From positions 920,232 through 984,231 of the forward strand of contig NKIU01000001.1 of NCBI GenBank assembly GCA_002256245.1: DNA of 64,000 nucleotides, given 5' to 3'. Below are positions 1 through 64,000 of the stretch, in pieces (position 1 is the first letter of the stretch; each line of letters begins with the position of its first letter). A model generated the notes under the pieces. That model did no database searches. It saw only the letters and a list, made by a program, of their open reading frames with translations, and was not told where the DNA came from. The stretch is from Pseudorhodobacter sp. PARRP1 (GTDB taxonomy: Bacteria; Pseudomonadota; Alphaproteobacteria; Rhodobacterales; Rhodobacteraceae). The translations under genes were made by a program, and so were the position numbers.

Positions 1-860
1 CATTCGATCGGGGTGATGTAGCCGCCGTTCTCGCGCTTGTCGATCACCATGATGCCGGGGGATTCGCGCAGGATATCGCGCGCCTCGTGTTCATCAAGGA
101 AGTCTTCAAACTCGATATTGATCGATTCCGAATGGCCAACGAACACCGGCACCCGCACGCAGGTGGCTGTGACTTTGATGTTCTTGTCGAGGATTTTCTT
201 GGTTTCCGCGACCATCTTCCATTCTTCTTTGGTCGAGCCATCGTCGAGGAACACGTCGATATGCGGGATCACGTTGAAGGCGATCTGCTTGGTGAATTTC
301 TTCGGTGCAACTTCTTGGCCGGGAACGTAGAGGCCCTTGGTCTGATCCCAAAGCTCGTCAATGCCTTCTTTGCCAGCGCCCGAAACCGACTGATAGGTGC
401 TGACCACCACGCGCTTGATGCGGGCGCGGTCGTGCAGGGGTTTCAGCGCCACAACCATCTGTGCGGTCGAGCAGTTCGGGTTGGCAATGATCATTTTGTT
501 GGTGTAGCCCGCAATCGCGTCGGCGTTCACTTCCGGCACGATCAGCGGCACGGCGGGGTCGTAGCGATAAAGCGACGAGTTGTCGATCACCACGCAACCC
601 GCAGCCGCAGCTTTCGGGGCGTAGATTTTGGTGGCATCCGAACCCACGGCGAACAAAGCGATGTCCCAGCCGGTGAAGTCGAAAGTCTCAAGATCCTTAG
701 TCTTAACGGTCTTGTCGCCAAAGCTGATTTCAGTGCCCAGCGATTTACGCGATGCCAGTGCGGCAATCTCGTCAACCGGGAACTCGCGCTCGGCGAGGAT
801 GTTCAGCATTTCGCGGCCCACGTTACCCGTGGCACCCGCGACGACGACTTTATAGCCCAT
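1..860 (-). CDS. asd: aspartate-semialdehyde dehydrogenase, 3' end cut by window
   Basis: NADPH-dependent reduction of aspartyl-4-phosphate to aspartate semialdehyde, the branch point to lysine/diaminopimelate, threonine and methionine. The protein begins MGYKVVVAGATGNVG, a Rossmann dinucleotide motif, and carries the catalytic cysteine in NPNCST at about residue 130, plus a GHSES segment further on. The ATG at 860 has AGGAG just upstream on the minus strand. About 286 codons are present; the family is about 340 residues long, so the C-terminus lies outside the window. An 8-bp dyad (879-897) sits in the leader. The gene stands alone here, upstream of an unrelated MFS pair on the same strand. 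Confidence 0.96.
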   Translation of the reverse strand, partial: MGYKVVVAGATGNVGREMLNILAEREFPVDEIAALASRKSLGTEISFGDKTVKTKDLETFDFTGWDIALFAVGSDATKIYAPKAAAAGCVVIDNSSLYRYDPAVPLIVPEVNADAIAGYTNKMIIANPNCSTAQMVVALKPLHDRARIKRVVVSTYQSVSGAGKEGIDELWDQTKGLYVPGQEVAPKKFTKQIAFNVIPHIDVFLDDGSTKEEWKMVAETKKILDKNIKVTATCVRVPVFVGHSESINIEFEDFLDEHEARDILRESPGIMVIDKRENGGYITPIE

Positions 861-878
861 CGGGGTCTCCTAAGTTCA

Positions 879-897
879 GTCTTTGACCGTCAAAGAC
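879..897. promoter_or_regulatory. 8-bp dyad in the asd leader
   Basis: GTCTTTGA and TCAAAGAC form perfect 8-bp arms around a 3-nt loop, about 19 nt upstream of the asd start. It could be a leader hairpin, a weak terminator for the MFS pair that ends at 950, or a protein-binding site. The sequence alone does not decide. Confidence 0.4.
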
Positions 898-949
898 GTG
901 GCCTGTTAGCGCATGGGGCGGCGCGGGGAAAGCGCAAAACGAAGGGGGG

Positions 950-2134
950 TCAGTCGGTGCGGTCTTTGGACAGCAGATATACCAGCAATCCGGCGGTGGT
1001 CAGCGCGGCGTAAAAGGCGAAAAGCGCAGCATAGGGCGTGCTGGGCGGGGCGCTGCTGAGGGTGGTGGGGGTCAGCGCGTGGTGCAAACGGCCGGTCAGG
1101 ATTTGCATGATGCCCGCGGCCCCGATGCCGAACAGGTTGATCAGCGTGACGCCGCGCCCGACCAGATGCGGCGGCAGGAAGGCGCGGCCATGCGCCATCA
1201 CCATCGGGAAGGAGGCGCCGAAAAAGCCGACGCCCGCCAGCAAGGCGATGGGCAGCGGGCCGGGGGTGTCGGGGTGGGTGTAAAGGCCAAGCAGGCAAGC
1301 GACGGCGAGGGCATTGCCGCCAAACACCAGCCATTTGCGGCTGCCGAGGATACGGTCAAGCGGGCCGTAGGCGAAGTTGCCCGCCACCATCGCAAGGCCC
1401 ATGATCAGGGTCGCCTGGCCGATGCGGGCGGCGTCGGCCTGGAACACATCGGTCATGTAGGGGCCGATCCACAGGCCGCGCAGGCCAGCGGCGGGGGCGT
1501 AGCAGGCGGCCATCATCAATAGGATCGGCCAAAGCGCGGGCATCCTCAACAAATCCAGCAGCGAGCCTTTCGAGGTGTGGATCACGCGGGCGGGGTCGCG
1601 GACCAGCAGCCAGACGGCGGCGGCAGTCAGGAGCGTGACCGCGCACAGCGCCCACATCGCGCCGCGCCAGCCGATCACCTCGACCGCCAGTGACAGTGGC
1701 AGCGACGCGGCGAGGTTGCCGAGCGAGCCCACCCCGATGATCACGCCCGCAAGGGTGCCGAACACGGCGGGCGCAAGGCTGCGGGCGAAGATGTAGTAGG
1801 AGGCCATCAGCACCGGCGCGCAGCCGATGCCGATCAGCACCATGGCGAGGTTGATCGCGGCGGGGCCGCTTGCCATCGCGAACACCGCAGCGCCCAAGCC
1901 GCCGACCGACAGCAGGACCGAGGCGGTGATGCGGGGGCCGATGCGGTCCAGCGCCGCGCCGACCGGAATTTGCATCAGCGCGAAGGCCAAAAACCACAGC
2001 CCCGAGGCCGAGGCGAGATTCTCGGCGGTGGCACCGATCTCGGCCTTCAGCACGGGCGACAGCACCGCCAGAAAGGCGCGGTAGAACTGGCTGAGGACAT
2101 AGGCCACCATCAGGGCCGCGATACCGACGCGCAT
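950..2134 (-). CDS. MFS transporter
   Basis: A 394-residue hydrophobic protein with the 12-TM layout of the major facilitator superfamily. The first helix begins within MRVGIAALMVAYVLSQFYRA and the loop 2-3 region has the AALDRIGPR form of the MFS signature. The start at 2134 has AGGAA upstream. It lies 15 nt behind the end of a second MFS gene on the same strand, so the two are probably co-transcribed. The substrate cannot be read from the sequence; small anions or organic acids are typical for this branch. Confidence is high for the family and low for the substrate. Confidence 0.85.
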   Translation of the reverse strand: MRVGIAALMVAYVLSQFYRAFLAVLSPVLKAEIGATAENLASASGLWFLAFALMQIPVGAALDRIGPRITASVLLSVGGLGAAVFAMASGPAAINLAMVLIGIGCAPVLMASYYIFARSLAPAVFGTLAGVIIGVGSLGNLAASLPLSLAVEVIGWRGAMWALCAVTLLTAAAVWLLVRDPARVIHTSKGSLLDLLRMPALWPILLMMAACYAPAAGLRGLWIGPYMTDVFQADAARIGQATLIMGLAMVAGNFAYGPLDRILGSRKWLVFGGNALAVACLLGLYTHPDTPGPLPIALLAGVGFFGASFPMVMAHGRAFLPPHLVGRGVTLINLFGIGAAGIMQILTGRLHHALTPTTLSSAPPSTPYAALFAFYAALTTAGLLVYLLSKDRTD

Positions 2135-2149
2135 GGGGTTCCTATCGGT

Positions 2150-3400
2150 TCAGGCGGGTTGCGCGAGCAGGGGTTTCTCGCGGATCGGCAGATGCACCAA
2201 CGCCGAAAATGCGCCGACGCCGACGCCGATCCACCAGACAGTGTCATAGCCGCCGGTCATGTCGTAAAACTTGCCGCCCAGCCAGACACCCAGGAAGCTG
2301 CCGAGTTGGTGCGAGAAGAACACCACTCCATACAGTGTGCCCATGTAGCGCAGGCCATAGATGTGGGCGACCAATCCGCTGGTCAGCGGCACGGTGGCAA
2401 GCCACAGGCTTCCCATCACCAGCGAGAAGATCAGCACAGAGGCGGGCGTGATCGGCAGCATGATGAACAGGGCCGAGGCCACGGTGCGGGCGACATAGAT
2501 GCCCGACAGCAGGTATTTCTTGGTGTAGCGTTTGCCCAGCCAGCCCGACAGGATGCTGCCGACGATGTTGGCAAGCCCGATCACCGAAATCGCGATGGCC
2601 CCGAGGATCGAGGTGGTGGTGACGCCGATATCTGCCAGCAGGCCCGTGGGGTCGATGGCGCCACATTTCTCGGTGATGAAGGCGGGGAAGTGGGCGGTGA
2701 TGAAGCCCAACTGATAGCCGCAGGAAAAGAACCCGACGAAGATCATGGTAAACGACGGGTCTTTGAAGGCGCGTTTCAGCACGGTGCCGAGGGATTCATC
2801 GAGTTCTGCCTTGGTCGCCATGCTGGGCGAGCGCAGGAAGGGCAGCGCGAACAGGGCGCACAGGATCACCACGGCGAAGATGATGAACACGGTTTGCCAG
2901 TGATAGTATTGCAGCATGATTTGCGCGGCGGGTGCGCCAAACACTTGGCCCGCCGACCCCGCAGCGGTGGCGATGCCCAAGGCAAGCGACCGGTTTTCCG
3001 GCTTGGCGGCACGGCCGACGATGGCAAGGATCACGCCGAAACCCGTGCCTGCGATGCCGAAACCGACAAGGATTTCCAGCAGTTGCATCTGGCCGGGGGT
3101 GACGGCGAAGCTGGAAAGCACCAGCCCCAAAGCATAAAGGATCGCGCCTGCGATAATGGCGCGCCGGTCGCCAAACCGTTCAGCAATCGCGCCAAAGATC
3201 GGCTGGCCGACGCCCCAAGCCAAGTTCTGAATGGCGATGGCCATGGAAAACTCGGCGCGTGGCCAGTTGAACTCGGCAGCAATCGGAATCTGGAACACGC
3301 CGAAGCTGGCGCGGATGGCGAAGCCCAGCATCAGGATCACGCAGCCTGAGATCAGGACCGGGGTGAAGATGCTGGCTTTGGGGGAGGTCTGGATCATCAT
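2150..3400 (-). CDS. MFS transporter, monocarboxylate-type
   Basis: About 416 residues with twelve predicted membrane helices. The N-terminus after the start is MMIQTSPKASIFTPVLISG, followed by FGVFQIPIAAEFNWPRAEFS, a pattern common in oxalate/monocarboxylate-type MFS proteins. The open frame reaches 3499, but the ATG pair at 3400 has a good AGGAG and the upstream extension is Arg-rich and not MFS-like, so 3400 is chosen. It is first gene of a two-MFS unit and is divergent from the GH13 gene at 3543. The substrate is unknown. Confidence 0.85.
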   Translation of the reverse strand: MMIQTSPKASIFTPVLISGCVILMLGFAIRASFGVFQIPIAAEFNWPRAEFSMAIAIQNLAWGVGQPIFGAIAERFGDRRAIIAGAILYALGLVLSSFAVTPGQMQLLEILVGFGIAGTGFGVILAIVGRAAKPENRSLALGIATAAGSAGQVFGAPAAQIMLQYYHWQTVFIIFAVVILCALFALPFLRSPSMATKAELDESLGTVLKRAFKDPSFTMIFVGFFSCGYQLGFITAHFPAFITEKCGAIDPTGLLADIGVTTTSILGAIAISVIGLANIVGSILSGWLGKRYTKKYLLSGIYVARTVASALFIMLPITPASVLIFSLVMGSLWLATVPLTSGLVAHIYGLRYMGTLYGVVFFSHQLGSFLGVWLGGKFYDMTGGYDTVWWIGVGVGAFSALVHLPIREKPLLAQPA

Positions 3401-3542
3401 GCGGCTCCTGCTTGGCGTCACGGTTAGCCGACAGCGTGGCGGCGTCAACGGCAGAATTGTGCGGACACAACGGCGGCGCGGATTGTGCCGGGCGTTCAAA
3501 GCGGTTTAGGCTCAAGGAAACGCGGATAATCGGAGGCGGAGC

Positions 3543-5147
3543 ATGACGGAATGGTGGCGCGGGTCGGTGACATATCAGGTCTATCCGCGGTCGTTTCAGG
3601 ATGACAACGGCGACGGGATTGGCGATCTGAAGGGCATCACCCGGCGGCTGGATCATATCGCGGATCTGGGCTGCGATGCGGTGTGGCTGTCGCCGTTCTT
3701 CACCTCGCCCATGCTGGATATGGGCTATGACGTGGCCGATTATACCGACGTTGACCCGGTGTTTGGCACCTTGGCCGATTTCGATGCGCTGGTGGCGCGG
3801 GCGCATGATCTGGGCCTGAAGGTGATCATTGATCAGGTGCTGAACCATTCATCCGACAAGCATCCGTTCTTTGGGGAAAGCCGCAAAAGCCGCGATAATG
3901 ACAAATCGGATTGGTATATCTGGGTGGACCCGCGCCCGGATGGCACGCCGCCATGCAACTGGCTGTCGGTGTTCGGCGGGCCTGCGTTCACCTGGGATGC
4001 GCGGCGCAAGCAGTATTACATGCACTCGTTTTTGCCGCAGCAGCCCGATTTCAATTACCGCAATCCGGCGGTGGTGGATTACATGGAGAGCGTACTGCGG
4101 TTCTGGCTGGATCGGGGGGTTGATGGCTTCCGGTTCGATACGGTGAACTACTTCTACAAGGACGCGCTGTTTCGCAATGACGCCGCCGATTTCAGGGTGA
4201 AGTCGAAGCCCGACGGCAACCCCTATGAGATGCAATATCATTTGTTCTCAAAGGGTCAGCCGGAAAATCTGGGCTGGATGGAGCGTATTCGCCGGGTGAT
4301 GGACGCATACACCGACCGCGCCACGGTGGGCGAGATGGGCGAGGCGCATCACGCCATTCGGATGATGGGGGAATACACCGCGCCCGGCCGGTTGCATCAA
4401 TGCTATTCGTTCGAGATGATGGGCTACGATTACTCGGCAGCGTTTTTCCGTAGCAAGATCGAGGAGTTCTTCACCGGCGCGCCGAATGGCTGGCCTATGT
4501 GGGCGTTTTCCAACCACGACGTGGTGCGGCAGGCCTCGCGCTGGGCCAAGCATGGCGTGTCGCAGGACACTTTGGCGCGGCAGGCGGGGGCGTTGTTGCT
4601 GTCGTTTCAGGGCTCGATCTGCCTGTGGGAGGGCGAGGAGATTGGCCAGACCGATACCGAACTGGTGTTCGAGGAATTGACCGATCCGCAGGGGATCAAC
4701 TTTTGGCCGGAACCGGTGGGGCGGGATAACACGCGGACGCCGATGGTGTGGGACGCGTCGCCGAATGGCGGGTTTACCACGGGCAAGCCGTGGCTGCCGG
4801 TGAAAGCGCCGCAACTGGCGCGGAATGTGGCGTCTCAGGTGGGTGTGCCGGGGTCGGTGCTGGAAACCTATCGGGCGATGCTGGCCTATCGGCGCGGGTC
4901 GGATGCGTTGAAGGCAGGGGCGACGGTGTTCTTCCGTGTGCCCGAGCCGATTTTGGCGTTCACCCGCGGCGATGCGGTTTTGTGCGTGTTCAATCTGTCG
5001 CCTGCCGAGGTTTCGGTGGCAGTTGAGGGTGTTACAGCGTTTGAAGGACCGTCGCAGAATGTCAGCCTTGACGGCACGCGGCTGACATTGGGGCCGAACG
5101 CGTTTGCGTTCTTGCCAGTGGATGGTGCGGTTTCGGTGCGGGCCTAA
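3543..5147 (+). CDS. GH13 alpha-glucosidase
   Basis: A 534-residue glycoside hydrolase family 13 enzyme of the oligo-1,6-glucosidase/alpha-glucosidase type, cutting terminal alpha-glucosidic bonds. No signal peptide is seen, so it should be cytoplasmic. The conserved regions appear in order: DQVLNHSS (region I), GFRFDTVN with nucleophile D199, VGEMGEAHH with acid/base E264, and FSNHDVVR with D326. The start MTEWWRGSVTYQVYPRSF is the classical beginning of this family, and GGAGGCGGAGC lies just before the ATG. No transporter or regulator specific for alpha-glucosides is adjacent. A perfect 30-bp inverted repeat follows the stop codon. Confidence 0.9.
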   Translation: MTEWWRGSVTYQVYPRSFQDDNGDGIGDLKGITRRLDHIADLGCDAVWLSPFFTSPMLDMGYDVADYTDVDPVFGTLADFDALVARAHDLGLKVIIDQVLNHSSDKHPFFGESRKSRDNDKSDWYIWVDPRPDGTPPCNWLSVFGGPAFTWDARRKQYYMHSFLPQQPDFNYRNPAVVDYMESVLRFWLDRGVDGFRFDTVNYFYKDALFRNDAADFRVKSKPDGNPYEMQYHLFSKGQPENLGWMERIRRVMDAYTDRATVGEMGEAHHAIRMMGEYTAPGRLHQCYSFEMMGYDYSAAFFRSKIEEFFTGAPNGWPMWAFSNHDVVRQASRWAKHGVSQDTLARQAGALLLSFQGSICLWEGEEIGQTDTELVFEELTDPQGINFWPEPVGRDNTRTPMVWDASPNGGFTTGKPWLPVKAPQLARNVASQVGVPGSVLETYRAMLAYRRGSDALKAGATVFFRVPEPILAFTRGDAVLCVFNLSPAEVSVAVEGVTAFEGPSQNVSLDGTRLTLGPNAFAFLPVDGAVSVRA

Positions 5148-5156
5148 GTTCATCCT

Positions 5157-5230
5157 CCACGCCGCCCCGGACTTGATCCGGGGCCTCCGGTCACGGTTCG
5201 AGGCCCCGGATCAAGTCCGGGGCGGCGTGG
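5157..5230. terminator. perfect 30-bp inverted repeat, likely bidirectional terminator
   Basis: The arms 5157-5186 and 5201-5230 are perfectly complementary around a 14-nt loop. Each arm also holds its own smaller dyad (CCCCGGA...TCCGGGG). It lies between two convergent genes, the GH13 enzyme and the SMP-30 protein, which fits a shared terminator, though no U-tract follows. The core resembles the short dispersed intergenic palindromes seen in many alphaproteobacterial genomes. Confidence 0.7.
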
Positions 5231-5241
5231 TTTGGGTGACT

Positions 5242-6096
5242 TCAGCCCAATATGACCTGATGTTCACGTTGCCCTTTGGCGACGCCTTCCACCACGAAAG
5301 TCGCACCGGAAAGCGGGGCGGTTTGCAGGGCTTCGGCCCCCAGATTCTTGCGGGCCGAGGTCACGATCATCGCGCTTAGGCTGGGGCCGGCAAAGGCTGG
5401 GCAGGTGGTTTGCGGCGCATCGACGGTAATGGCGCGCAGGAATTTGCCATCGGCATCATAGGCGGCAACGCGGGACGCGCCCCATTGCGCCAGCCACATC
5501 ACGCCAGCTGCATCAATCACCGCGCCGTCGGGGTAGAGGCCTTCGGCGGTCAGATCGAGGAAGACTTCCGGCGCTGCGTTGGGCCAGCCATCGGCATCCA
5601 GGCTGACCTTCATCACCTTTTGCGTCACGGTATCGGTGAAATGCGCAAAGGCTCCGCTGGGCGGGAAGCAGATGGCGTTGGGAATGGAGATGTCACTGTA
5701 AAGCTTGCGCAATTCGCCGCGATAGAAGCGATAGATAGCGCCTGCGCCTGCTGCTTCATCCTTGGCCATGGTGCCGATCCAGAACCCGCCCTGCGGATCG
5801 GCGCGGCCATCATTGGGGCGGTTTTTCGGCTTGTCTTGTTCCAGCAGGCAGAGGGTTTCGACCTCTTCCGTTTCCAGATCGAACAGGAAAAGATCGCGCT
5901 CTCCGGCGATCAGCAGCACGTCTTCGCTGACCCAACCTGCGGCCGAGACAATCTCGGGGAAGCGCCATTCGCGGGGGCCGTCGCGGTCTTGTGACAGCAG
6001 TTTCTGGTTGTTGATATCAAACCAGAACATTTGTTCACGAATGGGATGCCAGAGAGGGCCTTCCCCCAGATCGCACAGGCGGGAATCGAAAATCAT
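5242..6096 (-). CDS. SMP-30/gluconolactonase family sugar lactonase
   Basis: A 284-residue six-bladed propeller lactonase. Expected metal ligands are visible: Glu in LGEGPLWHP near the start, Asn/Asp in [17 protein letters not shown], and Asp in [11 protein letters not shown]. It ends an operon with dgoA (4-bp ATGA overlap) and dgoK, so the likely role is hydrolysis of galactono-lactone to galactonate in the De Ley-Doudoroff pathway. That substrate is inferred from the neighbours; other aldonolactones are possible. It is cytoplasmic, with no signal peptide. Confidence 0.85.
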
Positions 6097-6698
6097 GCGC
6101 TGGCCTCGTCATATGCGGTGACGATCACACGGGCTTTTGCGGCGACTTCGGCGATCGACAATCCGGGCGTGTAAAGGGCGGTGCCGATGCCAAAGCCGCT
6201 GGCGCCCGCCTTGATCCACTCGCCAAAGTTCGACGCGCCAGCCCCGCCCACGGCATAGACTGCGCAGGTTTTCGGCAGCACAGCGCGGATGGCTTTCAGG
6301 CCTTCGGGGCCGATCAGGCTGGCCGGGAAGATCTTGAGTCCGTCAGCCCCTGCGGCGAGGGCGGTGAAACATTCGGTGGGGGTCATCACGCCGGGCCAGC
6401 TTGCCATGCCTGCGGCTTTGCTGGCGCGGATCACATCGGGGTTGCAATTGGGCGAGACGATCAGACGGCCGCCCGCTGCGGCAACCTGCGCCACATCCTG
6501 CACTGTCAACACCGTGCCCGCGCCGATTTCTGCCTGCGATGAGAAGGCCTTAGCCATTGCGGCGATGGATGCGAACGGGTCGGGAGAGTTCAGCGGCACC
6601 TCGATCCGGGTGATACCTGCGGCGATCAGCGCCTCGGCTACCGGGACGGCTTCGGGGGGTGTGATGCCGCGCAGGATGGCGATCAGGGGGCGGGTCAT
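6093..6698 (-). CDS. dgoA: 2-dehydro-3-deoxy-6-phosphogalactonate aldolase
   Basis: A 201-residue class I aldolase of the KDPG/KDPGal family that splits KDPGal into pyruvate and glyceraldehyde 3-phosphate. Family marks are [12 protein letters not shown] at the N-terminus, Glu in [22 protein letters not shown], and the Schiff-base lysine in DGLKIFPAS. The neighbouring 2-dehydro-3-deoxygalactonokinase supports galactonate over gluconate as the sugar acid. It overlaps dgoK and the lactonase gene by 4 bp each, which implies translational coupling. Confidence 0.9.
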
Positions 6699-7597
6699 GG
6701 CTTGGCTTTCTGCAAAACGCCGCGCGCGGCGGCGAGGCCTGCAAGGGTGCAGGCGGTGGCATCGAGGGTTTCAGCGGTGGCCCCTTGGCTGGCAAGGGCG
6801 GCGGCGTAGCGGGCGGACAGGGATGGCGCGCCGATGAGGGCGATGCGCTGGCCCAGCCAATAGGGTTTGGCGGCGGCGAGTTCCAATCCGATCAGCAGGC
6901 CAGACAAACGAGACCGGGCAGCGGCGGGCGACATGCCGTTCAGCAAACCTTCGGCGCGCAATGTGAACAAACGTGCGGAAACCTTTTCGGGCCGCTCTAG
7001 CGCATCGGCAAAACCTTGCTGGAAGGCTGCGTCATCGTCGCCATCGCCCGCCATACCGTGACGCAGGACGGATTGCTGTGACAGCAGGGCGAACAACTCG
7101 CCGGTCATGAAGGTTTGAAACGACACCACCTCGCCCGCCGATACATGCGCCCATTTCGAATGGGTTCCGGGCAGGCAAAACACGCCGTCAAAGTTGGTCA
7201 GCAACGCCAAGGCCCCTGCGATCTGGGTTTCTTCGCCGCGCATCACGTCGGCGGGTTTGTCCTGCCGCAGGCCCGGCGCGATCATCACCTGAAGGCGCGG
7301 ATCGGTGGTGGTGACGGCCATCAGATCGCCGGGGGCGACGGGGGTGCAGGGCACGGCGCGATAGGGCGCTTCAACCCAACCCTGCCGCGCACCGACCATG
7401 CCGCAGGCGATCACCGGAGTCGCAGCCTCGCCCAACCACGGCGAAATCACCCGCAGCAGCGCGGCTTCGAACTGCGAGGGGGTCAGTTTGCCCATCCCCT
7501 CCTCCGAGCCAGCGGTGGCCAGCACGCCCTGCGCGCCCATCGCCCAAGCCCGCAGGTTTGAGGTGCCCCAATCGACGGCGATCCAATCAGGCGTCAT
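6695..7597 (-). CDS. dgoK: 2-dehydro-3-deoxygalactonokinase
   Basis: A 300-residue kinase of the DgoK family, phosphorylating 2-dehydro-3-deoxygalactonate at C6. The N-terminus [15 protein letters not shown] is the phosphate-1 motif of the family, and [13 protein letters not shown] is characteristic of DgoK. The frame stays open to 8266, but the extension runs antisense through the IclR gene and is Arg/Gln-rich junk. The ATG at 7597, with GGAAC upstream, gives a normal length. It is the first gene of the leftward dgo operon and diverges from the IclR gene across a dyad at 7627-7644. Confidence 0.9.
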
Positions 7598-7626
7598 GTA
7601 GGTTCCATTATTTGAAACTAAGTCTT

Positions 7627-7644
7627 GCATAGTGATAACTATGC
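7627..7644. promoter_or_regulatory. dyad in the dgoK / iclR divergent region, candidate IclR operator
   Basis: GCATAGT and ACTATGC form perfect 7-bp arms around GATA. The dyad lies 30 nt upstream of dgoK and 38 nt upstream of the regulator start, where an IclR-family dimer would control both. The assignment as operator is inference. Confidence 0.55.
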
Positions 7645-7681
7645 TGCCTACCCTAAGCGCTGTCAATTCCTGCGAGGGCCC

Positions 7682-8458
7682 ATGCAGAGCAATGCGCCAG
7701 ATGGCACCGTCGGCAAGGCGCTGGATGTGCTGGAAACCGTGGCAGCACTTGCCCCGGTGCGGTTCAGCGATCTGTTGGCGCGCGGCGGCTATCCGAAGGC
7801 GACGCTGTATCGTTTGCTGCAAACGCTGACGCATCAGGGGATGCTGGCCTATGACGAGGCCAACGGCAGCTATAGTCTGGGCCTGCGGCTGGTGCGTCTG
7901 GCGCATGGGGCGTGGGCGCAAAGCTCGCTTGCGCCGCTGGCGCGGCGGGCGTTGGATGCGCTGGCGGCGGCGACCGGAGAGACGGTGCATCTGGCGCAGA
8001 TGGATCAGGGGCAGGTGCTGTATGTGGACAAGCGCAACGCCGCCCGCCCGCTGGAGATGTTTTCGCAGGCGGGCAAGGTCGGGCCAGCCTATTGCACCGG
8101 GGTGGGCAAGGCGATGCTGGCGTTCCTGCCGGAAGCGGGGCTGAATGACGCGCTGTCGCGGCAGAGTTTTCACCGGTTTACGGCGCGGACGTTGGATAGT
8201 GCGGCGTTGCTGCAGGAGTTGGCGGCGATCCGGGCGCGGGGCTATGCCTTTGATAATGAAGAACATGAGGTGGGGATTATCTGCGTGGCGGCACCTATTC
8301 GGGTGCGGTCGGGTCGGATGATTGGCGCAGTGTCGATCACCTCGAGCACCGCGCGCGGCACGTTGCAGGGGTTAGAGGCGCGGGCCGCGCAGGTGATGCA
8401 GGCGGCAAGCGAAATCGCTGCCGAGGCGGAAAGCTGGCGGTTTCCGGAGCATGGTTAG
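7682..8458 (+). CDS. IclR-family transcriptional regulator
   Basis: A 258-residue regulator with an N-terminal winged helix-turn-helix (VRFSDLLARGGYPKATLYRLL, about residues 25-45) and the IclR effector domain containing GKVGPAYCTGVGKAMLAFLP and EEHEVGIICVAAPIR. The frame opens at 7625 with TTG inside the dyad, but the ATG at 7682 has GAGGG before it and gives the usual length. It is divergent from dgoK, so it most likely controls the dgo operon in response to a galactonate-derived sugar acid. The effector is inferred. Confidence 0.9.
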   Translation: MQSNAPDGTVGKALDVLETVAALAPVRFSDLLARGGYPKATLYRLLQTLTHQGMLAYDEANGSYSLGLRLVRLAHGAWAQSSLAPLARRALDALAAATGETVHLAQMDQGQVLYVDKRNAARPLEMFSQAGKVGPAYCTGVGKAMLAFLPEAGLNDALSRQSFHRFTARTLDSAALLQELAAIRARGYAFDNEEHEVGIICVAAPIRVRSGRMIGAVSITSSTARGTLQGLEARAAQVMQAASEIAAEAESWRFPEHG

Positions 8459-8584
8459 CGGTCAGTCTGCATTCATGCGCTTGGGTGCAGGCATCTCCGG
8501 GCGGAAACAGGAAAAGCATTGCGTTTCCCCGCCCGCGTGGGCGGTTTCATTCTGTAGTCAGGTCAACAAGAAACCCGCTGAGGT

Positions 8585-8706
8585 CAGCGTCCGACCCGGC
8601 GGGCGAGAAGCGCCCGCCAAGGCTGGGTCGGACGCTGGCCGGGCCTTGGAGGCCCGGCGGTTTCAGCGTCACCCGCATCGCATGACGAAGGCGATGGCCT
8701 TCGTCA
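8585..8706. terminator. three consecutive hairpins between convergent genes
   Basis: Hairpin 1 has 13-bp arms 8585-8597 and 8625-8637 with a nested 8-bp stem (8598-8605/8611-8618), giving nearly 21 paired bases per side. Hairpin 2 has perfect 8-bp arms 8638-8645/8651-8658. Hairpin 3 has perfect 10-bp arms 8683-8692/8697-8706. The 283-bp gap between the IclR gene and trhO, which converge here, holds these and no recognisable gene. They could form a bidirectional terminator or a dispersed intergenic repeat. Confidence 0.65.
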
Positions 8707-8741
8707 GAGTGTTCAAGATGAGTGGCGGTTCAGCCTGGCGG

Positions 8742-9644
8742 TCAGTCGGTGAAGTGCCGCTCACCGCGCGCTTCGGCAAGATCCATCTGGCGCTGACGCT
8801 CACGAAAGCGGGTGCGGTCGGCTTCGGTATATTCGCCCGCGCAATGGTGGCAGCAAGCGCCGCGTTCGTATTCCGGGCGATGTTTATCCGCCGCGCTGAT
8901 CGGGCGGCGGCAGGCGTGGCAACTGTCGTAATCGCCGGGGATCAGGCCATGCCCGACCGAGACGCGGCCATCGAACACATAGCACTCGCCGTTCCACATT
9001 GAGGATTCGGCGGGCACTTCCTCGAGGTATTTCAGGATGCCGCCTTTGAGGTGGAACACCTCGTTCACGCCTTGACCCAGCAGGTAATTGGTTGATTTCT
9101 CACACCGAATACCGCCTGTGCAGAACATCGCAATGCGCTTGCCGCGGTATTCGTCCTTATGCGCCTCCCACCACGCGGGGAAATCGCGGAACGTGCGGAT
9201 GTCGGGATCAACCGCGCCCTGGAAGGTGCCGATGCCCACCTCGTAATCGTTGCGGGTGTCGATCAGCGCCACGTCGGGGGAGGCGATCAGCGCGTTCCAA
9301 TCCTGCGGGGCGACGTAAGAGCCGACGCGCGCGACCGGATCGACATCGGGCTGGCCCATGGTGACGATCTCGCGCTTGAGTTTCACCTTCATGCGGCCAA
9401 ACGGCATCTCGGCGGCGAAGCTTTCCTTATGCTCCAGCGCCGCACAACCGGGCAGGCTGCGCAGATGCGCCAGCACCGCCGCAATGCCCTCGGCAGGCCC
9501 TGCAATCGTGCCGTTGATGCCTTCGTTTGCCAGCAACAGCGAGCCTTTCACGCCGTGCTGCGCGCACAGATCGGCCAACGGCCCGCGCAGGGCTGCGGGA
9601 TCGGGGAAGCGGGTGAAGTGATAGAGGGCGGCGACGGTCAGCAT
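8742..9644 (-). CDS. trhO: tRNA uridine-34 hydroxylase (rhodanese-like)
   Basis: A 300-residue member of the YceA/TrhO family, which hydroxylates uridine 34 of certain tRNAs to 5-hydroxyuridine. It has the family N-terminal domain (VAALYHFTRFPDP), then the rhodanese domain with active-site cysteine in FCTGGIRCEKSTNYLL, followed by a C-terminal cysteine-rich segment (DSCHACRRPI, RGACCHHCAG) that may bind zinc. It is monocistronic and converges with the IclR gene. It does not depend on its sugar-acid neighbours. Confidence 0.9.
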   Translation of the reverse strand: MLTVAALYHFTRFPDPAALRGPLADLCAQHGVKGSLLLANEGINGTIAGPAEGIAAVLAHLRSLPGCAALEHKESFAAEMPFGRMKVKLKREIVTMGQPDVDPVARVGSYVAPQDWNALIASPDVALIDTRNDYEVGIGTFQGAVDPDIRTFRDFPAWWEAHKDEYRGKRIAMFCTGGIRCEKSTNYLLGQGVNEVFHLKGGILKYLEEVPAESSMWNGECYVFDGRVSVGHGLIPGDYDSCHACRRPISAADKHRPEYERGACCHHCAGEYTEADRTRFRERQRQMDLAEARGERHFTD

Positions 9645-9770
9645 AGGGGCGATTTAAGCGCTGTGCCGCCGCAGGGCAATATGTTTGACAGCCATATCTT
9701 TCCGGCGGCTTTCGGTTGACCGATACGGTGGTGGCGCTTAACCCAAGAGCAACCGAAACAGGAGACTGCG

Positions 9771-10379
9771 ATGCGCCAGCCCCATGAAGCCCTGATCGTG
9801 ATTGATGTGCAAAACGATTTCTGCCCCGGCGGTGATTTGGCCGTGGCAGAGGGCGATGCGATCATCCCGCAGATCAACGCGTTGATGGCCGAATTTGGCT
9901 GTGTGGTGTTCACGCAAGATTGGCATCCGGCTGACCATTCTTCCTTCGCGGCCAATCATCCGGGGGCGGCGGCGTTCTCGCTGATCGAGATGCCGTATGG
10001 CCCACAAGTGCTGTGGCCGGTGCATTGCGTGCAAGGCTCGGCCGGGGCAGAGTTTCATGCGGATTTGCAGACCGATCCGGCGCAACTGGTTTTGCGCAAA
10101 GGTTTTCGGGCAGCCATCGACAGCTATTCGGCGTTTTTCGAGAACGACCACAAAACCCCCACGGGACTGGAGGGGTATTTGCGCGCGCGGGGCATTACCG
10201 CGCTGACCGTGGTGGGGTTGGCGACGGATTTCTGTGTCGCCTACTCGGCGTTGGATGCGGCAAAACTGGGGTTTTCCGTCACGGTGCTGGAAAATGCCTG
10301 CCGCGCGATTGATCTGAACGGCAGCTTGGCCGAGGCCCGCGCAAAATGTGTCGCGGCCGGGGTGCAATGGGTGGCCTGA
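9771..10379 (+). CDS. pncA: nicotinamidase / pyrazinamidase
   Basis: A 202-residue isochorismatase-fold amidase converting nicotinamide to nicotinate. The catalytic aspartate is D12 in LIVIDVQNDFCPGGDLAV, the metal-binding segment is QDWHPADHSSFAANHPG, the catalytic lysine is in LRKGFRAAID, and the nucleophilic cysteine is in GLATDFCVAYSALDA. CAGGAGACTGCG precedes the ATG. Its product is the substrate of PncB, encoded 2.3 kb downstream on the same strand beyond a histidine kinase gene. Confidence 0.95.
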   Translation: MRQPHEALIVIDVQNDFCPGGDLAVAEGDAIIPQINALMAEFGCVVFTQDWHPADHSSFAANHPGAAAFSLIEMPYGPQVLWPVHCVQGSAGAEFHADLQTDPAQLVLRKGFRAAIDSYSAFFENDHKTPTGLEGYLRARGITALTVVGLATDFCVAYSALDAAKLGFSVTVLENACRAIDLNGSLAEARAKCVAAGVQWVA

Positions 10380-10380
10380 C

Positions 10381-10405
10381 GCTCACGTAGCGTTAACGCT
10401 TGAGC
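10381..10405. promoter_or_regulatory. palindromic stretch after pncA
   Basis: A perfect 12-bp palindrome AGCGTTAACGCT (10389-10400) lies inside GCTCA/TGAGC arms (10381-10385 and 10401-10405). It begins immediately after the pncA stop and ends 38 nt before the kinase start. It could be a weak terminator or an operator. Confidence 0.4.
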
Positions 10406-10443
10406 GGTAGGGTGGCGCGGCAAGATGCAAAAGGCCGCCTGCG

Positions 10444-12780
10444 ATGAACCCTGCGATCAGCCAAGAAATCGGGCAGTTTATGGCTCGCAACAGCAGGGAT
10501 GGGCTGTTCCTGCGCTATGCGCGTGGGCGCGCGCGCGGATTTCTGATGCGCCAGACCATGACGCTGATCGGCGCGCTGAGCATTGCGGGGCTGTCTTCGG
10601 TTTGGCTGGGCGGTGTGGCCGCAGGATTGGCGTTGCTGGGCGAAGCCATTGATTGCACAGTTCTTTACCTAATCTCACGGCGATATACTCAGGCGCATGT
10701 GCCCACAGCCGCAAGGGTCTGCGCGGCGGTTTCGGGGCTGGTGCAGGCGATGACCATTGCCGCCTGTGTGATGATTTGTTGGCGATTGATTCCGCTGCAA
10801 GGCGCACAGTTTTTTGCTGCGGCGTTTCTGATGTCGGCGTCGATCAACGCCGGGTTGGTGCGCCGCTATTTTCCATTTGGCACCGGCCTGCGCCTGACGG
10901 CCTATGGCGTGACATGTTTGGTCATGCTGCTGTCGGACATCCGCTCGGACGCCTATCATCTGCGCGCCGAGTCGTGGTTTTTGTTCATTTCCGTGCTGAT
11001 CATGGCCTATACCGCAACCCTGTTCGTGCGCGCAGTCGAGCGTGGCCAAACCGAACGCTTGCGGTTCGAACAGGCGCTTTTGCAGGAAAGCATGGCGCTG
11101 GACGGTGCCAGAATTGCCGCCGCCGACGCCGCTCACAAGGCAGAACGGCTTGCGCTGGTTGCCCGGCATGCCACCGATTCCATCGTGTTTACCGCCCCCG
11201 ACGGCCGTATCGAATGGGTGAACGAGGGGTTTACCCGCGTGACCGGCTATAGCTTTGATGAGGCTGTCGGACAAAACCCCGGTGATTTGCTCAACAGCGA
11301 CGCCACCGATTTTGACGCCCTGACAGCACTGTCCGAGGCCCGCGAACAGTGCAAACCCGTACGGCTGGAGGTTCAAAACCGCACCAAATCAGGCCGGGTG
11401 ATCTGGGTTGATGTCTCAATGTCACCCGTGCTTGGAGCAGACGGAAAACCCAGCCTTTTCATCGCAGTAGAGCGGGATATCACCGAGGCAAAGGCGCATG
11501 CGATTGAACTGGCCGAAGCGCGCATCGCGGCCGAGGCGGCAGCGCGCGCCAAATCGCAATTTCTGGCCACGATGAGCCACGAAATTCGCACGCCGATGAA
11601 TGGGGTAATCGGGGTGGCCGAATTGCTGGAAGAAACCCCACTTGATGTCGTGCAAAGGCAATATGTCAGCACCGTCGTCGATTCCAGCCGTGCCCTGCTG
11701 ACCATTATCAATGACGTGCTTGATCTCTCAAAACTGCAGGCGGGCAAGTTTGATCTGGTGAGCGAACCTTTCTCGATCCACGAAGCTGTCGCGCGCGCCT
11801 TGGATTTGCTACGGCCCACAGCGTTGAAGAAAGCGATCGTGCTGCAAGCCGAGCTGCCAGACCTGCAATACCCGTATCTGGGCGATGCTGGCAGGTTGCG
11901 GCAAATCTTGTTGAATCTGCTGGGAAATGCCGTGAAGTTCACCGCAGCGGGGCGGGTAAAAGTGACGCTCAGCGCTACTTCAGAAGGCACGTGCGATAGA
12001 CTGCGCATTGCCATCGCCGACAGTGGTATCGGCATTGCGCCCGACCGGATCGGGCATGTGTTTGACAGTTTCGCGCAAGCCGACACCACGATTTCGCGGC
12101 AGTTTGGCGGCACCGGGCTTGGCCTGACCATCTCGCGTCTGCTGGCACAGCAGATGGGCGGCGATATCGAGGTGGAGTCTGAACTGGGCGTGGGGTCTGT
12201 CTTTACGCTGGTGCTGCGCTTGCCGCGGGCGCCCGAAAGCGCCGTCGCCGCCCCCAAACTGCAGCGTGCGCCGCAGACGAACCTGCGGCTGTTGGTGGCC
12301 GAGGACAATCGCACCAACATGCTGGTGACGCGCAAACTGCTGGAGCGCAGCGTCGCCACGATAGCCGAGGCTGAAAACGGCAAACTCGCGGTGGCGAGTT
12401 ACATGCGCGCGCAACCTGATCTGGTGTTGATGGATGTGTCGATGCCGGAAATGCACGGTCAGGATGCCACGCGCGAAATCCGCCGATATGAGGCGGCAAA
12501 TGGCCTGCCACGCTGCCCGATTGTGGCGCTGACCGCCTATGCCGCCGCAGAGGAAGCCGATCTATGCATTGCAGCTGGCATGGATGCGGTTTTGACCAAA
12601 CCCTTGATTCGTGCCGAGCTTTACGCGCTTTTGGAACGCACCGCCGCCGCGCGGGATCGTTTTGACGCGCCCCCCCTTCATGGCTTAGACAGGTCGCCAA
12701 AGGGAGAGCAGCCATGGTCGATATTGCCGCACGCGTCTGGAACCATAAGTGGAAAATCGACCCGATCGTCCGCTCGCTGA
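10444..12780 (+). CDS. hybrid sensor histidine kinase (membrane, PAS, HisKA, HATPase, REC)
   Basis: A 778-residue hybrid kinase. The N-terminal third holds about five hydrophobic segments (roughly residues 40-195), then a short coiled coil, a PAS domain (about 235-350), HisKA with phospho-acceptor H379 in [10 protein letters not shown], HATPase boxes [18 protein letters not shown] and GTGLGLTIS, and a receiver domain with phospho-acceptor D664 in [10 protein letters not shown]. No output regulator is encoded beside it. It lies between pncA and pncB. The frame overruns the pncB start by 67 bp. A C7 run at 12670-12676 explains this: with one C fewer, the protein would end DAPPFMA just before the pncB ribosome-binding site. 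Confidence 0.88.
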
Positions 12781-14006
12781 TTGACACGGATTTCTACAAG
12801 TTATTGATGTGTCAGTCTATTTTCCGCAACAGACCTGATACGACTGTCACCTTCAGCCTGATCAACAGATCCAAATCAGTGCGGCTGGCCGAGTTGGTGG
12901 ATGAAGGCGAGTTGCGCGAACAATTGGATCATGTCCGCTCTCTCAGCCTGACGCGGGGGGAAAGCACATGGCTGCGCGGCAACACGTTTTACGGCAAACG
13001 CCAGATGTTCCGCCCCGATTTCATGGAATGGTTCGAGGGCATGCGGCTGCCTGCCTACCATCTGGAAAAGCGCGATGGCCAATATGAATTGACGTTTGAA
13101 GGCAGCTGGCCCGAGGTGATGCTGTGGGAAATTCCCGCGTTGTCGGTGCTGATGGAGCTGCGCAGCCGCGCCGTGCTGCAAAAGCAGGGCCGGTTTGAAT
13201 TGCAGGTGCTTTACGCCCGCGCAATGACCAAACTGTGGGAAAAGATCACCAAGCTGCGCGAGATTGAGGGCCTGCGGATTGCCGATTTCGGCACAAGGCG
13301 GCGGCATTCCTTTCTGTGGCAGGATTGGGCGGTGCAAGCGATGCAGGAAGGGCTGGAGGGCAAGTTCACCGGCACATCGAACTGCCTGATCGCGATGCGC
13401 CGCGAGGTCGAGGCGATTGGCACCAACGCGCATGAATTGCCGATGGTTTATGCGGCCCTTGCCAATTCGGACGCTGAACTGGCGCAGACACCCTATCAGG
13501 TGCTGGCCGACTGGCAGGAAGAACACGACGGCAATCTGCGCATCATCCTGCCCGACACGTTTGGCACGGCGGGGTTTCTGAAGCGCGCGCCGGATTGGCT
13601 GGCAAGCTGGACGGGCATTCGCATCGACAGCGGCGATCCGGCAGCGGGGGCCGAAATTGCGATTGCCTGGTGGAAGGAACGCGGCGAAGATCCGCGGCAA
13701 AAGCTGGTGATCTTCTCGGACGGGCTGGACGTGGACAAGATCATCGAATTGCAGGCGCAATTCCGTGGCCGGGTGAAGGTTTCGTTCGGCTGGGGCACGA
13801 TGTTGACCAATGATTTCCGTGGCTTGGCCCCAGATGATGGGCTGGCGCCGTTCAGCGTGGTGTGCAAGGCGATTGCGGCGAACGGGCGGCCAACGGTGAA
13901 GCTTTCGGACAATCCGAACAAGGCGATGGGCCCCGCAGACGAGATCGAGCGCTACAAAAGGGTGTTTGGCGTCGGCGATCAGGTGGCGCAAGCGGTGGTG
14001 GTTTAG
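12714..14006 (+). CDS. pncB: nicotinate phosphoribosyltransferase
   Basis: A 430-residue PncB, joining nicotinate to PRPP (with ATP) to give nicotinate mononucleotide in the Preiss-Handler NAD salvage route. Family marks are [16 protein letters not shown] near the N-terminus, [10 protein letters not shown] with the catalytic histidine region, TGTSNCLIA, and IRIDSGDP for phosphate binding, followed by [10 protein letters not shown]. The ATG is preceded by GGGAGAGC. It is downstream of pncA and the hybrid kinase on the same strand and its end overlaps the convergent kinase-like gene by 4 bp. Confidence 0.95.
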
Positions 14007-14941
14007 GCCATCACCCGTCGCGCGCACATCACGGCGCGCGCGATGTGCGAGGCGTGGATCGGATCATCCGGGGCAAGTCTTGGCGCAGCCCAACCAACCG
14101 AGGCGCAGCAGCGCGCAAGGGTGAACAGATCGGCCAGCGCTGCGGTTGCGGGGCGGGTTTGGGCGTAACCGGTCACCAAGGCATCGCGGATTTGCGGGTA
14201 ATCCGGCTCGTGCAGGTTCTGGCTGAGGGCTGTGCCAAGGTCATACAAGCGGAAGCCAAAGCCGGAGTCGTCAAAGTCGATCAGCGAAAGTGAATTTTTG
14301 TTCACAAGGATGTTTTCGCGCAGCACATCGGCGTGGATCGGGCCAAAATCGCCGCCGTTTTGTTGATGCGCAGTCATGCCGGCGCGCAAAAAATCGCGGG
14401 CGGCGCGCAGGGTTTCGGCTTGGGTCCGCGAGGCAGCGGGATGATCCCAGAACCGGCCCCAGAACGGGGTTTCGCCGACCAGCCCATCAATGTCCCAGCG
14501 CGGGCGGGTGAAATCGGACGGCAGAGTCAGTTGATCGGTGGCGGTGTGCACCTGTGCCAGCAGCACGCCAAGGGCATGGTGGCGCGGCTGGCGCTGGTCG
14601 GGGGCGCAGGGCAAGGGGTGCCCTGCCTCGCCGAACGCCTCGCCCTCCATCCAGTTGATGATCGAGGCATTGCGGCCGTTTGACAGTTTCACCAGAAAAT
14701 CACCCGAACGACTGGGCAAAGCGGCGGGCACGGCGACGCCCTTTGCAGCCAAAGCGGCGCACCACCAAAGCTCGGACCGGATCGCGGCATCGTCTTGGTA
14801 GCCCATTCGGTGCAGGCGCAGGGCGGCGCGCCCTGTGGGCAAGGCCACCTCGAACACCGCGTTCTCGCGGTTGCGCAGCAGGCGGATTACGCTGCCATTC
14901 CAATGGGTTGCAGCCTCGGCAGCCAGTGTGTTGACGCTCAT
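14003..14941 (-). CDS. aminoglycoside-phosphotransferase-fold kinase
   Basis: A 312-residue protein of the APH/homoserine kinase-like fold. The catalytic loop is [12 protein letters not shown], with its aspartate, and the metal-binding segment is [21 protein letters not shown]. The N-terminal lobe has [15 protein letters not shown]. This branch includes choline, homoserine and other small-molecule kinases; the substrate is not clear. It overlaps arfB by 4 bp, so the two are translationally coupled, and it converges with pncB. A role in drug resistance should not be assumed from the fold. Confidence 0.75.
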
Positions 14942-15360
14942 TCGTCGTCGCCGGGTTTGCCGCGCAGGGCTTTGACCTCGCCGCGTTGCACTTTCGCGGC
15001 GACACGGCGCAACTGGCTGCCATAGCTGGGCTTGGTGGCGATGCGGCGTTTTGGGGCGACAAGGGCGGCACGGATCAGATCGGCCAGCCGTTCTCGGGCG
15101 ATTTCGCGGTTGCGGGCCTGGCTGCGGGTGTCCTCGACCTGAAGAACCAGCGCGCCTTCCAGTGTCCAGCGCCGCCCGGCAAGTTTTTTCAGGCGCGTCT
15201 TGACGCTTGCGGCAAGGTTCGGGGAACGCTCTGCCTCAAACCGAAGTTCGACAGCGGTCGAGACCTTGTTGACGTTTTGCCCACCCGGACCAGAGGCGCG
15301 CACAAAGCTTTCGCTCAGCTCCCAATCCGCAATCGAAATGGTGTCGGTGATCCACAACAT
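14938..15360 (-). CDS. arfB: ArfB-type ribosome-rescue peptidyl-tRNA hydrolase
   Basis: A 140-residue protein with the release-factor GGQ motif in ASGPGGQNVNKVSTAVELRF (residues about 22-41) and a basic C-terminal tail (PKRRIATKPSYGSQLRRVAAKVQRGEVKALRGK split by a few residues), which in the family inserts into the empty mRNA channel of stalled ribosomes. It lacks the codon-recognition domain of true release factors and has the normal ArfB length. It overlaps the downstream kinase-like gene by 4 bp. Its 264-bp upstream region has an unusual leader with a strong SD, a small ORF and a terminator-like hairpin. Confidence 0.92.
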   Translation of the reverse strand: MLWITDTISIADWELSESFVRASGPGGQNVNKVSTAVELRFEAERSPNLAASVKTRLKKLAGRRWTLEGALVLQVEDTRSQARNREIARERLADLIRAALVAPKRRIATKPSYGSQLRRVAAKVQRGEVKALRGKPGDDE

Positions 15361-15391
15361 TGCGCCAAACTAGCGAGGGTTCTGGAAAAGA

Positions 15392-15426
15392 GAAAGGGCT
15401 GCCGGCCTGTATGCGGCAACCCTTTC
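15392..15426 (-). terminator. terminator-like hairpin just upstream of arfB
   Basis: The 13-nt arms 15392-15404 and 15414-15426 pair with one G-U, around a 9-nt loop. On the minus strand they are followed by TCTTTTCC, a short T-rich tract, 31 nt before the arfB ATG. This would end yhhQ or leader transcription, or attenuate arfB. Confidence 0.55.
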
Positions 15427-15497
15427 CGAGATCTAAGGAGATGGGCCAGTTAGGTATCACAAGCCCAATCACAGGTTGGTTTTCTAGAGGGCTGCCC

Positions 15498-15554
15498 CTA
15501 GAAAACACCCCCCATAACTGTCCCGACACCGCTCTCCAATATCACTCTAGACAC
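15498..15554 (-). CDS. possible 18-residue leader peptide
   Basis: A GTG start at 15554 is preceded by AAAGGAGGTGA with a 4-nt gap, the closest match to a perfect Shine-Dalgarno sequence noticed in the window. The product would be MSRVILESGVGTVMGGVF, ending in TAG inside the hairpin at 15479-15506. No family is recognised. The case for translation rests on the SD alone; it may instead be part of an RNA structure, because the SD is complementary to 15435-15450. Confidence 0.35.
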   Translation of the reverse strand: MSRVILESGVGTVMGGVF

Positions 15555-15612
15555 TGGGTCACCTCCTTTCAAAATGTTGCCGATAGGGAAAGCGTGACAC
15601 AGTTTTTGGCAT

Positions 15613-15618
15613 TGTCAA
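15613..15618 (-). promoter_or_regulatory. -35-like TTGACA after yhhQ
   Basis: A consensus TTGACA lies 7 nt after the yhhQ stop on the minus strand. A -10 at 16-18 nt spacing is poor (around ACGCTT). The position fits an internal promoter for the structured leader and arfB. Confidence 0.4.
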
Positions 15619-15624
15619 AAGGTT

Positions 15625-16245
15625 TTACACCGCGCGCGCCGTGTATTTTGCGATTGCGAGTCTGAATGGCATCAAGGCGATTAAATCGACGGCAACTTTG
15701 ACACTGAAATCCGCCAACCCCAGCGAAACCCACAGCGGCACTTCGGGGCCAAAGCCCAACAGCGGCACTTGGGCTGCGGCCCAGGATACATCACTTGCGG
15801 GGTCCAACCAGATGAAAGCACTGGAAAATGCCAGAGTGAAGAACAACACCGTATCGACACTGGACCCGAGGAATGAACCGAGGAAAGGTGCCCGCCACCA
15901 TGCGGTGCGGCGCAGTTTGTCAAACACGGTGACGTCCAGCAACTGGCCTATTAAAAAGGCAGCTCCCGAACCGATGGCCACGCGCAGTGTCACCAAGGGC
16001 CCAAATTCGCCGACGATTTGGGTGCCGACGACCGAACAAATCAGGCCCACCGCGAAGCCCGCGTAAACCACACGGCGGGCGGCCTTCGGCCCCTGAAAGC
16101 GGTTGACCAGTTCAGACACCAGAAAGGCGAAGGGATAGGTGAAGGCGCCCCAGGTCAGCCATTGGCCAATCGGATATTGCACCAGAATGTTTGAGGCCAT
16201 CACGATGATGGCCATGGCGATGACGCCAAGCAGCAGTTTGTTCAT
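15625..16245 (-). CDS. yhhQ: queuosine precursor (preQ0/preQ1) transporter, YhhQ/VUT-1 family
   Basis: A 206-residue membrane protein of the ECF-type YhhQ family (COG1738), which imports queuosine precursors. It has about six hydrophobic segments and the family stretches FVSELVNRFQGPKAARRVVY, AIGSGAAFLIGQLLDV and FLGSFLGSSVDTVLFF. The start MNKLLLGVIAMAIIVMASN at 16245 follows a candidate preQ1-I riboswitch at 16253-16281, which supports the substrate assignment independently. It is downstream of the phytase-like gene on the same strand. Confidence 0.9.
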   Translation of the reverse strand: MNKLLLGVIAMAIIVMASNILVQYPIGQWLTWGAFTYPFAFLVSELVNRFQGPKAARRVVYAGFAVGLICSVVGTQIVGEFGPLVTLRVAIGSGAAFLIGQLLDVTVFDKLRRTAWWRAPFLGSFLGSSVDTVLFFTLAFSSAFIWLDPASDVSWAAAQVPLLGFGPEVPLWVSLGLADFSVKVAVDLIALMPFRLAIAKYTARAV

Positions 16246-16252
16246 GTCGATT

Positions 16253-16281
16253 TCCGTTTTTTACAAGGTCGCGGAGACTTG
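16253..16281 (-). promoter_or_regulatory. candidate preQ1-I riboswitch for yhhQ
   Basis: Read on the minus strand, CAAG (16281-16278) pairs with CUUG (16267-16264) as P1 around a 10-nt loop UCUCCGCGAC that begins UC and ends AC, as in known preQ1-I aptamers. The tail UAAAAAA (16263-16257) is followed by CGG (16256-16254), which can pair with CCG in the loop to make the H-type pseudoknot P2. The CGGAA overlaps the weak Shine-Dalgarno 8-9 nt before the yhhQ ATG, so preQ1 binding would block translation. P1 is short (4 bp). Confidence 0.65.
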
Positions 16282-16340
16282 GTTGGGTTCAATTTGCCCC
16301 ATGCAGGACGCGGCGGAGTAGCGCGCTGGTGGGTCGGATG

Positions 16341-17237
16341 TCAATCGGGCAGTTGGTATTCGACGATCTGGGTGCGCAGGAAGAAGGTGAAGTTGTCATC
16401 CGCAATCATCGTCGCCGTCAGATGGCCTGCTGCGTCACGCCAGATTGAGACGCCTTCAAGGTTGTCGTAAAGCCCGACCGGGGTTTCAAGCAGAGTTTCA
16501 CCGGCATCAAAGCCCTTCCGCCCAAGAGCGAAGCGGCGCAGGCGGCTGGAAAAGCCTGCGAGGCCGCGGAAATCACGCTCCAGCAGGTAAAATTTGCCAT
16601 CGGGGCCAAAGTCTGCGCCCACCGGCAGATAGTTTTCGCTGCGCGGGATTTGCAGGCTTTTGTCCCATTTTCCAGCCTTGAAGCGATAGACCGGGAAGGG
16701 CTTGCCCTCGGCACCCGAGCGTTCGGGCAGCGTGTAGATCACGCCTGCGGCGTCGATGGCCAAAGCCTCGAGCGCGGAGTTGCGTTGCAGCTGCTTGAAG
16801 CCGTTGGCGATGGGCAGCGATTTCGGCGCGCCGTCGAGTTTGGGGTAATGCAGCACCCGCGCGGGGCCTTCAAACGAGACATAGACCGAGCCATCGGCAG
16901 ACAAGGCAATGCCTTCGCTGTCAGAATTACCGGGGCGCAGCGGCTTGCCGTCGGGATTATGGAGAAGTTTGACAGGGTTTGCGGCAACTGACGCAATCCG
17001 CCCTTCGTCATCACGGGTGATCTGGGCGGTGGTATAAGCGCCCTTGTCCGACAACACGATGATTTCGCGACCATTTTCGGCCACCTCTATGCCAGAAAAT
17101 CCGCCAAAGCGGGGATCGTCCATTTTCCAGCGATAGGCGTCCAGAAATCCGGGCGGCGGGGTTGGGCTGGCGCTGCCCTCCAGGCCCGCGATCAGCACAA
17201 GCCCCGCCGTTACGGCGAGGAAAGCACGTCTGTGCAT
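16341..17237 (-). CDS. secreted phytase-like esterase-like propeller protein
   Basis: About 298 residues. The ATG at 17237 gives MHRRAFLAVTAGLVLIAGLEGSA, a signal peptide with an RRAFL twin-arginine-like motif. The mature part matches the esterase-like activity of phytase family (PF13449 type): GGFSGIEVAENGREIIVLSDKG, DSEGIALSADGSVYVSFEG, LEALAID and VGLYDNLEGVSIW. The substrate is not known and phytate cleavage should not be assumed. The frame is open to 17348, but that extension has no signal-peptide sense. Its start overlaps the end of mepA by 28 bp. Confidence 0.8.
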   Translation of the reverse strand: MHRRAFLAVTAGLVLIAGLEGSASPTPPPGFLDAYRWKMDDPRFGGFSGIEVAENGREIIVLSDKGAYTTAQITRDDEGRIASVAANPVKLLHNPDGKPLRPGNSDSEGIALSADGSVYVSFEGPARVLHYPKLDGAPKSLPIANGFKQLQRNSALEALAIDAAGVIYTLPERSGAEGKPFPVYRFKAGKWDKSLQIPRSENYLPVGADFGPDGKFYLLERDFRGLAGFSSRLRRFALGRKGFDAGETLLETPVGLYDNLEGVSIWRDAAGHLTATMIADDNFTFFLRTQIVEYQLPD

Positions 17238-18097
17238 TGGCGGGGCAAATCGGCCATGGTAAATTCTCGCGGGCCTTTCTTGTGGGGAGCAGGCTTGCCG
17301 GGGTTTTTCACCGGCTTGGGGTTGAGGTAAGCATCCGACACCCACCATGCGAGGGTATCATCGCAGCCATCGCCGCCGTTTGACAACTCAGACACCGTCG
17401 GCGTTTGGGTTTGGCACAAAGTGGCCCCTTTGGGGCATTTCAGGCGCACATGGAAATGCGTGTCATGGCCTGCAATCGGGCGGATTTTTTGCAGCCATTT
17501 CTTGTCGGATCGCTTGGCGGTCTTGCACATCTCGACCTTGACGGCGGCGGCGACAAAGATGCGGTCCACGCGCGGATCGGATGCGGCGGCTTGCAGCAAG
17601 GCTGCGTGGCGCGGGGTCCAGTTGGCGGTGACCGATTTCTGATCGGCCGAACGCACCGGGATCGAGCTGATATTCTCGCGGTCCTTGCGCGACAGGTTCA
17701 GCGATTTCGGCGGCAGCATCCAGATATCGGCATCAAGGCCAATCTGGTGGCTGGCGTGGCCGCTCGTCATCGGGCCGCCGCGCGGCTGGCCCATATCGCC
17801 GATGTAAAGCCCGCGCCAGCCGATCTGCGTGGCGGTCTGCGACAGGTCTTCCAGATATTGCACCAGCACCGGATGGCCGAAATTGCGGTGCCGCGACAGC
17901 CGCATCGCCTGCCATGTCGGGCCGGATTCGGGCAGTTCCATCAACCCCGCCGCACAACCGCGCGCGTAAGAGCCGATCGGCATCGGGTCTTGCTGGCTGG
18001 GTTGATCCACCGCGCCGAACAGTTTGTTCGCCAGTTTCTCGGCATTTGCGGGCAAAGGTGCCAGCAATGCCGCGCAAAGGATAAGTTTTCGGATCAT
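17210..18097 (-). CDS. mepA: penicillin-insensitive murein endopeptidase
   Basis: A 295-residue periplasmic LAS-type metallopeptidase that cleaves D-Ala-mDAP cross-links. The signal peptide is MIRKLILCAALLAPLPANA. Family zinc motifs are visible: MTSGHASHQIGLDADIW (H and D ligands) and AGHDTHFHVRLKCP (HxH). The start at 18097 overlaps the stop of the upstream MFS gene (ATGA). The frame continues to 18418 only as an artefact through that gene. It is probably co-transcribed with the UMF1 gene and the phytase-like gene. Confidence 0.93.
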   Translation of the reverse strand: MIRKLILCAALLAPLPANAEKLANKLFGAVDQPSQQDPMPIGSYARGCAAGLMELPESGPTWQAMRLSRHRNFGHPVLVQYLEDLSQTATQIGWRGLYIGDMGQPRGGPMTSGHASHQIGLDADIWMLPPKSLNLSRKDRENISSIPVRSADQKSVTANWTPRHAALLQAAASDPRVDRIFVAAAVKVEMCKTAKRSDKKWLQKIRPIAGHDTHFHVRLKCPKGATLCQTQTPTVSELSNGGDGCDDTLAWWVSDAYLNPKPVKNPGKPAPHKKGPREFTMADLPRQCTDVLSSP

Positions 18098-19464
18098 GCC
18101 TGTTCGCCTTTCGGATTGACCCAGATCAGCAGAATTAGCCCGATGATGAACAGCGCGACAATCGGCGAAATCCCCAAACGCGCGTTTTGGGTCACGGCTG
18201 TCGCAATCGTGATCAGCACCGGGGCGATGAAGCTGGTGACTTTGCCCGACAGCGCGAACAGGCCGAACGCCTCGGTGGCGCGGTCGGGCGTGGTGTGGCG
18301 CAGAACCATGGTGCGGCTGGCGGCTTGCAGCGGGCCACCAGCGGCCCCGATCAGCCCGCCGCAGATGTAGAAGATGATGTCGGGCGTGGTCGAGGACGGG
18401 TCCATCGCGATGCCCCACAGGCTGTCGCGCTCCATCCCGACGATCACGAGACAGACCAAGATCAGCACGATGATTGCGCCGACGATGACAGGTTTCGGGC
18501 CAAAACGGCTGTCGAGTTTGCCGCCCAGCCAGCTTGCAATCATCGCGGTGACGCCGCCCAGGATGCCGAACACGCCGATCTTGCCGATGTCCCAGCCCAG
18601 CACATTCGAGGCATAGACGCCGCCAAACGCATAAATCCCGGTTAGCGCATCGCTATAAGCCAGGGTTGATCCCAGATAGGCAGCCAAACTGCGGCGAAAG
18701 CGCAGGCTTTTGAGGTTATCGAGCAGGCTCGCCATGGCCGCGCCAATATGCAGCGAACCCGCGCCGCCCTTTGGTTCTTTCACCCACAGCGCGAAGGGGA
18801 TCATAAACAGCAGATACCACACGGCGCTCAGCGGGCCGACGATGCGGGTCTCCTCGCGCGCTTCGGTATCCAGCCCGAAGATGGTGGGGTCAATCCCGGC
18901 GCGGGTGACTTCGGAATCGCCGTTTAGCACGAAAAACGACAGCATGATCGCCAGCGCGATCAGCCCGCCCAGATAGCCAAAGGCAAAGCCGCTGCCCGAG
19001 ATTTTGCCCATCTCGTCGCCGCTGGACAGGGTAGGCATCAGCGCGTTGGTGAAGATCGCGGTAAACTCCATGCCGATCAGGCCAATGCCGAACAGGATCG
19101 CCGCCCCGCGCAGCCCGCTTAAATCCGCGCCGGGGGTCAGGTTCCACAGGCTCCACGCACCGACGATGTAAAGGATCGAGAACGCCCAGACCCAAATCAG
19201 GCGTCGCCCGGTGCCTTGGGCGACGGCCCCCAGAACCGGGGCCATCAGCGCGATGATCAACGAGAAAATGGCATACCAAAAGCCCCAGTAGGATTGCGCG
19301 GCGGCCTTGGCAGCTTCTTCCTCCATGCCCGTCCCCATGAAGTAGCCACGGGCGACTTCGGCGAAATATGGGCCGAAGATGAAGGTCAGCAACAAGGTGT
19401 TGTAGGGTTGGCTGGCCCAATCGTAAAACCACCAGCCCCAGATGCGCTGCCGTTGCGTTGCCAT
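18094..19464 (-). CDS. UMF1-family MFS transporter (Atg22-like)
   Basis: A 456-residue, roughly 11-12 TM protein. The N-terminus WGWWFYDWASQPYNTLLLTFIFGPYFA is the signature of the UMF1/Atg22-like branch of the MFS (the fungal relatives export amino acids from vacuoles). The bacterial function is unknown. It is the first gene of a leftward group with mepA (4-bp overlap) and the phytase-like gene, so a link to recycling of wall-derived small molecules is possible but only inferred. Confidence 0.85.
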   Translation of the reverse strand: MATQRQRIWGWWFYDWASQPYNTLLLTFIFGPYFAEVARGYFMGTGMEEEAAKAAAQSYWGFWYAIFSLIIALMAPVLGAVAQGTGRRLIWVWAFSILYIVGAWSLWNLTPGADLSGLRGAAILFGIGLIGMEFTAIFTNALMPTLSSGDEMGKISGSGFAFGYLGGLIALAIMLSFFVLNGDSEVTRAGIDPTIFGLDTEAREETRIVGPLSAVWYLLFMIPFALWVKEPKGGAGSLHIGAAMASLLDNLKSLRFRRSLAAYLGSTLAYSDALTGIYAFGGVYASNVLGWDIGKIGVFGILGGVTAMIASWLGGKLDSRFGPKPVIVGAIIVLILVCLVIVGMERDSLWGIAMDPSSTTPDIIFYICGGLIGAAGGPLQAASRTMVLRHTTPDRATEAFGLFALSGKVTSFIAPVLITIATAVTQNARLGISPIVALFIIGLILLIWVNPKGEQA

Positions 19465-19528
19465 GCCCCTGCCCCTTTGTGCGGTTTTCGGTGATCAAGC
19501 CTGAAAAACCGCGCCCGCGCAAGCGCCG

Positions 19529-20062
19529 TCAGCGGCGCAAAGGCGGCCAGGGTCGCATCGCATCGGCGGCGATCCAGGCGGTGATCCAATCGGGCATCAC
19601 CGGGCTTTCGGCCGGATAGCCAAGTGCTGCGATCACCTCGCCCGGTTTCACCATCCCGGCCTTTCCGATAAAGGCATAGCGCAGCAGCATGTGGTTGGTG
19701 CATTCATCGCCACGCCAAAAGCTTTGCTCGATATAGCCAAAGCGATCATCCCAGCCGACCACCCGGCTGATTTGCGTCAGCTTTTGAAACACCGTCACCC
19801 GCTTGCGGTAGCGCGTGGTGTTGCCTGCCACCGTGATGCCCCAGCCGTTCGCCTTGGCGACCTTCTCAAACCCCATCCGCACCGACATCGGGATGCGGCC
19901 CAGATCGAACAGCGTCAGGGTGCGGCCATTGTTCAACTCGCGCCACGGGTCAAGATCCCACGGCCAGATGCGATGCGTGCTGATATGGGGGTCAAACAGG
20001 CCCAAGGGCGGCGCGTTGCGGAACTTCCAAAGCTCTTTCGCCATGCGGATATAGGGATACAT
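19529..20062 (-). CDS. 4HBT-type thioesterase-family protein
   Basis: A 177-residue hot-dog-fold protein beginning MYPYIRMAKELWKFRN, with HISTHRIWPWDLDPWRELNNGRTLTLFDLGRIP, the arrangement of the acyl-CoA thioesterase 4HBT_2 group, and TRYRKRVTVFQKL. The start at 20062 has GGAGGTGCCCG directly upstream; the frame open to 20317 is rejected for that reason. The substrate is unknown. It lies divergent from yggT. Confidence 0.8.
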   Translation of the reverse strand: MYPYIRMAKELWKFRNAPPLGLFDPHISTHRIWPWDLDPWRELNNGRTLTLFDLGRIPMSVRMGFEKVAKANGWGITVAGNTTRYRKRVTVFQKLTQISRVVGWDDRFGYIEQSFWRGDECTNHMLLRYAFIGKAGMVKPGEVIAALGYPAESPVMPDWITAWIAADAMRPWPPLRR

Positions 20063-20160
20063 CGGGCACCTCCGCCCCGTGAAGTGCCTTTTGTCGCGGG
20101 GATCGTCAACCAAAACGCTGCGGAAAGCATTGCCCTTTTGGGGGTGGGGCGTTACCTCTG

Positions 20161-20176
20161 CCACAATAGATTGTGG
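20161..20176. promoter_or_regulatory. 7-bp dyad in the yggT leader
   Basis: CCACAAT and ATTGTGG form perfect arms around AG, 12 nt before the yggT start and 98 nt upstream of the divergent thioesterase gene. It may be an operator for the divergent pair or a leader hairpin. Confidence 0.35.
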
Positions 20177-20188
20177 TTGGAGCCGACG

Positions 20189-20476
20189 ATGACCTCTGTG
20201 TTTCAGATTCTGCTGATGGTGCTGGATATCGCCAAATGGATCATTCTGGTGCATATCATCATGAGCTGGCTGATCAATTTTCAGGTTCTGAACCTGCGGC
20301 AGCCGCTGGTGGCGCAAATCTGGTATGGGCTGAACCGCCTGCTGGACCCGATCTATAGCCGGGTTCGGTCAATTTTGCCGAACACGCCGGGGCTGGATCT
20401 GGCGCCGCTGATCGTGCTGCTGGCGATTTATGCGCTGCGCATCGTGGTTTATAACAATATGTTCAGCTTTTCCTGA
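20189..20476 (+). CDS. YggT-family membrane protein
   Basis: A 95-residue protein with two hydrophobic regions, MTSVFQILLMVLDIAKWIILVHIIMSWL and the C-terminal LDLAPLIVLLAIYALRIVVY, around the conserved YGLNRLLDPIYSRVRSILP segment. YggT proteins are small inner-membrane proteins whose exact role is unclear; links to osmotic tolerance and division have been suggested in other bacteria. GGAG precedes the ATG at 20189. The gene is 39 nt upstream of recQ and may be co-transcribed with it. Confidence 0.88.
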   Translation: MTSVFQILLMVLDIAKWIILVHIIMSWLINFQVLNLRQPLVAQIWYGLNRLLDPIYSRVRSILPNTPGLDLAPLIVLLAIYALRIVVYNNMFSFS

Positions 20477-20515
20477 TCTGATCGCATCAGCGCCCATGTG
20501 GCGCGAAGAAAGCCC

Positions 20516-22561
20516 ATGCCCGCACCGCAAGACCTTTTGCATTCGATTTTCGGCTTCTCGGGCTTTCGCCCGGGGCAGGAGGAGATTGTCGATGCGGTGA
20601 TGGCGGGGCGCAACACGCTGGCGATCATGCCGACGGGTGGCGGGAAATCCTTGTGTTTTCAACTGCCTGCGCTGTGCCGTGATGGCGTGACGGTGGTGAT
20701 CTCGCCGCTGATCGCGCTGATGCGGGATCAGGTGCGGGCCTTGCGCGAAGCGGGGGTAGAGGCGGGCGCGCTGACTTCGGGCAATACCGAGGAGGAGACT
20801 GAGGAAGTCTTCACGGCGTTAGATGATGGGCGGCTGAAGCTTTTGTATATGGCGCCTGAACGGCTGGCAGCCTCTGGCACCACCGCCCTGCTGCGCCGGA
20901 TCAACTGCACGCTGATCGCGGTGGATGAGGCGCATTGCGTCAGCCAGTGGGGCCATGATTTCCGCCCGGACTATCTGCGCATCGGCGAATTGCGCCGCGC
21001 TTTGAACGTGCCTCTGGCGGCGTTCACCGCGACGGCGGATGAGGAAACCCGGGCCGAAATCGTCACCCGGCTGTTCGATGGCAAAGCGCCGGAAAGCTTC
21101 CTGCGCGGCTTTGATCGCCCGAATATCCATCTGGCTTTCGCGGTCAAGGACAGCCCGCGCGATCAGATCTTGCGCTTTGCGGGGGCGCGGCGCGGGCAAT
21201 CGGGCATTGTCTATTGCGCGACGCGGGCGAAGACGGAAACCTTGGCACAGGCTTTGAAGGCCGAGGCGCATTCGGCCTGTTTCTATCATGGCGGCATGGA
21301 TGCCGAGGACCGTCGCCGTGTCGAAATCCGGTTTCAGCAGGAAGACGGGCTGATTGTGGTGGCCACCATCGCCTTCGGCATGGGTATCGACAAGCCCGAT
21401 ATCCGCTGGGTCGCCCATGCCGACCTGCCGAAATCCATTGAGGGCTATTATCAGGAAATCGGCCGCGCTGGCCGCGATGGCGCACCCGCCGAGACGATGA
21501 CGCTGTATGGCCCCGACGATATCCGCCTGCGCCGCACGCAGATTGATGAAGGTGCCGCGCCAAATGACCGCAAGGCCGCTGACCACGGCCGCCTGAACGC
21601 GCTGTTGGGGCTGGCCGAGGCGATGGCCTGCCGCCGTCAGGTGTTGCTGGGCTATTTCGGCGAAGCCTCGGAGCCCTGCGGCAACTGTGATCTGTGCCAG
21701 CGCCCGGCCCTGTTGTTTGACGCAACAGACGCGGTGCGCAAGGCGCTGTCGGCGATTTTGCGCACGGGTGAGTGGTTTGGCGCGGGCCATCTGATTGACA
21801 TTCTGACCGGAAATGCCACGCCAAAGGTGCGCGAAAAGGGGCATGATCAATTGCCCACCTTTGCCGTTGGGCGTGATCTGTCGAAACCGGCTTGGGGAGC
21901 GGTGTTCCGGCAGATGATGGGGCGCGATCTGGTGCGGCCCGACGCGGATCGTTTCGGCGCTTTGCGGATGACCGATGCTGCGCGCCCGATCCTGCGCGGT
22001 GAAGAGTCGATCACCCTGCGCCGCGATACCATCGACAAGGCGGTGCCGCGTGTGGCGATCAAAACGCAAGTGTCCGAGGAAGACGCAAGCCTGCTGTCGG
22101 CGCTGAAGGCCAAACGGCGCGCGCTGGCAGAGGCGGCAGGGGTTCCGGCCTATGTGATCTTCGCCGACCGGACGTTGATCGAGATGGCCGAGGTGCGGCC
22201 CGCTACCTTGGATGCGATGATGGGCATTACCGGGGTTGGCGCGAAAAAGCTGGAAAGCTATGGGGCTGCGTTCCTGCAGATTATCACCGGGGCGGCGGCG
22301 ATGCCGATGCACCCGGCGCGGCGGGCGCTTGCGGGGCGCGATGCGGGTGCGGTTTATGATCGGCTGAACGACGTGCAGGTGCAACTTGCGCGCGGCGCGG
22401 ATGGCATTGGCAAGCACCTGTCCTGCACCCAATCCACCCTGCGCCATATTGCCGAGCGGCGACCCTCTACCCTGGCCGAATTGGCCAACATTCAGGGCAT
22501 GGGCGATCAAAAGATCGACCGGTTCGGCACCGCTTTCCTTGAGGTCTTGCGCGAGGGCTAA
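20516..22561 (+). CDS. recQ: ATP-dependent DNA helicase RecQ
   Basis: A 681-residue superfamily 2 helicase. Seen in order: FRPGQEEIVDAVMAGRN (motif 0), MPTGGGKSLCFQLPAL (Walker A), VDEAHCVSQWGHDFRPDY (DEAH box), TATADEE, GIVYCATR, GMGIDKPDIRWVAH, the QEIGRAGRDG motif VI, the zinc-binding cysteines in ACRRQVLLGYFGEASEPCGNCDLC, the RQC region, and a C-terminal HRDC domain (about 600-681). It unwinds recombination intermediates in repair. The ATG at 20516 is preferred to an in-frame GTG at 20498 that lacks an SD. Confidence 0.97.
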   Translation: MPAPQDLLHSIFGFSGFRPGQEEIVDAVMAGRNTLAIMPTGGGKSLCFQLPALCRDGVTVVISPLIALMRDQVRALREAGVEAGALTSGNTEEETEEVFTALDDGRLKLLYMAPERLAASGTTALLRRINCTLIAVDEAHCVSQWGHDFRPDYLRIGELRRALNVPLAAFTATADEETRAEIVTRLFDGKAPESFLRGFDRPNIHLAFAVKDSPRDQILRFAGARRGQSGIVYCATRAKTETLAQALKAEAHSACFYHGGMDAEDRRRVEIRFQQEDGLIVVATIAFGMGIDKPDIRWVAHADLPKSIEGYYQEIGRAGRDGAPAETMTLYGPDDIRLRRTQIDEGAAPNDRKAADHGRLNALLGLAEAMACRRQVLLGYFGEASEPCGNCDLCQRPALLFDATDAVRKALSAILRTGEWFGAGHLIDILTGNATPKVREKGHDQLPTFAVGRDLSKPAWGAVFRQMMGRDLVRPDADRFGALRMTDAARPILRGEESITLRRDTIDKAVPRVAIKTQVSEEDASLLSALKAKRRALAEAAGVPAYVIFADRTLIEMAEVRPATLDAMMGITGVGAKKLESYGAAFLQIITGAAAMPMHPARRALAGRDAGAVYDRLNDVQVQLARGADGIGKHLSCTQSTLRHIAERRPSTLAELANIQGMGDQKIDRFGTAFLEVLREG

Positions 22562-22595
22562 AGCCCGCTATGTCTTGCCGCGAAGGAGCCTGCCC

Positions 22596-23369
22596 ATGCT
22601 GACCGTGATTTCCCCCGCCAAACGTTTGAATGAGACGCCGCATCTGGCCGCCATTGCGCCAACGGTGCCGGAATTTGCCGCCGATGCTCTGCGTCTGGTC
22701 AAGGTGGCGCGGGGCTTGAGCGCCTTGGATCTGTGCAAGCTGATGGATATCTCGCCTGCCTTGGGGCAGTTGAATGCGGCGCGGTTCAAGGCGTTTCGCG
22801 CGGATGCGCAGGGTGCGCCAGCCGCCTTCACGTTTGACGGCGACACCTATGCGGGGCTGGAAGCCCGCCAGATGGAGCCGGACACTCTGCTGTGGGCGCA
22901 GGGGCATTTGCGGATTCTGTCTGGCCTTTATGGAGTGCTGCGGCCTTTGGATGCTATCCAGCCCTATCGGCTGGAAATGGGCAGCAAGCTGGAGAACTCG
23001 AAGGGGGCCGACCTTTACGCGTTTTGGGGCAACAAGATTGCCAGGGAGTTGAATGCGTTGGCAGCCGAGAGGGGGGCGCAGGCGCTGATCAACTGCGCTT
23101 CGGCCGAGTATTTTGGGGCGGTTGACCTGAAGGCCCTGAAGCTGCCGGTTGTGACGCCGGTGTTTCTGGAAGAACGCGATGGCGATGCAAAAGTCGTCAG
23201 TTTTTGGGCAAAGAAGGCGCGCGGGGCGATGGCGCGCTATATCTGCCAGCACCATTTGACAAACCCCGACGACCTGCGCGGCTTTGATCTTGGCGGCTAC
23301 AGCTATCGCGCGGGCCAGTCGGATGGCAATCGGCTGGTGTTTGCACGCTCTGTTGCCGCTGCGGCATGA
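22596..23369 (+). CDS. yaaA: peroxide stress protein YaaA (DUF328)
   Basis: A 257-residue YaaA-family protein beginning MLTVISPAKRLNETP, with the conserved LYGVLRPLDAIQPYRLEMG and NCASAEYFGAVD and the C-terminal GFDLGGYSYRAGQSDGNRLVF segments. YaaA limits free iron and DNA damage during peroxide stress in E. coli and binds DNA. AAGGAG precedes the ATG. It follows recQ by 34 nt and precedes a SRAP-domain gene, so three genome-protection genes run together on this strand. Confidence 0.92.
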   Translation: MLTVISPAKRLNETPHLAAIAPTVPEFAADALRLVKVARGLSALDLCKLMDISPALGQLNAARFKAFRADAQGAPAAFTFDGDTYAGLEARQMEPDTLLWAQGHLRILSGLYGVLRPLDAIQPYRLEMGSKLENSKGADLYAFWGNKIARELNALAAERGAQALINCASAEYFGAVDLKALKLPVVTPVFLEERDGDAKVVSFWAKKARGAMARYICQHHLTNPDDLRGFDLGGYSYRAGQSDGNRLVFARSVAAAA

Positions 23370-23534
23370 CGGCCGTTGCGGCGGGGGGATTTGGCGATAT
23401 GCGGTCTGGGCTTATGCGCACCAGTCACCGGATAGGCCGGAGGTAGTCCGGGATGCCGCAGATGACGACGGCGCGGGCGGTTGTGTTACGATCACCCCAT
23501 TTACGGCCATAACCCCGCGACATAGGATAAAGCC

Positions 23535-24218
23535 ATGTGCGGCAAGTTTACCCAGATGGCGACATGGCGCGAGGTGCATCGGTTCAGCACCCTGCTGTCT
23601 GCGCGCCCGAATGATGATGAAGAACTGACCTTCACGCCCATGCGCAGCGTGCCGGTGGTTCATCTGGACGCCTCGGGTATGCGGATCATCAGCCCGATGG
23701 TCTGGGGGTTTACTGACCGGGTGGCAGAGCGACGGCGCCCCAAGCACATGCATGCGCGGGGTGAGACGGTGCATCAGTTGCCGACCTTCCGCGACGGGTT
23801 TCGGCGGCGGCGGGGGGTGACGTGGGTCAAGACATTCAATGAAGGGCTTGAGGTGCCGGTGGTGTTCACCGACGACACCCCTGCGGGCAAGACATGGACT
23901 CAGCAGTGGCGCATCCGGCGCAGCGACGGTCGGCCTGCGATCATCGGAGTGATCTTTGACGAGTTTGATGTGGGCAACGGTATTGAGCGCGAGTTCGTGC
24001 AGGTCACGGTGCCCGCCAATGCGCTGATTTCCGAGATCACCGACCGGATGCCGCTGCTGCTTGAGGATGAAGACCTGCCGCTGTGGCTGGGCGAGGCAGA
24101 GGCCGCAGAGGATCAGGTGTGTGCGCTGATCCGCACCATGGATTTCAGCGACCGCTGGGAGATGTTCGTGGAAGATCCGGCGAAGAAGCCGCCACGGCCA
24201 AGAAAACCGAAGGTTTAA
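23535..24218 (+). CDS. divergent SRAP-domain (YedK/HMCES-like) protein
   Basis: A 227-residue member of the SOS response-associated peptidase family, which crosslinks to abasic sites in single-stranded DNA through Cys2. MCGKF at the N-terminus keeps Cys2. The region aligned to the active-site Asn (E. coli N75) reads MHARGET, giving H73, and the position of the catalytic His (H160, in HDRRP) reads ITDRMP, giving T169. A glutamate in FNEGLE may match E105. It has a basic Pro-rich tail. It converges with dnaE2 of the SOS mutasome, 26 nt away. Confidence 0.8.
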   Translation: MCGKFTQMATWREVHRFSTLLSARPNDDEELTFTPMRSVPVVHLDASGMRIISPMVWGFTDRVAERRRPKHMHARGETVHQLPTFRDGFRRRRGVTWVKTFNEGLEVPVVFTDDTPAGKTWTQQWRIRRSDGRPAIIGVIFDEFDVGNGIEREFVQVTVPANALISEITDRMPLLLEDEDLPLWLGEAEAAEDQVCALIRTMDFSDRWEMFVEDPAKKPPRPRKPKV

Positions 24219-24244
24219 GACAGGCTTTTCACAGGATGGGCCGT

Positions 24245-27200
24245 TCAGTGGAAATCCCGGCTGGGGAACAGCTTTTTCGCCTGTTCGCGCGGATGGCGGG
24301 CGGATGATCTCATGCTGCCGTTTGCGGGGCGTTTGACCTCATCGGCGCGGCCGTCGTTGGCTTCGATGATGACAGGGCGGCCCAAGGTGGCCAGCAGATG
24401 CGACAGATCCTCGATCTGTTCGGCGATGAGGTGGGTGACCGGTCCGTCACGTTCGATCCGGCCAGTGACACGCACCAGCCGTCCGGCAATCACCGCCTTG
24501 CGGAAGGCGGCATAGACCGTCTTCCAGATCACGACATTTGAGACGCCGGTTTCATCCTCGAGCGTCAGGAAGATCACGCCTGATGCGGTGCCGGGGCGCT
24601 GGCGGGTGATGACAAGGCCCGTGACGGTGATGCGGCCCTTGGCCTGTGGCATCCGGTCATGCGGCAAGCTTTCGGGCAGGCGGGGGCGCAGCAACTCCAT
24701 CGGGTGGGCACGCAACGACAGGCGCAGCGAGAGGTAATCCTCGATCACCTGTTCGCCCAGTGTCATCTGTTGCAGGGCGACCTGCGGTTCCATGCCGCCT
24801 TCGCCATCGGTGCCAAACAGCGGCAAGGGCGCGGGCGCGCGCAGGGCTTTGGCGGCCCAAAGCGCATCGCGGCGGGTCAAGCCAAGGGCGGCAAAGGCAT
24901 CGGCCTCAGCCAGCAGTTCCAGCGTGACGGGATGCACGCCTGCACGGCGCCACAGGCTTTCGACATCCGGGTAGCCATTGCCGCGGGTGGCCTTGATCCA
25001 TTCGGCATCGTCTTGGCGCATGCCTTTGATCTGGCGGAACCCCAGCCGCAGCGCCAGCCCACCATCGGCGCGCGATTCCAGCGTGCAATCCCAATCCGAG
25101 TCGTTGACCGAGACGGGGCGGACCTCGACCCCGCAATCGCGGGCATCGCGGACCAGTTGCGCCGGGGCGTAGAAGCCCATCGGTTGGCTGTTCAAAAGCG
25201 CGCAGGTGAAAATCGCCTGATGGTGGCACTTCAGCCATGCCGAGATATAGACCAGCCGGGCAAAGCTGGCGGCATGACTTTCGGGAAAGCCGTAAGAGCC
25301 GAACCCCTCAATCTGCGCAAAACAGCGTTCGGCAAAGCTGGCGTCATAGCCGCGCTCCAACATGCCGCCGATGAAGCGGTCACGAAAGCCGCCGATGGTG
25401 CCCATGCGCTTGAAGGTGGCAAGGCTGCGGCGCAATCTATCCGCCTCGGATGGGGTGAAGCCTGCGGCGACGACGGCGATCTGCATCGCCTGTTCCTGAA
25501 ACAACGGCACGCCATAGGTGCGGCCCAACACCTCCATCATCGCGGGGCCAAGGTCTTCGACCGCCTCTTTGCCCTGACGGCGGTTGATGAAGGGGTGGAC
25601 CATGCCGCCCTGAATAGGGCCGGGCCGGACGATGGCGACTTCACACACCAGATCGTAGAATTTGCGTGGGCGCATCCGGGGCAGGAAGTTCAACTGCGCC
25701 CGACTTTCCACCTGAAACACCCCGATGGCATCGGCGCGGCAAAGCATGTCATAGACCCGTGGATCTTCGGGCGGGGTATTGGCCAGCGTCAAGCGCTGGC
25801 CGCGGTGGCGGGCTATCAGATCAAAGCTTTTGCGGATAGCCGTCAGCATACCAAGGGCAAGGATATCGACCTTCAACAGCCCCAGCGCGTCGATATCATC
25901 CTTATCCCATTCGATGATGGTGCGATCATCCATCGCGGCATTCTCGATCGGACAAAGTTCGTCCAGCCGGCCTTGGGTGATGACAAAACCGCCGACATGC
26001 TGCGACAGGTGGCGCGGAAAGCCGATGATTTCGCCGATCAATTGCAGGGTCAGGCGAATGCGGCGGTCGGCGGCGTCAAGACCGGCGTCGCGCAGCCGAT
26101 CTTCATCCGGGGCCGACGACGACCAACCCCAGATCTGGCCTGCCAGCCGCGCGACAACGTCCTGGCTGAGGCCCATGACCTTGCCCACCTCGCGGATGGC
26201 GGCGCGGCTGCGGAAATGGATGACGGTTGCGGTCAGACCAGCGCGGTCGCGGGTGTAGCGGTCGTAGATCCACTGGATAACCTCTTCGCGGCGTTCATGC
26301 TCGAAATCGACGTCGATGTCTGGCGGCTCTCCGCGTTCTTTCGAGATGAAGCGTTCAAAAATCAGGGTAATCGACTCGGGCGGTACCTCGGTGATGCCCA
26401 AAAGGTAGCAGACAACCGAATTGGCGGCCGAGCCGCGCCCCTGACACAGGATGCCTTTCGAGCGCGCGAATTGCACGATGTCATGCACGGTCAGGAAATA
26501 GGGGGCATAGGCGATTTCAGCGATCAGCTGCAGTTCCTTTTGCACGCGGTGCACGATCTTGGGCGGCGGGCCTGCAGGATAGCGCCAGTGCAAGCCCTCG
26601 CGCGCCAGCCGTTCCAGCCGCGCCTGCGCAGGTTCGCCGTCGCGGGCCTCATCGGGGTATTGATAGCGCAGATCATCCAGCCGGAACGCGCAACGGTCGG
26701 CGATTTCCACCGTGCGGCGCAGGGCGGCGGGATAGCGGTGGTAAAGCCGGGCCTGTTCGGTGCCGGATTTCAGCCGGTGTTCGCCATTGGTCAGCCGGTG
26801 ACGGCCGATGTTGTCGATGGTCAGGCCAAGGCGCAGGCAAGTCAGCACATCGGCCAGCGGGCGACGGGCAGCGCGGTGCATCAACACATCACCCACCGCG
26901 ACCATGGCGATGCCCACCCGTTGCGCAAGATCGGCCAGATGGTCGAGGCGGGATTGATCGCGGCCGTCATAAGCGGGGGCAGCCCCCAGAAAGCACTGGC
27001 CGGGAAAGCTGCGGGCGAGATGCTGGATATCTGCGCGGACCGGGCCGGGATTTGCCTCTCGCGTCTCCATAGGGTCGGGTGGCAGGGCGATAAGCACCAT
27101 GCCCTTGCCCCACTCCTGCACATCAGCGCGGGTCAGGTGACATTCGCCTTTTGGCGCGCGGCGTTTGCCCAACGACAAAAGGCGCGTCAAGCGAGACCAT

Positions 27201-27658
27201 GCGGCAAGATCGGTGGGCAAAGCCAGCCAATCCACCGCGCTGTCTGTCAGGACCAGCCGCGCGCCGGGGATCAGTTTGGGAAGCTGAAGCCCCTGTAGAG
27301 TGGGTGCGCCGGTTTCGCCGGTGAAATGCGGCACGGTCTGGCGACTGGAGTGATCCATCACCCTTTGCGACCGGATCTCGGGGCCTTCTTGCACCGTGGC
27401 CTGTGCCGCAAGGGCATCATCGCGCAGACGGGCCAACTCTTTCAGCGCCGAATAGGCCCGCACCACGCCCGCCACCGAATTGCGGTCGGTGATGGCGATG
27501 GCTGTCAGGCCAAGTTCCGCCGCCCGGGTGACCAACTCCTCGGGATGCGATGCGCCGCGCAGAAAGGTAAAGTTCGAGGTGGTGCAAAGCTCTGCATAAG
27601 GCTGGGGGGCGGTGGCCCCGTGATGGCCTTGCGTATTTTCACCGGCATCGGGGCGCAT
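24245..27658 (-). CDS. dnaE2: error-prone DNA polymerase DnaE2
   Basis: A 1137-residue C-family polymerase alpha subunit for damage-induced mutagenesis. It has an N-terminal PHP domain ([23 protein letters not shown]), the catalytic aspartates in [17 protein letters not shown] and [10 protein letters not shown], the helix-hairpin-helix region ([16 protein letters not shown]) and a C-terminal OB fold ([26 protein letters not shown]). The ATG at 27658 overlaps the imuB stop by one base (TGATG). The open frame to 27910 is a shadow of the imuB repeats. It is the last gene of the imuA-imuB-dnaE2 operon under the LexA box at 29772-29786. Confidence 0.95.
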   Translation of the reverse strand: [1137 protein letters not shown]

Positions 27659-29196
27659 CAGGCAAACTCCCCTTGGGCGAACCATGTTTGCGCCGCCGTG
27701 GTGGGCGCGGGCCATGTTTGCGCCCCTGTGGGCGCGGGCCATGTTTGCGCTTGCGGGGTGTGAAACAGCCAGAGGCGCAGGCCTTCGCGCGTTTCGATCC
27801 GCCAATAGTCGCGCAGACCCGTGCGCCAAGCCGGATCGTCGAACCACCATTCCGGAGCGATCCGTTCGGGTCCGACGGCACGCAGGGTGGACAGCCGCAT
27901 CCGGCGCCAAGTGAAATGCACCGGAGGTTTACTGGAATGGGCATGTGCGGCAATAACAGGCTCGGGCGCAAAGATGATTTGCGGGCGGAGAAGGCTGTTT
28001 TGCGGGAATGCCTCAGCGGGGTCGCTGTAAGCGACCGGGGCCAACAGAAAGCTGCGTTCGGGGATCTTGCTATCGGCGGGCAGCATCCGCAGCACGCGGT
28101 CAAAGCCGATGCGGTTGCCCAGACGCGAGACCAGATCAGCCAACGCATCCTCGTGCCGGATGGCGATGCCGCCGCCGATCTGTTCAGGGGCCAGCGGTTC
28201 GGTGATCGGGGCCGAAAGGCGCAGGGCATCAATTCCAAAGCCCGAGTCGATCTCGTCCACCCCCTTGTGGAACAGTGCCGCGATGCGGTCTGGGTCGCGC
28301 ATCGGACGGGCAAGGCCGATTTCCACCTGCACCGATCCGCGATCTACCCGGCGCAATTCCAGCCGCACCCGGCGCGCGCCACGGTGATGCAGCGCCAGCG
28401 TCGCACAAAGGCGATCCAGCAGGCGGGCCAGCCCTGCCATCACATCAGATTGCCGCCCGATCGGTTCGGGCAAGGTCATCCGCACCCCGAAATGCGGAGC
28501 CTCGGGTTCTGCGGCCACGGGTTCGGCCTGCGCGCCCAGCGCCTGATCCAGCCGCAGCATCAACCCCGGCCCGAAGCGTTTGGCAAGCGGCGCACGCGGC
28601 AAGGGCAGCAGATCGCGGATGCGGTTCAGGCCCAGTCGAGCCAAGCCAGCGGCCGTATCAGCATCCACCCGCAGCGCGGCAATCGGCAGCGGGCCGAGAC
28701 CTTCGATCAGTTTACCGTCCGCAATCACACCGCCGCCATGCCGGGCCAGCGCATGTGCCCCACTGCGACTGCCTGCAATCGCGCTGATGCCAGTGATGCC
28801 AGAGCGCGCCAGACGGGCTTGCAGATCGGCGCGCAGCTCCTCTTCTCCACCGAAAAGATGTGCGACACCGGTGATGTCGGCGATGATGCCATCAGGGCCA
28901 TCGGTTGCCACCATCGGCGCATAACGCGAAGACCAGCGCCGCAGGGCTGCCAGTGCGGCAGCCTCGCGCGCCAGATCGGCAGGGCGGGTTTCCAACGCCG
29001 GACAGATCGCGCGGGCGTCAGCGAGTGCGCTGCCGCGATGCAACCCCTGCGCTTCGGCATGGGCATTCAGGCAATGCAGATGATCAGCATTGCCCGCCCG
29101 CAAGACCAGCGCAAACGGCCCGTCAACCGGGCGGGTCCGCAGGCTGGTCTCGCTCGCCAATCGCGGAAACCATATGGACAGCAGCCGACGCGCCAT
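27658..29196 (-). CDS. imuB: ImuB, Y-family polymerase-like mutasome protein
   Basis: A 512-residue Y-family-like protein beginning ARRLLSIWFPRLASE, with the palm/fingers region GIIADITGVAHLFGGEEEL and little-finger-like DNA-binding parts. ImuB lacks polymerase activity in characterised relatives and bridges the beta clamp and DnaE2. The C-terminus is unusual: three Trp-containing repeats, AQTWPAPTG, AQTWPAPTTA and AQTWFAQ, end the protein. The DNA repeats (27674-27750) are close to identical. Its start lies 74 bp inside imuA and its stop overlaps dnaE2 by one base. Confidence 0.92.
   Translation of the reverse strand: MARRLLSIWFPRLASETSLRTRPVDGPFALVLRAGNADHLHCLNAHAEAQGLHRGSALADARAICPALETRPADLAREAAALAALRRWSSRYAPMVATDGPDGIIADITGVAHLFGGEEELRADLQARLARSGITGISAIAGSRSGAHALARHGGGVIADGKLIEGLGPLPIAALRVDADTAAGLARLGLNRIRDLLPLPRAPLAKRFGPGLMLRLDQALGAQAEPVAAEPEAPHFGVRMTLPEPIGRQSDVMAGLARLLDRLCATLALHHRGARRVRLELRRVDRGSVQVEIGLARPMRDPDRIAALFHKGVDEIDSGFGIDALRLSAPITEPLAPEQIGGGIAIRHEDALADLVSRLGNRIGFDRVLRMLPADSKIPERSFLLAPVAYSDPAEAFPQNSLLRPQIIFAPEPVIAAHAHSSKPPVHFTWRRMRLSTLRAVGPERIAPEWWFDDPAWRTGLRDYWRIETREGLRLWLFHTPQAQTWPAPTGAQTWPAPTTAAQTWFAQGEFA
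27674..27750. repeat. 27-nt tandem repeat encoding the ImuB tail
   Basis: The 22-nt unit at 27702-27723 recurs exactly at 27729-27750 with a 27-nt period, and a diverged third copy starts near 27674. The period is a multiple of three, so copy number changes keep the frame. The protein repeat is AQTWPAPTG-like. Confidence 0.8.
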
Positions 29197-29737
29197 TCCA
29201 GTTCACAACCCAACTTCCAGATGTTCCTCTTTTGTTCTTAATAAGAGACCAGTCGTGCAGAGTCGAGTCCATTGCCATCACGTCGGCCGGCCGTGGCGCA
29301 CACAGCCAGCGGGTTTCGGCGGCAGGGCTGCCCTGCCCTTCTTGCACCAAAACAAGCCCAGTCGTCTGCCCGGTCTCGGCTGCGAGTTGCAAACGTCGGC
29401 CTGCCGTCAGGGAGAGAGGCCGCTCAGGCTCGGCGATGACCAGCGCAGCCGGCGTGGCGCGCAGGGATTCTTCCAGCGACCACAGAAGATCGGTCTCCCC
29501 CTTGGGCCGCAGCAAGATCAATCGGGTTGGCAGGCCATCTGGCAGACCAAGCGGCAGCAGCACCTGCGGAGCATGATCGGGCATGATCCAGACCACCGGC
29601 CCCGGATGCCGTGCCGCTTGAAACAGCGCAAAGGTCCGCCGCCCACGTCCCTGCGCCTCGTGCACACGCGCACCCACCAGCGCCAAAGCATCAGCGGGCG
29701 TTGCAGGGCGGCGTGCAGTAAGGGGCAAGTCTCGCAT
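29123..29737 (-). CDS. imuA: ImuA, RecA/SulA-like mutasome protein
   Basis: A 204-residue protein of the ImuA family, the first gene of the SOS mutasome operon. The segments GRRTFALFQAARHPGPVVWIMPDHAPQ, RPKGETDLLWSLEESLRA and EPERPLSLTAGRRLQLAAE fit the RecA-like ImuA fold without a complete Walker A. The frame reaches 29788, but that ATG lies within the LexA box, so MRDLPLTARRPATP at 29737 is taken as the start; no strong SD is visible there. It overlaps imuB by 74 bp. ImuA supports DnaE2/ImuB function in relatives. Confidence 0.85.
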   Translation of the reverse strand: MRDLPLTARRPATPADALALVGARVHEAQGRGRRTFALFQAARHPGPVVWIMPDHAPQVLLPLGLPDGLPTRLILLRPKGETDLLWSLEESLRATPAALVIAEPERPLSLTAGRRLQLAAETGQTTGLVLVQEGQGSPAAETRWLCAPRPADVMAMDSTLHDWSLIKNKRGTSGSWVVNWNGASAAVHMVSAIGERDQPADPPG

Positions 29738-29771
29738 CAAGGGCAGGGGATTCGCTGGATTGGTTAAACGT

Positions 29772-29786
29772 GAACAATACAGGAAC
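29772..29786 (-). promoter_or_regulatory. LexA (SOS) box upstream of imuA
   Basis: GTTC-CTGTATT-GTTC on the minus strand matches exactly the alphaproteobacterial LexA consensus GTTC-N7-GTTC. It lies 35 nt upstream of the chosen imuA start. Confidence 0.85.
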
Positions 29787-29871
29787 ATGCTGCAAGGAAC
29801 AGTGCGGCATTATGGTTTGCAAGCCGTGGCCGGGTTGCGGTGTTGCGGCGGTGATTTTGATAGGTTTGCTA

Positions 29872-30729
29872 TCAATCCGCCGGTGCTGATTGCGGCAACG
29901 GGCCCGACAAGCTTTTGATCACCTGAGCGGCGGCAGCCGACACCGGATCAATTGTTGCGCGCAGGATTTGTATGCGATCAAACTGGGCTGGGTCACGGGC
30001 AAGGGTTTCACGCAGGGCGGCTGCGAAAGCCATGCGCAGTTCGGTGCCAATGTTGAATTTACAAACCGTGGTTTGTTGCGCCAGACTGCGGCGTAAGTCG
30101 GGAGCAAGGCCCGATCCGCCGTGCAGAACCAGGGGCAGATCGGGCGTCGCGGCCTTGATTGCGCTTAGCAGCAGCCTGTCAACAGCGGCGGTTGGATTGG
30201 TCATCAGATGGCTGTTTCCCACAGATACCGCCAAGGCATCTATCCCAGTTTCCTGCGCAAACCGCCGCACCTCGGCCGGGTCGGTCCCCCGCGAATGCGC
30301 GCCGTCGTGATAGCCGACATAGCCCAACTCGGCCTCGACCGAGACGCCGTGTCGATGCGCCATGGCGACAATTTCCGCCGTGCGCGCGATGTTTTCGCCC
30401 AAGGGCAAGGCCGATCCGTCATACATCACCGAGGTAAAGCCGCAGTCGATCGCCTGCGCGCAAACGGCAAGATTTTCGCCATGATCCAGATGCGCCACCA
30501 CTGGCACTGACGCGGTTTCTGCCAGATGCCGGAACATCGCGCCCAGCACCACAATCGGCGTGTGAGCGCGGCAACCGGGGCCTGCCTGCAAGATAACGGG
30601 GCGGTTTTCAGCCTCGGCGGCGCGCACATAAGCCACCGCATCCTCCCAGCCCAACACCACCAGCCCCGCCACAGCCGTGCCATCGGTCAGGCATGGCGTC
30701 AGCACCTGGCGCAGGGTGGCTCGTGTCAT
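29872..30729 (-). CDS. iolJ: class II aldolase, probable 2-deoxy-5-keto-D-gluconate 6-phosphate aldolase
   Basis: A 285-residue zinc-dependent fructose-bisphosphate aldolase-family protein. Zinc ligands are visible in VVAHLDHGEN, SVEAELGYVG and VLHGGSGLA. It is the last gene of the iolD-iolC-iolB-iolJ operon, which suggests that it splits DKGP into DHAP and malonate semialdehyde. The phylogenetic split from Fba or tagatose-bisphosphate aldolases cannot be made by eye. It overlaps iolB by 4 bp. Confidence 0.8.
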   Translation of the reverse strand: MTRATLRQVLTPCLTDGTAVAGLVVLGWEDAVAYVRAAEAENRPVILQAGPGCRAHTPIVVLGAMFRHLAETASVPVVAHLDHGENLAVCAQAIDCGFTSVMYDGSALPLGENIARTAEIVAMAHRHGVSVEAELGYVGYHDGAHSRGTDPAEVRRFAQETGIDALAVSVGNSHLMTNPTAAVDRLLLSAIKAATPDLPLVLHGGSGLAPDLRRSLAQQTTVCKFNIGTELRMAFAAALRETLARDPAQFDRIQILRATIDPVSAAAAQVIKSLSGPLPQSAPAD

Positions 30730-31568
30730 TTGAACTTCGCGATCATGTCTTTGATGCCGGGTATTGTCTCGATCTGGTCGGCGTGACTGGGTTGGAAATA
30801 CTGCACCAGGGATCGCTGAGTCTCTCCGGCAAGGATGGTGAAGTAATACATCTGATAGCCCGGCAGCACGCAGCAGGGATGATAGCCCTTGTCGATCAGA
30901 ACGGTTGATCCATCGACGATGTGATATGCGTCGCCCGACACGCCATCCTCGCGCTGCAACATCTGCAACCCCGATCCATGCGGCGGGTTGAAGCGGAAGT
31001 TATAGGCCTCATCGTGGCGGGTCTCGTCGGGCAGACGGTTGGTGTCGTGCTTGTGGCTGGGAAATCCTGACCAGCCACCTGTGCCCACTGTGTATAGCTC
31101 GGACACCAGCAGCCGGCCGACGCGCCCATGGTATTTGGTGCCAAGGATGTGCTTGATCTTGCGGTGGGTCTTGGTGTCATCCGATCCGTATTGCACCGGG
31201 TCAATATCGGCGGCACGCACCGCAAAGGCGGGTAAGACCTGATCACAAAGCGCGCCCGCCACGAACACCTCGGCCTGATCTGACCGGCAGATGATCTGCG
31301 CCTGCGCGCCGGTCGGCACATAAACCGCCTCAGGTTCGCCATCCCAGACGTTCTGGCGCCGCTGGCCGATATTTTCAAAGGCCTCGCCCGCAACATGCAC
31401 ATCAATCGTGCCGGTGGCCGGGACGATGCAAGTCTCATACCCCGGCACGGTCGAGGTGAAGGACTGATCGCGCGTCAGTTTGACGATGTTGAAATAGACC
31501 AGCGGCACCAGCGGATGACCCGCCGCGACGACCGCCTGATTCTTGTTGTCATAAGGGGCAATGTGCAT
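30726..31568 (-). CDS. iolB: 5-deoxy-glucuronate isomerase
   Basis: A 280-residue bicupin converting 5-deoxy-D-glucuronate to 2-deoxy-5-keto-D-gluconate. Metal-binding cupin motifs are seen in WSGFPSHKHDTNRLPDETRHDEAYNF split across the loop, and in the C-terminal KGYHPCCVLPGYQMYYF, the IolB signature. It lies 19 nt downstream of iolC and overlaps iolJ by 4 bp. Length is typical of the family. Confidence 0.95.
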   Translation of the reverse strand: MHIAPYDNKNQAVVAAGHPLVPLVYFNIVKLTRDQSFTSTVPGYETCIVPATGTIDVHVAGEAFENIGQRRQNVWDGEPEAVYVPTGAQAQIICRSDQAEVFVAGALCDQVLPAFAVRAADIDPVQYGSDDTKTHRKIKHILGTKYHGRVGRLLVSELYTVGTGGWSGFPSHKHDTNRLPDETRHDEAYNFRFNPPHGSGLQMLQREDGVSGDAYHIVDGSTVLIDKGYHPCCVLPGYQMYYFTILAGETQRSLVQYFQPSHADQIETIPGIKDMIAKFK

Positions 31569-31587
31569 GATCGGCCTTTGGCTTGGG

Positions 31588-32553
31588 TTAGGGGCGGTTC
31601 AGAAATTGATCGAGAGCAGCAGTATCGGGCGAGGCAGGCGCGCAGCCGATCCCCGCCACGATGATGGCGGCGGTGGCAGCACCGCGCTTGACGGCGGCCT
31701 CCAGCGCGTGACCTGCGGCAAGACCCGCCAGCAGCCCCGCCATAAAGCCGTCTCCGGCCCCCATCGGCTTCAGCGCATTGACCGCGAAAATACCGGTGTC
31801 AAAGCTGAAATCAGGGGTGAAGGTGGTGCAGCCCAAACCGCCGCGTTTATAGACGGTGAACAGCGCATTCTCAGACACCAAGGCCCGTGCATAGGCCGCA
31901 CCTCTGGCGTAGTCCCCCGCCAGAAGGCCAAATTCGTCATCGTTGCCGATGACAATGTCGGATGCCTGTGCGGCCTTACGGCAAACCTGCGCCGCTTCTG
32001 CGACCGATGGCCAAGAATAGGCGCGATAGTCGATGTCCAACACCACCAGCGCCCCAGCAGCCCGCGCCTGTGCCATCGCGGCAAAGCTGGCCGCGCGCGA
32101 TGGTTCACAGGCCAGCGCCGTTCCGGTGACGACAAGTGCTGCAACGTTGGCAAAATCGACTGCTGCGACCGCGCTTACATCCAGCGCGAAATCGGCAGCA
32201 CCATTGCGATACAGCACGGTTTGCGCATCCTGCGGGATCGTCTCGACAACCGCCAAGGAATTGCGCAAGCCGCTGCCTTCGGATCTGCAATGCCGAGTAT
32301 CGACGCCGTATCGCGCCAGTTCGGCCAGACAATAGCGCCCGACCGCATCATCTGACACGCAAGACAACAGCGCCGCCTGCGCCCCCTGCCGCGCCAAGCC
32401 CACCGCGATATTCCCCGCCGAGCCGCCCACCGCCGAGACATAGCGCTGCGCATCCTCAATCCGGGTGCCGGGGGGATCAGCGTAAAGATCCATCCCCACC
32501 CGGCCCAGCACCACAAAGCGGTTCAGCGCGATCCGTTGCCACAGCCGCCGCAT
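31588..32553 (-). CDS. iolC: 5-dehydro-2-deoxygluconokinase
   Basis: A 321-residue PfkB-family sugar kinase phosphorylating 2-deoxy-5-keto-D-gluconate. Seen: LGRVGMDLYAD at the N-terminus, SAVGGSAGNIAVGLAR (PfkB signature 1) and LKPMGAGDGFMAGLLAGL with the catalytic aspartate (signature 2). The start at 32553 overlaps the iolD stop by one base (TGATG); the frame to 32712 is the iolD shadow. It is the single-domain form, without the C-terminal aldolase-like fusion found in some rhizobial IolC proteins. Confidence 0.93.
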   Translation of the reverse strand: MRRLWQRIALNRFVVLGRVGMDLYADPPGTRIEDAQRYVSAVGGSAGNIAVGLARQGAQAALLSCVSDDAVGRYCLAELARYGVDTRHCRSEGSGLRNSLAVVETIPQDAQTVLYRNGAADFALDVSAVAAVDFANVAALVVTGTALACEPSRAASFAAMAQARAAGALVVLDIDYRAYSWPSVAEAAQVCRKAAQASDIVIGNDDEFGLLAGDYARGAAYARALVSENALFTVYKRGGLGCTTFTPDFSFDTGIFAVNALKPMGAGDGFMAGLLAGLAAGHALEAAVKRGAATAAIIVAGIGCAPASPDTAALDQFLNRP

Positions 32554-34445
32554 CACAGGCCCTGCCTTTGCCGCGCGTGCCCGGCTTGATGGGCGGCATG
32601 TGCGGTGCCAATCTCGGGGCGGGCGCTGACCTCGGCGGTGCCAACCTGCCACCAGGTGTGGCCCTGATCGGTCCAGCCATCGTGCGCATCCACCTTCATG
32701 GTGATGACGCAAGTGCGGTCAGCAGCGCGTGCGCGCGCAAACGCCGCCGCGAAATCGTCCAACGTGGCGGCCTCTTCGGCGATCGCCCCCATCGCGCGGG
32801 CATGGGCGGCGAAATCAACCGCAAAGGGGGCGGCAATCGTCGGGCAATCGGCGAACAGGGTGTTGAAACTGGCGTTGCCGGTGTTCTTTTGCAACTTGTT
32901 GATCACCGCAAAGCCGCCATTGTCCAGCACCACCACAATCAGCTTATGCCCCGACAAAACCGAGGAATAGATGTCGGAATTCATCAGCAGATATGACCCG
33001 TCACCCACAAACACGACGGTTTCCGCCGCTGGCTGCCGTTCCCTTTGCGCGATGCGCGCGCCCCAGCCGCCTGCGATTTCATAGCCCATGCAGGAAAAGC
33101 CGAACTCGACATCCACCGTGCCAATCCCAAGGCTGCGCCAATTCGCCGTCACCTCGGCAGGCAGGCCGCCCGCTGCGGTGACGATGCGGTCCTCGGCGCT
33201 GCACAGCCCGTTCACCACGCCGATGGCTTGGGCGTAACTGGGCAAGCCATTGCGCGGGGCCACATTCTTGGCGACATAGCCGTTCCAGACCTGCCGCGCC
33301 TCTTGCGCGCGGGCCAACCACGCGGCAGGCGCGCGGTAGTGCGAAAGCGCCGCGCCCAGTTGAACCAACCCCACCTTGGCATCGCAAACCAACGGCTGGG
33401 ACAGATGCTTGCAGGCATCGTGTCGCCCGACATTCAGGCCGATGATGCGCGCGTCAGGTGCAAAGGCCGTCCACGATCCGGTGGTGAAATCCTGCAACCT
33501 TGTGCCGACGGCCAGCACCACATCGGCCTCGGCAGCGATGGCATTGGCGCTGTCTGACCCGGTTACACCCAAGGGGCCGATGTTGAGCGGGTGATCCCAC
33601 AGCAGATTGGCGCGGCCCGCGATGGTTTCCACCACCGGGATGCCGCGCGCGGTGGCAAAGGCGGTCAGCTCTGCCACAGCGCCCGCATATTGCACGCCAC
33701 CGCCTGCGATGATCACCGGGCGTTTGGCGGCGGCAAGCAGGGTTGCGGCCTCGGCCACCTCAAACGGATCAGGGGCTGCGCGGCGGATGCGGTGCAGGCA
33801 AGGGGCAAAGAACGCGGCAGGAAAGTCATAGGCCCAGCCCTGCAAATCCTGTGGCAGCGCCAGAAACGCAGGCCCGCAATCGGCGGGGTCAAGCAGGGTA
33901 TTCAGCACGGCAGGCAGGCTGTTCAGGATTTGTGCGGGGTGGCTGATGCGGTCCCAATAGCGGCAGACCGCCTTGAACGCATCCGTCACCCCCAGCGTCG
34001 GATTGCCGAAATGCTCCAACTGTTGCAGCACGGGGTCCGGCAGGCGGGTGTTGAAGTTATCGCCGCACAAAAGCAGCATCGGCAGGCGGTTGGCATGCGC
34101 CAGCGCCGCCGCCGTCAGCAGATTGGCGGTGCCCGGCCCGGCAGAGGCCGTGCAGAACATGAAGCGTCGGCGCAGCTGCGCTTTGGCATAGGCGGCTGCG
34201 GCAAAGCCCATGCTTTGCTCATTCTGGCCACGATGCAGCGGCAATTTGGCACGCGCAGCATACAGCGCCTCGCCCAAGGAAGGCGCGTTGCCGTGACCAA
34301 AAATGCCAAAGCCCCCGCCGCAAAGCCGCGTGCGCGCGCCGTCAATCTCGATGAACTGGTTGGCCAGCCAAGTCACGATCGCCTGCGCAACCGTCATTCG
34401 CAAGACACCGCCTGAAGGGGGAAGATCGTTGTCGGTCATGGCCAT
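32553..34445 (-). CDS. iolD: 3D-(3,5/4)-trihydroxycyclohexane-1,2-dione hydrolase
   Basis: About 630 residues. A thiamine-diphosphate enzyme that opens the inositol ring, giving 5-deoxy-D-glucuronate. The three ThDP domains are visible: the Pyr domain with the GQNEQSMGFAAAAYAK glutamate region, the central domain (RPVIIAGGGVQYAGA), and the PP domain with GDGSYLLMNSDIYSSV for Mg-ThDP binding. Of the in-frame starts at 34457, 34445 and 34439, 34445 is taken because GAGG lies 6-10 nt upstream; this is uncertain. It is first gene of the leftward iol operon, divergent from a Gfo/Idh gene across a LacI-type operator. Confidence 0.95.
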   Translation of the reverse strand: MAMTDNDLPPSGGVLRMTVAQAIVTWLANQFIEIDGARTRLCGGGFGIFGHGNAPSLGEALYAARAKLPLHRGQNEQSMGFAAAAYAKAQLRRRFMFCTASAGPGTANLLTAAALAHANRLPMLLLCGDNFNTRLPDPVLQQLEHFGNPTLGVTDAFKAVCRYWDRISHPAQILNSLPAVLNTLLDPADCGPAFLALPQDLQGWAYDFPAAFFAPCLHRIRRAAPDPFEVAEAATLLAAAKRPVIIAGGGVQYAGAVAELTAFATARGIPVVETIAGRANLLWDHPLNIGPLGVTGSDSANAIAAEADVVLAVGTRLQDFTTGSWTAFAPDARIIGLNVGRHDACKHLSQPLVCDAKVGLVQLGAALSHYRAPAAWLARAQEARQVWNGYVAKNVAPRNGLPSYAQAIGVVNGLCSAEDRIVTAAGGLPAEVTANWRSLGIGTVDVEFGFSCMGYEIAGGWGARIAQRERQPAAETVVFVGDGSYLLMNSDIYSSVLSGHKLIVVVLDNGGFAVINKLQKNTGNASFNTLFADCPTIAAPFAVDFAAHARAMGAIAEEAATLDDFAAAFARARAADRTCVITMKVDAHDGWTDQGHTWWQVGTAEVSARPEIGTAHAAHQAGHARQRQGL

Positions 34446-34478
34446 CGGCTGCCTCATAGCGCTGGGGTCGAAATCGCA

Positions 34479-34508
34479 TTGACGATGTTCTACAAGATAC
34501 GGTATCAA
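34479..34508 (+). promoter_or_regulatory. candidate promoter of the rightward iol genes
   Basis: TTGACG (34479-34484) and TATCAA (34503-34508) are separated by 18 nt. The -10 abuts the 20-bp palindrome at 34509-34528, so a bound repressor would block the start of transcription. Confidence 0.5.
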
Positions 34509-34528
34509 TTTTGCAACCGGTTGCAAAA
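34509..34528. promoter_or_regulatory. perfect 20-bp LacI-family operator
   Basis: TTTTGCAACCGGTTGCAAAA is a perfect palindrome with the central CG of LacI/GalR-family sites. It lies in the 103-bp divergent region of iolD and the oxidoreductase gene at 34549. The LacI-type regulator at 37714-38709 is the obvious candidate to bind it. A second short dyad GATAC-G-GTATC lies at 34496-34506. Confidence 0.8.
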
Positions 34529-34548
34529 GGTTTTTCGAAAGGTGGGCG

Positions 34549-35649
34549 ATGCGAGAAATCGGCATAGGGATCATCGGTGGCGGCTATATGGGCAAGGCGC
34601 ATGCGGTGGCGATGTCGGCGGTGGGCGCTGTGTTCAACACCGCCCTGCGCCCCCGGCTGGAAATGATCTGCGCGACTTCCGATGCCTCGGCGGAAGGCTA
34701 TCGCACGGCCTACGGCTTTGCGCGGGCCACGGCGGATTGGCGGGTTCTGGTGGCCGATCCGCGGGTAGAGGCGGTGGTGATCGCCTCGCCGCAAGACACC
34801 CACCGCGCGATTGCCGAGGCGGCTTTCGCGCTGAAAAAGCCGGTGTTCTGCGAAAAACCGCTGGGCGCTGATCTGGCCGACAGCCGCGCGATGGTGGCGG
34901 CTGCGCAGGCATCTGGCTGTGTCAACATGGTCGGGTTCAACTATATCCGCACGCCCGCCTCGCAATTCGCACGCGCCTTGGTGGCGCGCGGCGAGATTGG
35001 CACCGTGACGTGGTTTCGCGGCGAACATACCGAGGATTTTGACGCCGATGCCACAACGCCCGCAACATGGCGCAACTTTGGGGCCGCCAATGGCACGATG
35101 GGCGATCTGGCCCCCCATATGATCAACGCAGCCCTTGCGCTGATCGGCCCGATTGCACGTCTCAGCGCCGATATTGCCAGCGTTCACACCAACCGGCCCG
35201 GCACGGACGGGCGTGCGGTGAATGACGACATCGGCCAATTCATCTGCCGCTTTGCCAATGGCGCGATGGGGCATCTGTCGTTCAGCCGCGTAGCCATGGG
35301 CCGCAAGATGGGCTACGCCTATGAAATCACAGGCACAACGGGGGCGATCCGCTTTGATCAGGAAGATCAGAACGCGCTGTGGCTTTACCGCGCCGATGAT
35401 CCGGCTGACATCCGCGGCTTTCGCAAGATCCTGACCGGGCCCGCGCACCCCGACTACCTGCCGTTCTGCCAGGGCCCCGGCCATGGCACCGGCTATCAGG
35501 ACCAAATCATCATCGAAGCGCGGGATTTCCTGCGCGCGATTGAAACCAACACCGCAATTTGGCCGACCTTCCACGATGGGATGGAGGTCAACCGAGTCGT
35601 GGCCGCAGCCCATGCTTCGGCACAATCGGGCGCATGGATGACGTTGTAA
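34549..35649 (+). CDS. Gfo/Idh/MocA oxidoreductase, probable inositol-type dehydrogenase
   Basis: A 366-residue NAD(P)-dependent oxidoreductase. The nucleotide-binding GIGIIGGGYMGKAHAVAM lies at the N-terminus, VVIASPQDTHR and the conserved EKP in VFCEKPLGAD follow, and GDLAPHMINAAL carries the catalytic-type Asp/His. It is the first rightward gene opposite iolD, next to iolE. Oxidation of myo-inositol or an inositol stereoisomer is likely. Which of the two Gfo genes here is the true inositol 2-dehydrogenase cannot be settled from the sequence. GAAAGGTGGG precedes the ATG. Confidence 0.85.
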   Translation: MREIGIGIIGGGYMGKAHAVAMSAVGAVFNTALRPRLEMICATSDASAEGYRTAYGFARATADWRVLVADPRVEAVVIASPQDTHRAIAEAAFALKKPVFCEKPLGADLADSRAMVAAAQASGCVNMVGFNYIRTPASQFARALVARGEIGTVTWFRGEHTEDFDADATTPATWRNFGAANGTMGDLAPHMINAALALIGPIARLSADIASVHTNRPGTDGRAVNDDIGQFICRFANGAMGHLSFSRVAMGRKMGYAYEITGTTGAIRFDQEDQNALWLYRADDPADIRGFRKILTGPAHPDYLPFCQGPGHGTGYQDQIIIEARDFLRAIETNTAIWPTFHDGMEVNRVVAAAHASAQSGAWMTL

Positions 35650-35661
35650 CAGGACACCAGA

Positions 35662-36546
35662 ATGATCAAAATTGGCAATGCGCCCTGCTCTTGGGGTGTG
35701 GAATTTGCGGATGATCCGCGCAACCCAAGCTGGCGGCGGGTGCTGTCGGACTGTGCGGCGGCGGGCTACAAGGGGATCGAGCTTGGCCCGATTGGCTTCA
35801 TGCCGGAAGACCCGGCCCTCTTGGCCGATGCGCTGGCCGAAAATGATCTGACGCTGATCGGCGGCGTGGTGTTTCGCCCGTTCCACGATGCCGCCGCCTG
35901 GGATCAGGTCTTGGATGCCGCCCAGCGCACCTGCAAGGCACTCGTGGCCCACGGCGCGCAGCATCTGGTGCTGATCGACAGCATCTCGCCCCGCCGCGCC
36001 CCCACCGCTGGCCGCGCTGATGAGGCCGAACAGATGGCCCCCGCCGAATGGTCAGGCTTTGTTGATCGCTTTCGCAAAGTGGCGCAACTGGGCTGCGATC
36101 ACGGCCTGACCGTGGGCATCCACGCCCATGCCGCAGGCTTCATCGACTTTGAGCCGGAACTAGAGCGTTTGCTGGCCGAGGTGGACGAAAACCTGTTGAA
36201 AATCTGCTTTGACACCGGGCATCACTCCTATGCGGGTTACGATCCGGTGGCCTTCATGCGCCGCCACATGGATCGCATTTCCTACATGCATTTCAAAGAC
36301 ATAGACCCCGCCGTCAAAGCCCGCGCGGTGGCCAATCGCACAGGCTTTTATGATGCCTGCGGTCAGGGCATCTTCTGCAATCTTGGCAAGGGCGATGTCG
36401 ATTTTGCCGCCGTCCGCCAGATCCTTCTGGACGCCAATTTCAGCGGCTGGTGCACCGTTGAGCAAGACTGCGATCCGGCGGGGAAAACCTCGCCTATCGA
36501 CGATGCGCGGGCAAATCGCGGCTATCTCTCCTCCCTCGGTTTCTAA
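35662..36546 (+). CDS. iolE: myo-inosose-2 dehydratase
   Basis: A 294-residue TIM-barrel dehydratase beginning MIKIGNAPCSWGVEFADDP, the IolE signature. Metal-binding residues appear in HAHAAGFIDFEPELERL, CFDTGHHSYAGYDPV and MHFKDID, and the C-terminus has GWCTVEQDCDP. It turns 2-keto-myo-inositol into the diketo intermediate used by IolD. It follows the first oxidoreductase by 12 nt and precedes the second by 13 nt, in one rightward operon. Confidence 0.95.
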   Translation: MIKIGNAPCSWGVEFADDPRNPSWRRVLSDCAAAGYKGIELGPIGFMPEDPALLADALAENDLTLIGGVVFRPFHDAAAWDQVLDAAQRTCKALVAHGAQHLVLIDSISPRRAPTAGRADEAEQMAPAEWSGFVDRFRKVAQLGCDHGLTVGIHAHAAGFIDFEPELERLLAEVDENLLKICFDTGHHSYAGYDPVAFMRRHMDRISYMHFKDIDPAVKARAVANRTGFYDACGQGIFCNLGKGDVDFAAVRQILLDANFSGWCTVEQDCDPAGKTSPIDDARANRGYLSSLGF

Positions 36547-36559
36547 GAAAGGCCTGACA

Positions 36560-37717
36560 ATGAAGCAACTGAACTGGGGCATGATTGGCGGCGGCAAGGG
36601 CAGCCAGATCGGGCCGGCACACCGGCTGGCCGCGGGCCTTGACGCGCATTTCAAATTTGTCGCGGGCGCGCTTGACCATGATCCAGCCGCAGGCCGCGCC
36701 TACGCGCAAGAATTGGGTGTCGCCTCTGACCGCGCCTACGGTGACTGGCGCGCGATGCTGGAGGGCGAGCGTCATCGCCCCGACCGCGTTGATCTGGTCA
36801 CGGTGGCCACGCCAAACTCGACCCATTACGAAATCACCAAGGCGTTTTTGCAGGCTGGCATCAACGTGCTGTGCGAAAAGCCGATGACAGTGACCGAAGC
36901 CGAAGCCGAAGATCTGGTGCTGACCGCCCGCGCCTCGGGCTGCATCTGTGCGGTGAACTACGGCTACACCGGCTATGCGCTTGTGCGGCACATGCGCGCG
37001 ATGGTGGCGCGGGGCGATCTGGGCAACGTGCGTCTGGTGGTGGCCGAATTCGCCCACGGCCATCACGCCAATGCCGCCGATGCCAACAATCCGCGCGTGC
37101 GTTGGCGCTATGATCCGGCGCAAGCGGGTGTCTCGGCGCAGTTTGCCGATTGCGGCATCCACGCGCTGCACATGGCCAGCTTCGTCGCCGGGCAAGAGGT
37201 GGCAAAACTGTCGTCCGACTTTGCATCCTGCCTGCCCGAACGCGTGCTGGAAGACGACGCGATGGTGAATTTCCGCATGGATGGCGGCACGGTGGGGCGG
37301 CTGTGGACATCGTCCGTCGCCATCGGTCGCCAGCACGGCTTGACCTTGCAGGTGTTTGGCGAAACCGGCGGTCTGCGCTGGAGCCAAGAGCAGCCGAACC
37401 AACTGTTCTACATGCCGCTGGGCCAGCGCCTGCAAGTGATCGAACGCGGCGAAGGCAATCTGTCGCCCGAGGCTGATTGTGCCTCACGCGTTACCGTGGG
37501 CCATGCCGAGGGCATGCCGCTGGCCTTCGGCAACATCTACCGCGATCTGGCCGAAAGCCTGTTTGCTGCCGCAGAACACCGCGCGCCAAATCCGGCGATG
37601 ACGTTATATCCTACGGCCGAGGATGGCCTACGCTCCATCGCGGCAATCCATGCCGCCGTGGCTTCGGCGAAGGCAGACGGCGCCTGGGTCGATGCATGGC
37701 CAAAGCTGCTGCGCTAA
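36560..37717 (+). CDS. second Gfo/Idh/MocA oxidoreductase
   Basis: A 385-residue oxidoreductase beginning MKQLNWGMIGGGKGSQIGPAHR, with VTVATPNSTHYE and VLCEKPMTVTEAEAED. The DCGIHALHMASFVAG segment carries the catalytic His region. The longer GKGSQIGPAHR motif separates it from the 34549 protein, so it probably acts on a different inositol or sugar derivative. The frame is open from 36350 inside iolE, but the ATG at 36560 with AAGAAAGG upstream is the start. It overlaps the convergent LacI gene by 4 bp. Confidence 0.85.
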   Translation: MKQLNWGMIGGGKGSQIGPAHRLAAGLDAHFKFVAGALDHDPAAGRAYAQELGVASDRAYGDWRAMLEGERHRPDRVDLVTVATPNSTHYEITKAFLQAGINVLCEKPMTVTEAEAEDLVLTARASGCICAVNYGYTGYALVRHMRAMVARGDLGNVRLVVAEFAHGHHANAADANNPRVRWRYDPAQAGVSAQFADCGIHALHMASFVAGQEVAKLSSDFASCLPERVLEDDAMVNFRMDGGTVGRLWTSSVAIGRQHGLTLQVFGETGGLRWSQEQPNQLFYMPLGQRLQVIERGEGNLSPEADCASRVTVGHAEGMPLAFGNIYRDLAESLFAAAEHRAPNPAMTLYPTAEDGLRSIAAIHAAVASAKADGAWVDAWPKLLR

Positions 37718-38709
37718 GCCAGGGGCCTTAGCGTGCCACGCTCGACGATGTGGCACGGGAAAAGCCGAACCTCGGGTGCGGACTCGGGGTCGGTGAAACT
37801 TGACACGATCAGATCAATGGCAGATCGCACGATGGCCTCAAACGGCTGATGGATGGTGGTCAGGTCGATATTGGCCCAGCCCGCCATCTCCATATCGTTC
37901 AGCCCGATGATGCCAATATCGCCCGGCACCGCAACCCCCGCATCGCGCAACGCCGACAGCGCCCCGATCGACAGCACATCGTCGCCGCAGAAATAGGCCT
38001 CGGCCAGACCGCCTTGCACCAGCTTGGCCATTTCGGCCCGCCCGGCATCAAAGCTGTAGGACCCTGCGAAACTGACCGTCACCGCAACGCCCTGCGCCTG
38101 CGCCTCGGCCACAAAACCCGCAAGCCTGTCCTGACTGGTCGAGGCCGCCTCTGGCCCGCCCAAAAACCCCAACCGCCGATAGCCGCGCGCGATCAGTGTC
38201 GCCGCCGCCATCCGCCCGGCACTGACGTTATCAATCGCCACCACATGCACATCTGGCACCGCCAAAGCGCGGCCAAACGCATGCACAACCGGAAGGCCCG
38301 CATCCCGAAACGCCCGCGCAAAGCCGCTGGGCACATGCGAAGACGCCACGATCACACCCTCAACCGAGTATTGCCGCAGCAGTTGCACCGAACGCGCAGG
38401 GTCGGTTTCATCCGACAGATTGACCAGCAAGGGCCGCAGCCCCTGCTCTTGCAAAGCACGGGTGAACAGATCGAAAATCTGCAGGAACACCGGGTTGTGA
38501 AAGTTGTTGGACACAAGGCCAATCAACTGGGTCTTACGGGTGGTTAGGCTGCGCGCCAGCATGTTCGGGCTGTAGCCCAGCGCGGTGGCCGCAGCCTCGA
38601 CCTTGGCGCGGGTCTTGGCGGAAACCGAAGCCCCTGCGGTAAACGTGCGCGAAACCGCCGCCCGCGACACCCCCGCACGCTCTGCCACATCCCTTAACGT
38701 AACCGCCAT
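37714..38709 (-). CDS. LacI-family transcriptional regulator
   Basis: A 331-residue regulator. The N-terminal HTH VTLRDVAERAGVSRAAVSRTF and the hinge LGYSPNMLARSLTTRKT (about residues 45-62) are followed by a periplasmic-binding-protein-like effector domain (LIGLVSNNFHNPVF to the end). The start at 38709 has GGAGTGGG about 10-18 nt upstream; the frame to 38832 is not LacI-like. Its place at the end of the iol genes and the 20-bp operator at 34509 make it the likely iol repressor. Confidence 0.9.
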   Translation of the reverse strand: MAVTLRDVAERAGVSRAAVSRTFTAGASVSAKTRAKVEAAATALGYSPNMLARSLTTRKTQLIGLVSNNFHNPVFLQIFDLFTRALQEQGLRPLLVNLSDETDPARSVQLLRQYSVEGVIVASSHVPSGFARAFRDAGLPVVHAFGRALAVPDVHVVAIDNVSAGRMAAATLIARGYRRLGFLGGPEAASTSQDRLAGFVAEAQAQGVAVTVSFAGSYSFDAGRAEMAKLVQGGLAEAYFCGDDVLSIGALSALRDAGVAVPGDIGIIGLNDMEMAGWANIDLTTIHQPFEAIVRSAIDLIVSSFTDPESAPEVRLFPCHIVERGTLRPLA

Positions 38710-38803
38710 CTGGTCTTGCACCCACTCCACTTTGGCCTGCGTTGCCAACCTATGCGAGCAGGGCGAAAATGTCATGGCGATTGTGCACGCAGCTGCGCGC
38801 CCC

Positions 38804-39556
38804 TCAGCGCAGGAAATCGGCCAGCACCGCATTGAAAATCAGCGGCTTTTCCAGATGCACGTTATGCGCCGCATTGGGCACCACCGCCAGATCGGCACCG
38901 GGGATGCCGCGCCACAACGCCTCGGGTTGTGACCATGCGTAGGATTTGTCATGGCTGCCCCACAGCACCAGCGTCGGGCATGTGATCTCGGCCAGATTGC
39001 CGCGACCGTCCCAGTTTTCCCACGCGCGCAAGCTGGCAAGGGCAGCGGCAAGGCTTGGCTGCTGACCCAATTCTGCACACAAGGCAAAACCTTCAGCCGC
39101 CTCACCTCGCAAAAACCACGTCGCCGCAATCCTTCGCGCCGTCGCCGCCACACCGTCAGCCAACAGCCGCGCGCGCGAGGTGGCAATCGTCTCAAACCGC
39201 CCCGGCAACACCCCCAGCGGCCCGGTGCCATACAGCACCAACCTTCGCACCCGCTCTGGCGCAAGTTTGACCATCGCCTGCACGATCATCCCGCCCATTG
39301 AATGGCCCAGCAGATCAAACGTGTCGATCTTCAGATCGTCCAGCAGATCAAGCACCGATTGCGCATGGGCCTCGATGCTGTCCAGCGCGGACAGATGCGC
39401 GCTTGCGCCAAACCCCGCCAAATCCGGGCAGATCACATCAAACCTTGCGCTGAACTGGTCGATTTGCGCCGGCCAAACGGCGCTTGCCCCCAGATAGCCG
39501 TGCACGAAGACCAGTGCAGGCCCAGACCCGCTGCGCCTGAAAGACAGCTTTGCCAT
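38804..39556 (-). CDS. alpha/beta hydrolase
   Basis: A 250-residue alpha/beta-hydrolase with oxyanion segment VFVHGYLGASAVW, nucleophile serine in LLGHSMGGMIVQ, acid aspartate in LWGSHDKSYAW and catalytic histidine in NAAHNVHLEKP. It is the last gene of the leftward sulfonate operon, 13 nt after the exporter gene. An ester or lactone substrate is likely but unknown. It could release a sulfonate from an ester, or be a housekeeping passenger. Confidence 0.85.
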   Translation of the reverse strand: MAKLSFRRSGSGPALVFVHGYLGASAVWPAQIDQFSARFDVICPDLAGFGASAHLSALDSIEAHAQSVLDLLDDLKIDTFDLLGHSMGGMIVQAMVKLAPERVRRLVLYGTGPLGVLPGRFETIATSRARLLADGVAATARRIAATWFLRGEAAEGFALCAELGQQPSLAAALASLRAWENWDGRGNLAEITCPTLVLWGSHDKSYAWSQPEALWRGIPGADLAVVPNAAHNVHLEKPLIFNAVLADFLR

Positions 39557-39569
39557 GCCACCCTCTGCC

Positions 39570-40610
39570 TTACATCAGAAAAACATGCGCGAACACAATC
39601 GCTTGCCCCAACAGCCACAGCGTATCCATGGCGATCAGCAGCAGCCCCTTCAATCCCGGCGCGAACAGCTTTTGCAACGAGGTTTTCACCCCCAGCGCCG
39701 AAATCGCAACCACCAGCAAGAAGCGCGAGGTATCGTTGACAAAGTTCAACAAAGCCTCTGGCAGAGGCACAAAATTGCGCAGGATCATCAGTGCGATAAA
39801 CGCCACCACAAACCACGGCAAGCCCTTGGCCCCGCCGGCTTCCTTGCGGAAAATCACCGCAACCGCCAGCAAGACAATCGGCAGCAAAGCAACCCGCAGT
39901 AGTTTCGTGAATGTGGCGATGTCGCCTGCGGTTTCGCTGACGGAATAGCCCGCCCCCACCACCTGCGCGACATCATGGATCGTCGCCCCGATCATGTAGC
40001 CGATTTCCACATCGGCAAGCCCCAGATAGCGAAACAGCACCGGATAGACGATCATCGCCAAGGTTGACATCGCGGTGACGCCGACCACGGTCAGTAAAAC
40101 GTCCTCTTCTTGCAGAAAGCGTTTGGGCAACACCGCCGCAATCGCCATCGCGGCTGATGCCCCACAGATCGCGACAGAGCCGCCCGTCAGCAGCCCGAAC
40201 GCCGTGCTGCGGCCAAACAACCGCGCCAGAATCACGCCGCCGATCAGCGTGGATACCAGCAGCCCCACGACACCGATGATCGGCGTCACCCCCAGTTGCG
40301 AGACATCGGCAAAGGTCAATCGCAACCCCAGCAGGGCCACGCCACAGCGTAACAAGGTGCGGGCGCAGAACGAAATCCCCTCAGCGGTGCGCGGCGCGTC
40401 ATTGGTAAAGTTGAACGCCATGCCGATCAGCAGCGCGAACAACATCGCAGGTGCCGCGTAATGGTCGGCCAGAAAGCTTGAGGCCAGCGCGATGGTGGTG
40501 GCCAGAATAACCCCGGCACGTTGCGCCTCTACCCAATCCAAGCCGCGCCGCGACCACGGGCCCAGCCGTTGCGGCAAACCGGCCCCGGCGATGCGATCAG
40601 GCTTGGCCAT
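39570..40610 (-). CDS. YeiH/CuyZ-type (UPF0324, PF03601) putative sulfite/sulfate exporter
   Basis: A 346-residue protein with about ten membrane segments; conserved parts include FALLIGMAFNFTNDAPRTAEGISFCARTLLRCGVALLGLRL, GGSVAICGASAAMAIAAVLP and IHDVAQVVGAGYSVSE. In sulfonate-degrading Rhodobacteraceae, members of this family sit beside cysteate sulfo-lyase genes and are proposed to export sulfite. The same link holds here, six genes from cuyA in one operon. It overlaps the dehydrogenase gene by 14 bp. Confidence 0.85.
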   Translation of the reverse strand: MAKPDRIAGAGLPQRLGPWSRRGLDWVEAQRAGVILATTIALASSFLADHYAAPAMLFALLIGMAFNFTNDAPRTAEGISFCARTLLRCGVALLGLRLTFADVSQLGVTPIIGVVGLLVSTLIGGVILARLFGRSTAFGLLTGGSVAICGASAAMAIAAVLPKRFLQEEDVLLTVVGVTAMSTLAMIVYPVLFRYLGLADVEIGYMIGATIHDVAQVVGAGYSVSETAGDIATFTKLLRVALLPIVLLAVAVIFRKEAGGAKGLPWFVVAFIALMILRNFVPLPEALLNFVNDTSRFLLVVAISALGVKTSLQKLFAPGLKGLLLIAMDTLWLLGQAIVFAHVFLM

Positions 40611-41907
40611 CGGCGTGGCTTAGATCAAAGGTTTCGTTGGGAAAGAACTTGGCCAACCGGATATCAGCCGAACGTGCGTGGCCCTCCATCCCCTCCAGCC
40701 GTGAAATCCGCGCGGTGGCCTCGGCCAGCGGACGGGCACCATCACGCGTAGCGCGCTGCCATGTCACGGTTTTCATGAACTTATGCACCGACAGCCCTCC
40801 GGTATAGCGCGCAGCACCCGAGGTTGGCAGCACATGGTTTGGCCCCGAGGTTTTGTCGCCAAAGGCCACCGTTGTCTCTTCGCCCAGAAAAAGCGATCCG
40901 TAGGACTGCAAGCGTTGCAGCCACCAATCGAGGTTTCCGGCCTGAATATGCAGATGCTCCGGCGCGAACTGGTCGGAAACCTGCGCCATCCCCTCGGCAG
41001 AGCCGCACAGGATCACTTCGGCATAATCGCGCCATGCCGCTTGCGCGCTGGTGCGGTTCACTTCGGGCAAGGTGTCAATCAACTTGGGCACCAGCGCCAT
41101 GACCTGCTCGGCCAAAGCGCGATCCGAGGTGACCAGCCATACCGGAGAGTTGTAGCCATGCTCGGCCTGCCCCACCAGATCAGCCGCCACCATTTCGGGG
41201 TCTGCGGTCGCATCGGCCACCACCATGCTGTCAGTCGGGCCTGCGAACATATCAATGCCCACCTGACCGAACAAAATCCGCTTGGCCTCGGCCACATACT
41301 GATTGCCAGGGCCCACCAAGATATCAGCCTTGGGCAGCCCGAACAGCCCGTTGGCCATCGCGGCCACGCCCTGCACGCCCCCCATCGACAAGATCACATC
41401 CGCCCCGCACAGATCCATCGCATAAAGGATCGCGGGCGGTATCCCCACGCCGGGGCGCGGCGGCGAGCAGGCGGCGATATGCGGAACTCCTGCCACTTTG
41501 GCCGTGGTGATCGTCATGATGGCGCTGGCGACGTGGCTATAGCGCCCGCCCGGCACATAACAGCCCGCAGCGGAAACCGGGATCTGCTTTTGCCCCGCCA
41601 TCAATCCGGGAATGATTTCGATGGCAAAATCCGTCACCGTGCCGCGCTGAGCTTCGGCAAAGCGGCGCACGTTGTTATGGGCGAACTGGATATCCTTCTT
41701 GAGTTGCGCCGGAACCAAGGCCGCTGCCGCCGCCCGGTCTGCCGCCGACACCACAATATCGCCCGCCCATTTGTCCAGATCGCGCGCATAGGCCCGTGCC
41801 GTATCTTCCCCACCAGCAGCAATCTCAGCCAGCATATTGGCGACGACTTCGCGCACACTTTCCTGATCCGTCTCGGCAGTCCGAGCGGCTTTCTTCAGAT
41901 AAATCAT
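40597..41907 (-). CDS. HisD-family dehydrogenase, HpsN/sulfopropanediol dehydrogenase-like
   Basis: A 436-residue four-electron NAD-dependent alcohol dehydrogenase of the histidinol dehydrogenase family. The zinc ligands and catalytic residues are all visible: Q and H in GQAEHGYNS, E and H in FAPEHLHI, D in FGDKTSGPNHVLPTSG and H in LEGMEGHARSAD. It sits among sulfonate genes, not with histidine biosynthesis, so HpsN-type oxidation of 2,3-dihydroxypropanesulfonate, or of cysteinolate (a histidinol analogue), is more likely. The start at 41907 has GGAAAG. It is 16 nt downstream of the permease gene. Confidence 0.85.
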   Translation of the reverse strand: MIYLKKAARTAETDQESVREVVANMLAEIAAGGEDTARAYARDLDKWAGDIVVSAADRAAAAALVPAQLKKDIQFAHNNVRRFAEAQRGTVTDFAIEIIPGLMAGQKQIPVSAAGCYVPGGRYSHVASAIMTITTAKVAGVPHIAACSPPRPGVGIPPAILYAMDLCGADVILSMGGVQGVAAMANGLFGLPKADILVGPGNQYVAEAKRILFGQVGIDMFAGPTDSMVVADATADPEMVAADLVGQAEHGYNSPVWLVTSDRALAEQVMALVPKLIDTLPEVNRTSAQAAWRDYAEVILCGSAEGMAQVSDQFAPEHLHIQAGNLDWWLQRLQSYGSLFLGEETTVAFGDKTSGPNHVLPTSGAARYTGGLSVHKFMKTVTWQRATRDGARPLAEATARISRLEGMEGHARSADIRLAKFFPNETFDLSHADGQA

Positions 41908-41923
41908 AGTTTCAGCTTTCCGG

Positions 41924-42784
41924 TTACATACGGCCCTTCCAGGGCACCAAGCGGCGTTCGACAAAACGCATGAACAGATCAAAGCCAAAGGCGATGATTG
42001 CGATCACAAATATCCCCATGATCACGACGGGGGTTTGCAGGAACTGGCTGGCCGACAGCACCATGTAGCCAAGCCCCTTGGTCGAGGCGACCATTTCAGC
42101 GGCAACCAGAGTGGTCCAACCAAAGCCGATGCCAATGCGCATGGCAGTCAAGATTTCCGGCATGGCCGAGGGCATGATCACGTGCCGCATCACCTGCCAG
42201 CGCGTTGCGCCAAAGGAATAGGCTGCGTGTATCTGCTCTATCGCCGCTGATTTCACGCCAGAACGCGCGCCTAAGACCACCGGGGCAAACACCGACAAGA
42301 AGATCAGCAGCACTTTCGAGGTCTCGCCAATGCCAAACCAGATGATCATCAGCGGCAGGTAAGCGAGCGGCGGGATCGGTCGGTAAAACTCGATGGGCGG
42401 ATCAAAAAGGCCGCGCATCACCGGGCTCATCCCCATGGCAAGGCCCAAGGGAAGGCCGATCACGCAGGCGAGAATGAAGGCCCCGAACACGCGCAGCGTT
42501 GATATCCAGACATGCTCCAGAAACGGCGTGCCGGTGAAGCCATCGTTCCAGACCGTGACAAACTTGGCCAGGATGGCCGCAGGCGAGGGCACGAACAGCG
42601 GCTTGACCCAGCCCATGAAGGTGACGAGCCACCAGACAAAGAAAAAGAGCGCAATCGAACACGCCGACAGCCAAAGCGTGTTGCCCTGCCCCGGCACGCC
42701 GTAAATCTCGCCGGGTTTGGTGGGCTTGGCACGGGCCAGACGGGCGAACAGACCCTCGGCTTTTTGCGGCGATGGTTGGGTCAT
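41924..42784 (-). CDS. TauC/SsuC-like ABC transporter permease
   Basis: A 286-residue permease with six hydrophobic segments, the RPIPPLAYLPLMIIWFGIGETSKVLLIFL stretch and the EAA-type loop AAYSFGATRWQVMRHVIMPSAMPEI. This is the taurine/sulfonate/nitrate permease branch. It overlaps the ATPase gene by 4 bp and precedes the HisD-like gene, so it would deliver the substrate of that enzyme. The substrate is inferred to be a C2-C3 sulfonate. Confidence 0.9.
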   Translation of the reverse strand: MTQPSPQKAEGLFARLARAKPTKPGEIYGVPGQGNTLWLSACSIALFFFVWWLVTFMGWVKPLFVPSPAAILAKFVTVWNDGFTGTPFLEHVWISTLRVFGAFILACVIGLPLGLAMGMSPVMRGLFDPPIEFYRPIPPLAYLPLMIIWFGIGETSKVLLIFLSVFAPVVLGARSGVKSAAIEQIHAAYSFGATRWQVMRHVIMPSAMPEILTAMRIGIGFGWTTLVAAEMVASTKGLGYMVLSASQFLQTPVVIMGIFVIAIIAFGFDLFMRFVERRLVPWKGRM

Positions 42785-43569
42785 GCTGCGGCCTCCTCAT
42801 CGGCGAAAATGATCTTCAGCACGTCTTCGCGCAGCTTGATGAACTCGGGCGAGGCTTTGACCTGCCGCGCAGGCGTGCCGCCAAGAAACTGGCGCGAGAA
42901 TGGCAGATCGAACAGATGGGTGATCCGACCGGGGCGCGGTGACATCACCACCAATTTGGTGCCCATGAACAACGCCTCTTCCACGCTGTGGGTGATGAAG
43001 AACACCGATTTATGAGTGTCATTCCAGATGTTCAGGATAAGCTCTTGCGCCTTCTCACGGGTCAGCGCGTCCAAGGCCCCCAAGGGTTCGTCCATCAGCA
43101 AAACACGCGGGTCGCAGGTCAGCGCACGGGCGATGCCAACGCGCTGCTGCATACCGCCCGACAGCTTGTAAACCGGCGATTGCTGAAAGCCGTCAAGGCC
43201 CAGCATGCCGAGAAATTTGTTGGCAATCTGGTCACGCTCGACCTTGCCAATACCTTGAATTTGCAAGCCGAAGGCGACGTTATCCAACACGTTCAACCAA
43301 GGCAACAGCGCGTGTTTTTGAAACACCACGGCGCGATCTGCACCGGGACCAGCGACTTGGCGGCCATCCAGCACCAGCCGCCCCGATGTCGGCGACAGAA
43401 AGCCTGCGATCAGGTTCAGCAACGTCGATTTACCGCAGCCCGAAGCGCCCAGCGCCACCACAAATTCTTCGTCCTCAATCGTCAGATTTATCCGGCTTAA
43501 CGCCTCGACCGGCGGGCGACGGTCTGCGGCTGGATAAACGACAGACACGTCCTCGATATGCAATCCCAC
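42781..43569 (-). CDS. TauB/SsuB-like ABC transporter ATPase
   Basis: A 262-residue ATPase with Walker A GASGCGKST (residues 41-49), a Q-loop VVFQKHALLPW, the signature LSGGMQQRVGIARAL, Walker B VLLMDEPLGALD and the H-loop FITHSVEEA. FQKHALLPWLNVLDNVAFGL is typical of the taurine/nitrate subfamily. It is coupled by 4 bp to the permease and follows the binding-protein gene after a strong hairpin. Confidence 0.93.
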   Translation of the reverse strand: MGLHIEDVSVVYPAADRRPPVEALSRINLTIEDEEFVVALGASGCGKSTLLNLIAGFLSPTSGRLVLDGRQVAGPGADRAVVFQKHALLPWLNVLDNVAFGLQIQGIGKVERDQIANKFLGMLGLDGFQQSPVYKLSGGMQQRVGIARALTCDPRVLLMDEPLGALDALTREKAQELILNIWNDTHKSVFFITHSVEEALFMGTKLVVMSPRPGRITHLFDLPFSRQFLGGTPARQVKASPEFIKLREDVLKIIFADEEAAA

Positions 43570-43596
43570 TTGGCGTGCTCCTGGTGCAGTAAGGGG

Positions 43597-43625
43597 GGCA
43601 GCCCGAACACTAGGCTCGGGCTGCC
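43597..43625. terminator. intercistronic hairpin between binding protein and ATPase genes
   Basis: Perfect 10-bp arms GGCAGCCCGA (43597-43606) and TCGGGCTGCC (43616-43625) surround a 9-nt loop in the 67-nt gap. No U-tract follows. Such structures usually stabilise the binding-protein mRNA and reduce read-through to the less-needed membrane components. Confidence 0.6.
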
Positions 43626-43636
43626 GCGAGACTTAC

Positions 43637-44626
43637 TTACTTCGTGGCTTCTGCCGCGATTTCGGTGTTCACGAACGGCGAGTAATCATCCACCACCGTG
43701 TCAATCCGGCCCGCCGCTTTCAGGAAATCTGCGGTCGATTTCATCACCTTGGCCGCATTGCCCAGCCACTTCTCGCCGACCTGATCGGCCAAAGGCACAA
43801 ACGTGTAGCCTTTCAGGATTTCAGGGATCTGATCCGCGCCTGCACCGGTCAGATCGGCAATCGCCTTAACGCTGGCATTATCCGCCGTCCACGCGGCGGG
43901 GTCCGCGAGATAGGCTTGGTTGGCGGCATCCATCGTCTTGGCGAAGGCCACCATTTCGGCCTGATGTTCTGCGGCAAATTCCTTGTTCACAACCCACGCG
44001 TTGAAGGTGGGATAGCCCCATTCCGCCGTCTGGTTCGCGCCCACAATCCGCGTGCCCGTTTGCAGGATTTGCGTCTGCACCGGCGGCCAGATGAAGGCCG
44101 CGTCAATCGTGCCCTGATCCCAGGCGGCTGCGATCTGATCTGGCGGCATCGACATGATCGTCACATCCGCCTCGGTCAGCCCGGCATGCGCAATCGCCCC
44201 CATCAGCGAATAATGCGCGGTCGATCCCACCGGCACCGCAACGCGCTTGCCCTTCAGATCTTCAACCGAGGCAATGCCCGACCCGTTATGCGCGATCAGG
44301 CTTTCGGATTCGCCGATGGCATAAGACAGCATGAACATCTGCAAATCGACGCCCTGGCTTGCCGCAATCGCGAGCGGAGACGATCCCAACTCGGCCACTT
44401 TCACATCGCCCGAGGCCATCGCCGCGATCACATCGGTGCCGGAATCGAACACCCGCCATTCAATCGTCCAGCCGGTTGCCTTTTCAAACGCATCGGTGGC
44501 GCGCACGGCGTTCATCGGGGTGGGGTCGCTGAAGGTGGCGATCACCATGGTTTCAGCCATGGCCGAGACCGCCGACAGCGCCAGCGCCGCCGTCCCCATC
44601 ATCATCGTCTTAAGCAGTTTGGTCAT
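43637..44626 (-). CDS. TauA-like ABC transporter substrate-binding protein
   Basis: A 329-residue periplasmic binding protein with signal peptide MTKLLKTMMMGTAALALSAVSAMA. The mature part (TMVIATFSDPTPMNAVRATDAFEKATG, ELGSSPLAIAASQGVDLQMFM, GKRVAVPVGSTAHYSLMGAI, DAAFIWPPVQTQIL) follows the NMT1/TauA-type fold, and its spacing resembles taurine-binding proteins. No taurine:pyruvate aminotransferase or sulfoacetaldehyde acetyltransferase lies in this window, so another sulfonate is as likely as taurine. Confidence 0.9.
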   Translation of the reverse strand: MTKLLKTMMMGTAALALSAVSAMAETMVIATFSDPTPMNAVRATDAFEKATGWTIEWRVFDSGTDVIAAMASGDVKVAELGSSPLAIAASQGVDLQMFMLSYAIGESESLIAHNGSGIASVEDLKGKRVAVPVGSTAHYSLMGAIAHAGLTEADVTIMSMPPDQIAAAWDQGTIDAAFIWPPVQTQILQTGTRIVGANQTAEWGYPTFNAWVVNKEFAAEHQAEMVAFAKTMDAANQAYLADPAAWTADNASVKAIADLTGAGADQIPEILKGYTFVPLADQVGEKWLGNAAKVMKSTADFLKAAGRIDTVVDDYSPFVNTEIAAEATK

Positions 44627-44685
44627 TTTGATACCTCTGTTGTCGGTTGCACGGGATTTACCTCGTATTTTATTGGATCAGGCCG

Positions 44686-45405
44686 TTATGGCGCGGCCTT
44701 GATCTGTCGTTCTTCAGGTTGCATCGAAAACCAGATGATCTCTGCAACCAAGCGGTCAAGCGTGTCAAAGGCGGTCACTTCTGGCGAAACTGCCTCGGGA
44801 ATAAGCGAAAACTCGGTGCAGGCGATCATCTGCACCGCAGCACCGCGCTGGTGGAATTCGGTGGAGGCCGCAAGCAGGGTCTGGCGGGCCTCTGGTTGCG
44901 GGCCTTGCGCCTTGATCTGCCGGATCGCGGCCAGCATGGCGGTTTCATCCTGCGCGTAAAGCGCGCTCAGGCCGTGGTCTGCCAGCATCGCCTCAAACAG
45001 CCCAACCTTGCGCACGGCGGGCGAGGCAAGCACGCCCACCACTCCACCGCGAGGGGCAAGGCTTGCGGCATGGGCCACCGACAGCGCAATCATATCCAGC
45101 AAAGGCACCCCAACCGCCGCACGGATTGCGCCCGCATAATGGTGTGCAGTGTTGCACGGCATCGCCAAGGCCTGCGCCCCACCCGCAACCAAGCGCCGCG
45201 CCATATCGGCCAGAACCGGGCCGGGGTCGGCTCCGGTGCCCTCGATCAGATGCGCGATCCGGGATGGCACTTGTGGGTTTTGATCGACAATCAGCGGGAT
45301 ATGATCGGCGTCATCGCGCGCCGTCACTCCGGCCAGCACCTTCTGCATGATCAGGATGGTGGCTTCCGGCCCCATGCCGCCCAGGATACCCACACGCCGC
45401 ATCAT
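44686..45405 (-). CDS. Asp/Glu-racemase family protein, candidate cysteate racemase
   Basis: A 239-residue PLP-independent amino-acid racemase. It begins MMRRVGILGGMGPEAT, and the two catalytic cysteines are present in MPCNTAHHY and ACTEFSLIPEA. Family members invert aspartate or glutamate. Because cysteate is aspartate with a sulfonate in place of the side-chain carboxylate, and cuyA is in the same operon, D-/L-cysteate interconversion is a reasonable inference. The start at 45405 has AGGTG; the frame to 45612 is a shadow of the DegT gene. Confidence 0.85.
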   Translation of the reverse strand: MMRRVGILGGMGPEATILIMQKVLAGVTARDDADHIPLIVDQNPQVPSRIAHLIEGTGADPGPVLADMARRLVAGGAQALAMPCNTAHHYAGAIRAAVGVPLLDMIALSVAHAASLAPRGGVVGVLASPAVRKVGLFEAMLADHGLSALYAQDETAMLAAIRQIKAQGPQPEARQTLLAASTEFHQRGAAVQMIACTEFSLIPEAVSPEVTAFDTLDRLVAEIIWFSMQPEERQIKAAP

Positions 45406-46610
45406 GCCCGCACCTGTTCGCCAAGGCCCGCAACCGCATCCAGAATATGATCGGCCAACAGCGCGCAATCGTCCAGACTGAAGGTCAGCGGCAAGCGCAT
45501 GTCGAACAATCCGGCCAGAATAGCGTCTGTGGCGGGCAAATCCTGCTGCGCCACATAGCGCCAACTGTGATGGTCCGAGGTGAAGCCTACAGGCTGGCTT
45601 GCGCCAAACCATTTCACCTCAACCCCAACAGCGGCCAGTCGCGCCACGAACGTCGCCGCATCCGCCTGCGTCATCCCCGGCAAGCAGAACTGGATCGACG
45701 ATCCGACATAGCTTTCCGCCGCAGGCCTGCGCGGCAGACGGATGGCAGGCGCGCGGGCCAGGCGGTTCGCCACCAGATCATGCCGCGCATTCCACGCCAC
45801 AATGCTGTCGGGCAAAGTGCGCAACTGCGGGCGCAGCAACGCCGCGCGCAGATTGTCCATCCGGGCAGAGGTGTTGGGCGTCTCAAGCCGGATGCCATCA
45901 TAAACCTCGGGCGCAGGCCCCGCGCCATGCCGATTATACAGCATGTAAGACCCCGACAGCATCGTCGCCCGCGCCATGAACGCCGCATCGTCCGAGGTCA
46001 GCAAGCCCCCCTCACCCGAGTTGATGTGCTTATAGGTCTGCGTGCTGAAACACCCCGCCAGACCAAAGCTGCCCGAACGTTTGCCGTTCCAGCTTGCCCC
46101 CATCGTATGGGCGCAATCCTCGATCACAGTCAGGTTCAGATCAGCGGCCATCTGCACCAAACGATCCATGTCGCACAAATGCCCGCGCATATGCGACAGC
46201 AGCAGATAGCGCGCGCCCGAATTGCGCGCTTTGCCGGCCAGATCATCCAGATCAAGCACCAGATCGGGCGTAATCTCGACCAAAACCGCACGCGCGCCCA
46301 CCGCCGCAATCGCGCCCGGCACCGGGGCCAGCGTAAATCCGTTGGTCAGCACCAGATCGCCCGGCAGCACGCCCGACGCACGCAGTGCAATTTGCATCGC
46401 TTGCCCGCCCGAGGCCACCGCCAGACAATAGGCTGCCCCCTGCCACAGCGCATAGTCGCGTTCCAGCGCCATCACCTCGCTGGGTTGATCGCCCACCACA
46501 TTATAGCGGTGCAGCCGCCCCGATCGCATCACCGCCACAGCCGCCTCGATTCCCGCCTCGGGGATCGGGGGCTGCTGGGTAAAGCTGCGGGAAAACTGCG
46601 GGCGCGGCAT
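45402..46610 (-). CDS. DegT/DnrJ/EryC1/StrS-family PLP aminotransferase
   Basis: A 402-residue fold-type I aminotransferase. The Schiff-base lysine is in CFSTQTYKHINSGEGGLL, the DegT signature; VIEDCAHTMGASWNGKRSG holds the PLP-contacting Asp region. These enzymes usually act on keto-sugars and related ketones, which is unusual in a sulfonate operon. It may transaminate sulfopyruvate or 3-hydroxy-2-oxopropanesulfonate. It is 3 nt downstream of the cysteate sulfo-lyase gene and overlaps the racemase gene start by 4 nt. Confidence 0.88.
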   Translation of the reverse strand: MPRPQFSRSFTQQPPIPEAGIEAAVAVMRSGRLHRYNVVGDQPSEVMALERDYALWQGAAYCLAVASGGQAMQIALRASGVLPGDLVLTNGFTLAPVPGAIAAVGARAVLVEITPDLVLDLDDLAGKARNSGARYLLLSHMRGHLCDMDRLVQMAADLNLTVIEDCAHTMGASWNGKRSGSFGLAGCFSTQTYKHINSGEGGLLTSDDAAFMARATMLSGSYMLYNRHGAGPAPEVYDGIRLETPNTSARMDNLRAALLRPQLRTLPDSIVAWNARHDLVANRLARAPAIRLPRRPAAESYVGSSIQFCLPGMTQADAATFVARLAAVGVEVKWFGASQPVGFTSDHHSWRYVAQQDLPATDAILAGLFDMRLPLTFSLDDCALLADHILDAVAGLGEQVRA

Positions 46611-46613
46611 GGA

Positions 46614-47636
46614 TCAGGCCACCACCAAGGCCTTGTTGCCATCGGCAAACACCGCGTCATAGCCAAACAGCGCAGCCGAGCCGCCAGTGTGCAGAAACAC
46701 CACCCGCTCACCCTTCTTGAACTTGCCCTTGCGGCAGTAATCAATCAGGCCAGCAGCCCCTTTGCCAGAATAAACCGGGTCCAGCAGGATGCCTTCCAGT
46801 TGTGCAAACATGCGGATCGCCTCCAGCGTATCATCGCGCGGTATACCGTAACCTGCGCCAACATAGCTGCTGTCGGCCACCACATCACCGCGCGCCACGA
46901 CACCGGGACACCCCAGCTTTTCCGCCGTTTTCAGCGCCAGCGCGAACACGTTTTCTTCCTGCTTTTCCTTTGGCGCGCGCACCCCGATGCCGGTCAGCGG
47001 GATACCCGCATTGATCGCCTTCAGCCCGGTGATCAGCCCGGCTTGCGTGCCCGCAGACCCCGTTGCCGTCACCAGATGATCAATCACCAGACTGCGGTCA
47101 TTGGCCTGGCCCACCAACTCGAACGCGCAGTTGACGTAGCCCAGCGCGCCCGTCGCGTTCGACCCGCCACCCGGAATCAGATAAACCTTGCGACCCTCAC
47201 CACGCAGCCGCTCGGCGACCATTTCCATCTCGGCCTGCATGTCCTTGCCGCCCGCGCGTTTAGAGGTGGTCGCGCCATGCAGATGATCCAGCAACACATT
47301 GCCGTTGCCGTTGTAATTGGCGTCATTCGACCCCGTGCGGTCTTCCAGCAGGATATGACAACCCATCCCCAACTTGGCCGCAAAAGCCGCCGTCTGTCGC
47401 GCATGGTTCGATTGCGTAGCCCCTTGCGTCATCACCGTATCCGCGCCCATCGCCTGCGCCTCGGCCATCAGAAACTCCAGCTTGCGGGTCTTGTTGCCAC
47501 CCGTCGAAAGACCCGTGCAGTCATCGCGCTTGATCCAGATTTCCGGCCCGCCCAGCTCTTTCGACAAGCGATCCAGTTTTTCCAAAGGCGTCGGAAGATG
47601 CGCCAGATGAACGCGGGGAAAACGGGCGAGATGCAT
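46614..47636 (-). CDS. cuyA: L-cysteate sulfo-lyase / D-cysteine desulfhydrase-family PLP enzyme
   Basis: A 340-residue fold-type II PLP enzyme of the ACC deaminase/D-cysteine desulfhydrase family. The lysine is in [17 protein letters not shown], followed by [15 protein letters not shown], and GSAGTQAG binds the phosphate. The N-terminus ([27 protein letters not shown]) resembles characterised CuyA of marine Rhodobacteraceae, which splits L-cysteate into pyruvate, ammonium and sulfite. The PF03601 exporter in the same operon supports that reading. D-cysteine desulfhydrase is the alternative. It is the first gene of the operon, divergent from a LysR gene. Confidence 0.8.
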
Positions 47637-47717
47637 GGCAGTTCCTTGTCTAACTTGTATATTTTGATCCTCACACAGATTTATCAGCGTGGCTAATGCG
47701 AAATTTTTGAAGTATTA

Positions 47718-47730
47718 TGCAAGTCTTGCA
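47718..47730. promoter_or_regulatory. 13-bp palindrome upstream of lysR and cuyA
   Basis: TGCAAG-T-CTTGCA is a perfect dyad 15 nt before the lysR start and about 82 nt before cuyA, a usual place for a LysR-type box controlling both promoters. Confidence 0.6.
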
Positions 47731-47744
47731 AGTTATGGGGCATC

Positions 47745-48629
47745 ATGCGGCTGGAATGGTTGGAAGACATTTTGGCAATCGCCGAAACCGGGTCGTTCAG
47801 CGGCGCGGCAGAGCGGCGGCGGCTGACACAATCGGCCTTTTCGCGCCGCATCCGGCAGATCGAAGACTATGTCGGCGCGGAACTGTTTGACCGCGACCAC
47901 AAGCCGATCCGCCTGCAAGCCACCACTCTGGCGCAAAGCGATCAGATTCTGGCCTTGGCGGCGGGCTTGCGGCAACTGTTGGTCGATCTGCGCCGCGGCG
48001 AGCGGATGACCAGCAACAAGGTGGTGATTGCTTGCCAGCATTCGCTGACGGCGATGCGGATTCCGTCGATCCTGCAACAGCTTCCCAACCAGCACGACAG
48101 CATTCAGGTGCGGCTGCGCTCGGCCAATCTGGATGAATGCACCGGGCTGCTTTTGTCCCGGCAAGCCGACGTGGCCATCGTCTATCAGTTGCCCGAAGAA
48201 ACCAGCGATTTCAACGCGGATTTTCTGGAAATCATCACCATCGGCACCGACCGCCTGATCCCGGTGTTCAACGCAGCCTTTGCGCAGCTTGCACAAGGCA
48301 GCGGCGCCATCCCCTACATCGCCTACCCCCCCGATGTGTTTTTCGGCCGGGTGATGGCGCGCAAGATCGTGCCGTTTCTTGACGCCAGAATGCACCACGC
48401 GCCAAAGGTTGAAACCGCCCTGACGCTGGCTGCGGTGGAAATGGCGGTTGCGGGGGTCGGGGTGGCATGGGTGCCAGAATCGCTGGCACACAGCCGGATC
48501 GCCGCCGGTCAACTGGTGGCGCTGGACGCAGAGTTGCCTGCCTGCGATCTGCAAATCCGCGCGATGCGGTTGCAGGGCAATCCCAATCTGGCAGGCACCG
48601 CCTTTTGGACGCAACTGCTGCTGCTGTAA
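47745..48629 (+). CDS. LysR-family transcriptional regulator
   Basis: A 294-residue LTTR. The N-terminal HTH is in WLEDILAIAETGSFSGAAERRRLTQSAFSRRIRQIEDYVG, followed by the effector-binding domain (VVIACQHSLTAMRIPSILQQ onward). It is divergent from cuyA, with a 13-bp palindrome between, so it most likely activates the sulfonate operon with a sulfonate or pathway intermediate as co-inducer. The effector is inferred from position only. Confidence 0.9.
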   Translation: MRLEWLEDILAIAETGSFSGAAERRRLTQSAFSRRIRQIEDYVGAELFDRDHKPIRLQATTLAQSDQILALAAGLRQLLVDLRRGERMTSNKVVIACQHSLTAMRIPSILQQLPNQHDSIQVRLRSANLDECTGLLLSRQADVAIVYQLPEETSDFNADFLEIITIGTDRLIPVFNAAFAQLAQGSGAIPYIAYPPDVFFGRVMARKIVPFLDARMHHAPKVETALTLAAVEMAVAGVGVAWVPESLAHSRIAAGQLVALDAELPACDLQIRAMRLQGNPNLAGTAFWTQLLLL

Positions 48630-48638
48630 CCCCGCCTC

Positions 48639-49577
48639 TCAGGCGCTCGCCACAGCCTTGGCGCGCAGACGTTGGCGGAACTTCTTCGGACGCTCGCCAA
48701 ACCGATCTGAAAACGCCTCGTAAAACCGTGAGATTGATCCAAACCCCGATTCATAGACTATTTCCGTGATCGACTTGTCGGTCGAGATCAACAGCGACTG
48801 CGCCGTGTCCAACCGGTGCCGGGTGATCGCTTGGGTGATGCTTTGGCCAACCGCGCGTTTGAACAGCGACATCGCATAATTCGGATGCAGGCCGCTGCTG
48901 GCCGCCACCGCCTCGGCCCGCACATCACCCAGCGCATGTTCTGCCACAAAGCGCAGCATGCGCTCGACATGCTCAATCCGCTCGGCACCATGCGGGGCAA
49001 GGCTGGCGATGGCCGAGCCTTCCTCGCGCAGATCACGCCAGCCGTCGCGCTCGACGCGCAGCACCCGCGCGGTCAATTCGTTGCGGATGATTTCGGTCAG
49101 GCTGGCGTCCCCCGACAGCAATTCCTCGCGCCAGCGCAGAAAAATATCGCGATCCCATGCGGTTAGGTGCATCGCTTCGATCACAGCGCCTCGAAACACC
49201 GCATCGCGAAACCGGCTGAGCGAGGCAAACCCCAAAAACACCGACATCGGCACATACAGGCAGACAAACCGCGTCGGATCAGCGCGCGCGATCACCTGAT
49301 GCGGCACCATCCCCCAAAACAGGCACAACCGCCCGGCATCCACCGTCAACTCGCGCCCGTCAAACCAATAGGTCATCTCGCCTTCCAGCACGAAGTTCAA
49401 CTCGATCTGGCTGTGCATATGCGGCCCCGCCATGCGCTGCACATCCAACGATTCCCCCGCGCAAAACCGATGATCGCCAAACACCACCAGCGGGTGGCGC
49501 GGATCATGCTCGGGATGCGCGGGCGTGGATTCGTCGCGCAAATGTGCCGGAACCAGCGTTTGTAATTGCAAAGACAT
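48639..49577 (-). CDS. AraC-family transcriptional regulator
   Basis: A 312-residue regulator with an N-terminal cupin sensor (GPHMHSQIELNFVLEGEMTYWFDGREL, about 50-80) and a C-terminal double HTH (LGDVRAEAVAASSGLHPNYAMSLFKRAVGQS and ITEIVYESGFGSISRFYEAFSDRFGERPKKF). The layout resembles MelR-type sugar regulators. It diverges from the galactoside ABC/GH operon and probably activates it. Dyads in the shared 136-bp region are described separately. Confidence 0.9.
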   Translation of the reverse strand: MSLQLQTLVPAHLRDESTPAHPEHDPRHPLVVFGDHRFCAGESLDVQRMAGPHMHSQIELNFVLEGEMTYWFDGRELTVDAGRLCLFWGMVPHQVIARADPTRFVCLYVPMSVFLGFASLSRFRDAVFRGAVIEAMHLTAWDRDIFLRWREELLSGDASLTEIIRNELTARVLRVERDGWRDLREEGSAIASLAPHGAERIEHVERMLRFVAEHALGDVRAEAVAASSGLHPNYAMSLFKRAVGQSITQAITRHRLDTAQSLLISTDKSITEIVYESGFGSISRFYEAFSDRFGERPKKFRQRLRAKAVASA

Positions 49578-49613
49578 CTTAGAATCCCGGAAGTATTAGA
49601 CCGCATGTCGGTA

Positions 49614-49640
49614 GAGTTTACTGCATTTCATGCCAAACTC
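49614..49640. promoter_or_regulatory. interrupted dyad in the araC / ABC divergent region
   Basis: GAGTTT (49614-49619) and AAACTC (49635-49640) enclose GCAT (49623-49626) and ATGC (49630-49633), giving a nested, slightly asymmetric dyad. It is a candidate regulator site. A second smaller dyad AAACCG/CGGTTT lies at 49684-49700, just before the ribosome-binding site of the first ABC gene. Confidence 0.35.
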
Positions 49641-49713
49641 AACCGCAACCAGATACCCTCAAGGAGGAGAGGTTTCTGGGATAAAACCGAATTCCGGTTT
49701 CAGGGAGGAAACC

Positions 49714-50946
49714 ATGACACTCACCAAAGCCCTTACCGGGCTGGCGCTTAGCGCATTTCTGATGGGCACCGCCGCCTTCGCAGGCGAAATCACCATCAAC
49801 TCGGATCAATCAGACCCGACGCCGAAAAAGGCGATGGAGGAGTTGATCGCTGATTTTCAGGCGAAATATCCTGACATTACCGTAAAATGGAACAACTTCG
49901 ATCACGAAGGCTACAAGGCCGCGATCCGCAACTTCCTGACCGCCGATCCGCCGGATGTGGCCGCTTGGTATGCAGGCAACCGGATGGAGCCCTTCGTCAA
50001 AGCTGGTCTGTTTGAAGACGTAAGCGACGTCTGGGCCGCCAATGGTCTGGATGATCAGTTGAAATCGGCAGCCTCGTCGATGACGATTGACGGCAAAAAG
50101 TGGGGCGTGCCCTACACCTACTATCAGTGGGGCATCTACTACCGCAAAGACCTGTTTGAACAAAACGGCATCACCGCCCCGAAAAACTGGGCCGAACTGC
50201 TCGGCGCCTGTGAAAAGCTGAAAGCCGCAGGCATCGCGCCTTTCGCCATCGGCACCAAGGCTTTGTGGCCGACTGCGGGCTGGTTCGACTACCTCGATCT
50301 GCGAGTGAACGGCTATGAATTCCACATGGATCTGACCGCGGGGAAGATCCCCTACACCGATCCGCGCGTCAAAGCCGTGTTCGAAAAATGGGCCGAGCTG
50401 GTCAAGCCGGGCTATTTCATCGAAAACCACGCCGCGATTGATTGGCAGGACGCCATCCCACAAATGGTGCAAGGCAAGGCCGCGATGTATCTGATGGGCA
50501 ACTTTGCGGTGGCCACGATGAAAGACGGCGGGCTGACCGAAGACCAGATCGGCTTCATGCAGTTCCCCGAAATCACCGCTGGCATCCCGATGTCGGAAGA
50601 CGCGCCGACCGATACGTTCCACATCCCCGCCGGGGCGAAGAACAAGGCAGACGCCAAGACGTTCTTGGCCTATCTCGCCTCACCCGAAGCGCAAGCCAAG
50701 ATGAACGCGACGCTGGGCCAACTGCCGGTCAACAACCAAGCGGCAAAACCCACCGACACCTTCCTTGAGGCAGGCTTCACCATGTTGTCGAACGCGCATG
50801 CTTTGGCGCAGTTCTACGACCGTGACGCACCTGCCGAGATGGCAAAGGCCGGGATGGAGGGCTTCCAGGAATTCATGGTCAAGCCCGACGATCTGGACCG
50901 CATTCTTGAGCGGCTCGAAAAAATCCGCGCCAAGGTTTACAAATAA
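49714..50946 (+). CDS. sugar ABC transporter substrate-binding protein (galactoside type)
   Basis: A 410-residue MalE/UgpB-type binding protein. The signal peptide is MTLTKALTGLALSAFLMGTAAFA. Mature features include TINSDQSDPTPKKAMEELIADFQAKYP and a WGVPYTYYQWGIYYRKDLFE segment typical of oligosaccharide binders. AGGGAGGAAACC precedes the ATG. With GH42 and GH36 enzymes in the same operon, an alpha- or beta-galactoside such as melibiose, raffinose or galactosylglycerol is likely. The ligand is inferred. Confidence 0.9.
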   Translation: MTLTKALTGLALSAFLMGTAAFAGEITINSDQSDPTPKKAMEELIADFQAKYPDITVKWNNFDHEGYKAAIRNFLTADPPDVAAWYAGNRMEPFVKAGLFEDVSDVWAANGLDDQLKSAASSMTIDGKKWGVPYTYYQWGIYYRKDLFEQNGITAPKNWAELLGACEKLKAAGIAPFAIGTKALWPTAGWFDYLDLRVNGYEFHMDLTAGKIPYTDPRVKAVFEKWAELVKPGYFIENHAAIDWQDAIPQMVQGKAAMYLMGNFAVATMKDGGLTEDQIGFMQFPEITAGIPMSEDAPTDTFHIPAGAKNKADAKTFLAYLASPEAQAKMNATLGQLPVNNQAAKPTDTFLEAGFTMLSNAHALAQFYDRDAPAEMAKAGMEGFQEFMVKPDDLDRILERLEKIRAKVYK

Positions 50947-50968
50947 GTCGGACTCCTCCCCCGACTGC

Positions 50969-50990
50969 GGGGTCGCCTTCGGGCGGCCCC
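50969..50990 (+). terminator. hairpin between binding-protein and permease genes
   Basis: GGGGTCGCC (50969-50977) and GGCGGCCCC (50982-50990) pair with one G-U around the stable TTCG loop. No U-tract follows. It resembles intercistronic hairpins that protect binding-protein mRNA and limit expression of the permeases. Confidence 0.6.
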
Positions 50991-51015
50991 GACCCGCTTT
51001 ATTCACGAGGTCGCC

Positions 51016-51921
51016 ATGCCCACCAATTCCCAGCCTGCCGGGTTCTGGAAACGGAACCAGATGAAGATTGCGCCCTATGTGTTTCTGGCACCGGGTGCGC
51101 TGATGTTCCTGATCTATGTGTTGATCCCGATTGTGCAGTCCATCTGGATCAGCTTTCAGGATTGGGATGGTCTGGGCCCGAAAACTTGGGTCGGCCTTGC
51201 CAACTATGTCGAGCTTTTGGACGATGACACCTTCTACGTCGCGTTGAAAAACAACCTGCTGTGGCTTGGCCTCTATCTGCTGGCGATCCCGATGGGTTTG
51301 GCTGCGGCATTGTTCCTGAACCAGAACGTCTGGGGCATCCGCCTTTACAAGTCGTTGTTTTTCTTCCCCTTCGTGATCAGTCAGGTGGTCGTCGGCCTGA
51401 TGTTCACCTGGTTTTACGCCCCCGATTTCGGCCTGTTTTCGCAGGCGATCAAATGGCTGACCGGCAGCGAAGTGGCCATTCTCGCGGATGAGCGTTACGT
51501 CACCTACGGCATCATTGCAGCCGGGCTTTGGCCGCAAACCGCCTATTGCATGATCCTGTATCTGACCGGCCTGAACAACCTGAACGCCGAACAGATCGAG
51601 GCCGCACGGATGGACAACGCCCGTGGCTGGCGCCTGCTGCGCCATGTGATCTTGCCGCAACTGGCCCCTGCAACCTTCATCGCCATGGTGGTGACGGTGA
51701 TCGGGGCTTTGCGCAGTTTCGATCTGGTCTCGATCATGACGGCAGGCGGGCCTTATGGCTCCAGCCAGGTGCTTTCGTATTTCATGTATGAACAGGCCCT
51801 GTCCGAATACGGCTATCGCATGGGCTATGGTGCGGCCATCGCCGTGGTGCTGTTCCTGATCATGATGGTGTTTATCACGCTGTTCATCGTGCGGATGATC
51901 GCACAGGAAAGGAACCGCTGA
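51016..51921 (+). CDS. sugar ABC transporter permease, MalF-like
   Basis: A 301-residue permease with six hydrophobic segments. The first helix is YVFLAPGALMFLIYVLIPIVQSIWISF and the EAA loop is EQIEAARMDNARGWRLLRHVILPQLAPATF. It forms the membrane channel with the MalG-like partner, whose ATG overlaps its stop by one base (TGATG). Position after the binding protein gives its role in galactoside uptake. Confidence 0.93.
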   Translation: MPTNSQPAGFWKRNQMKIAPYVFLAPGALMFLIYVLIPIVQSIWISFQDWDGLGPKTWVGLANYVELLDDDTFYVALKNNLLWLGLYLLAIPMGLAAALFLNQNVWGIRLYKSLFFFPFVISQVVVGLMFTWFYAPDFGLFSQAIKWLTGSEVAILADERYVTYGIIAAGLWPQTAYCMILYLTGLNNLNAEQIEAARMDNARGWRLLRHVILPQLAPATFIAMVVTVIGALRSFDLVSIMTAGGPYGSSQVLSYFMYEQALSEYGYRMGYGAAIAVVLFLIMMVFITLFIVRMIAQERNR

Positions 51922-52769
51922 TGTTTCCGACCCCGATCCAGAAAGCCTCGGGTCCAACCCGGCTTGCCTATCAGATCGCCCTGCCCATCGCCTTGGTGAT
52001 CTGGCTGTTTCCGCTGATCGGCGTGGCGGTAACCTCGCTGCGGCCTGCATCCGATCTGGCGGCGGGCAACTACTTTGGCGTGCCCTCGTCCATCGCCTTT
52101 GAAAACTACGCGGCAGTGTTCCGCGACAGCCCAATCGGCTGGTATATCCTGAACTCGTTCAAGGTGACGATCCCCACAGTGATCGGTGCGGTGGGCCTGT
52201 CCTGCCTGACCGGCTTTGCGCTGGCGGTTTACGGCTTTCGCGCCAATCTTTGGGTGTTCTTCGCCTTTGTCGCGGGCAATTTCATCCCGTTCCAGATCCT
52301 GATGGTGCCGGTGCGCGATCTGACGCTGAAGGCCGGGCTGTATGACTCCACACTGGGCCTTGTGCTGTTTCACGTCGCCTTCCAGACCGGGTTCTGCACC
52401 TTGTTCATGCGCAATTTCATCAAGGGGATGCCGTTTGCCCTGATCGAAAGCGCGCGAGTGGAAGGGGTCAGCGAATGGCAGATTTTCCGCCATATCGTGC
52501 TGCCCCTGATGCGCCCCGCCATCGCAGCCCTGTCGGTTCTGGTGTTCACCTTCGTGTGGAACGATTACTTCTGGGCCACGGTTCTGGTGCAAGGCCAGCA
52601 CGCCATGCCCGTCACCGCCGGCCTTTACGCGCTGAACGGCCAATGGGTGGCCGCATGGCACTTGGTCTCTGCCGGGTCCATCGTCGCAGCCCTGCCCCCC
52701 GTGTTGATGTTTTTCCTGATGCAGCGGCATTTCATTGCCGGACTGACCCTTGGCGCGACCAAGGGCTGA
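51921..52769 (+). CDS. sugar ABC transporter permease, MalG-like
   Basis: A 282-residue permease, six hydrophobic segments, with the C-terminal EAA loop [29 protein letters not shown]. The N-terminal helix [22 protein letters not shown] is typical of the MalG/CUT1 class. It overlaps the MalF-like gene by one base and is 16 nt from the ATPase gene. Confidence 0.93.
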
Positions 52770-52785
52770 TGAAAAGGAGCCTGTC

Positions 52786-53874
52786 ATGGCCGAAGTAAGC
52801 CTAAGCAACGTCAAAAAAGATTTCGGTGCCATCAGCATCATCAAAGGCATCGACCTTGAGATCAAAGACGGCGAATTTTGCGTGTTTGTCGGCCCCTCGG
52901 GCTGCGGCAAATCCACCCTGCTGCGGATGATCGCGGGGCTGGAGGACATCACCCAAGGCGCCCTGCGCATCGGGGGCCGCGACATGACCAAAATCGGCCC
53001 GTCAGATCGCGGCGTGGCGATGGTGTTCCAATCTTACGCGCTTTATCCGCATATGACGGTGGCCGAGAACATCGGCTTTGGCTTGCGCATGACCGGCCAT
53101 GACAAGGCCGAGATTGCCAAGCGCACGACGGCAGCCGCCAAAATGCTGCAACTGGAGCCCCTGCTCGATCGCAAACCCGGCCAGCTTTCGGGCGGGCAGC
53201 GCCAGCGCGTTGCAATCGGCCGCGCCATCGTGCGCAACCCCGAAGTGTTCCTGTTTGACGAACCGCTCTCGAACCTTGACGCATCGCTGCGGGTGCAGAT
53301 GCGCGGCGAAATCTCGCGGCTGCATCAGGACTTGGGTGCGACGATGATCTATGTGACGCATGATCAGGTCGAAGCCATGACGATGGCCGACAAAATCGTC
53401 GTGCTGTCGGCGGGGCGCATCGAACAGGTCGGCAGCCCGCTCGAGCTGTATCACCGCCCGAAAAACCTGTTCGTGGCGGGCTTTATCGGCAGCCCGAAGA
53501 TGAACTTCATTCCCGTCGAAGCCCGCCCCCACAACGGCGGCATCGAGGTGACGCTGCCGGGCGGCACCCTGCTGCAACTGGCAGGCACGCTGGCGGCTGC
53601 GGGCAAGATGACGCTTGGCCTGCGCCCCGAGCATGCCACCGCCACGGGTGCGGGTGATGCGGTGTTGCCCACCAAAGTGCAACTCGCCGAACATCTGGGC
53701 TCTGAAACCCTGTTTTTCGTCAGCCTTGCAGATGGCAGCGAAATCGCGGTCAAGGCCGATGGGCTGGCCCCACAGCGCCCCGGCGGCGCCATGCAGATCG
53801 GCTTTCCTGCCCGCGCCTGCCATCTGTTCGATGCCGCCGGAAATGCTGTTTTGAACGGGGATCTGACGCGCTGA
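52786..53874 (+). CDS. sugar ABC transporter ATPase, MalK/UgpC-like
   Basis: A 362-residue ATPase with Walker [10 protein letters not shown] (residues 36-44), a Q-loop [13 protein letters not shown], signature [16 protein letters not shown], Walker [14 protein letters not shown] and H-loop [14 protein letters not shown]. The C-terminal OB-like regulatory domain ([25 protein letters not shown]) marks the MalK class. AAAGGAG precedes the ATG, and the stop overlaps the GH42 start by one base. Confidence 0.95.
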
Positions 53875-55826
53875 TGCTCGGAGTTTGTTATTACCCGGAA
53901 CACTGGGACGAAGCCCGCTGGGCGACAGATGCACGCCGGATGCGCGCGCTTGGCATCTCTTTCGTCCGCATCGGCGAATTTGCGTGGTCGCGGATCGAAC
54001 CCGCGCGCGATCAGTTCAACTTTGGCTGGCTCGACCGCGCCATGGATGTGCTGCACGCCGCAGGGCTGAAGATCGTGCTGGGCACCCCCACCGCCACGCC
54101 GCCGAAATGGCTGGTCGATGAATGCCCTGACATTCTGCCCTATGACGAACAGGGCCGGGTGCGCGGCTTTGGCTCGCGCCGGCATTACACCATGTCATCG
54201 CAAACGTGGTGGCGCGAATCTGCCCGCATCGTCACCGCGCTTGCGCAACGCTACGGCGATCATCCCGGCTTGGTCGGCTGGCAGACTGACAATGAATATG
54301 GCTGCCACGACACCACCCTGTCTTGGGGGCCGGAAGACCTGCGCGCCTTCCGCGACTGGCTGCGCCGCCGCTATCAATCCTGCGATCAGCTGAACGAGGC
54401 TTGGGGCGCGGTGTTCTGGTCGATGGAGGTCGCCGATTTCGCGCAAGTCGCCCTGCCGAACCTGACGGTAACCGAGGCCAACCCAGCGCATCGGATGGAT
54501 TTTTGGCGCTTTCATTCCGATCAGGTCGCAGCCTATGACCTGATGCAATGCGACATCCTCCGCGCCCAGTCGCCGGGCCGCTGGATCACCCATAACTTCA
54601 TGGGCTTCGTGTCCGATTTCGACCATTTCGCGGTGGCCGATCACCTTGATTTGGCCTCATGGGACAGCTACCCGATTGGCTTTGTTGAAAAATTCCCGTT
54701 CTCGGAAACCGAGCGCAACCGCTGGGCCGAAACCTCGCATCCCGACATCGCCCCCTGGCACCACGACCTTTACCGCGGCGTGGGCCGGGGCCGCTTCTGG
54801 GTGATGGAGCAGCAACCCGGCCCGGTGAACTGGGCCGCGTGGAACCCGGTGCCCAAGCCCGGCATGGTGCGGCTCTGGACATGGGAAGCGATGGCGCATG
54901 GTGCCGAGGTGGTCAGCTATTTCCGCTGGCGCCAAGCCCCCTTCGCGCAGGAACAATATCATGCTGGCCTGAACCTGCCGGGGCTCGACGAACTCTCACC
55001 CGGCGGTCTTGAAGCAGGCCAAGTTGCGCAGGAAATCGCCCAACTCGGCCCGCTGCCGCCCGTGCAACAGGCCCCCGTCGCCATCGTGTTCGACTACGCA
55101 AGCTATTGGGCGACGATGGTGCAGCCGCAGGGGCGTGACTTCCGCTACGAAGAACTCGCCTTCCGCTGGTATGAGGCCTTGCGCCGTCGCGGCCTTGATG
55201 TCGATGTGGTGCGCCCCGGAGCAGCCTTGGATGGCTATGCCGCCGTGATCGTCCCCACGATGATCCATGTCACCGATGCCGCACAGGCGGCACTGGAGGC
55301 CGCCAAGGGCGTGGTGCTGATCGGCCCGCGCGCAGGCTCGCGCAGCCGCAGCTTTGCCATCCCCCCCGATCTGCCCCCCGGCCCGCTGCACGCCCTGACA
55401 CAGAACCGCGTGATCGAAGTCGCCTCTCTGCGCCCGGGCCTCGCCCAATCGGTCAACGGAGCGGTCAAAGGCCAAGCCATCCGCTGGCGCGACCACGCGA
55501 CAACCACCGCGCAAGTGCTGGCCCGCTTTGACGACGGCGGCCCCGCGTTGACCCAACACGGCAAAGCCCTGCATCTGCTCTGCTGGCCGGATGAGGCCCT
55601 GCTGGGCGCGGTTATGGATCTGGTCTGCCACACCGCTGGCCTGCAAACCATGGCCCTGCCCGACCATATCCGCCTGCGCCGTCGCGGTGATCTGCACTTT
55701 TTCACCAACTACGGCCCCGCGACATGGAGCCTCCCCGATGGCTTCGATTGCCTGCTGGGCGACCCCCACATGCCGCCCCACAGCATCACCGTCGCCAAGC
55801 CCATACCCCAACCGAAAAAGGTCTAA
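53874..55826 (+). CDS. GH42 beta-galactosidase
   Basis: A 650-residue cytoplasmic beta-galactosidase. The N-terminal barrel begins LGVCYYPEHWDEARWATDARRM, the acid/base is E141 in WQTDNEYG and the nucleophile E312 in FWVMEQQPGPVNW. The trimerisation and C-terminal beta domains follow. It removes terminal beta-galactose from imported oligosaccharides. It is coupled to the MalK-like gene by a TGATG overlap and is 3 nt upstream of the GH36 gene. Confidence 0.94.
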   Translation: MLGVCYYPEHWDEARWATDARRMRALGISFVRIGEFAWSRIEPARDQFNFGWLDRAMDVLHAAGLKIVLGTPTATPPKWLVDECPDILPYDEQGRVRGFGSRRHYTMSSQTWWRESARIVTALAQRYGDHPGLVGWQTDNEYGCHDTTLSWGPEDLRAFRDWLRRRYQSCDQLNEAWGAVFWSMEVADFAQVALPNLTVTEANPAHRMDFWRFHSDQVAAYDLMQCDILRAQSPGRWITHNFMGFVSDFDHFAVADHLDLASWDSYPIGFVEKFPFSETERNRWAETSHPDIAPWHHDLYRGVGRGRFWVMEQQPGPVNWAAWNPVPKPGMVRLWTWEAMAHGAEVVSYFRWRQAPFAQEQYHAGLNLPGLDELSPGGLEAGQVAQEIAQLGPLPPVQQAPVAIVFDYASYWATMVQPQGRDFRYEELAFRWYEALRRRGLDVDVVRPGAALDGYAAVIVPTMIHVTDAAQAALEAAKGVVLIGPRAGSRSRSFAIPPDLPPGPLHALTQNRVIEVASLRPGLAQSVNGAVKGQAIRWRDHATTTAQVLARFDDGGPALTQHGKALHLLCWPDEALLGAVMDLVCHTAGLQTMALPDHIRLRRRGDLHFFTNYGPATWSLPDGFDCLLGDPHMPPHSITVAKPIPQPKKV

Positions 55827-55829
55827 CCC

Positions 55830-57899
55830 ATGCCGCAGTGGCGTCTGGATACCGCGCAGCAAACCCTTGTGCTGGCAACCGAAGGCGCTTTGCCGCAGGT
55901 GGTCTATTGGGGCACACCGCTGCCCGGCTCAGAAGATCTGGCATCCCTCGCGCTATCGCAGGTGTCTGATCTGACCGGCGGAATGCTCGACCGCCTGCCC
56001 GATCTGTCGCTTTGCCCGCTGCCGGGGGCCGATTGGCAGGGCCAACCCGGTATGGCACTGGCCGAAGCAGACGGTCGCCAGATCGCCCCGCGCTTTCACT
56101 TCGATCAAGCCGAACCCAGCCAAAACGCCCTGACCCTGCACAGCACCGCCGACGGCCTGCGCCTAAGCCACAGCTTTCGCGCCCATGCCACGGGCGTCAT
56201 CGCGATGCAAACCACCCTGCACGCAGATCGCCCGGTCCGCCTGCATTGGCTGGCCGCCCCCGTGCTGCCGATCCCCGCCTTGGGCACCGAGATGATCGAC
56301 GTGGCCGGCAAATGGCTGGGCGAGTTGCAACTGCAACGCCAGCCGTGGTCCATCGGCACCCGCCTGCGCGAAGCCCGCACCGGGCGCTCGGGTCAGGAAC
56401 ATCCGCCCTACGCGCTGTTCCCGGAACCCGGTTGCACCAACACCGCAGGCACCGTGCGCGCCCTCCACTACGCATGGTCAGGCGGCCACCGCATGGTCGC
56501 CGAAGAACTGCCCGACGGGCGGCGTCAGGTGCAATTCGGCAATGCCTCCGAGGCAGAACTGCAAACCGCCACCCACTTCCAATCCGCCGAACTGCTGGCC
56601 GCAATCTCAGACAACGGCTTGAACGGCATCGGCCAGACCTTTCAACGCGACACCCGCGACCGCGTTGTAACATGGCCCGACCCGGCCCGCCCGCGCCCGG
56701 TGCATTACAACTGCTGGGAGGCGGTGTATTTCGACCACGATCTTGCCACCCTCTCCGACATAGCCACCCGTGCAGCCAGCTTGGGGGCAGAGCGGTTCGT
56801 GCTGGATGACGGCTGGTTCAAGCTGCGCGACAACGACACCTCTAGCCTTGGCGACTGGACCGTTGATCTGCGCAAATGGCCGCAGGGCCTGCACCCACTG
56901 ATCGCCCATATCCACGATCTGCACATGACCTTCGGCCTCTGGGTCGAACCCGAGATGATCAACGCCAACAGCGACCTCTACCGCGCCCATCCCGATTGGG
57001 TGCTGGGGCCCGCCGACCAAACCACCGGGCGCAACCAATTGGTGCTGAACCTGGGCCTGCAAGCGGTGCAGGACCATCTGTTTGACGTGCTGTCAGCGCT
57101 GCTGCGCGCCTACCCGATCGACTATCTGAAATGGGATCACAACCGCCTGCTTCCGGTGGTGGACGCAGCCCAAACCCGCGGCATCTACGCCCTGCTGGCC
57201 CGCCTGCGCGCCGCATTTCCGCTGGTTGAGGTGGAAAGCTGCGCCTCAGGCGGTGGGCGCATCGACGCAGGCATTCTGGCGCATACCCAACGCGTCTGGC
57301 TGTCCGATTGCCTTGATCCGGTCGAGCGCATCCGCATCCAGCACGACGCCGCCCTGTTCCTGCCCTCTTGCGTTGTCGGCAGCCATGTCGGCGCGCGCAA
57401 ATCCCATACCACGGGCCGGGTGCATCCGATGTCGCTGCGCGCCTGGGTCGCCGCCACCCGTCACTTTGGCTTTGAGATGGACCTGCGCGCCCTGACCGAG
57501 GCTGAGTCGCAAACCCTCGCCCGCGTCACCGCCTGGTGGAAGTCCAACCGCGATTGGCTGATGCGGGCCGCAACCCTGCGGCTCGACAGCGCCGACCCCG
57601 CCGTGCTGGCCGAGATGCAACTGGCCGAGGATGGCAGCCAATTTCTTCTGGCCTCGGCCCAGATGGAAATGAGCCGTCAGATCCTGCCCAAACCGCTGCG
57701 CCTGACCGGGCTTGACCCATCCGCCCACTATGTAATCCGCCTGCTGAACCCCGAAGACGCCCCACCACAATCGCGCGCAAAATGCGCCTTGGCGACCGGC
57801 CCGCTGGGCCTCAGCGGAGCCGCCCTGATGCGGCAAGGCATATTGCTTCCCGTCGCATGGCCCGCAAGCATTTGGATGGTCGAGGGGCGAAGGATATGA
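55830..57899 (+). CDS. GH36 alpha-galactosidase
   Basis: A 689-residue alpha-galactosidase of the bacterial GH36 type. Motifs: ERFVLDDGWF, WVEPEMINANSDLYRAHPDW, the nucleophile D436 in DYLKWDHNR, CASGGGRIDAGIL and the acid/base D493 in LSDCLDPVERIRIQ. It would release alpha-galactose from melibiose, raffinose or related sugars after uptake. No signal peptide is seen. It is the last gene of the galactoside operon, and the 240-bp region after it holds no recognised gene. Confidence 0.94.
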   Translation: MPQWRLDTAQQTLVLATEGALPQVVYWGTPLPGSEDLASLALSQVSDLTGGMLDRLPDLSLCPLPGADWQGQPGMALAEADGRQIAPRFHFDQAEPSQNALTLHSTADGLRLSHSFRAHATGVIAMQTTLHADRPVRLHWLAAPVLPIPALGTEMIDVAGKWLGELQLQRQPWSIGTRLREARTGRSGQEHPPYALFPEPGCTNTAGTVRALHYAWSGGHRMVAEELPDGRRQVQFGNASEAELQTATHFQSAELLAAISDNGLNGIGQTFQRDTRDRVVTWPDPARPRPVHYNCWEAVYFDHDLATLSDIATRAASLGAERFVLDDGWFKLRDNDTSSLGDWTVDLRKWPQGLHPLIAHIHDLHMTFGLWVEPEMINANSDLYRAHPDWVLGPADQTTGRNQLVLNLGLQAVQDHLFDVLSALLRAYPIDYLKWDHNRLLPVVDAAQTRGIYALLARLRAAFPLVEVESCASGGGRIDAGILAHTQRVWLSDCLDPVERIRIQHDAALFLPSCVVGSHVGARKSHTTGRVHPMSLRAWVAATRHFGFEMDLRALTEAESQTLARVTAWWKSNRDWLMRAATLRLDSADPAVLAEMQLAEDGSQFLLASAQMEMSRQILPKPLRLTGLDPSAHYVIRLLNPEDAPPQSRAKCALATGPLGLSGAALMRQGILLPVAWPASIWMVEGRRI

Positions 57900-58139
57900 T
57901 CAGGGCGCGCAAAACGGCGCGTTGCTGAAGCCCACCAACAACGTTCTGCCAAGCACGTTTGGTGCCACCATCTAATGCCTGCCCAGACGCCTAATAGGCG
58001 ACTCGACGCGCTGCGCCGTCAGAGCTTTGTCGCAGACAACGCAGCTTCGACTATCGCAATTTCCCCTGCGCATCCTACCTAAGAACGACGGTCAACTGAT
58101 GTTTCCAGTGTCCGCGACCCCGTTCGAAAGGTGATTTTG
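57900..58139. other. non-coding 240-bp gap with possible gene remnant
   Basis: No ORF or known RNA was recognised. A short stop-ended stretch reading like PTNNVLPSTFGATI ends near 57975, and a 13-bp palindrome CGCCTA-A-TAGGCG lies at 57988-58000. The less regular composition suggests a decayed gene end or a rearrangement scar, but this is not proven. Confidence 0.3.
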
Positions 58140-59282
58140 ATGCCAAACGCTACTTTGATCCTCACCTTCGGTCTTGTTGCCCTCTGGGCTTTTAGCCTGT
58201 CGGAAGCACATGCTGAAAGCATCAATGCGGGCGGGCGGGCTGTCAGTGATACACCGCCCTTTCAAAGCCAGACGGTTGCGCAGTTCGATACACCATGGGC
58301 TTTGGCGTTTCTACCAGACGGGCGCATGTTGGTGACTGAAAAGCCCGGTGCGCTGCATTTGGTCGGCCAAGACGGCGCGCGAATCCAAGTGGCGGGTGTG
58401 CCGAAAGTGGCGGCCTCTGGGCAGAACGGTTTGCTCGATATCGCTGTAGCGGCTGATTTTGCGAACAGCCGCCATATCTATTTCAGCTATGTCGAACCTG
58501 ATCCCACGGGTGCGCGGCTTGCACTTGCGCGTGCGCAACTTGTCGAAGACGCTGGTGCCGCACGGCTGGACAATCAGGCGGTGATCTGGCGGCAAACGCC
58601 GGGCGGGGGCCGTGGGCAACCCGGCGGTATCATCGCGCTCGACCCGCAAGGGGCACATCTGTTCCTGACAGTGGGTGATCGGATGGAGCCCGCAACCGCA
58701 CAAGACCCCGAGATGGCGCGCGGCAAGGTGATGCGTCTGGCGCTGGATGGCTCCACCCCCGCCGATAATCCCGAGGCAGGCAAACCGGGCGTGCGCGCGC
58801 AGACGTGGACGACGGGCCACCGCAACCCCTACGGGCTTGCGTTCGACGCGCAGGGCCGGTTGTGGCTGCACGAAATGGGGCCGCGTGGTGGCGACGAGTT
58901 CAATTTGATCGAGGCAGCCCAGAATTATGGCTGGCCTGTGGTGTCGAACGGCAACAATTACAACGGCTTGGATATCCCCGATCACGCGACCAGACCCGAC
59001 TTCGCGGCTCCTGCGGTCTATTGGACACCCGTGATCGCGCCTGCCGGGCTGGCGTTTTATGACGGTGCGATGTTCCCATTCTGGCAGGGGTCGGCGCTGA
59101 TCGGCGGGCTTGCTGCGCAGGCCTTGGTGCGCGTTACTCTTGGCGCTGATAACTCGGCTGACGAAGCCGAGCGCTGGGACATGGGTGCGCGCATCCGCGA
59201 TGTCGCGGTGGCGCCAGATGGCGCGGTTTGGGTGATAGAAGACAGCGCGCCGGGGGCGCTGCGGCGCTTGACCCCGCGGTGA
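58140..59282 (+). CDS. PQQ-dependent sugar dehydrogenase-family protein
   Basis: A 380-residue secreted beta-propeller of the soluble aldose/glucose dehydrogenase family (PF07995). The ATG at 58140 has AAAGGTG before it and gives a signal peptide ending near SEAHA. Family segments are DTPWALAFLPDGRMLVTEKPG, GHRNPYGLAFD, HEMGPRGGDEFNLI and NYGWPVV. The segment that usually carries the catalytic His (HFG or HNGG form) reads GRGQPGGII, so that His seems to be missing. It may be inactive or act on another substrate. Confidence 0.82.
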   Translation: MPNATLILTFGLVALWAFSLSEAHAESINAGGRAVSDTPPFQSQTVAQFDTPWALAFLPDGRMLVTEKPGALHLVGQDGARIQVAGVPKVAASGQNGLLDIAVAADFANSRHIYFSYVEPDPTGARLALARAQLVEDAGAARLDNQAVIWRQTPGGGRGQPGGIIALDPQGAHLFLTVGDRMEPATAQDPEMARGKVMRLALDGSTPADNPEAGKPGVRAQTWTTGHRNPYGLAFDAQGRLWLHEMGPRGGDEFNLIEAAQNYGWPVVSNGNNYNGLDIPDHATRPDFAAPAVYWTPVIAPAGLAFYDGAMFPFWQGSALIGGLAAQALVRVTLGADNSADEAERWDMGARIRDVAVAPDGAVWVIEDSAPGALRRLTPR

Positions 59283-59343
59283 CGATGTCGCAGGGCACGC
59301 GACCCTATCGGTGAAGATCGGCTGCGCTGGCGCGCGCTTTGGA

Positions 59344-60762
59344 TTATGAAGTGCCACCCGCGCTGGCAGCGCTGAGCGACACAAAGTTTGCCGCCTGTTG
59401 CCGAAGTGCAGCGGCAAGGGCTTGCTGAGCGGCAAGATAGCTGCGCTCGGCGGTCAGCACGTTGGAAAACTCCGTGCCGCCAGCGCTGAAGTTGGTGCGG
59501 GTCAGCGTGACGGCTTCGGCAGAGGTATCGACCAGTCGTTGCTGGGCGGCCACATTGCGGTTATCGCGGCGGTAGGCGGCAAGGCTGCTTTCCACCTCTT
59601 CAATTGCATTCAACACGGCACTTTGCCAGCCCAAGCGTGCCTGCACCGCCCGGCTTTCGGCCCGGTTCAGATTAGCGATATTCGCCCCGGCGGTGAAGAT
59701 CGGCAGGTTGATCGCGGGGCCGACAGCCCAAGTGGTGATATCGCGACCGCCCGAGCCGGTGGTTGGGGTGATGTTACCCGACAGCGAGATTGACGGATAA
59801 AACGCGGCTTTCGCCACCCCGATGGCAAATACGCTTGCGGCATAGGTGCGTTCAGCCACACGCAGATCGGGGCGGGCGCGGATCACATCGGCGGGAATGC
59901 CGACGCTGGCCGAAAACCGGGGCCGGGGTTGGGCCGCCCCGCGTTGCAGGATCGGGCGCAGATCAGCGACGGTGCGCGCAGTCAGCGTGGCCAATCGTGC
60001 AAGCGCCTGATCAAAAGCAGTCTCGTATCCCGGCAGTTGCGCCTCGCCCTCGGCCACCAATTGCTCGGCTTGCAGCACGGCCAAGCGGTCGGTCGCCCCG
60101 GCGTCGAACTGGCTTTTCGTCAGGGTCAGGCTGCTGCGACGGCTTTCCAACGATTTGCGGGTCAGCGCGATGCTGGCCTGCTGAAAGCGCAGATCGACAT
60201 AGGCGTTGGCAATCCCGCTTTGCATCACCAGCCGCGCCACATCCGCCGTGGCATAGGCCGCGTCCAGTTGCGCTGCGGCAGAGCGGCGGGCGTAGCTGTT
60301 GGCCCCGAACACATCCGCCACCCACGAGACATTGCCCGCGACAGAAGATGTTTCGCTGACCCCCGCACCTTGCAAATCGCCGCGTTGCGCGCTGGCTTGG
60401 GCGGAAATCTGCGGGAAATCATTGGCAATCACCCCCGCCGAAGTCGCGCGGGCCTCGTTGATGGCCTCAACTGCCTGACGCACATCCAGATTGCGGGTCA
60501 TCCCTGCGTCGATCAACTGATTAAGGGTGGGGTCGCGGAAGGCCAGCCACCAGTTGCGAGTGGTTGCGGCATCTTTGCGGGCGGGCGCGCCAGCTTCAAA
60601 ATCGCTGGCGATGTTGGCCGTGGGCGATTCGTAGGCAACCTGCGCGCAACCTGCCAAGCTGAGCGCCGCGCCCGACCATAGCAGCAGCATACGGCGCGAG
60701 GGGTGGGGGGCAGATGCGGAAAAGCCTTGCTTGCTTGAAATTGCAGCCGGATGCTGGGGCAT
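59344..60762 (-). CDS. RND efflux outer-membrane lipoprotein, NodT/OprM type
   Basis: A 472-residue TolC-family outer-membrane factor. It has a lipoprotein signal peptide with lipobox LAGC at about residues 36-39, then the two repeated coiled-coil halves (WWLAFRDPTLNQLIDAG, VRQAVEAINEARA, GIPADVIRARPDLRVAERTYAAS, WQSAVLNAIEEVESSLAAYR). AAGGAG precedes the ATG. It diverges from the tetR gene and completes the tripartite efflux system encoded on the other strand. Confidence 0.93.
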   Translation of the reverse strand: MPQHPAAISSKQGFSASAPHPSRRMLLLWSGAALSLAGCAQVAYESPTANIASDFEAGAPARKDAATTRNWWLAFRDPTLNQLIDAGMTRNLDVRQAVEAINEARATSAGVIANDFPQISAQASAQRGDLQGAGVSETSSVAGNVSWVADVFGANSYARRSAAAQLDAAYATADVARLVMQSGIANAYVDLRFQQASIALTRKSLESRRSSLTLTKSQFDAGATDRLAVLQAEQLVAEGEAQLPGYETAFDQALARLATLTARTVADLRPILQRGAAQPRPRFSASVGIPADVIRARPDLRVAERTYAASVFAIGVAKAAFYPSISLSGNITPTTGSGGRDITTWAVGPAINLPIFTAGANIANLNRAESRAVQARLGWQSAVLNAIEEVESSLAAYRRDNRNVAAQQRLVDTSAEAVTLTRTNFSAGGTEFSNVLTAERSYLAAQQALAAALRQQAANFVSLSAASAGGTS

Positions 60763-60848
60763 GGGAGGAGACTCCTTGAAGTTGTGTCGCGATGTCTGGC
60801 TGGTGCAGCGGCAAAGTCTTTGCTGTCACAGTCAGATCATTTTCGACG

Positions 60849-60884
60849 CCTCTTTACATACATCCATGAATGTTTGTAAAGAGG
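60849..60884. promoter_or_regulatory. AcrR-like TetR operator
   Basis: The arms 60849-60863 and 60870-60884 match at 14 of 15 positions around CCATGA. The core TACATACAT...TGAATGTTTGTA is very close to the known E. coli AcrR operator. It lies 23 nt before the tetR start and 87 nt before the divergent outer-membrane gene, so one site could control both directions. Confidence 0.85.
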
Positions 60885-60906
60885 CACAAACCCGCCGGAG
60901 ATTCGT

Positions 60907-61515
60907 ATGCGCAGAAGCAAAGAAGATGCCGAACACACCCGCACCGCGATTTTGGATGCGGCCGAGCTTATGTTCTGCGAGCAGGGGGTTTCCTCGGCGA
61001 CGCTGGAAAAAATCTCACGCAGGGCGGGGGTTACCCGTGGTGCGGTGTATTGGCATTTCAAAGACAAGTTCGACATACTGCGCGCTCTGCACATCCGCTG
61101 CGAGCCGCCGCAGAAAATGCTGATCCGCAAGGCGGCAGAGGAAGGGCACAGCGATCCGCTGGGTCTGCTGGAACAAGCTGCCGAAGAAGTGCTGATCAGC
61201 TTTGAACAAGACGAAAGCCAGCAGCGGCTTTTCAGCATCCAGAACATGCATTTTTCCGATGCCGAAGGCATGGCATGGACGCGCGAAGTTGACATCGACA
61301 TGTTTGAGACACTGACGATGCTGATTGATCTTGCCCATCAGCAGGGCAAGCTTTCATCCGATTTCGCGCCAAAAGAAATGGCCTGCATCCTGATGGCCAC
61401 GATGAACGGTTTGCTGAACGAATGGTTACGCTCGGGCAAGTGTTTTTCGCTGTCCGACCTTGGCAACCGATTTTTCCGCAAGCAGATGGCGCTTTTTCGG
61501 GTGCCCGCCAGCTGA
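60907..61515 (+). CDS. TetR-family regulator, AcrR/TtgR type
   Basis: A 202-residue repressor with the TetR HTH AILDAAELMFCEQGVSSATLEKISRRAGVTRGAVYWHFKDK (residues about 14-55), which belongs to the AcrR branch (AGVTRGAVYWHFKDK is nearly invariant there). The C-terminal ligand domain follows. It is the first gene of tetR-adaptor-pump, with the AcrR-like operator upstream. It should repress the efflux genes until a hydrophobic or toxic ligand binds. Confidence 0.93.
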   Translation: MRRSKEDAEHTRTAILDAAELMFCEQGVSSATLEKISRRAGVTRGAVYWHFKDKFDILRALHIRCEPPQKMLIRKAAEEGHSDPLGLLEQAAEEVLISFEQDESQQRLFSIQNMHFSDAEGMAWTREVDIDMFETLTMLIDLAHQQGKLSSDFAPKEMACILMATMNGLLNEWLRSGKCFSLSDLGNRFFRKQMALFRVPAS

Positions 61516-61569
61516 CCTACCCAAAGCGACCTTGTCCCGACACCTCCTCAACTGCGAACAGGCCAATCC

Positions 61570-62745
61570 ATGCACAACCTTATCCGCCCTGCACCGTTGC
61601 GTGCATCCCTTCTTGCGCTGGCGCTTTGCGTAGCACCTGCCGCCTTGCTTGCCCAACAAGCGCCACCGCCGCCCGCTGTGGGTGTTTTGGCGGCCAAGGT
61701 TGGCGAATATACCCTGACCAGTCGCCTGCCGGGGCGGATCAAGGCCTCGACCGTTGCCGAGGTCAGGCCGCAGGTGTCCGGCATCATCCGCGAGCGCCTG
61801 TTCGAGGAAGGCACTTGGGTTGAAGCAGGCCAGCCGCTGTATAAAATCGAGGATGAGATTTACGCCGCCAGTGTGGCCGCATCCAAAGCTGCGGTAGCGC
61901 AGGCACAGGCCAACTATAACCTTGCGCTGTCGGATGGAAACCGGGCCGAGGAATTGCTGTCCAGCAATGCCGGATCGAAGGCCAACCGCGACAAGGCCAT
62001 CGCTGCGCGCGATGCGGCGGCGGCGGCGCTGCAATCGGCAAAGGCGCAGCAGACCAGCGCCGAGATCGACCTTGATCACACCACGATCCGCGCGCCGATT
62101 TCCGGGCTGATCGGGTTGTCGCAAGCCGATATCGGGTCTTTGGTGGGCGCTCAGCAGGCAGCGACGCTGGCGACGATCCGCGCGTTGGACCCGGTGTTTG
62201 TCGATGTCACCCAATCGGCCACCGATTTATTGCGCTGGAACAGCCCAGGTGCGGCACGCGACTTTCTGAAAAGCGCCGAAGCCACGATGATTTTGCCCAA
62301 TGGTGCGACCTATGGCCAGAAGGGTCAGTTGAAAGCCGCCGAGCCGCAGGTAGAGCCGACCACCGGCATGATCACGCTGCGGATCAGCTTTGCGAACCCC
62401 GATTTCTACCTGCTTCCCGGCCTTTATGTAGAGGTAGAGCTGCCGCAAGCCACGGAAAAGAATGCAATCCTTGTGCCGCAAAGCGCTGTGATGCGTGATA
62501 CCACGGGGGGGGCGAATGTCTGGATTGTTGAGGGTGGGGCGGAAGGCGGCAAGGTTGCCGTGCGTCCGGTGACTATTCTGGGGGCATCGGGCAGCAACTG
62601 GGTGGTGACATCGGGGCTGAAGGCTGGCGACCAGATCGTGACCTCTGGCTTTCAGAAGGCCGGACCGGGCGCTGATGTCGTGATCCTGCCGCCCGAGGGT
62701 GCCGCTGCGGCGGCTCCGGCGGCTGCACCCGCTGAAGGGAACTGA
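61570..62745 (+). CDS. RND efflux periplasmic adaptor, AcrA/MexA type
   Basis: A 391-residue membrane-fusion protein with signal peptide MHNLIRPAPLRASLLALALCVAPAALLA. No lipobox cysteine follows. Lipoyl/barrel-sandwich parts VAEVRPQVSGIIRERLFEEGTWVEAGQPLYKIED and IDLDHTTIRAPISGLIGLSQADIGSLV flank a coiled-coil hairpin. The C-terminus is Ala/Pro-rich. It is 54 nt after tetR and 3 nt before the pump gene. Confidence 0.94.
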   Translation: MHNLIRPAPLRASLLALALCVAPAALLAQQAPPPPAVGVLAAKVGEYTLTSRLPGRIKASTVAEVRPQVSGIIRERLFEEGTWVEAGQPLYKIEDEIYAASVAASKAAVAQAQANYNLALSDGNRAEELLSSNAGSKANRDKAIAARDAAAAALQSAKAQQTSAEIDLDHTTIRAPISGLIGLSQADIGSLVGAQQAATLATIRALDPVFVDVTQSATDLLRWNSPGAARDFLKSAEATMILPNGATYGQKGQLKAAEPQVEPTTGMITLRISFANPDFYLLPGLYVEVELPQATEKNAILVPQSAVMRDTTGGANVWIVEGGAEGGKVAVRPVTILGASGSNWVVTSGLKAGDQIVTSGFQKAGPGADVVILPPEGAAAAAPAAAPAEGN

Positions 62746-62748
62746 TCC

Positions 62749-64000
62749 ATGTCGCGTTTCTTTATCAACCGTCCCATTTTTGCATGGGTCTTGGCGATCA
62801 TCGTGATGGCGGTGGGCGTGTTGTCGGTGATGCGTTTGCCGATTTCGCAGTATCCGTCGATTGCCGGACCTTCCATTGTGATCAGCGCAAGCTATCCAGG
62901 CGCGTCGGCTGAAACCGCCGCTGATACTGTCGTGCAGATCGTCGAGAAAGAGATGACCGGGCTCGACGGGCTGCGCTATATCAACTCGTCCACCACATCG
63001 ACCGGGCAAATCTCGATCACGCTGACATTCCGCATCGGCACCGATCCTGACATTGCGCAGGTGCAGGTGCAAAACAAGCTGGCGCAGGCCGAAGCAGGCT
63101 TGCCCGAAACCGTAACCCGGCAGGGCGTGACGGTTGAGAAATCGGCGACCGGGTTTCTGATGATCGTTGGTCTTGTCTCGGACGGTGGCGCGCAAAGTGA
63201 CATCGACCTTGCAGATTATCTGGCGTCCAATCTGGTCGAGCCGATCTCGCGGCTGGATGGTGTCGGCAAGGTGCAGGTGTTTGGGTCGGAATATGCCATG
63301 CGGATCTGGCTTGATCCGTTGAAGCTGAAATACTACGACCTGTCGCCCGCCACGGTGATTGCCGCGATCCGCGCACAGAACGCGCAAATCTCGGCGGGGG
63401 CTTTTGGCGCGATGCCGGCACCTGCGGGGCAAGAGTTGAACGCCACCATCACCGCGCAATCGCTGCTGAAAACGCCCGAGGATTTTGAGCGCATCGTGCT
63501 GCGCGCCGACACCGACGGTGGCCTTGTGCTGCTGCGCGATGTGGCCCGCGCCGAGTTGGGGGCCGAGACCTATGAAATCTCGGGCTTTTACGATGGCAAA
63601 CCCGCGGCGGCGATGGCGGTGCAGCTTGCGTCAGGGGCCAATGCGCTGGAAACGGCAAACCTTGTGAAAGCCAAGATCGAGGAGTTGTCGCGCGATTTCC
63701 CGGCGGGGACCAGCTATGTCATCCCCTACGACACCACGCCCTTCGTGCTGCTGTCGATCGAGGCGGTGATCGAGACCTTGATCGAAGCCATCGCCTTGGT
63801 GGTGTTGGTGATCCTGGTGTTCCTGCACAATTTCCGCGCCACGCTGATCCCGACGCTTGCGGTGCCGGTGGTTTTGCTGGGCACGTTTGGCATCATGGCC
63901 AGCCTTGGCTTTACCATCAACACGCTGACCATGCTGGCCATGGTGCTGGCCATCGGTCTGCTGGTCGATGACGCGATTGTGGTCGTCGAAAACGTCGAAC
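62749..64000 (+). CDS. RND efflux pump, AcrB/MexB type, 3' end cut by window
   Basis: About 417 residues of a roughly 1040-residue inner-membrane drug/proton antiporter. It begins MSRFFINRPIFAWVLAIIVM and has the porter-domain segments ISASYPGASAETAADTVVQIVEKEM and LRDVARAELGAE. The sequence stops within TM4 at GLLVDDAIVVVENVE, which holds the paired proton-relay aspartates. GAAGGGA lies upstream of the ATG. It is the third gene of the tetR-adaptor-pump operon and should export hydrophobic drugs, bile-like compounds or solvents. Confidence 0.96.
   Translation, partial: MSRFFINRPIFAWVLAIIVMAVGVLSVMRLPISQYPSIAGPSIVISASYPGASAETAADTVVQIVEKEMTGLDGLRYINSSTTSTGQISITLTFRIGTDPDIAQVQVQNKLAQAEAGLPETVTRQGVTVEKSATGFLMIVGLVSDGGAQSDIDLADYLASNLVEPISRLDGVGKVQVFGSEYAMRIWLDPLKLKYYDLSPATVIAAIRAQNAQISAGAFGAMPAPAGQELNATITAQSLLKTPEDFERIVLRADTDGGLVLLRDVARAELGAETYEISGFYDGKPAAAMAVQLASGANALETANLVKAKIEELSRDFPAGTSYVIPYDTTPFVLLSIEAVIETLIEAIALVVLVILVFLHNFRATLIPTLAVPVVLLGTFGIMASLGFTINTLTMLAMVLAIGLLVDDAIVVVENVE

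Follow-up and report, generated by a model that had tools for sequence, protein, structure and literature searches.

A leftward operon of Pseudorhodobacter sp. PARRP1 links an HpsN-like dehydrogenase to cysteate degradation and probably serves cysteinolate catabolism

The window, the whole stretch of 64,000 nucleotides analysed here, contains a compact leftward operon of nine genes (38804-47636, - strand) next to a divergent LysR gene, and all the genes that the original prediction had named in it were located on the - strand:

46614..47636, - strand: CuyA, D-cysteate sulfo-lyase, a PLP enzyme (NF052482, 548 bits, cut-off 450)
45402..46610, - strand: DegT/DnrJ-type aminotransferase (PF01041, 169 bits; lysine in KHINSGEGG)
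about 44686..45405, - strand: CuyB, cysteate racemase (NF052483, 275.6 bits, cut-off 190; C84 and C196)
43637..44626, - strand: TauA-like periplasmic binding protein (TIGR01729, 321.8 bits; closest solved match 6ssy)
42781..43569, - strand: TauB-like ATPase (NF008421, 331.9 bits, below the cut-off of 357)
41924..42784, - strand: TauC-like permease (NF007545, 311.4 bits, below the cut-off of 342)
about 40597..41907, - strand: HpsN-like (HisD-fold) dehydrogenase, hereafter HpsN', a proposed cysteinolate dehydrogenase (67.5% identity to 8wwe; GGRYSH)
39570..40610, - strand: PF03601 membrane protein (205.5 bits), a proposed sulfite exporter in a CuyZ-like role
38804..39556, - strand: alpha/beta hydrolase (PF00561, 110 bits)
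47745..48629, + strand: divergent LysR gene (PF00126/PF03466), a proposed regulator

Intergenic gaps within the operon range from -14 to +67 bases, and the gene order recurs in other genera, so that the arrangement is not a product of chance. Two starts of the mechanically called open reading frames are probably overlong: the CuyB model match begins only at residue 74 of the listed frame, which makes a start at 45405 likelier than one at 45612, and for the HpsN-like gene an ATG near 41907 is the probable start in place of the mechanically called TTG at 41988.

CuyA and CuyB both score above their curated cut-offs, and CuyB carries the pair of cysteines expected of an Asp/Glu-type racemase, as had been read from the sequence at the outset. 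HpsN' is likewise what the original prediction described, a HisD-family dehydrogenase that keeps its zinc and catalytic residues (E318, H319, D352, H359, K353 and H126 in CpHpsN numbering). It is 58.9% identical to CpHpsN of Cupriavidus pinatubonensis, the (R)-DHPS dehydrogenase 8wwe being the closer of the two, and it is like these HpsN enzymes in fold, in catalytic residues and in the G-R-Y-A/S-H motif together with His126 and Lys353. The latter two residues, which grip the sulfonate in CpHpsN (PMC11382572, cited here and below from excerpts), are conserved in 63 of the 63 CuyA/CuyB-linked sequences compared. HisD and HpsN' have the fold, the E318/H319 pair and the proposed amino-alcohol chemistry in common, whereas His126 is found in HpsN' only, the equivalent position of HisD being mostly leucine and not histidine (excerpts of PMC11382572). 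HpsN' does score 432 with the TIGR00069 hisD model, above the cut-off of 243.8; the genome's best-scoring HisD, however, sits elsewhere (558 bits to PF00815) and is only 35.8% identical to it. A histidinol dehydrogenase function was rejected on the sulfonate motif, this low identity and the gene context, and HpsN' resembles the sulfonate dehydrogenase HpsN more than histidinol dehydrogenase.

To place this gene in a wider context we collected loci by CuyB alone, with stretches of up to 9.5 kb on each side, shorter at contig ends; from 82 initial loci we omitted L194 and L197, in which tblastn at the thresholds used detected no CuyB, to give 80 loci including the window. In 38 of the 80, an HpsN-like gene is encoded no more than 9 kb from CuyB and in the same orientation; the other 42 have no such gene nearby. 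The distance to CuyA or CuyB is below 400 bases in 30 of the 38, and in nine the HpsN-like gene is paired with CuyB while the stretch holds no same-strand CuyA, which is encoded elsewhere in all nine genomes. The dehydrogenase is thus coupled to a cysteate racemase, and cysteate is therefore its expected product. HpsP, SuyA, SuyB, an Ldh2-family dehydrogenase and the TRAP protein DctM were found in none of the 80 fetched stretches, and an HpsP of at least 60% identity is missing from 28 of the 38 genomes that have the HpsN-like gene linked to CuyB; the open frames of L059, checked as a possible SlcD, gave no family match. The partnership is exclusive for CuyB versus HpsP rather than for CuyA alone, as hpsNOP genomes with a nearby cuyA are described in excerpts of PMC11382572. 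Bounded operons in L014 and L118, in which a LysR-divergent CuyA-CuyB-TauABC-HpsN series is followed by an opposite-strand gene, leave no gene over for a route from DHPS through sulfolactate to cysteate.

HpsN' thus keeps company with CuyA and CuyB, often with TauABC-like genes, whereas HpsN partners HpsO, HpsP, TRAP and SuyAB, and the two types are also separated phylogenetically. Among HpsN relatives (the best 80 of at least 573 confirmed matches, 81 loci with the window), 12 loci have neither partner, some of them at contig ends. In a careful tree that covers neither CpHpsN nor the outgroup, and from which 12 unlinked rows, duplicates, up to nine near-copies and L125, which was too short, had been removed, a 100/99 branch divides 60 CuyA/CuyB-linked rows from 42 DHPS-type rows and four exceptions; HpsN' lies across it from alphaproteobacterial DHPS enzymes such as 8wwe. 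The exceptions, from Martelella and Limibaculum, are on the DHPS side, and in Martelella (L067, L078) an HpsN gene from that side stands within a complete operon. A smaller careful tree has no supported branch uniting the DHPS-type rows. Eight genomes carry both paralogues, one copy beside CuyB and the other beside HpsP. The CuyB-linked type was not found among 36 CuyB-lacking genomes sampled for comparison from 308; by residue signature, the new genes over the cut-off from such genomes were DHPS-type in 18 of 18 cases, and all seven new CuyB-type genes came from CuyB-positive genomes. Mere presence of an HpsN homologue anywhere in the genome is a weak test, given that one, mostly of DHPS type, occurs in 18 of the 36 CuyB-lacking genomes and in 30 of the 44 genomes that have CuyB but no copy linked to it. 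The signature was also rejected as proof of specificity: three of its five residues are common to the CuyB-linked type and CpHpsN, although the latter acts on DHPS, which makes them lineage markers rather than proven determinants, and Martelella carries the DHPS state. Moreover, the known HpsN substrate contacts are identical in the two types, so that sequence cannot separate an amine from a hydroxyl substrate.

DegT, in which the lysine within KHINSGEGG is the PLP lysine, is nearest among solved sequences to AHBA synthase and sugar/cyclitol aminotransferases, matches none of the eight listed NCBIfam models at its own cut-off, and is encoded near CuyB in no more than 8 of the 38 HpsN-linked loci, so that no aminotransferase is conserved; the hydrolase cluster adjoins the operon in L007, L008, L015, L034, L067 and L078, and both genes are optional in related operons. 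TauA, with taurine-binding 6ssy as its top solved match, exceeds the TIGR01729 cut-off (304.25) and falls below that of NF008553 (270.5 versus 490), while TauB and TauC are below their taurine cut-offs. Importer labels in the 38 HpsN-linked loci are none in 30, Tau in seven and betaine type in one; the 42 CuyB loci without HpsN have none in 25, betaine type in 11 (seven weak), Glu/Asp type in five, as against 0 of 38 with HpsN (a family run on one representative), and Tau in one. Taurine- and betaine-type importers thus extend beyond HpsN-linked loci, and we treat importer type as suggestive only. The predicted CuyZ/YeiH-type exporter holds at the level of PF03601, a family that we take to be linked to CuyZ, and not for YeiH itself (TIGR00698, 142.8 versus a cut-off of 232.6). 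A LysR gene is divergent from CuyA in many related loci. The genome also encodes Xsc.

From these gene partnerships we infer the substrate, and likewise the stereochemistry and each reaction in this organism: the operon probably serves the catabolism of the aminosulfonate cysteinolate (2-amino-3-hydroxypropane-1-sulfonate). The taurine-like ABC importer would take in the cysteinolate zwitterion, and HpsN', as a HisD-fold zinc enzyme, would oxidize its primary alcohol to the carboxylate in a four-electron reaction with two NAD+, yielding cysteate. Should HpsN' retain the R preference reported for HpsN, (R)-cysteinolate would give L-cysteate, which CuyB would convert to D-cysteate and CuyA would cleave to pyruvate, sulfite and ammonia; the PF03601 protein may export the sulfite, and LysR may regulate the operon. 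CuyB and CuyA are the core shared with cysteate degradation, to which the operon adds the dehydrogenase and the importer. The DHPS route of Ruegeria pomeroyi (hpsKLMNOPQ-slcD to cuyA; excerpts of PMC4334477 and PMC11382572) likewise has an HpsN-type enzyme upstream of CuyA; unlike it, the operon here has no HpsO, HpsP or SlcD, and the proposed route needs no sulfolactate.

The original prediction also had a HisD-fold enzyme feed cysteate to CuyA, which the partner genes, the nine CuyB-only pairs and the separate tree group support, but its racemase ran from D- to L-cysteate. That direction, by which D-cysteate from D-cysteinolate would become L-cysteate for CuyA, agrees with the L-cysteate sulfo-lyase annotation of Ruegeria pomeroyi CuyA (excerpts of PMC4334477); it is nonetheless highly unlikely, as the NCBIfam family name is D-cysteate sulfo-lyase, and PMC11382572, in which CuyB acts between the L and D forms of cysteate, gives CuyA a preference for D-cysteate with reference to J. 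Biol. Chem. 2024, 107371; the step therefore likely runs from L to D. HpsN' might instead act on a different C3 sulfonate alcohol, amino- or N-substituted, such as an N-methylated or acylated cysteinolate, with DegT, the hydrolase or a demethylase preparing it. In favour of this, a DAO-GCV_T demethylase-like cluster member lies beside CuyA-DegT-CuyB-HpsN in L127, L150, L151 and L157 (Pfam: L151 only) and beside HpsN and CuyA-CuyB in L162, and betaine-type binding proteins replace TauA in L019, L027, L029 and L082 (Pfam on the L132 relative). The window operon, however, has no such demethylase and the common core of CuyA, CuyB and HpsN' requires cysteinolate only, which makes this reading quite improbable.

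Alternatively, this could be a DHPS operon in which HpsN' turns R-DHPS into (R)-sulfolactate. A sulfolactate dehydrogenase encoded outside the operon, together with an aminotransferase, would then supply L-cysteate to CuyB and CuyA, and DegT could be the source of the amine. Retention of all tested HpsN substrate contacts would fit such a scheme, as would the route with hpsNOP, slcD and cuyA described in Ruegeria pomeroyi and Roseovarius (excerpts of PMC11382572). We consider it improbable in view of the absence of HpsP from the CuyB loci and, at 60% identity or more, from most linked genomes, the rarity of DegT near CuyB, the separate DHPS-type gene beside HpsP in the eight two-copy genomes and the nine loci that couple HpsN' with CuyB alone. 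The organism's own genome points the same way: it has no PF02615 match and hence no Ldh2-family dehydrogenase, its best-scoring HpsP match is only 30% identical, and its sole SuyB match is 31% identical.

In some marine microalgae cysteinolic acid can exceed DMSP; its levels are comparable to those of DHPS, and bacteria may feed on it (excerpts of PMC8703288); the open-access literature searched, a scope that excludes most subscription papers, yielded no cysteinolate catabolic gene. A broader proposal, which we put forward tentatively and regard as unlikely in its full form, is that the distinct HpsN-like subfamily is a cysteinolate dehydrogenase and the entry step for use of this abundant algal osmolyte in Rhodobacterales and scattered other Proteobacteria. 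DegT, where present, would interconvert cysteinolate and 2-oxo-3-hydroxypropane-1-sulfonate, so that the ketone and either enantiomer could enter the sequence (R)-cysteinolate, L-cysteate, D-cysteate, pyruvate. Because this dehydrogenase type has distinct gene partners and a branch to itself, it provides a testable marker; if the cysteinolate assignment is true, genome and ocean surveys that count HpsN homologues may blend two functions, and the passage of CuyB-linked HpsN-like genes through the automatic hisD model TIGR00069 would stand as a further warning.

The leftward operon of the original prediction (nine genes, 47636 to 38804) is borne out: its genes are found as described, the spacing between neighbours runs from -14 to +67 bases, and a LysR gene diverges from it. 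CuyA, the D-cysteate sulfo-lyase (548 bits; curated cut-off 450), CuyB, the cysteate racemase (275.6; curated cut-off 190), and TauA (321.8; TIGR01729 cut-off 304.25) score above their thresholds; TauA falls below the cut-off of a second taurine model, and TauB and TauC with their curated models and the exporter, a PF03601 match, with the YeiH model were scored and missed the cut-offs. The final gene encodes an alpha/beta hydrolase, and the DegT protein, optional among related loci and also occurring without HpsN, looks like a true PLP aminotransferase, judged by its lysine.

The HisD-like dehydrogenase (40597 to 41907, reverse strand), matched in NCBIfam (June 2026) by histidinol dehydrogenase models only, is 97% identical to its Cypionkella aquatica counterpart among the matches listed, and the closest solved sequences are the (R)-DHPS dehydrogenase 8wwe (67.5%) and Cupriavidus pinatubonensis HpsN (CpHpsN, 58.9%), with histidinol dehydrogenases behind. 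His126, Lys353, E318, H319, D352 and H359 are all present. According to the available text of PMC11382572, His126 and Lys353 of CpHpsN hold the sulfonate, the C2 hydroxyl and sulfonate of the substrate ligate the zinc, and in HisD the substrate amino group occupies the zinc site used by that hydroxyl. With these residues kept, the HpsN-like protein fits a C3 sulfonate that carries a primary alcohol and, at C2, a group able to bind zinc, for which both DHPS and cysteinolate qualify. Handedness is the same in (R)-DHPS, (R)-cysteinolate and L-histidinol, and on this stereochemical reading oxidation of (R)-cysteinolate would yield (R)-, that is L-, cysteate.

Gene neighbourhoods were compared across 81 loci, the window and the best 80 relatives, picked by similarity to the window protein: CuyA and/or CuyB lie within 8 kb of the HpsN-like gene without HpsP in 31 of the 81 loci, HpsP is present without CuyA or CuyB in 38, neither partner in 12, and both kinds together in none. 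The usual layouts are CuyA-(DegT)-CuyB-TauABC-HpsN and LacI-TRAP-HpsN-HpsO-HpsP, the latter often with SuyAB. L014 of this set and L118 of the CuyB-based set are CuyA-CuyB-TauABC-HpsN operons bounded on one side by a divergent LysR and on the other by an opposite-strand gene, and sulfolactate dehydrogenase and aminotransferase are absent from both. Three Neomegalonema loci (L038, L049, L054) have DegT near an HpsN-like gene of DHPS-type signature; CuyA, CuyB and HpsP were not found there.

Sampling by CuyB (NF052483 above cut-off in 82 of 390 genomes of the order, own genome counted) added 81 loci with flanks of at most 9.5 kb, shorter at contig ends, and tblastn recovered CuyB in 80 of the 82, with neighbour identity thresholds of 38-50%. 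CuyA is near in 67 of the 80, and an HpsN-like gene lies within 9 kb in 38, always on the same strand and, in 30 of them, no more than 400 bases away from CuyA or CuyB; the remaining 42 have none nearby. Within the fetched stretches HpsP, SuyA, SuyB, Ldh2 and DctM were each found in 0 of 80 loci and HpsO in two (L127, same strand past other genes; L182, opposite strand), and DegT occurs in 13, eight of them with HpsN. Nine of the 38 pair the HpsN-like gene with CuyB with no same-strand CuyA in the stretch, and all nine genomes carry CuyA above cut-off elsewhere. Because the dehydrogenase is paired with a cysteate racemase, the arrangement points to cysteate as its product. Four loci (L132, L153, L165, L169) hold CuyA-DegT-CuyB and a betaine-type importer with HpsN not nearby, and their genomes have DHPS-type HpsN beside HpsP at other sites; G183:C1:1668114-1669511 is a tandem pair of CuyB-like genes, one above and the other below cut-off.

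A second HpsN-like gene adjoins HpsP in eight of the 38 genomes with a CuyB-linked copy (LacI in all eight of these loci, TRAP genes in seven), and in a ninth, G165, the DHPS-type copy is complete and the CuyB-linked copy is cut by the contig end. HpsP of at least 60% identity was not found in 28 of the 38 genomes with a linked HpsN-like gene, nor was HpsP found at E 1e-50 in eight of nine genomes from named CuyB-linked loci, both Martelella among the eight; the best-scoring match in the own genome (4.35 Mb) is 30% identical. That genome also carries two head-to-head HisD-like genes (G000:C24:625379-628171) that share 44-47% identity with the window protein. Leucine replaces His126 in both, whereas Lys353 is kept, and a gene similar to this pair adjoins HpsO in L127.

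A careful tree of 106 sequences places 60 CuyA/CuyB-linked rows on one side of a 100/99 branch, and on the other 42 DHPS-type rows, including 8wwe, with four exceptions: two genes from Martelella, each part of a full CuyA-DegT-CuyB-TauABC operon, and one Limibaculum gene, present in two collections, with a LysR gene between it and CuyA. A 129-row quick tree gives the same picture, its 62-row group (SH-aLRT 99) holding all 47 DHPS-type rows and 4 of 67 linked rows; the first careful tree (86 rows) supports the window's group at 99/96, the DHPS rows not being united. The Martelella loci L067 and L078 are complete CuyA-DegT-CuyB-TauABC-HpsN-hydrolase operons, but their HpsN falls on the DHPS side of the tree, as if swapped in place.

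A five-position signature (Cp48, 165, 142, 336 and 381, CpHpsN numbering), picked on earlier sets, splits its own training sequences (63 versus 47) without error and was then applied to 54 further genes. All 18 new genes from genomes without over-cut-off CuyB are DHPS-type (15 adjoin HpsP), and the 36 from CuyB-positive genomes comprise 29 DHPS-type (27 with HpsP) and seven CuyB-type (none with HpsP). CuyB-type carriers make up 43 of 82 CuyB-positive genomes (seven new, 36 linked) versus 0 of 36 CuyB-lacking ones (Fisher 2e-9, a value that ignores relatedness and covers 36 of 308 CuyB-lacking genomes). CpHpsN itself has CuyB-type states at three of the five positions, so the signature is a lineage marker.

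The word cysteinolate was not found in the open-access literature searched. The 2022 review of cysteinolic acid by Burchill and Williams may discuss degradation. The available portions of PMC8703288, PMC9695272, PMC8027193, PMC11631085, PMC8319176 and PMC11131964 name no cysteinolate catabolic gene, and section 2.8 of PMC11382572, in its available text, restricts further analysis to 272 of 1000 HpsN homologues with hpsO and hpsP nearby, so the CuyB-linked type would fall outside it.

Glu/Asp-type importers occur in 5 of 42 CuyB loci without HpsN versus 0 of 38 with, and betaine-type importers in 11 of 42 versus 1 of 38; the majority of CuyB loci have no labelled importer. Importer types would match substrate charges in part, the Glu/Asp type seeming suited to cysteate. 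Because cysteinolate and its ketone are both detected in diatoms and coccolithophores (PMC11131964, available text), interconversion of the two is one possibility for DegT. A fused oxidoreductase adjoins CuyA-(DegT)-CuyB-HpsN in five loci (L127, L150, L151, L157, L162):

L151:4691-7201, DAO + GCV_T oxidoreductase, example (Pfam on L151; clustering for the other four loci)

It resembles sarcosine or dimethylglycine demethylases, and N-methylated aminosulfonates may be substrates at these loci. For the L to D direction of racemisation (the original prediction had D- to L-cysteate), PMC11382572 cites a 2024 J. Biol. Chem. paper. We propose that the TauABC-like system would import the substrate, that the HpsN-like enzyme would oxidise cysteinolate to L-cysteate, that CuyB would racemise L- to D-cysteate, a direction resting on the introduction of PMC11382572 in its available text, and that CuyA would then cleave D-cysteate and the PF03601 protein export sulfite.
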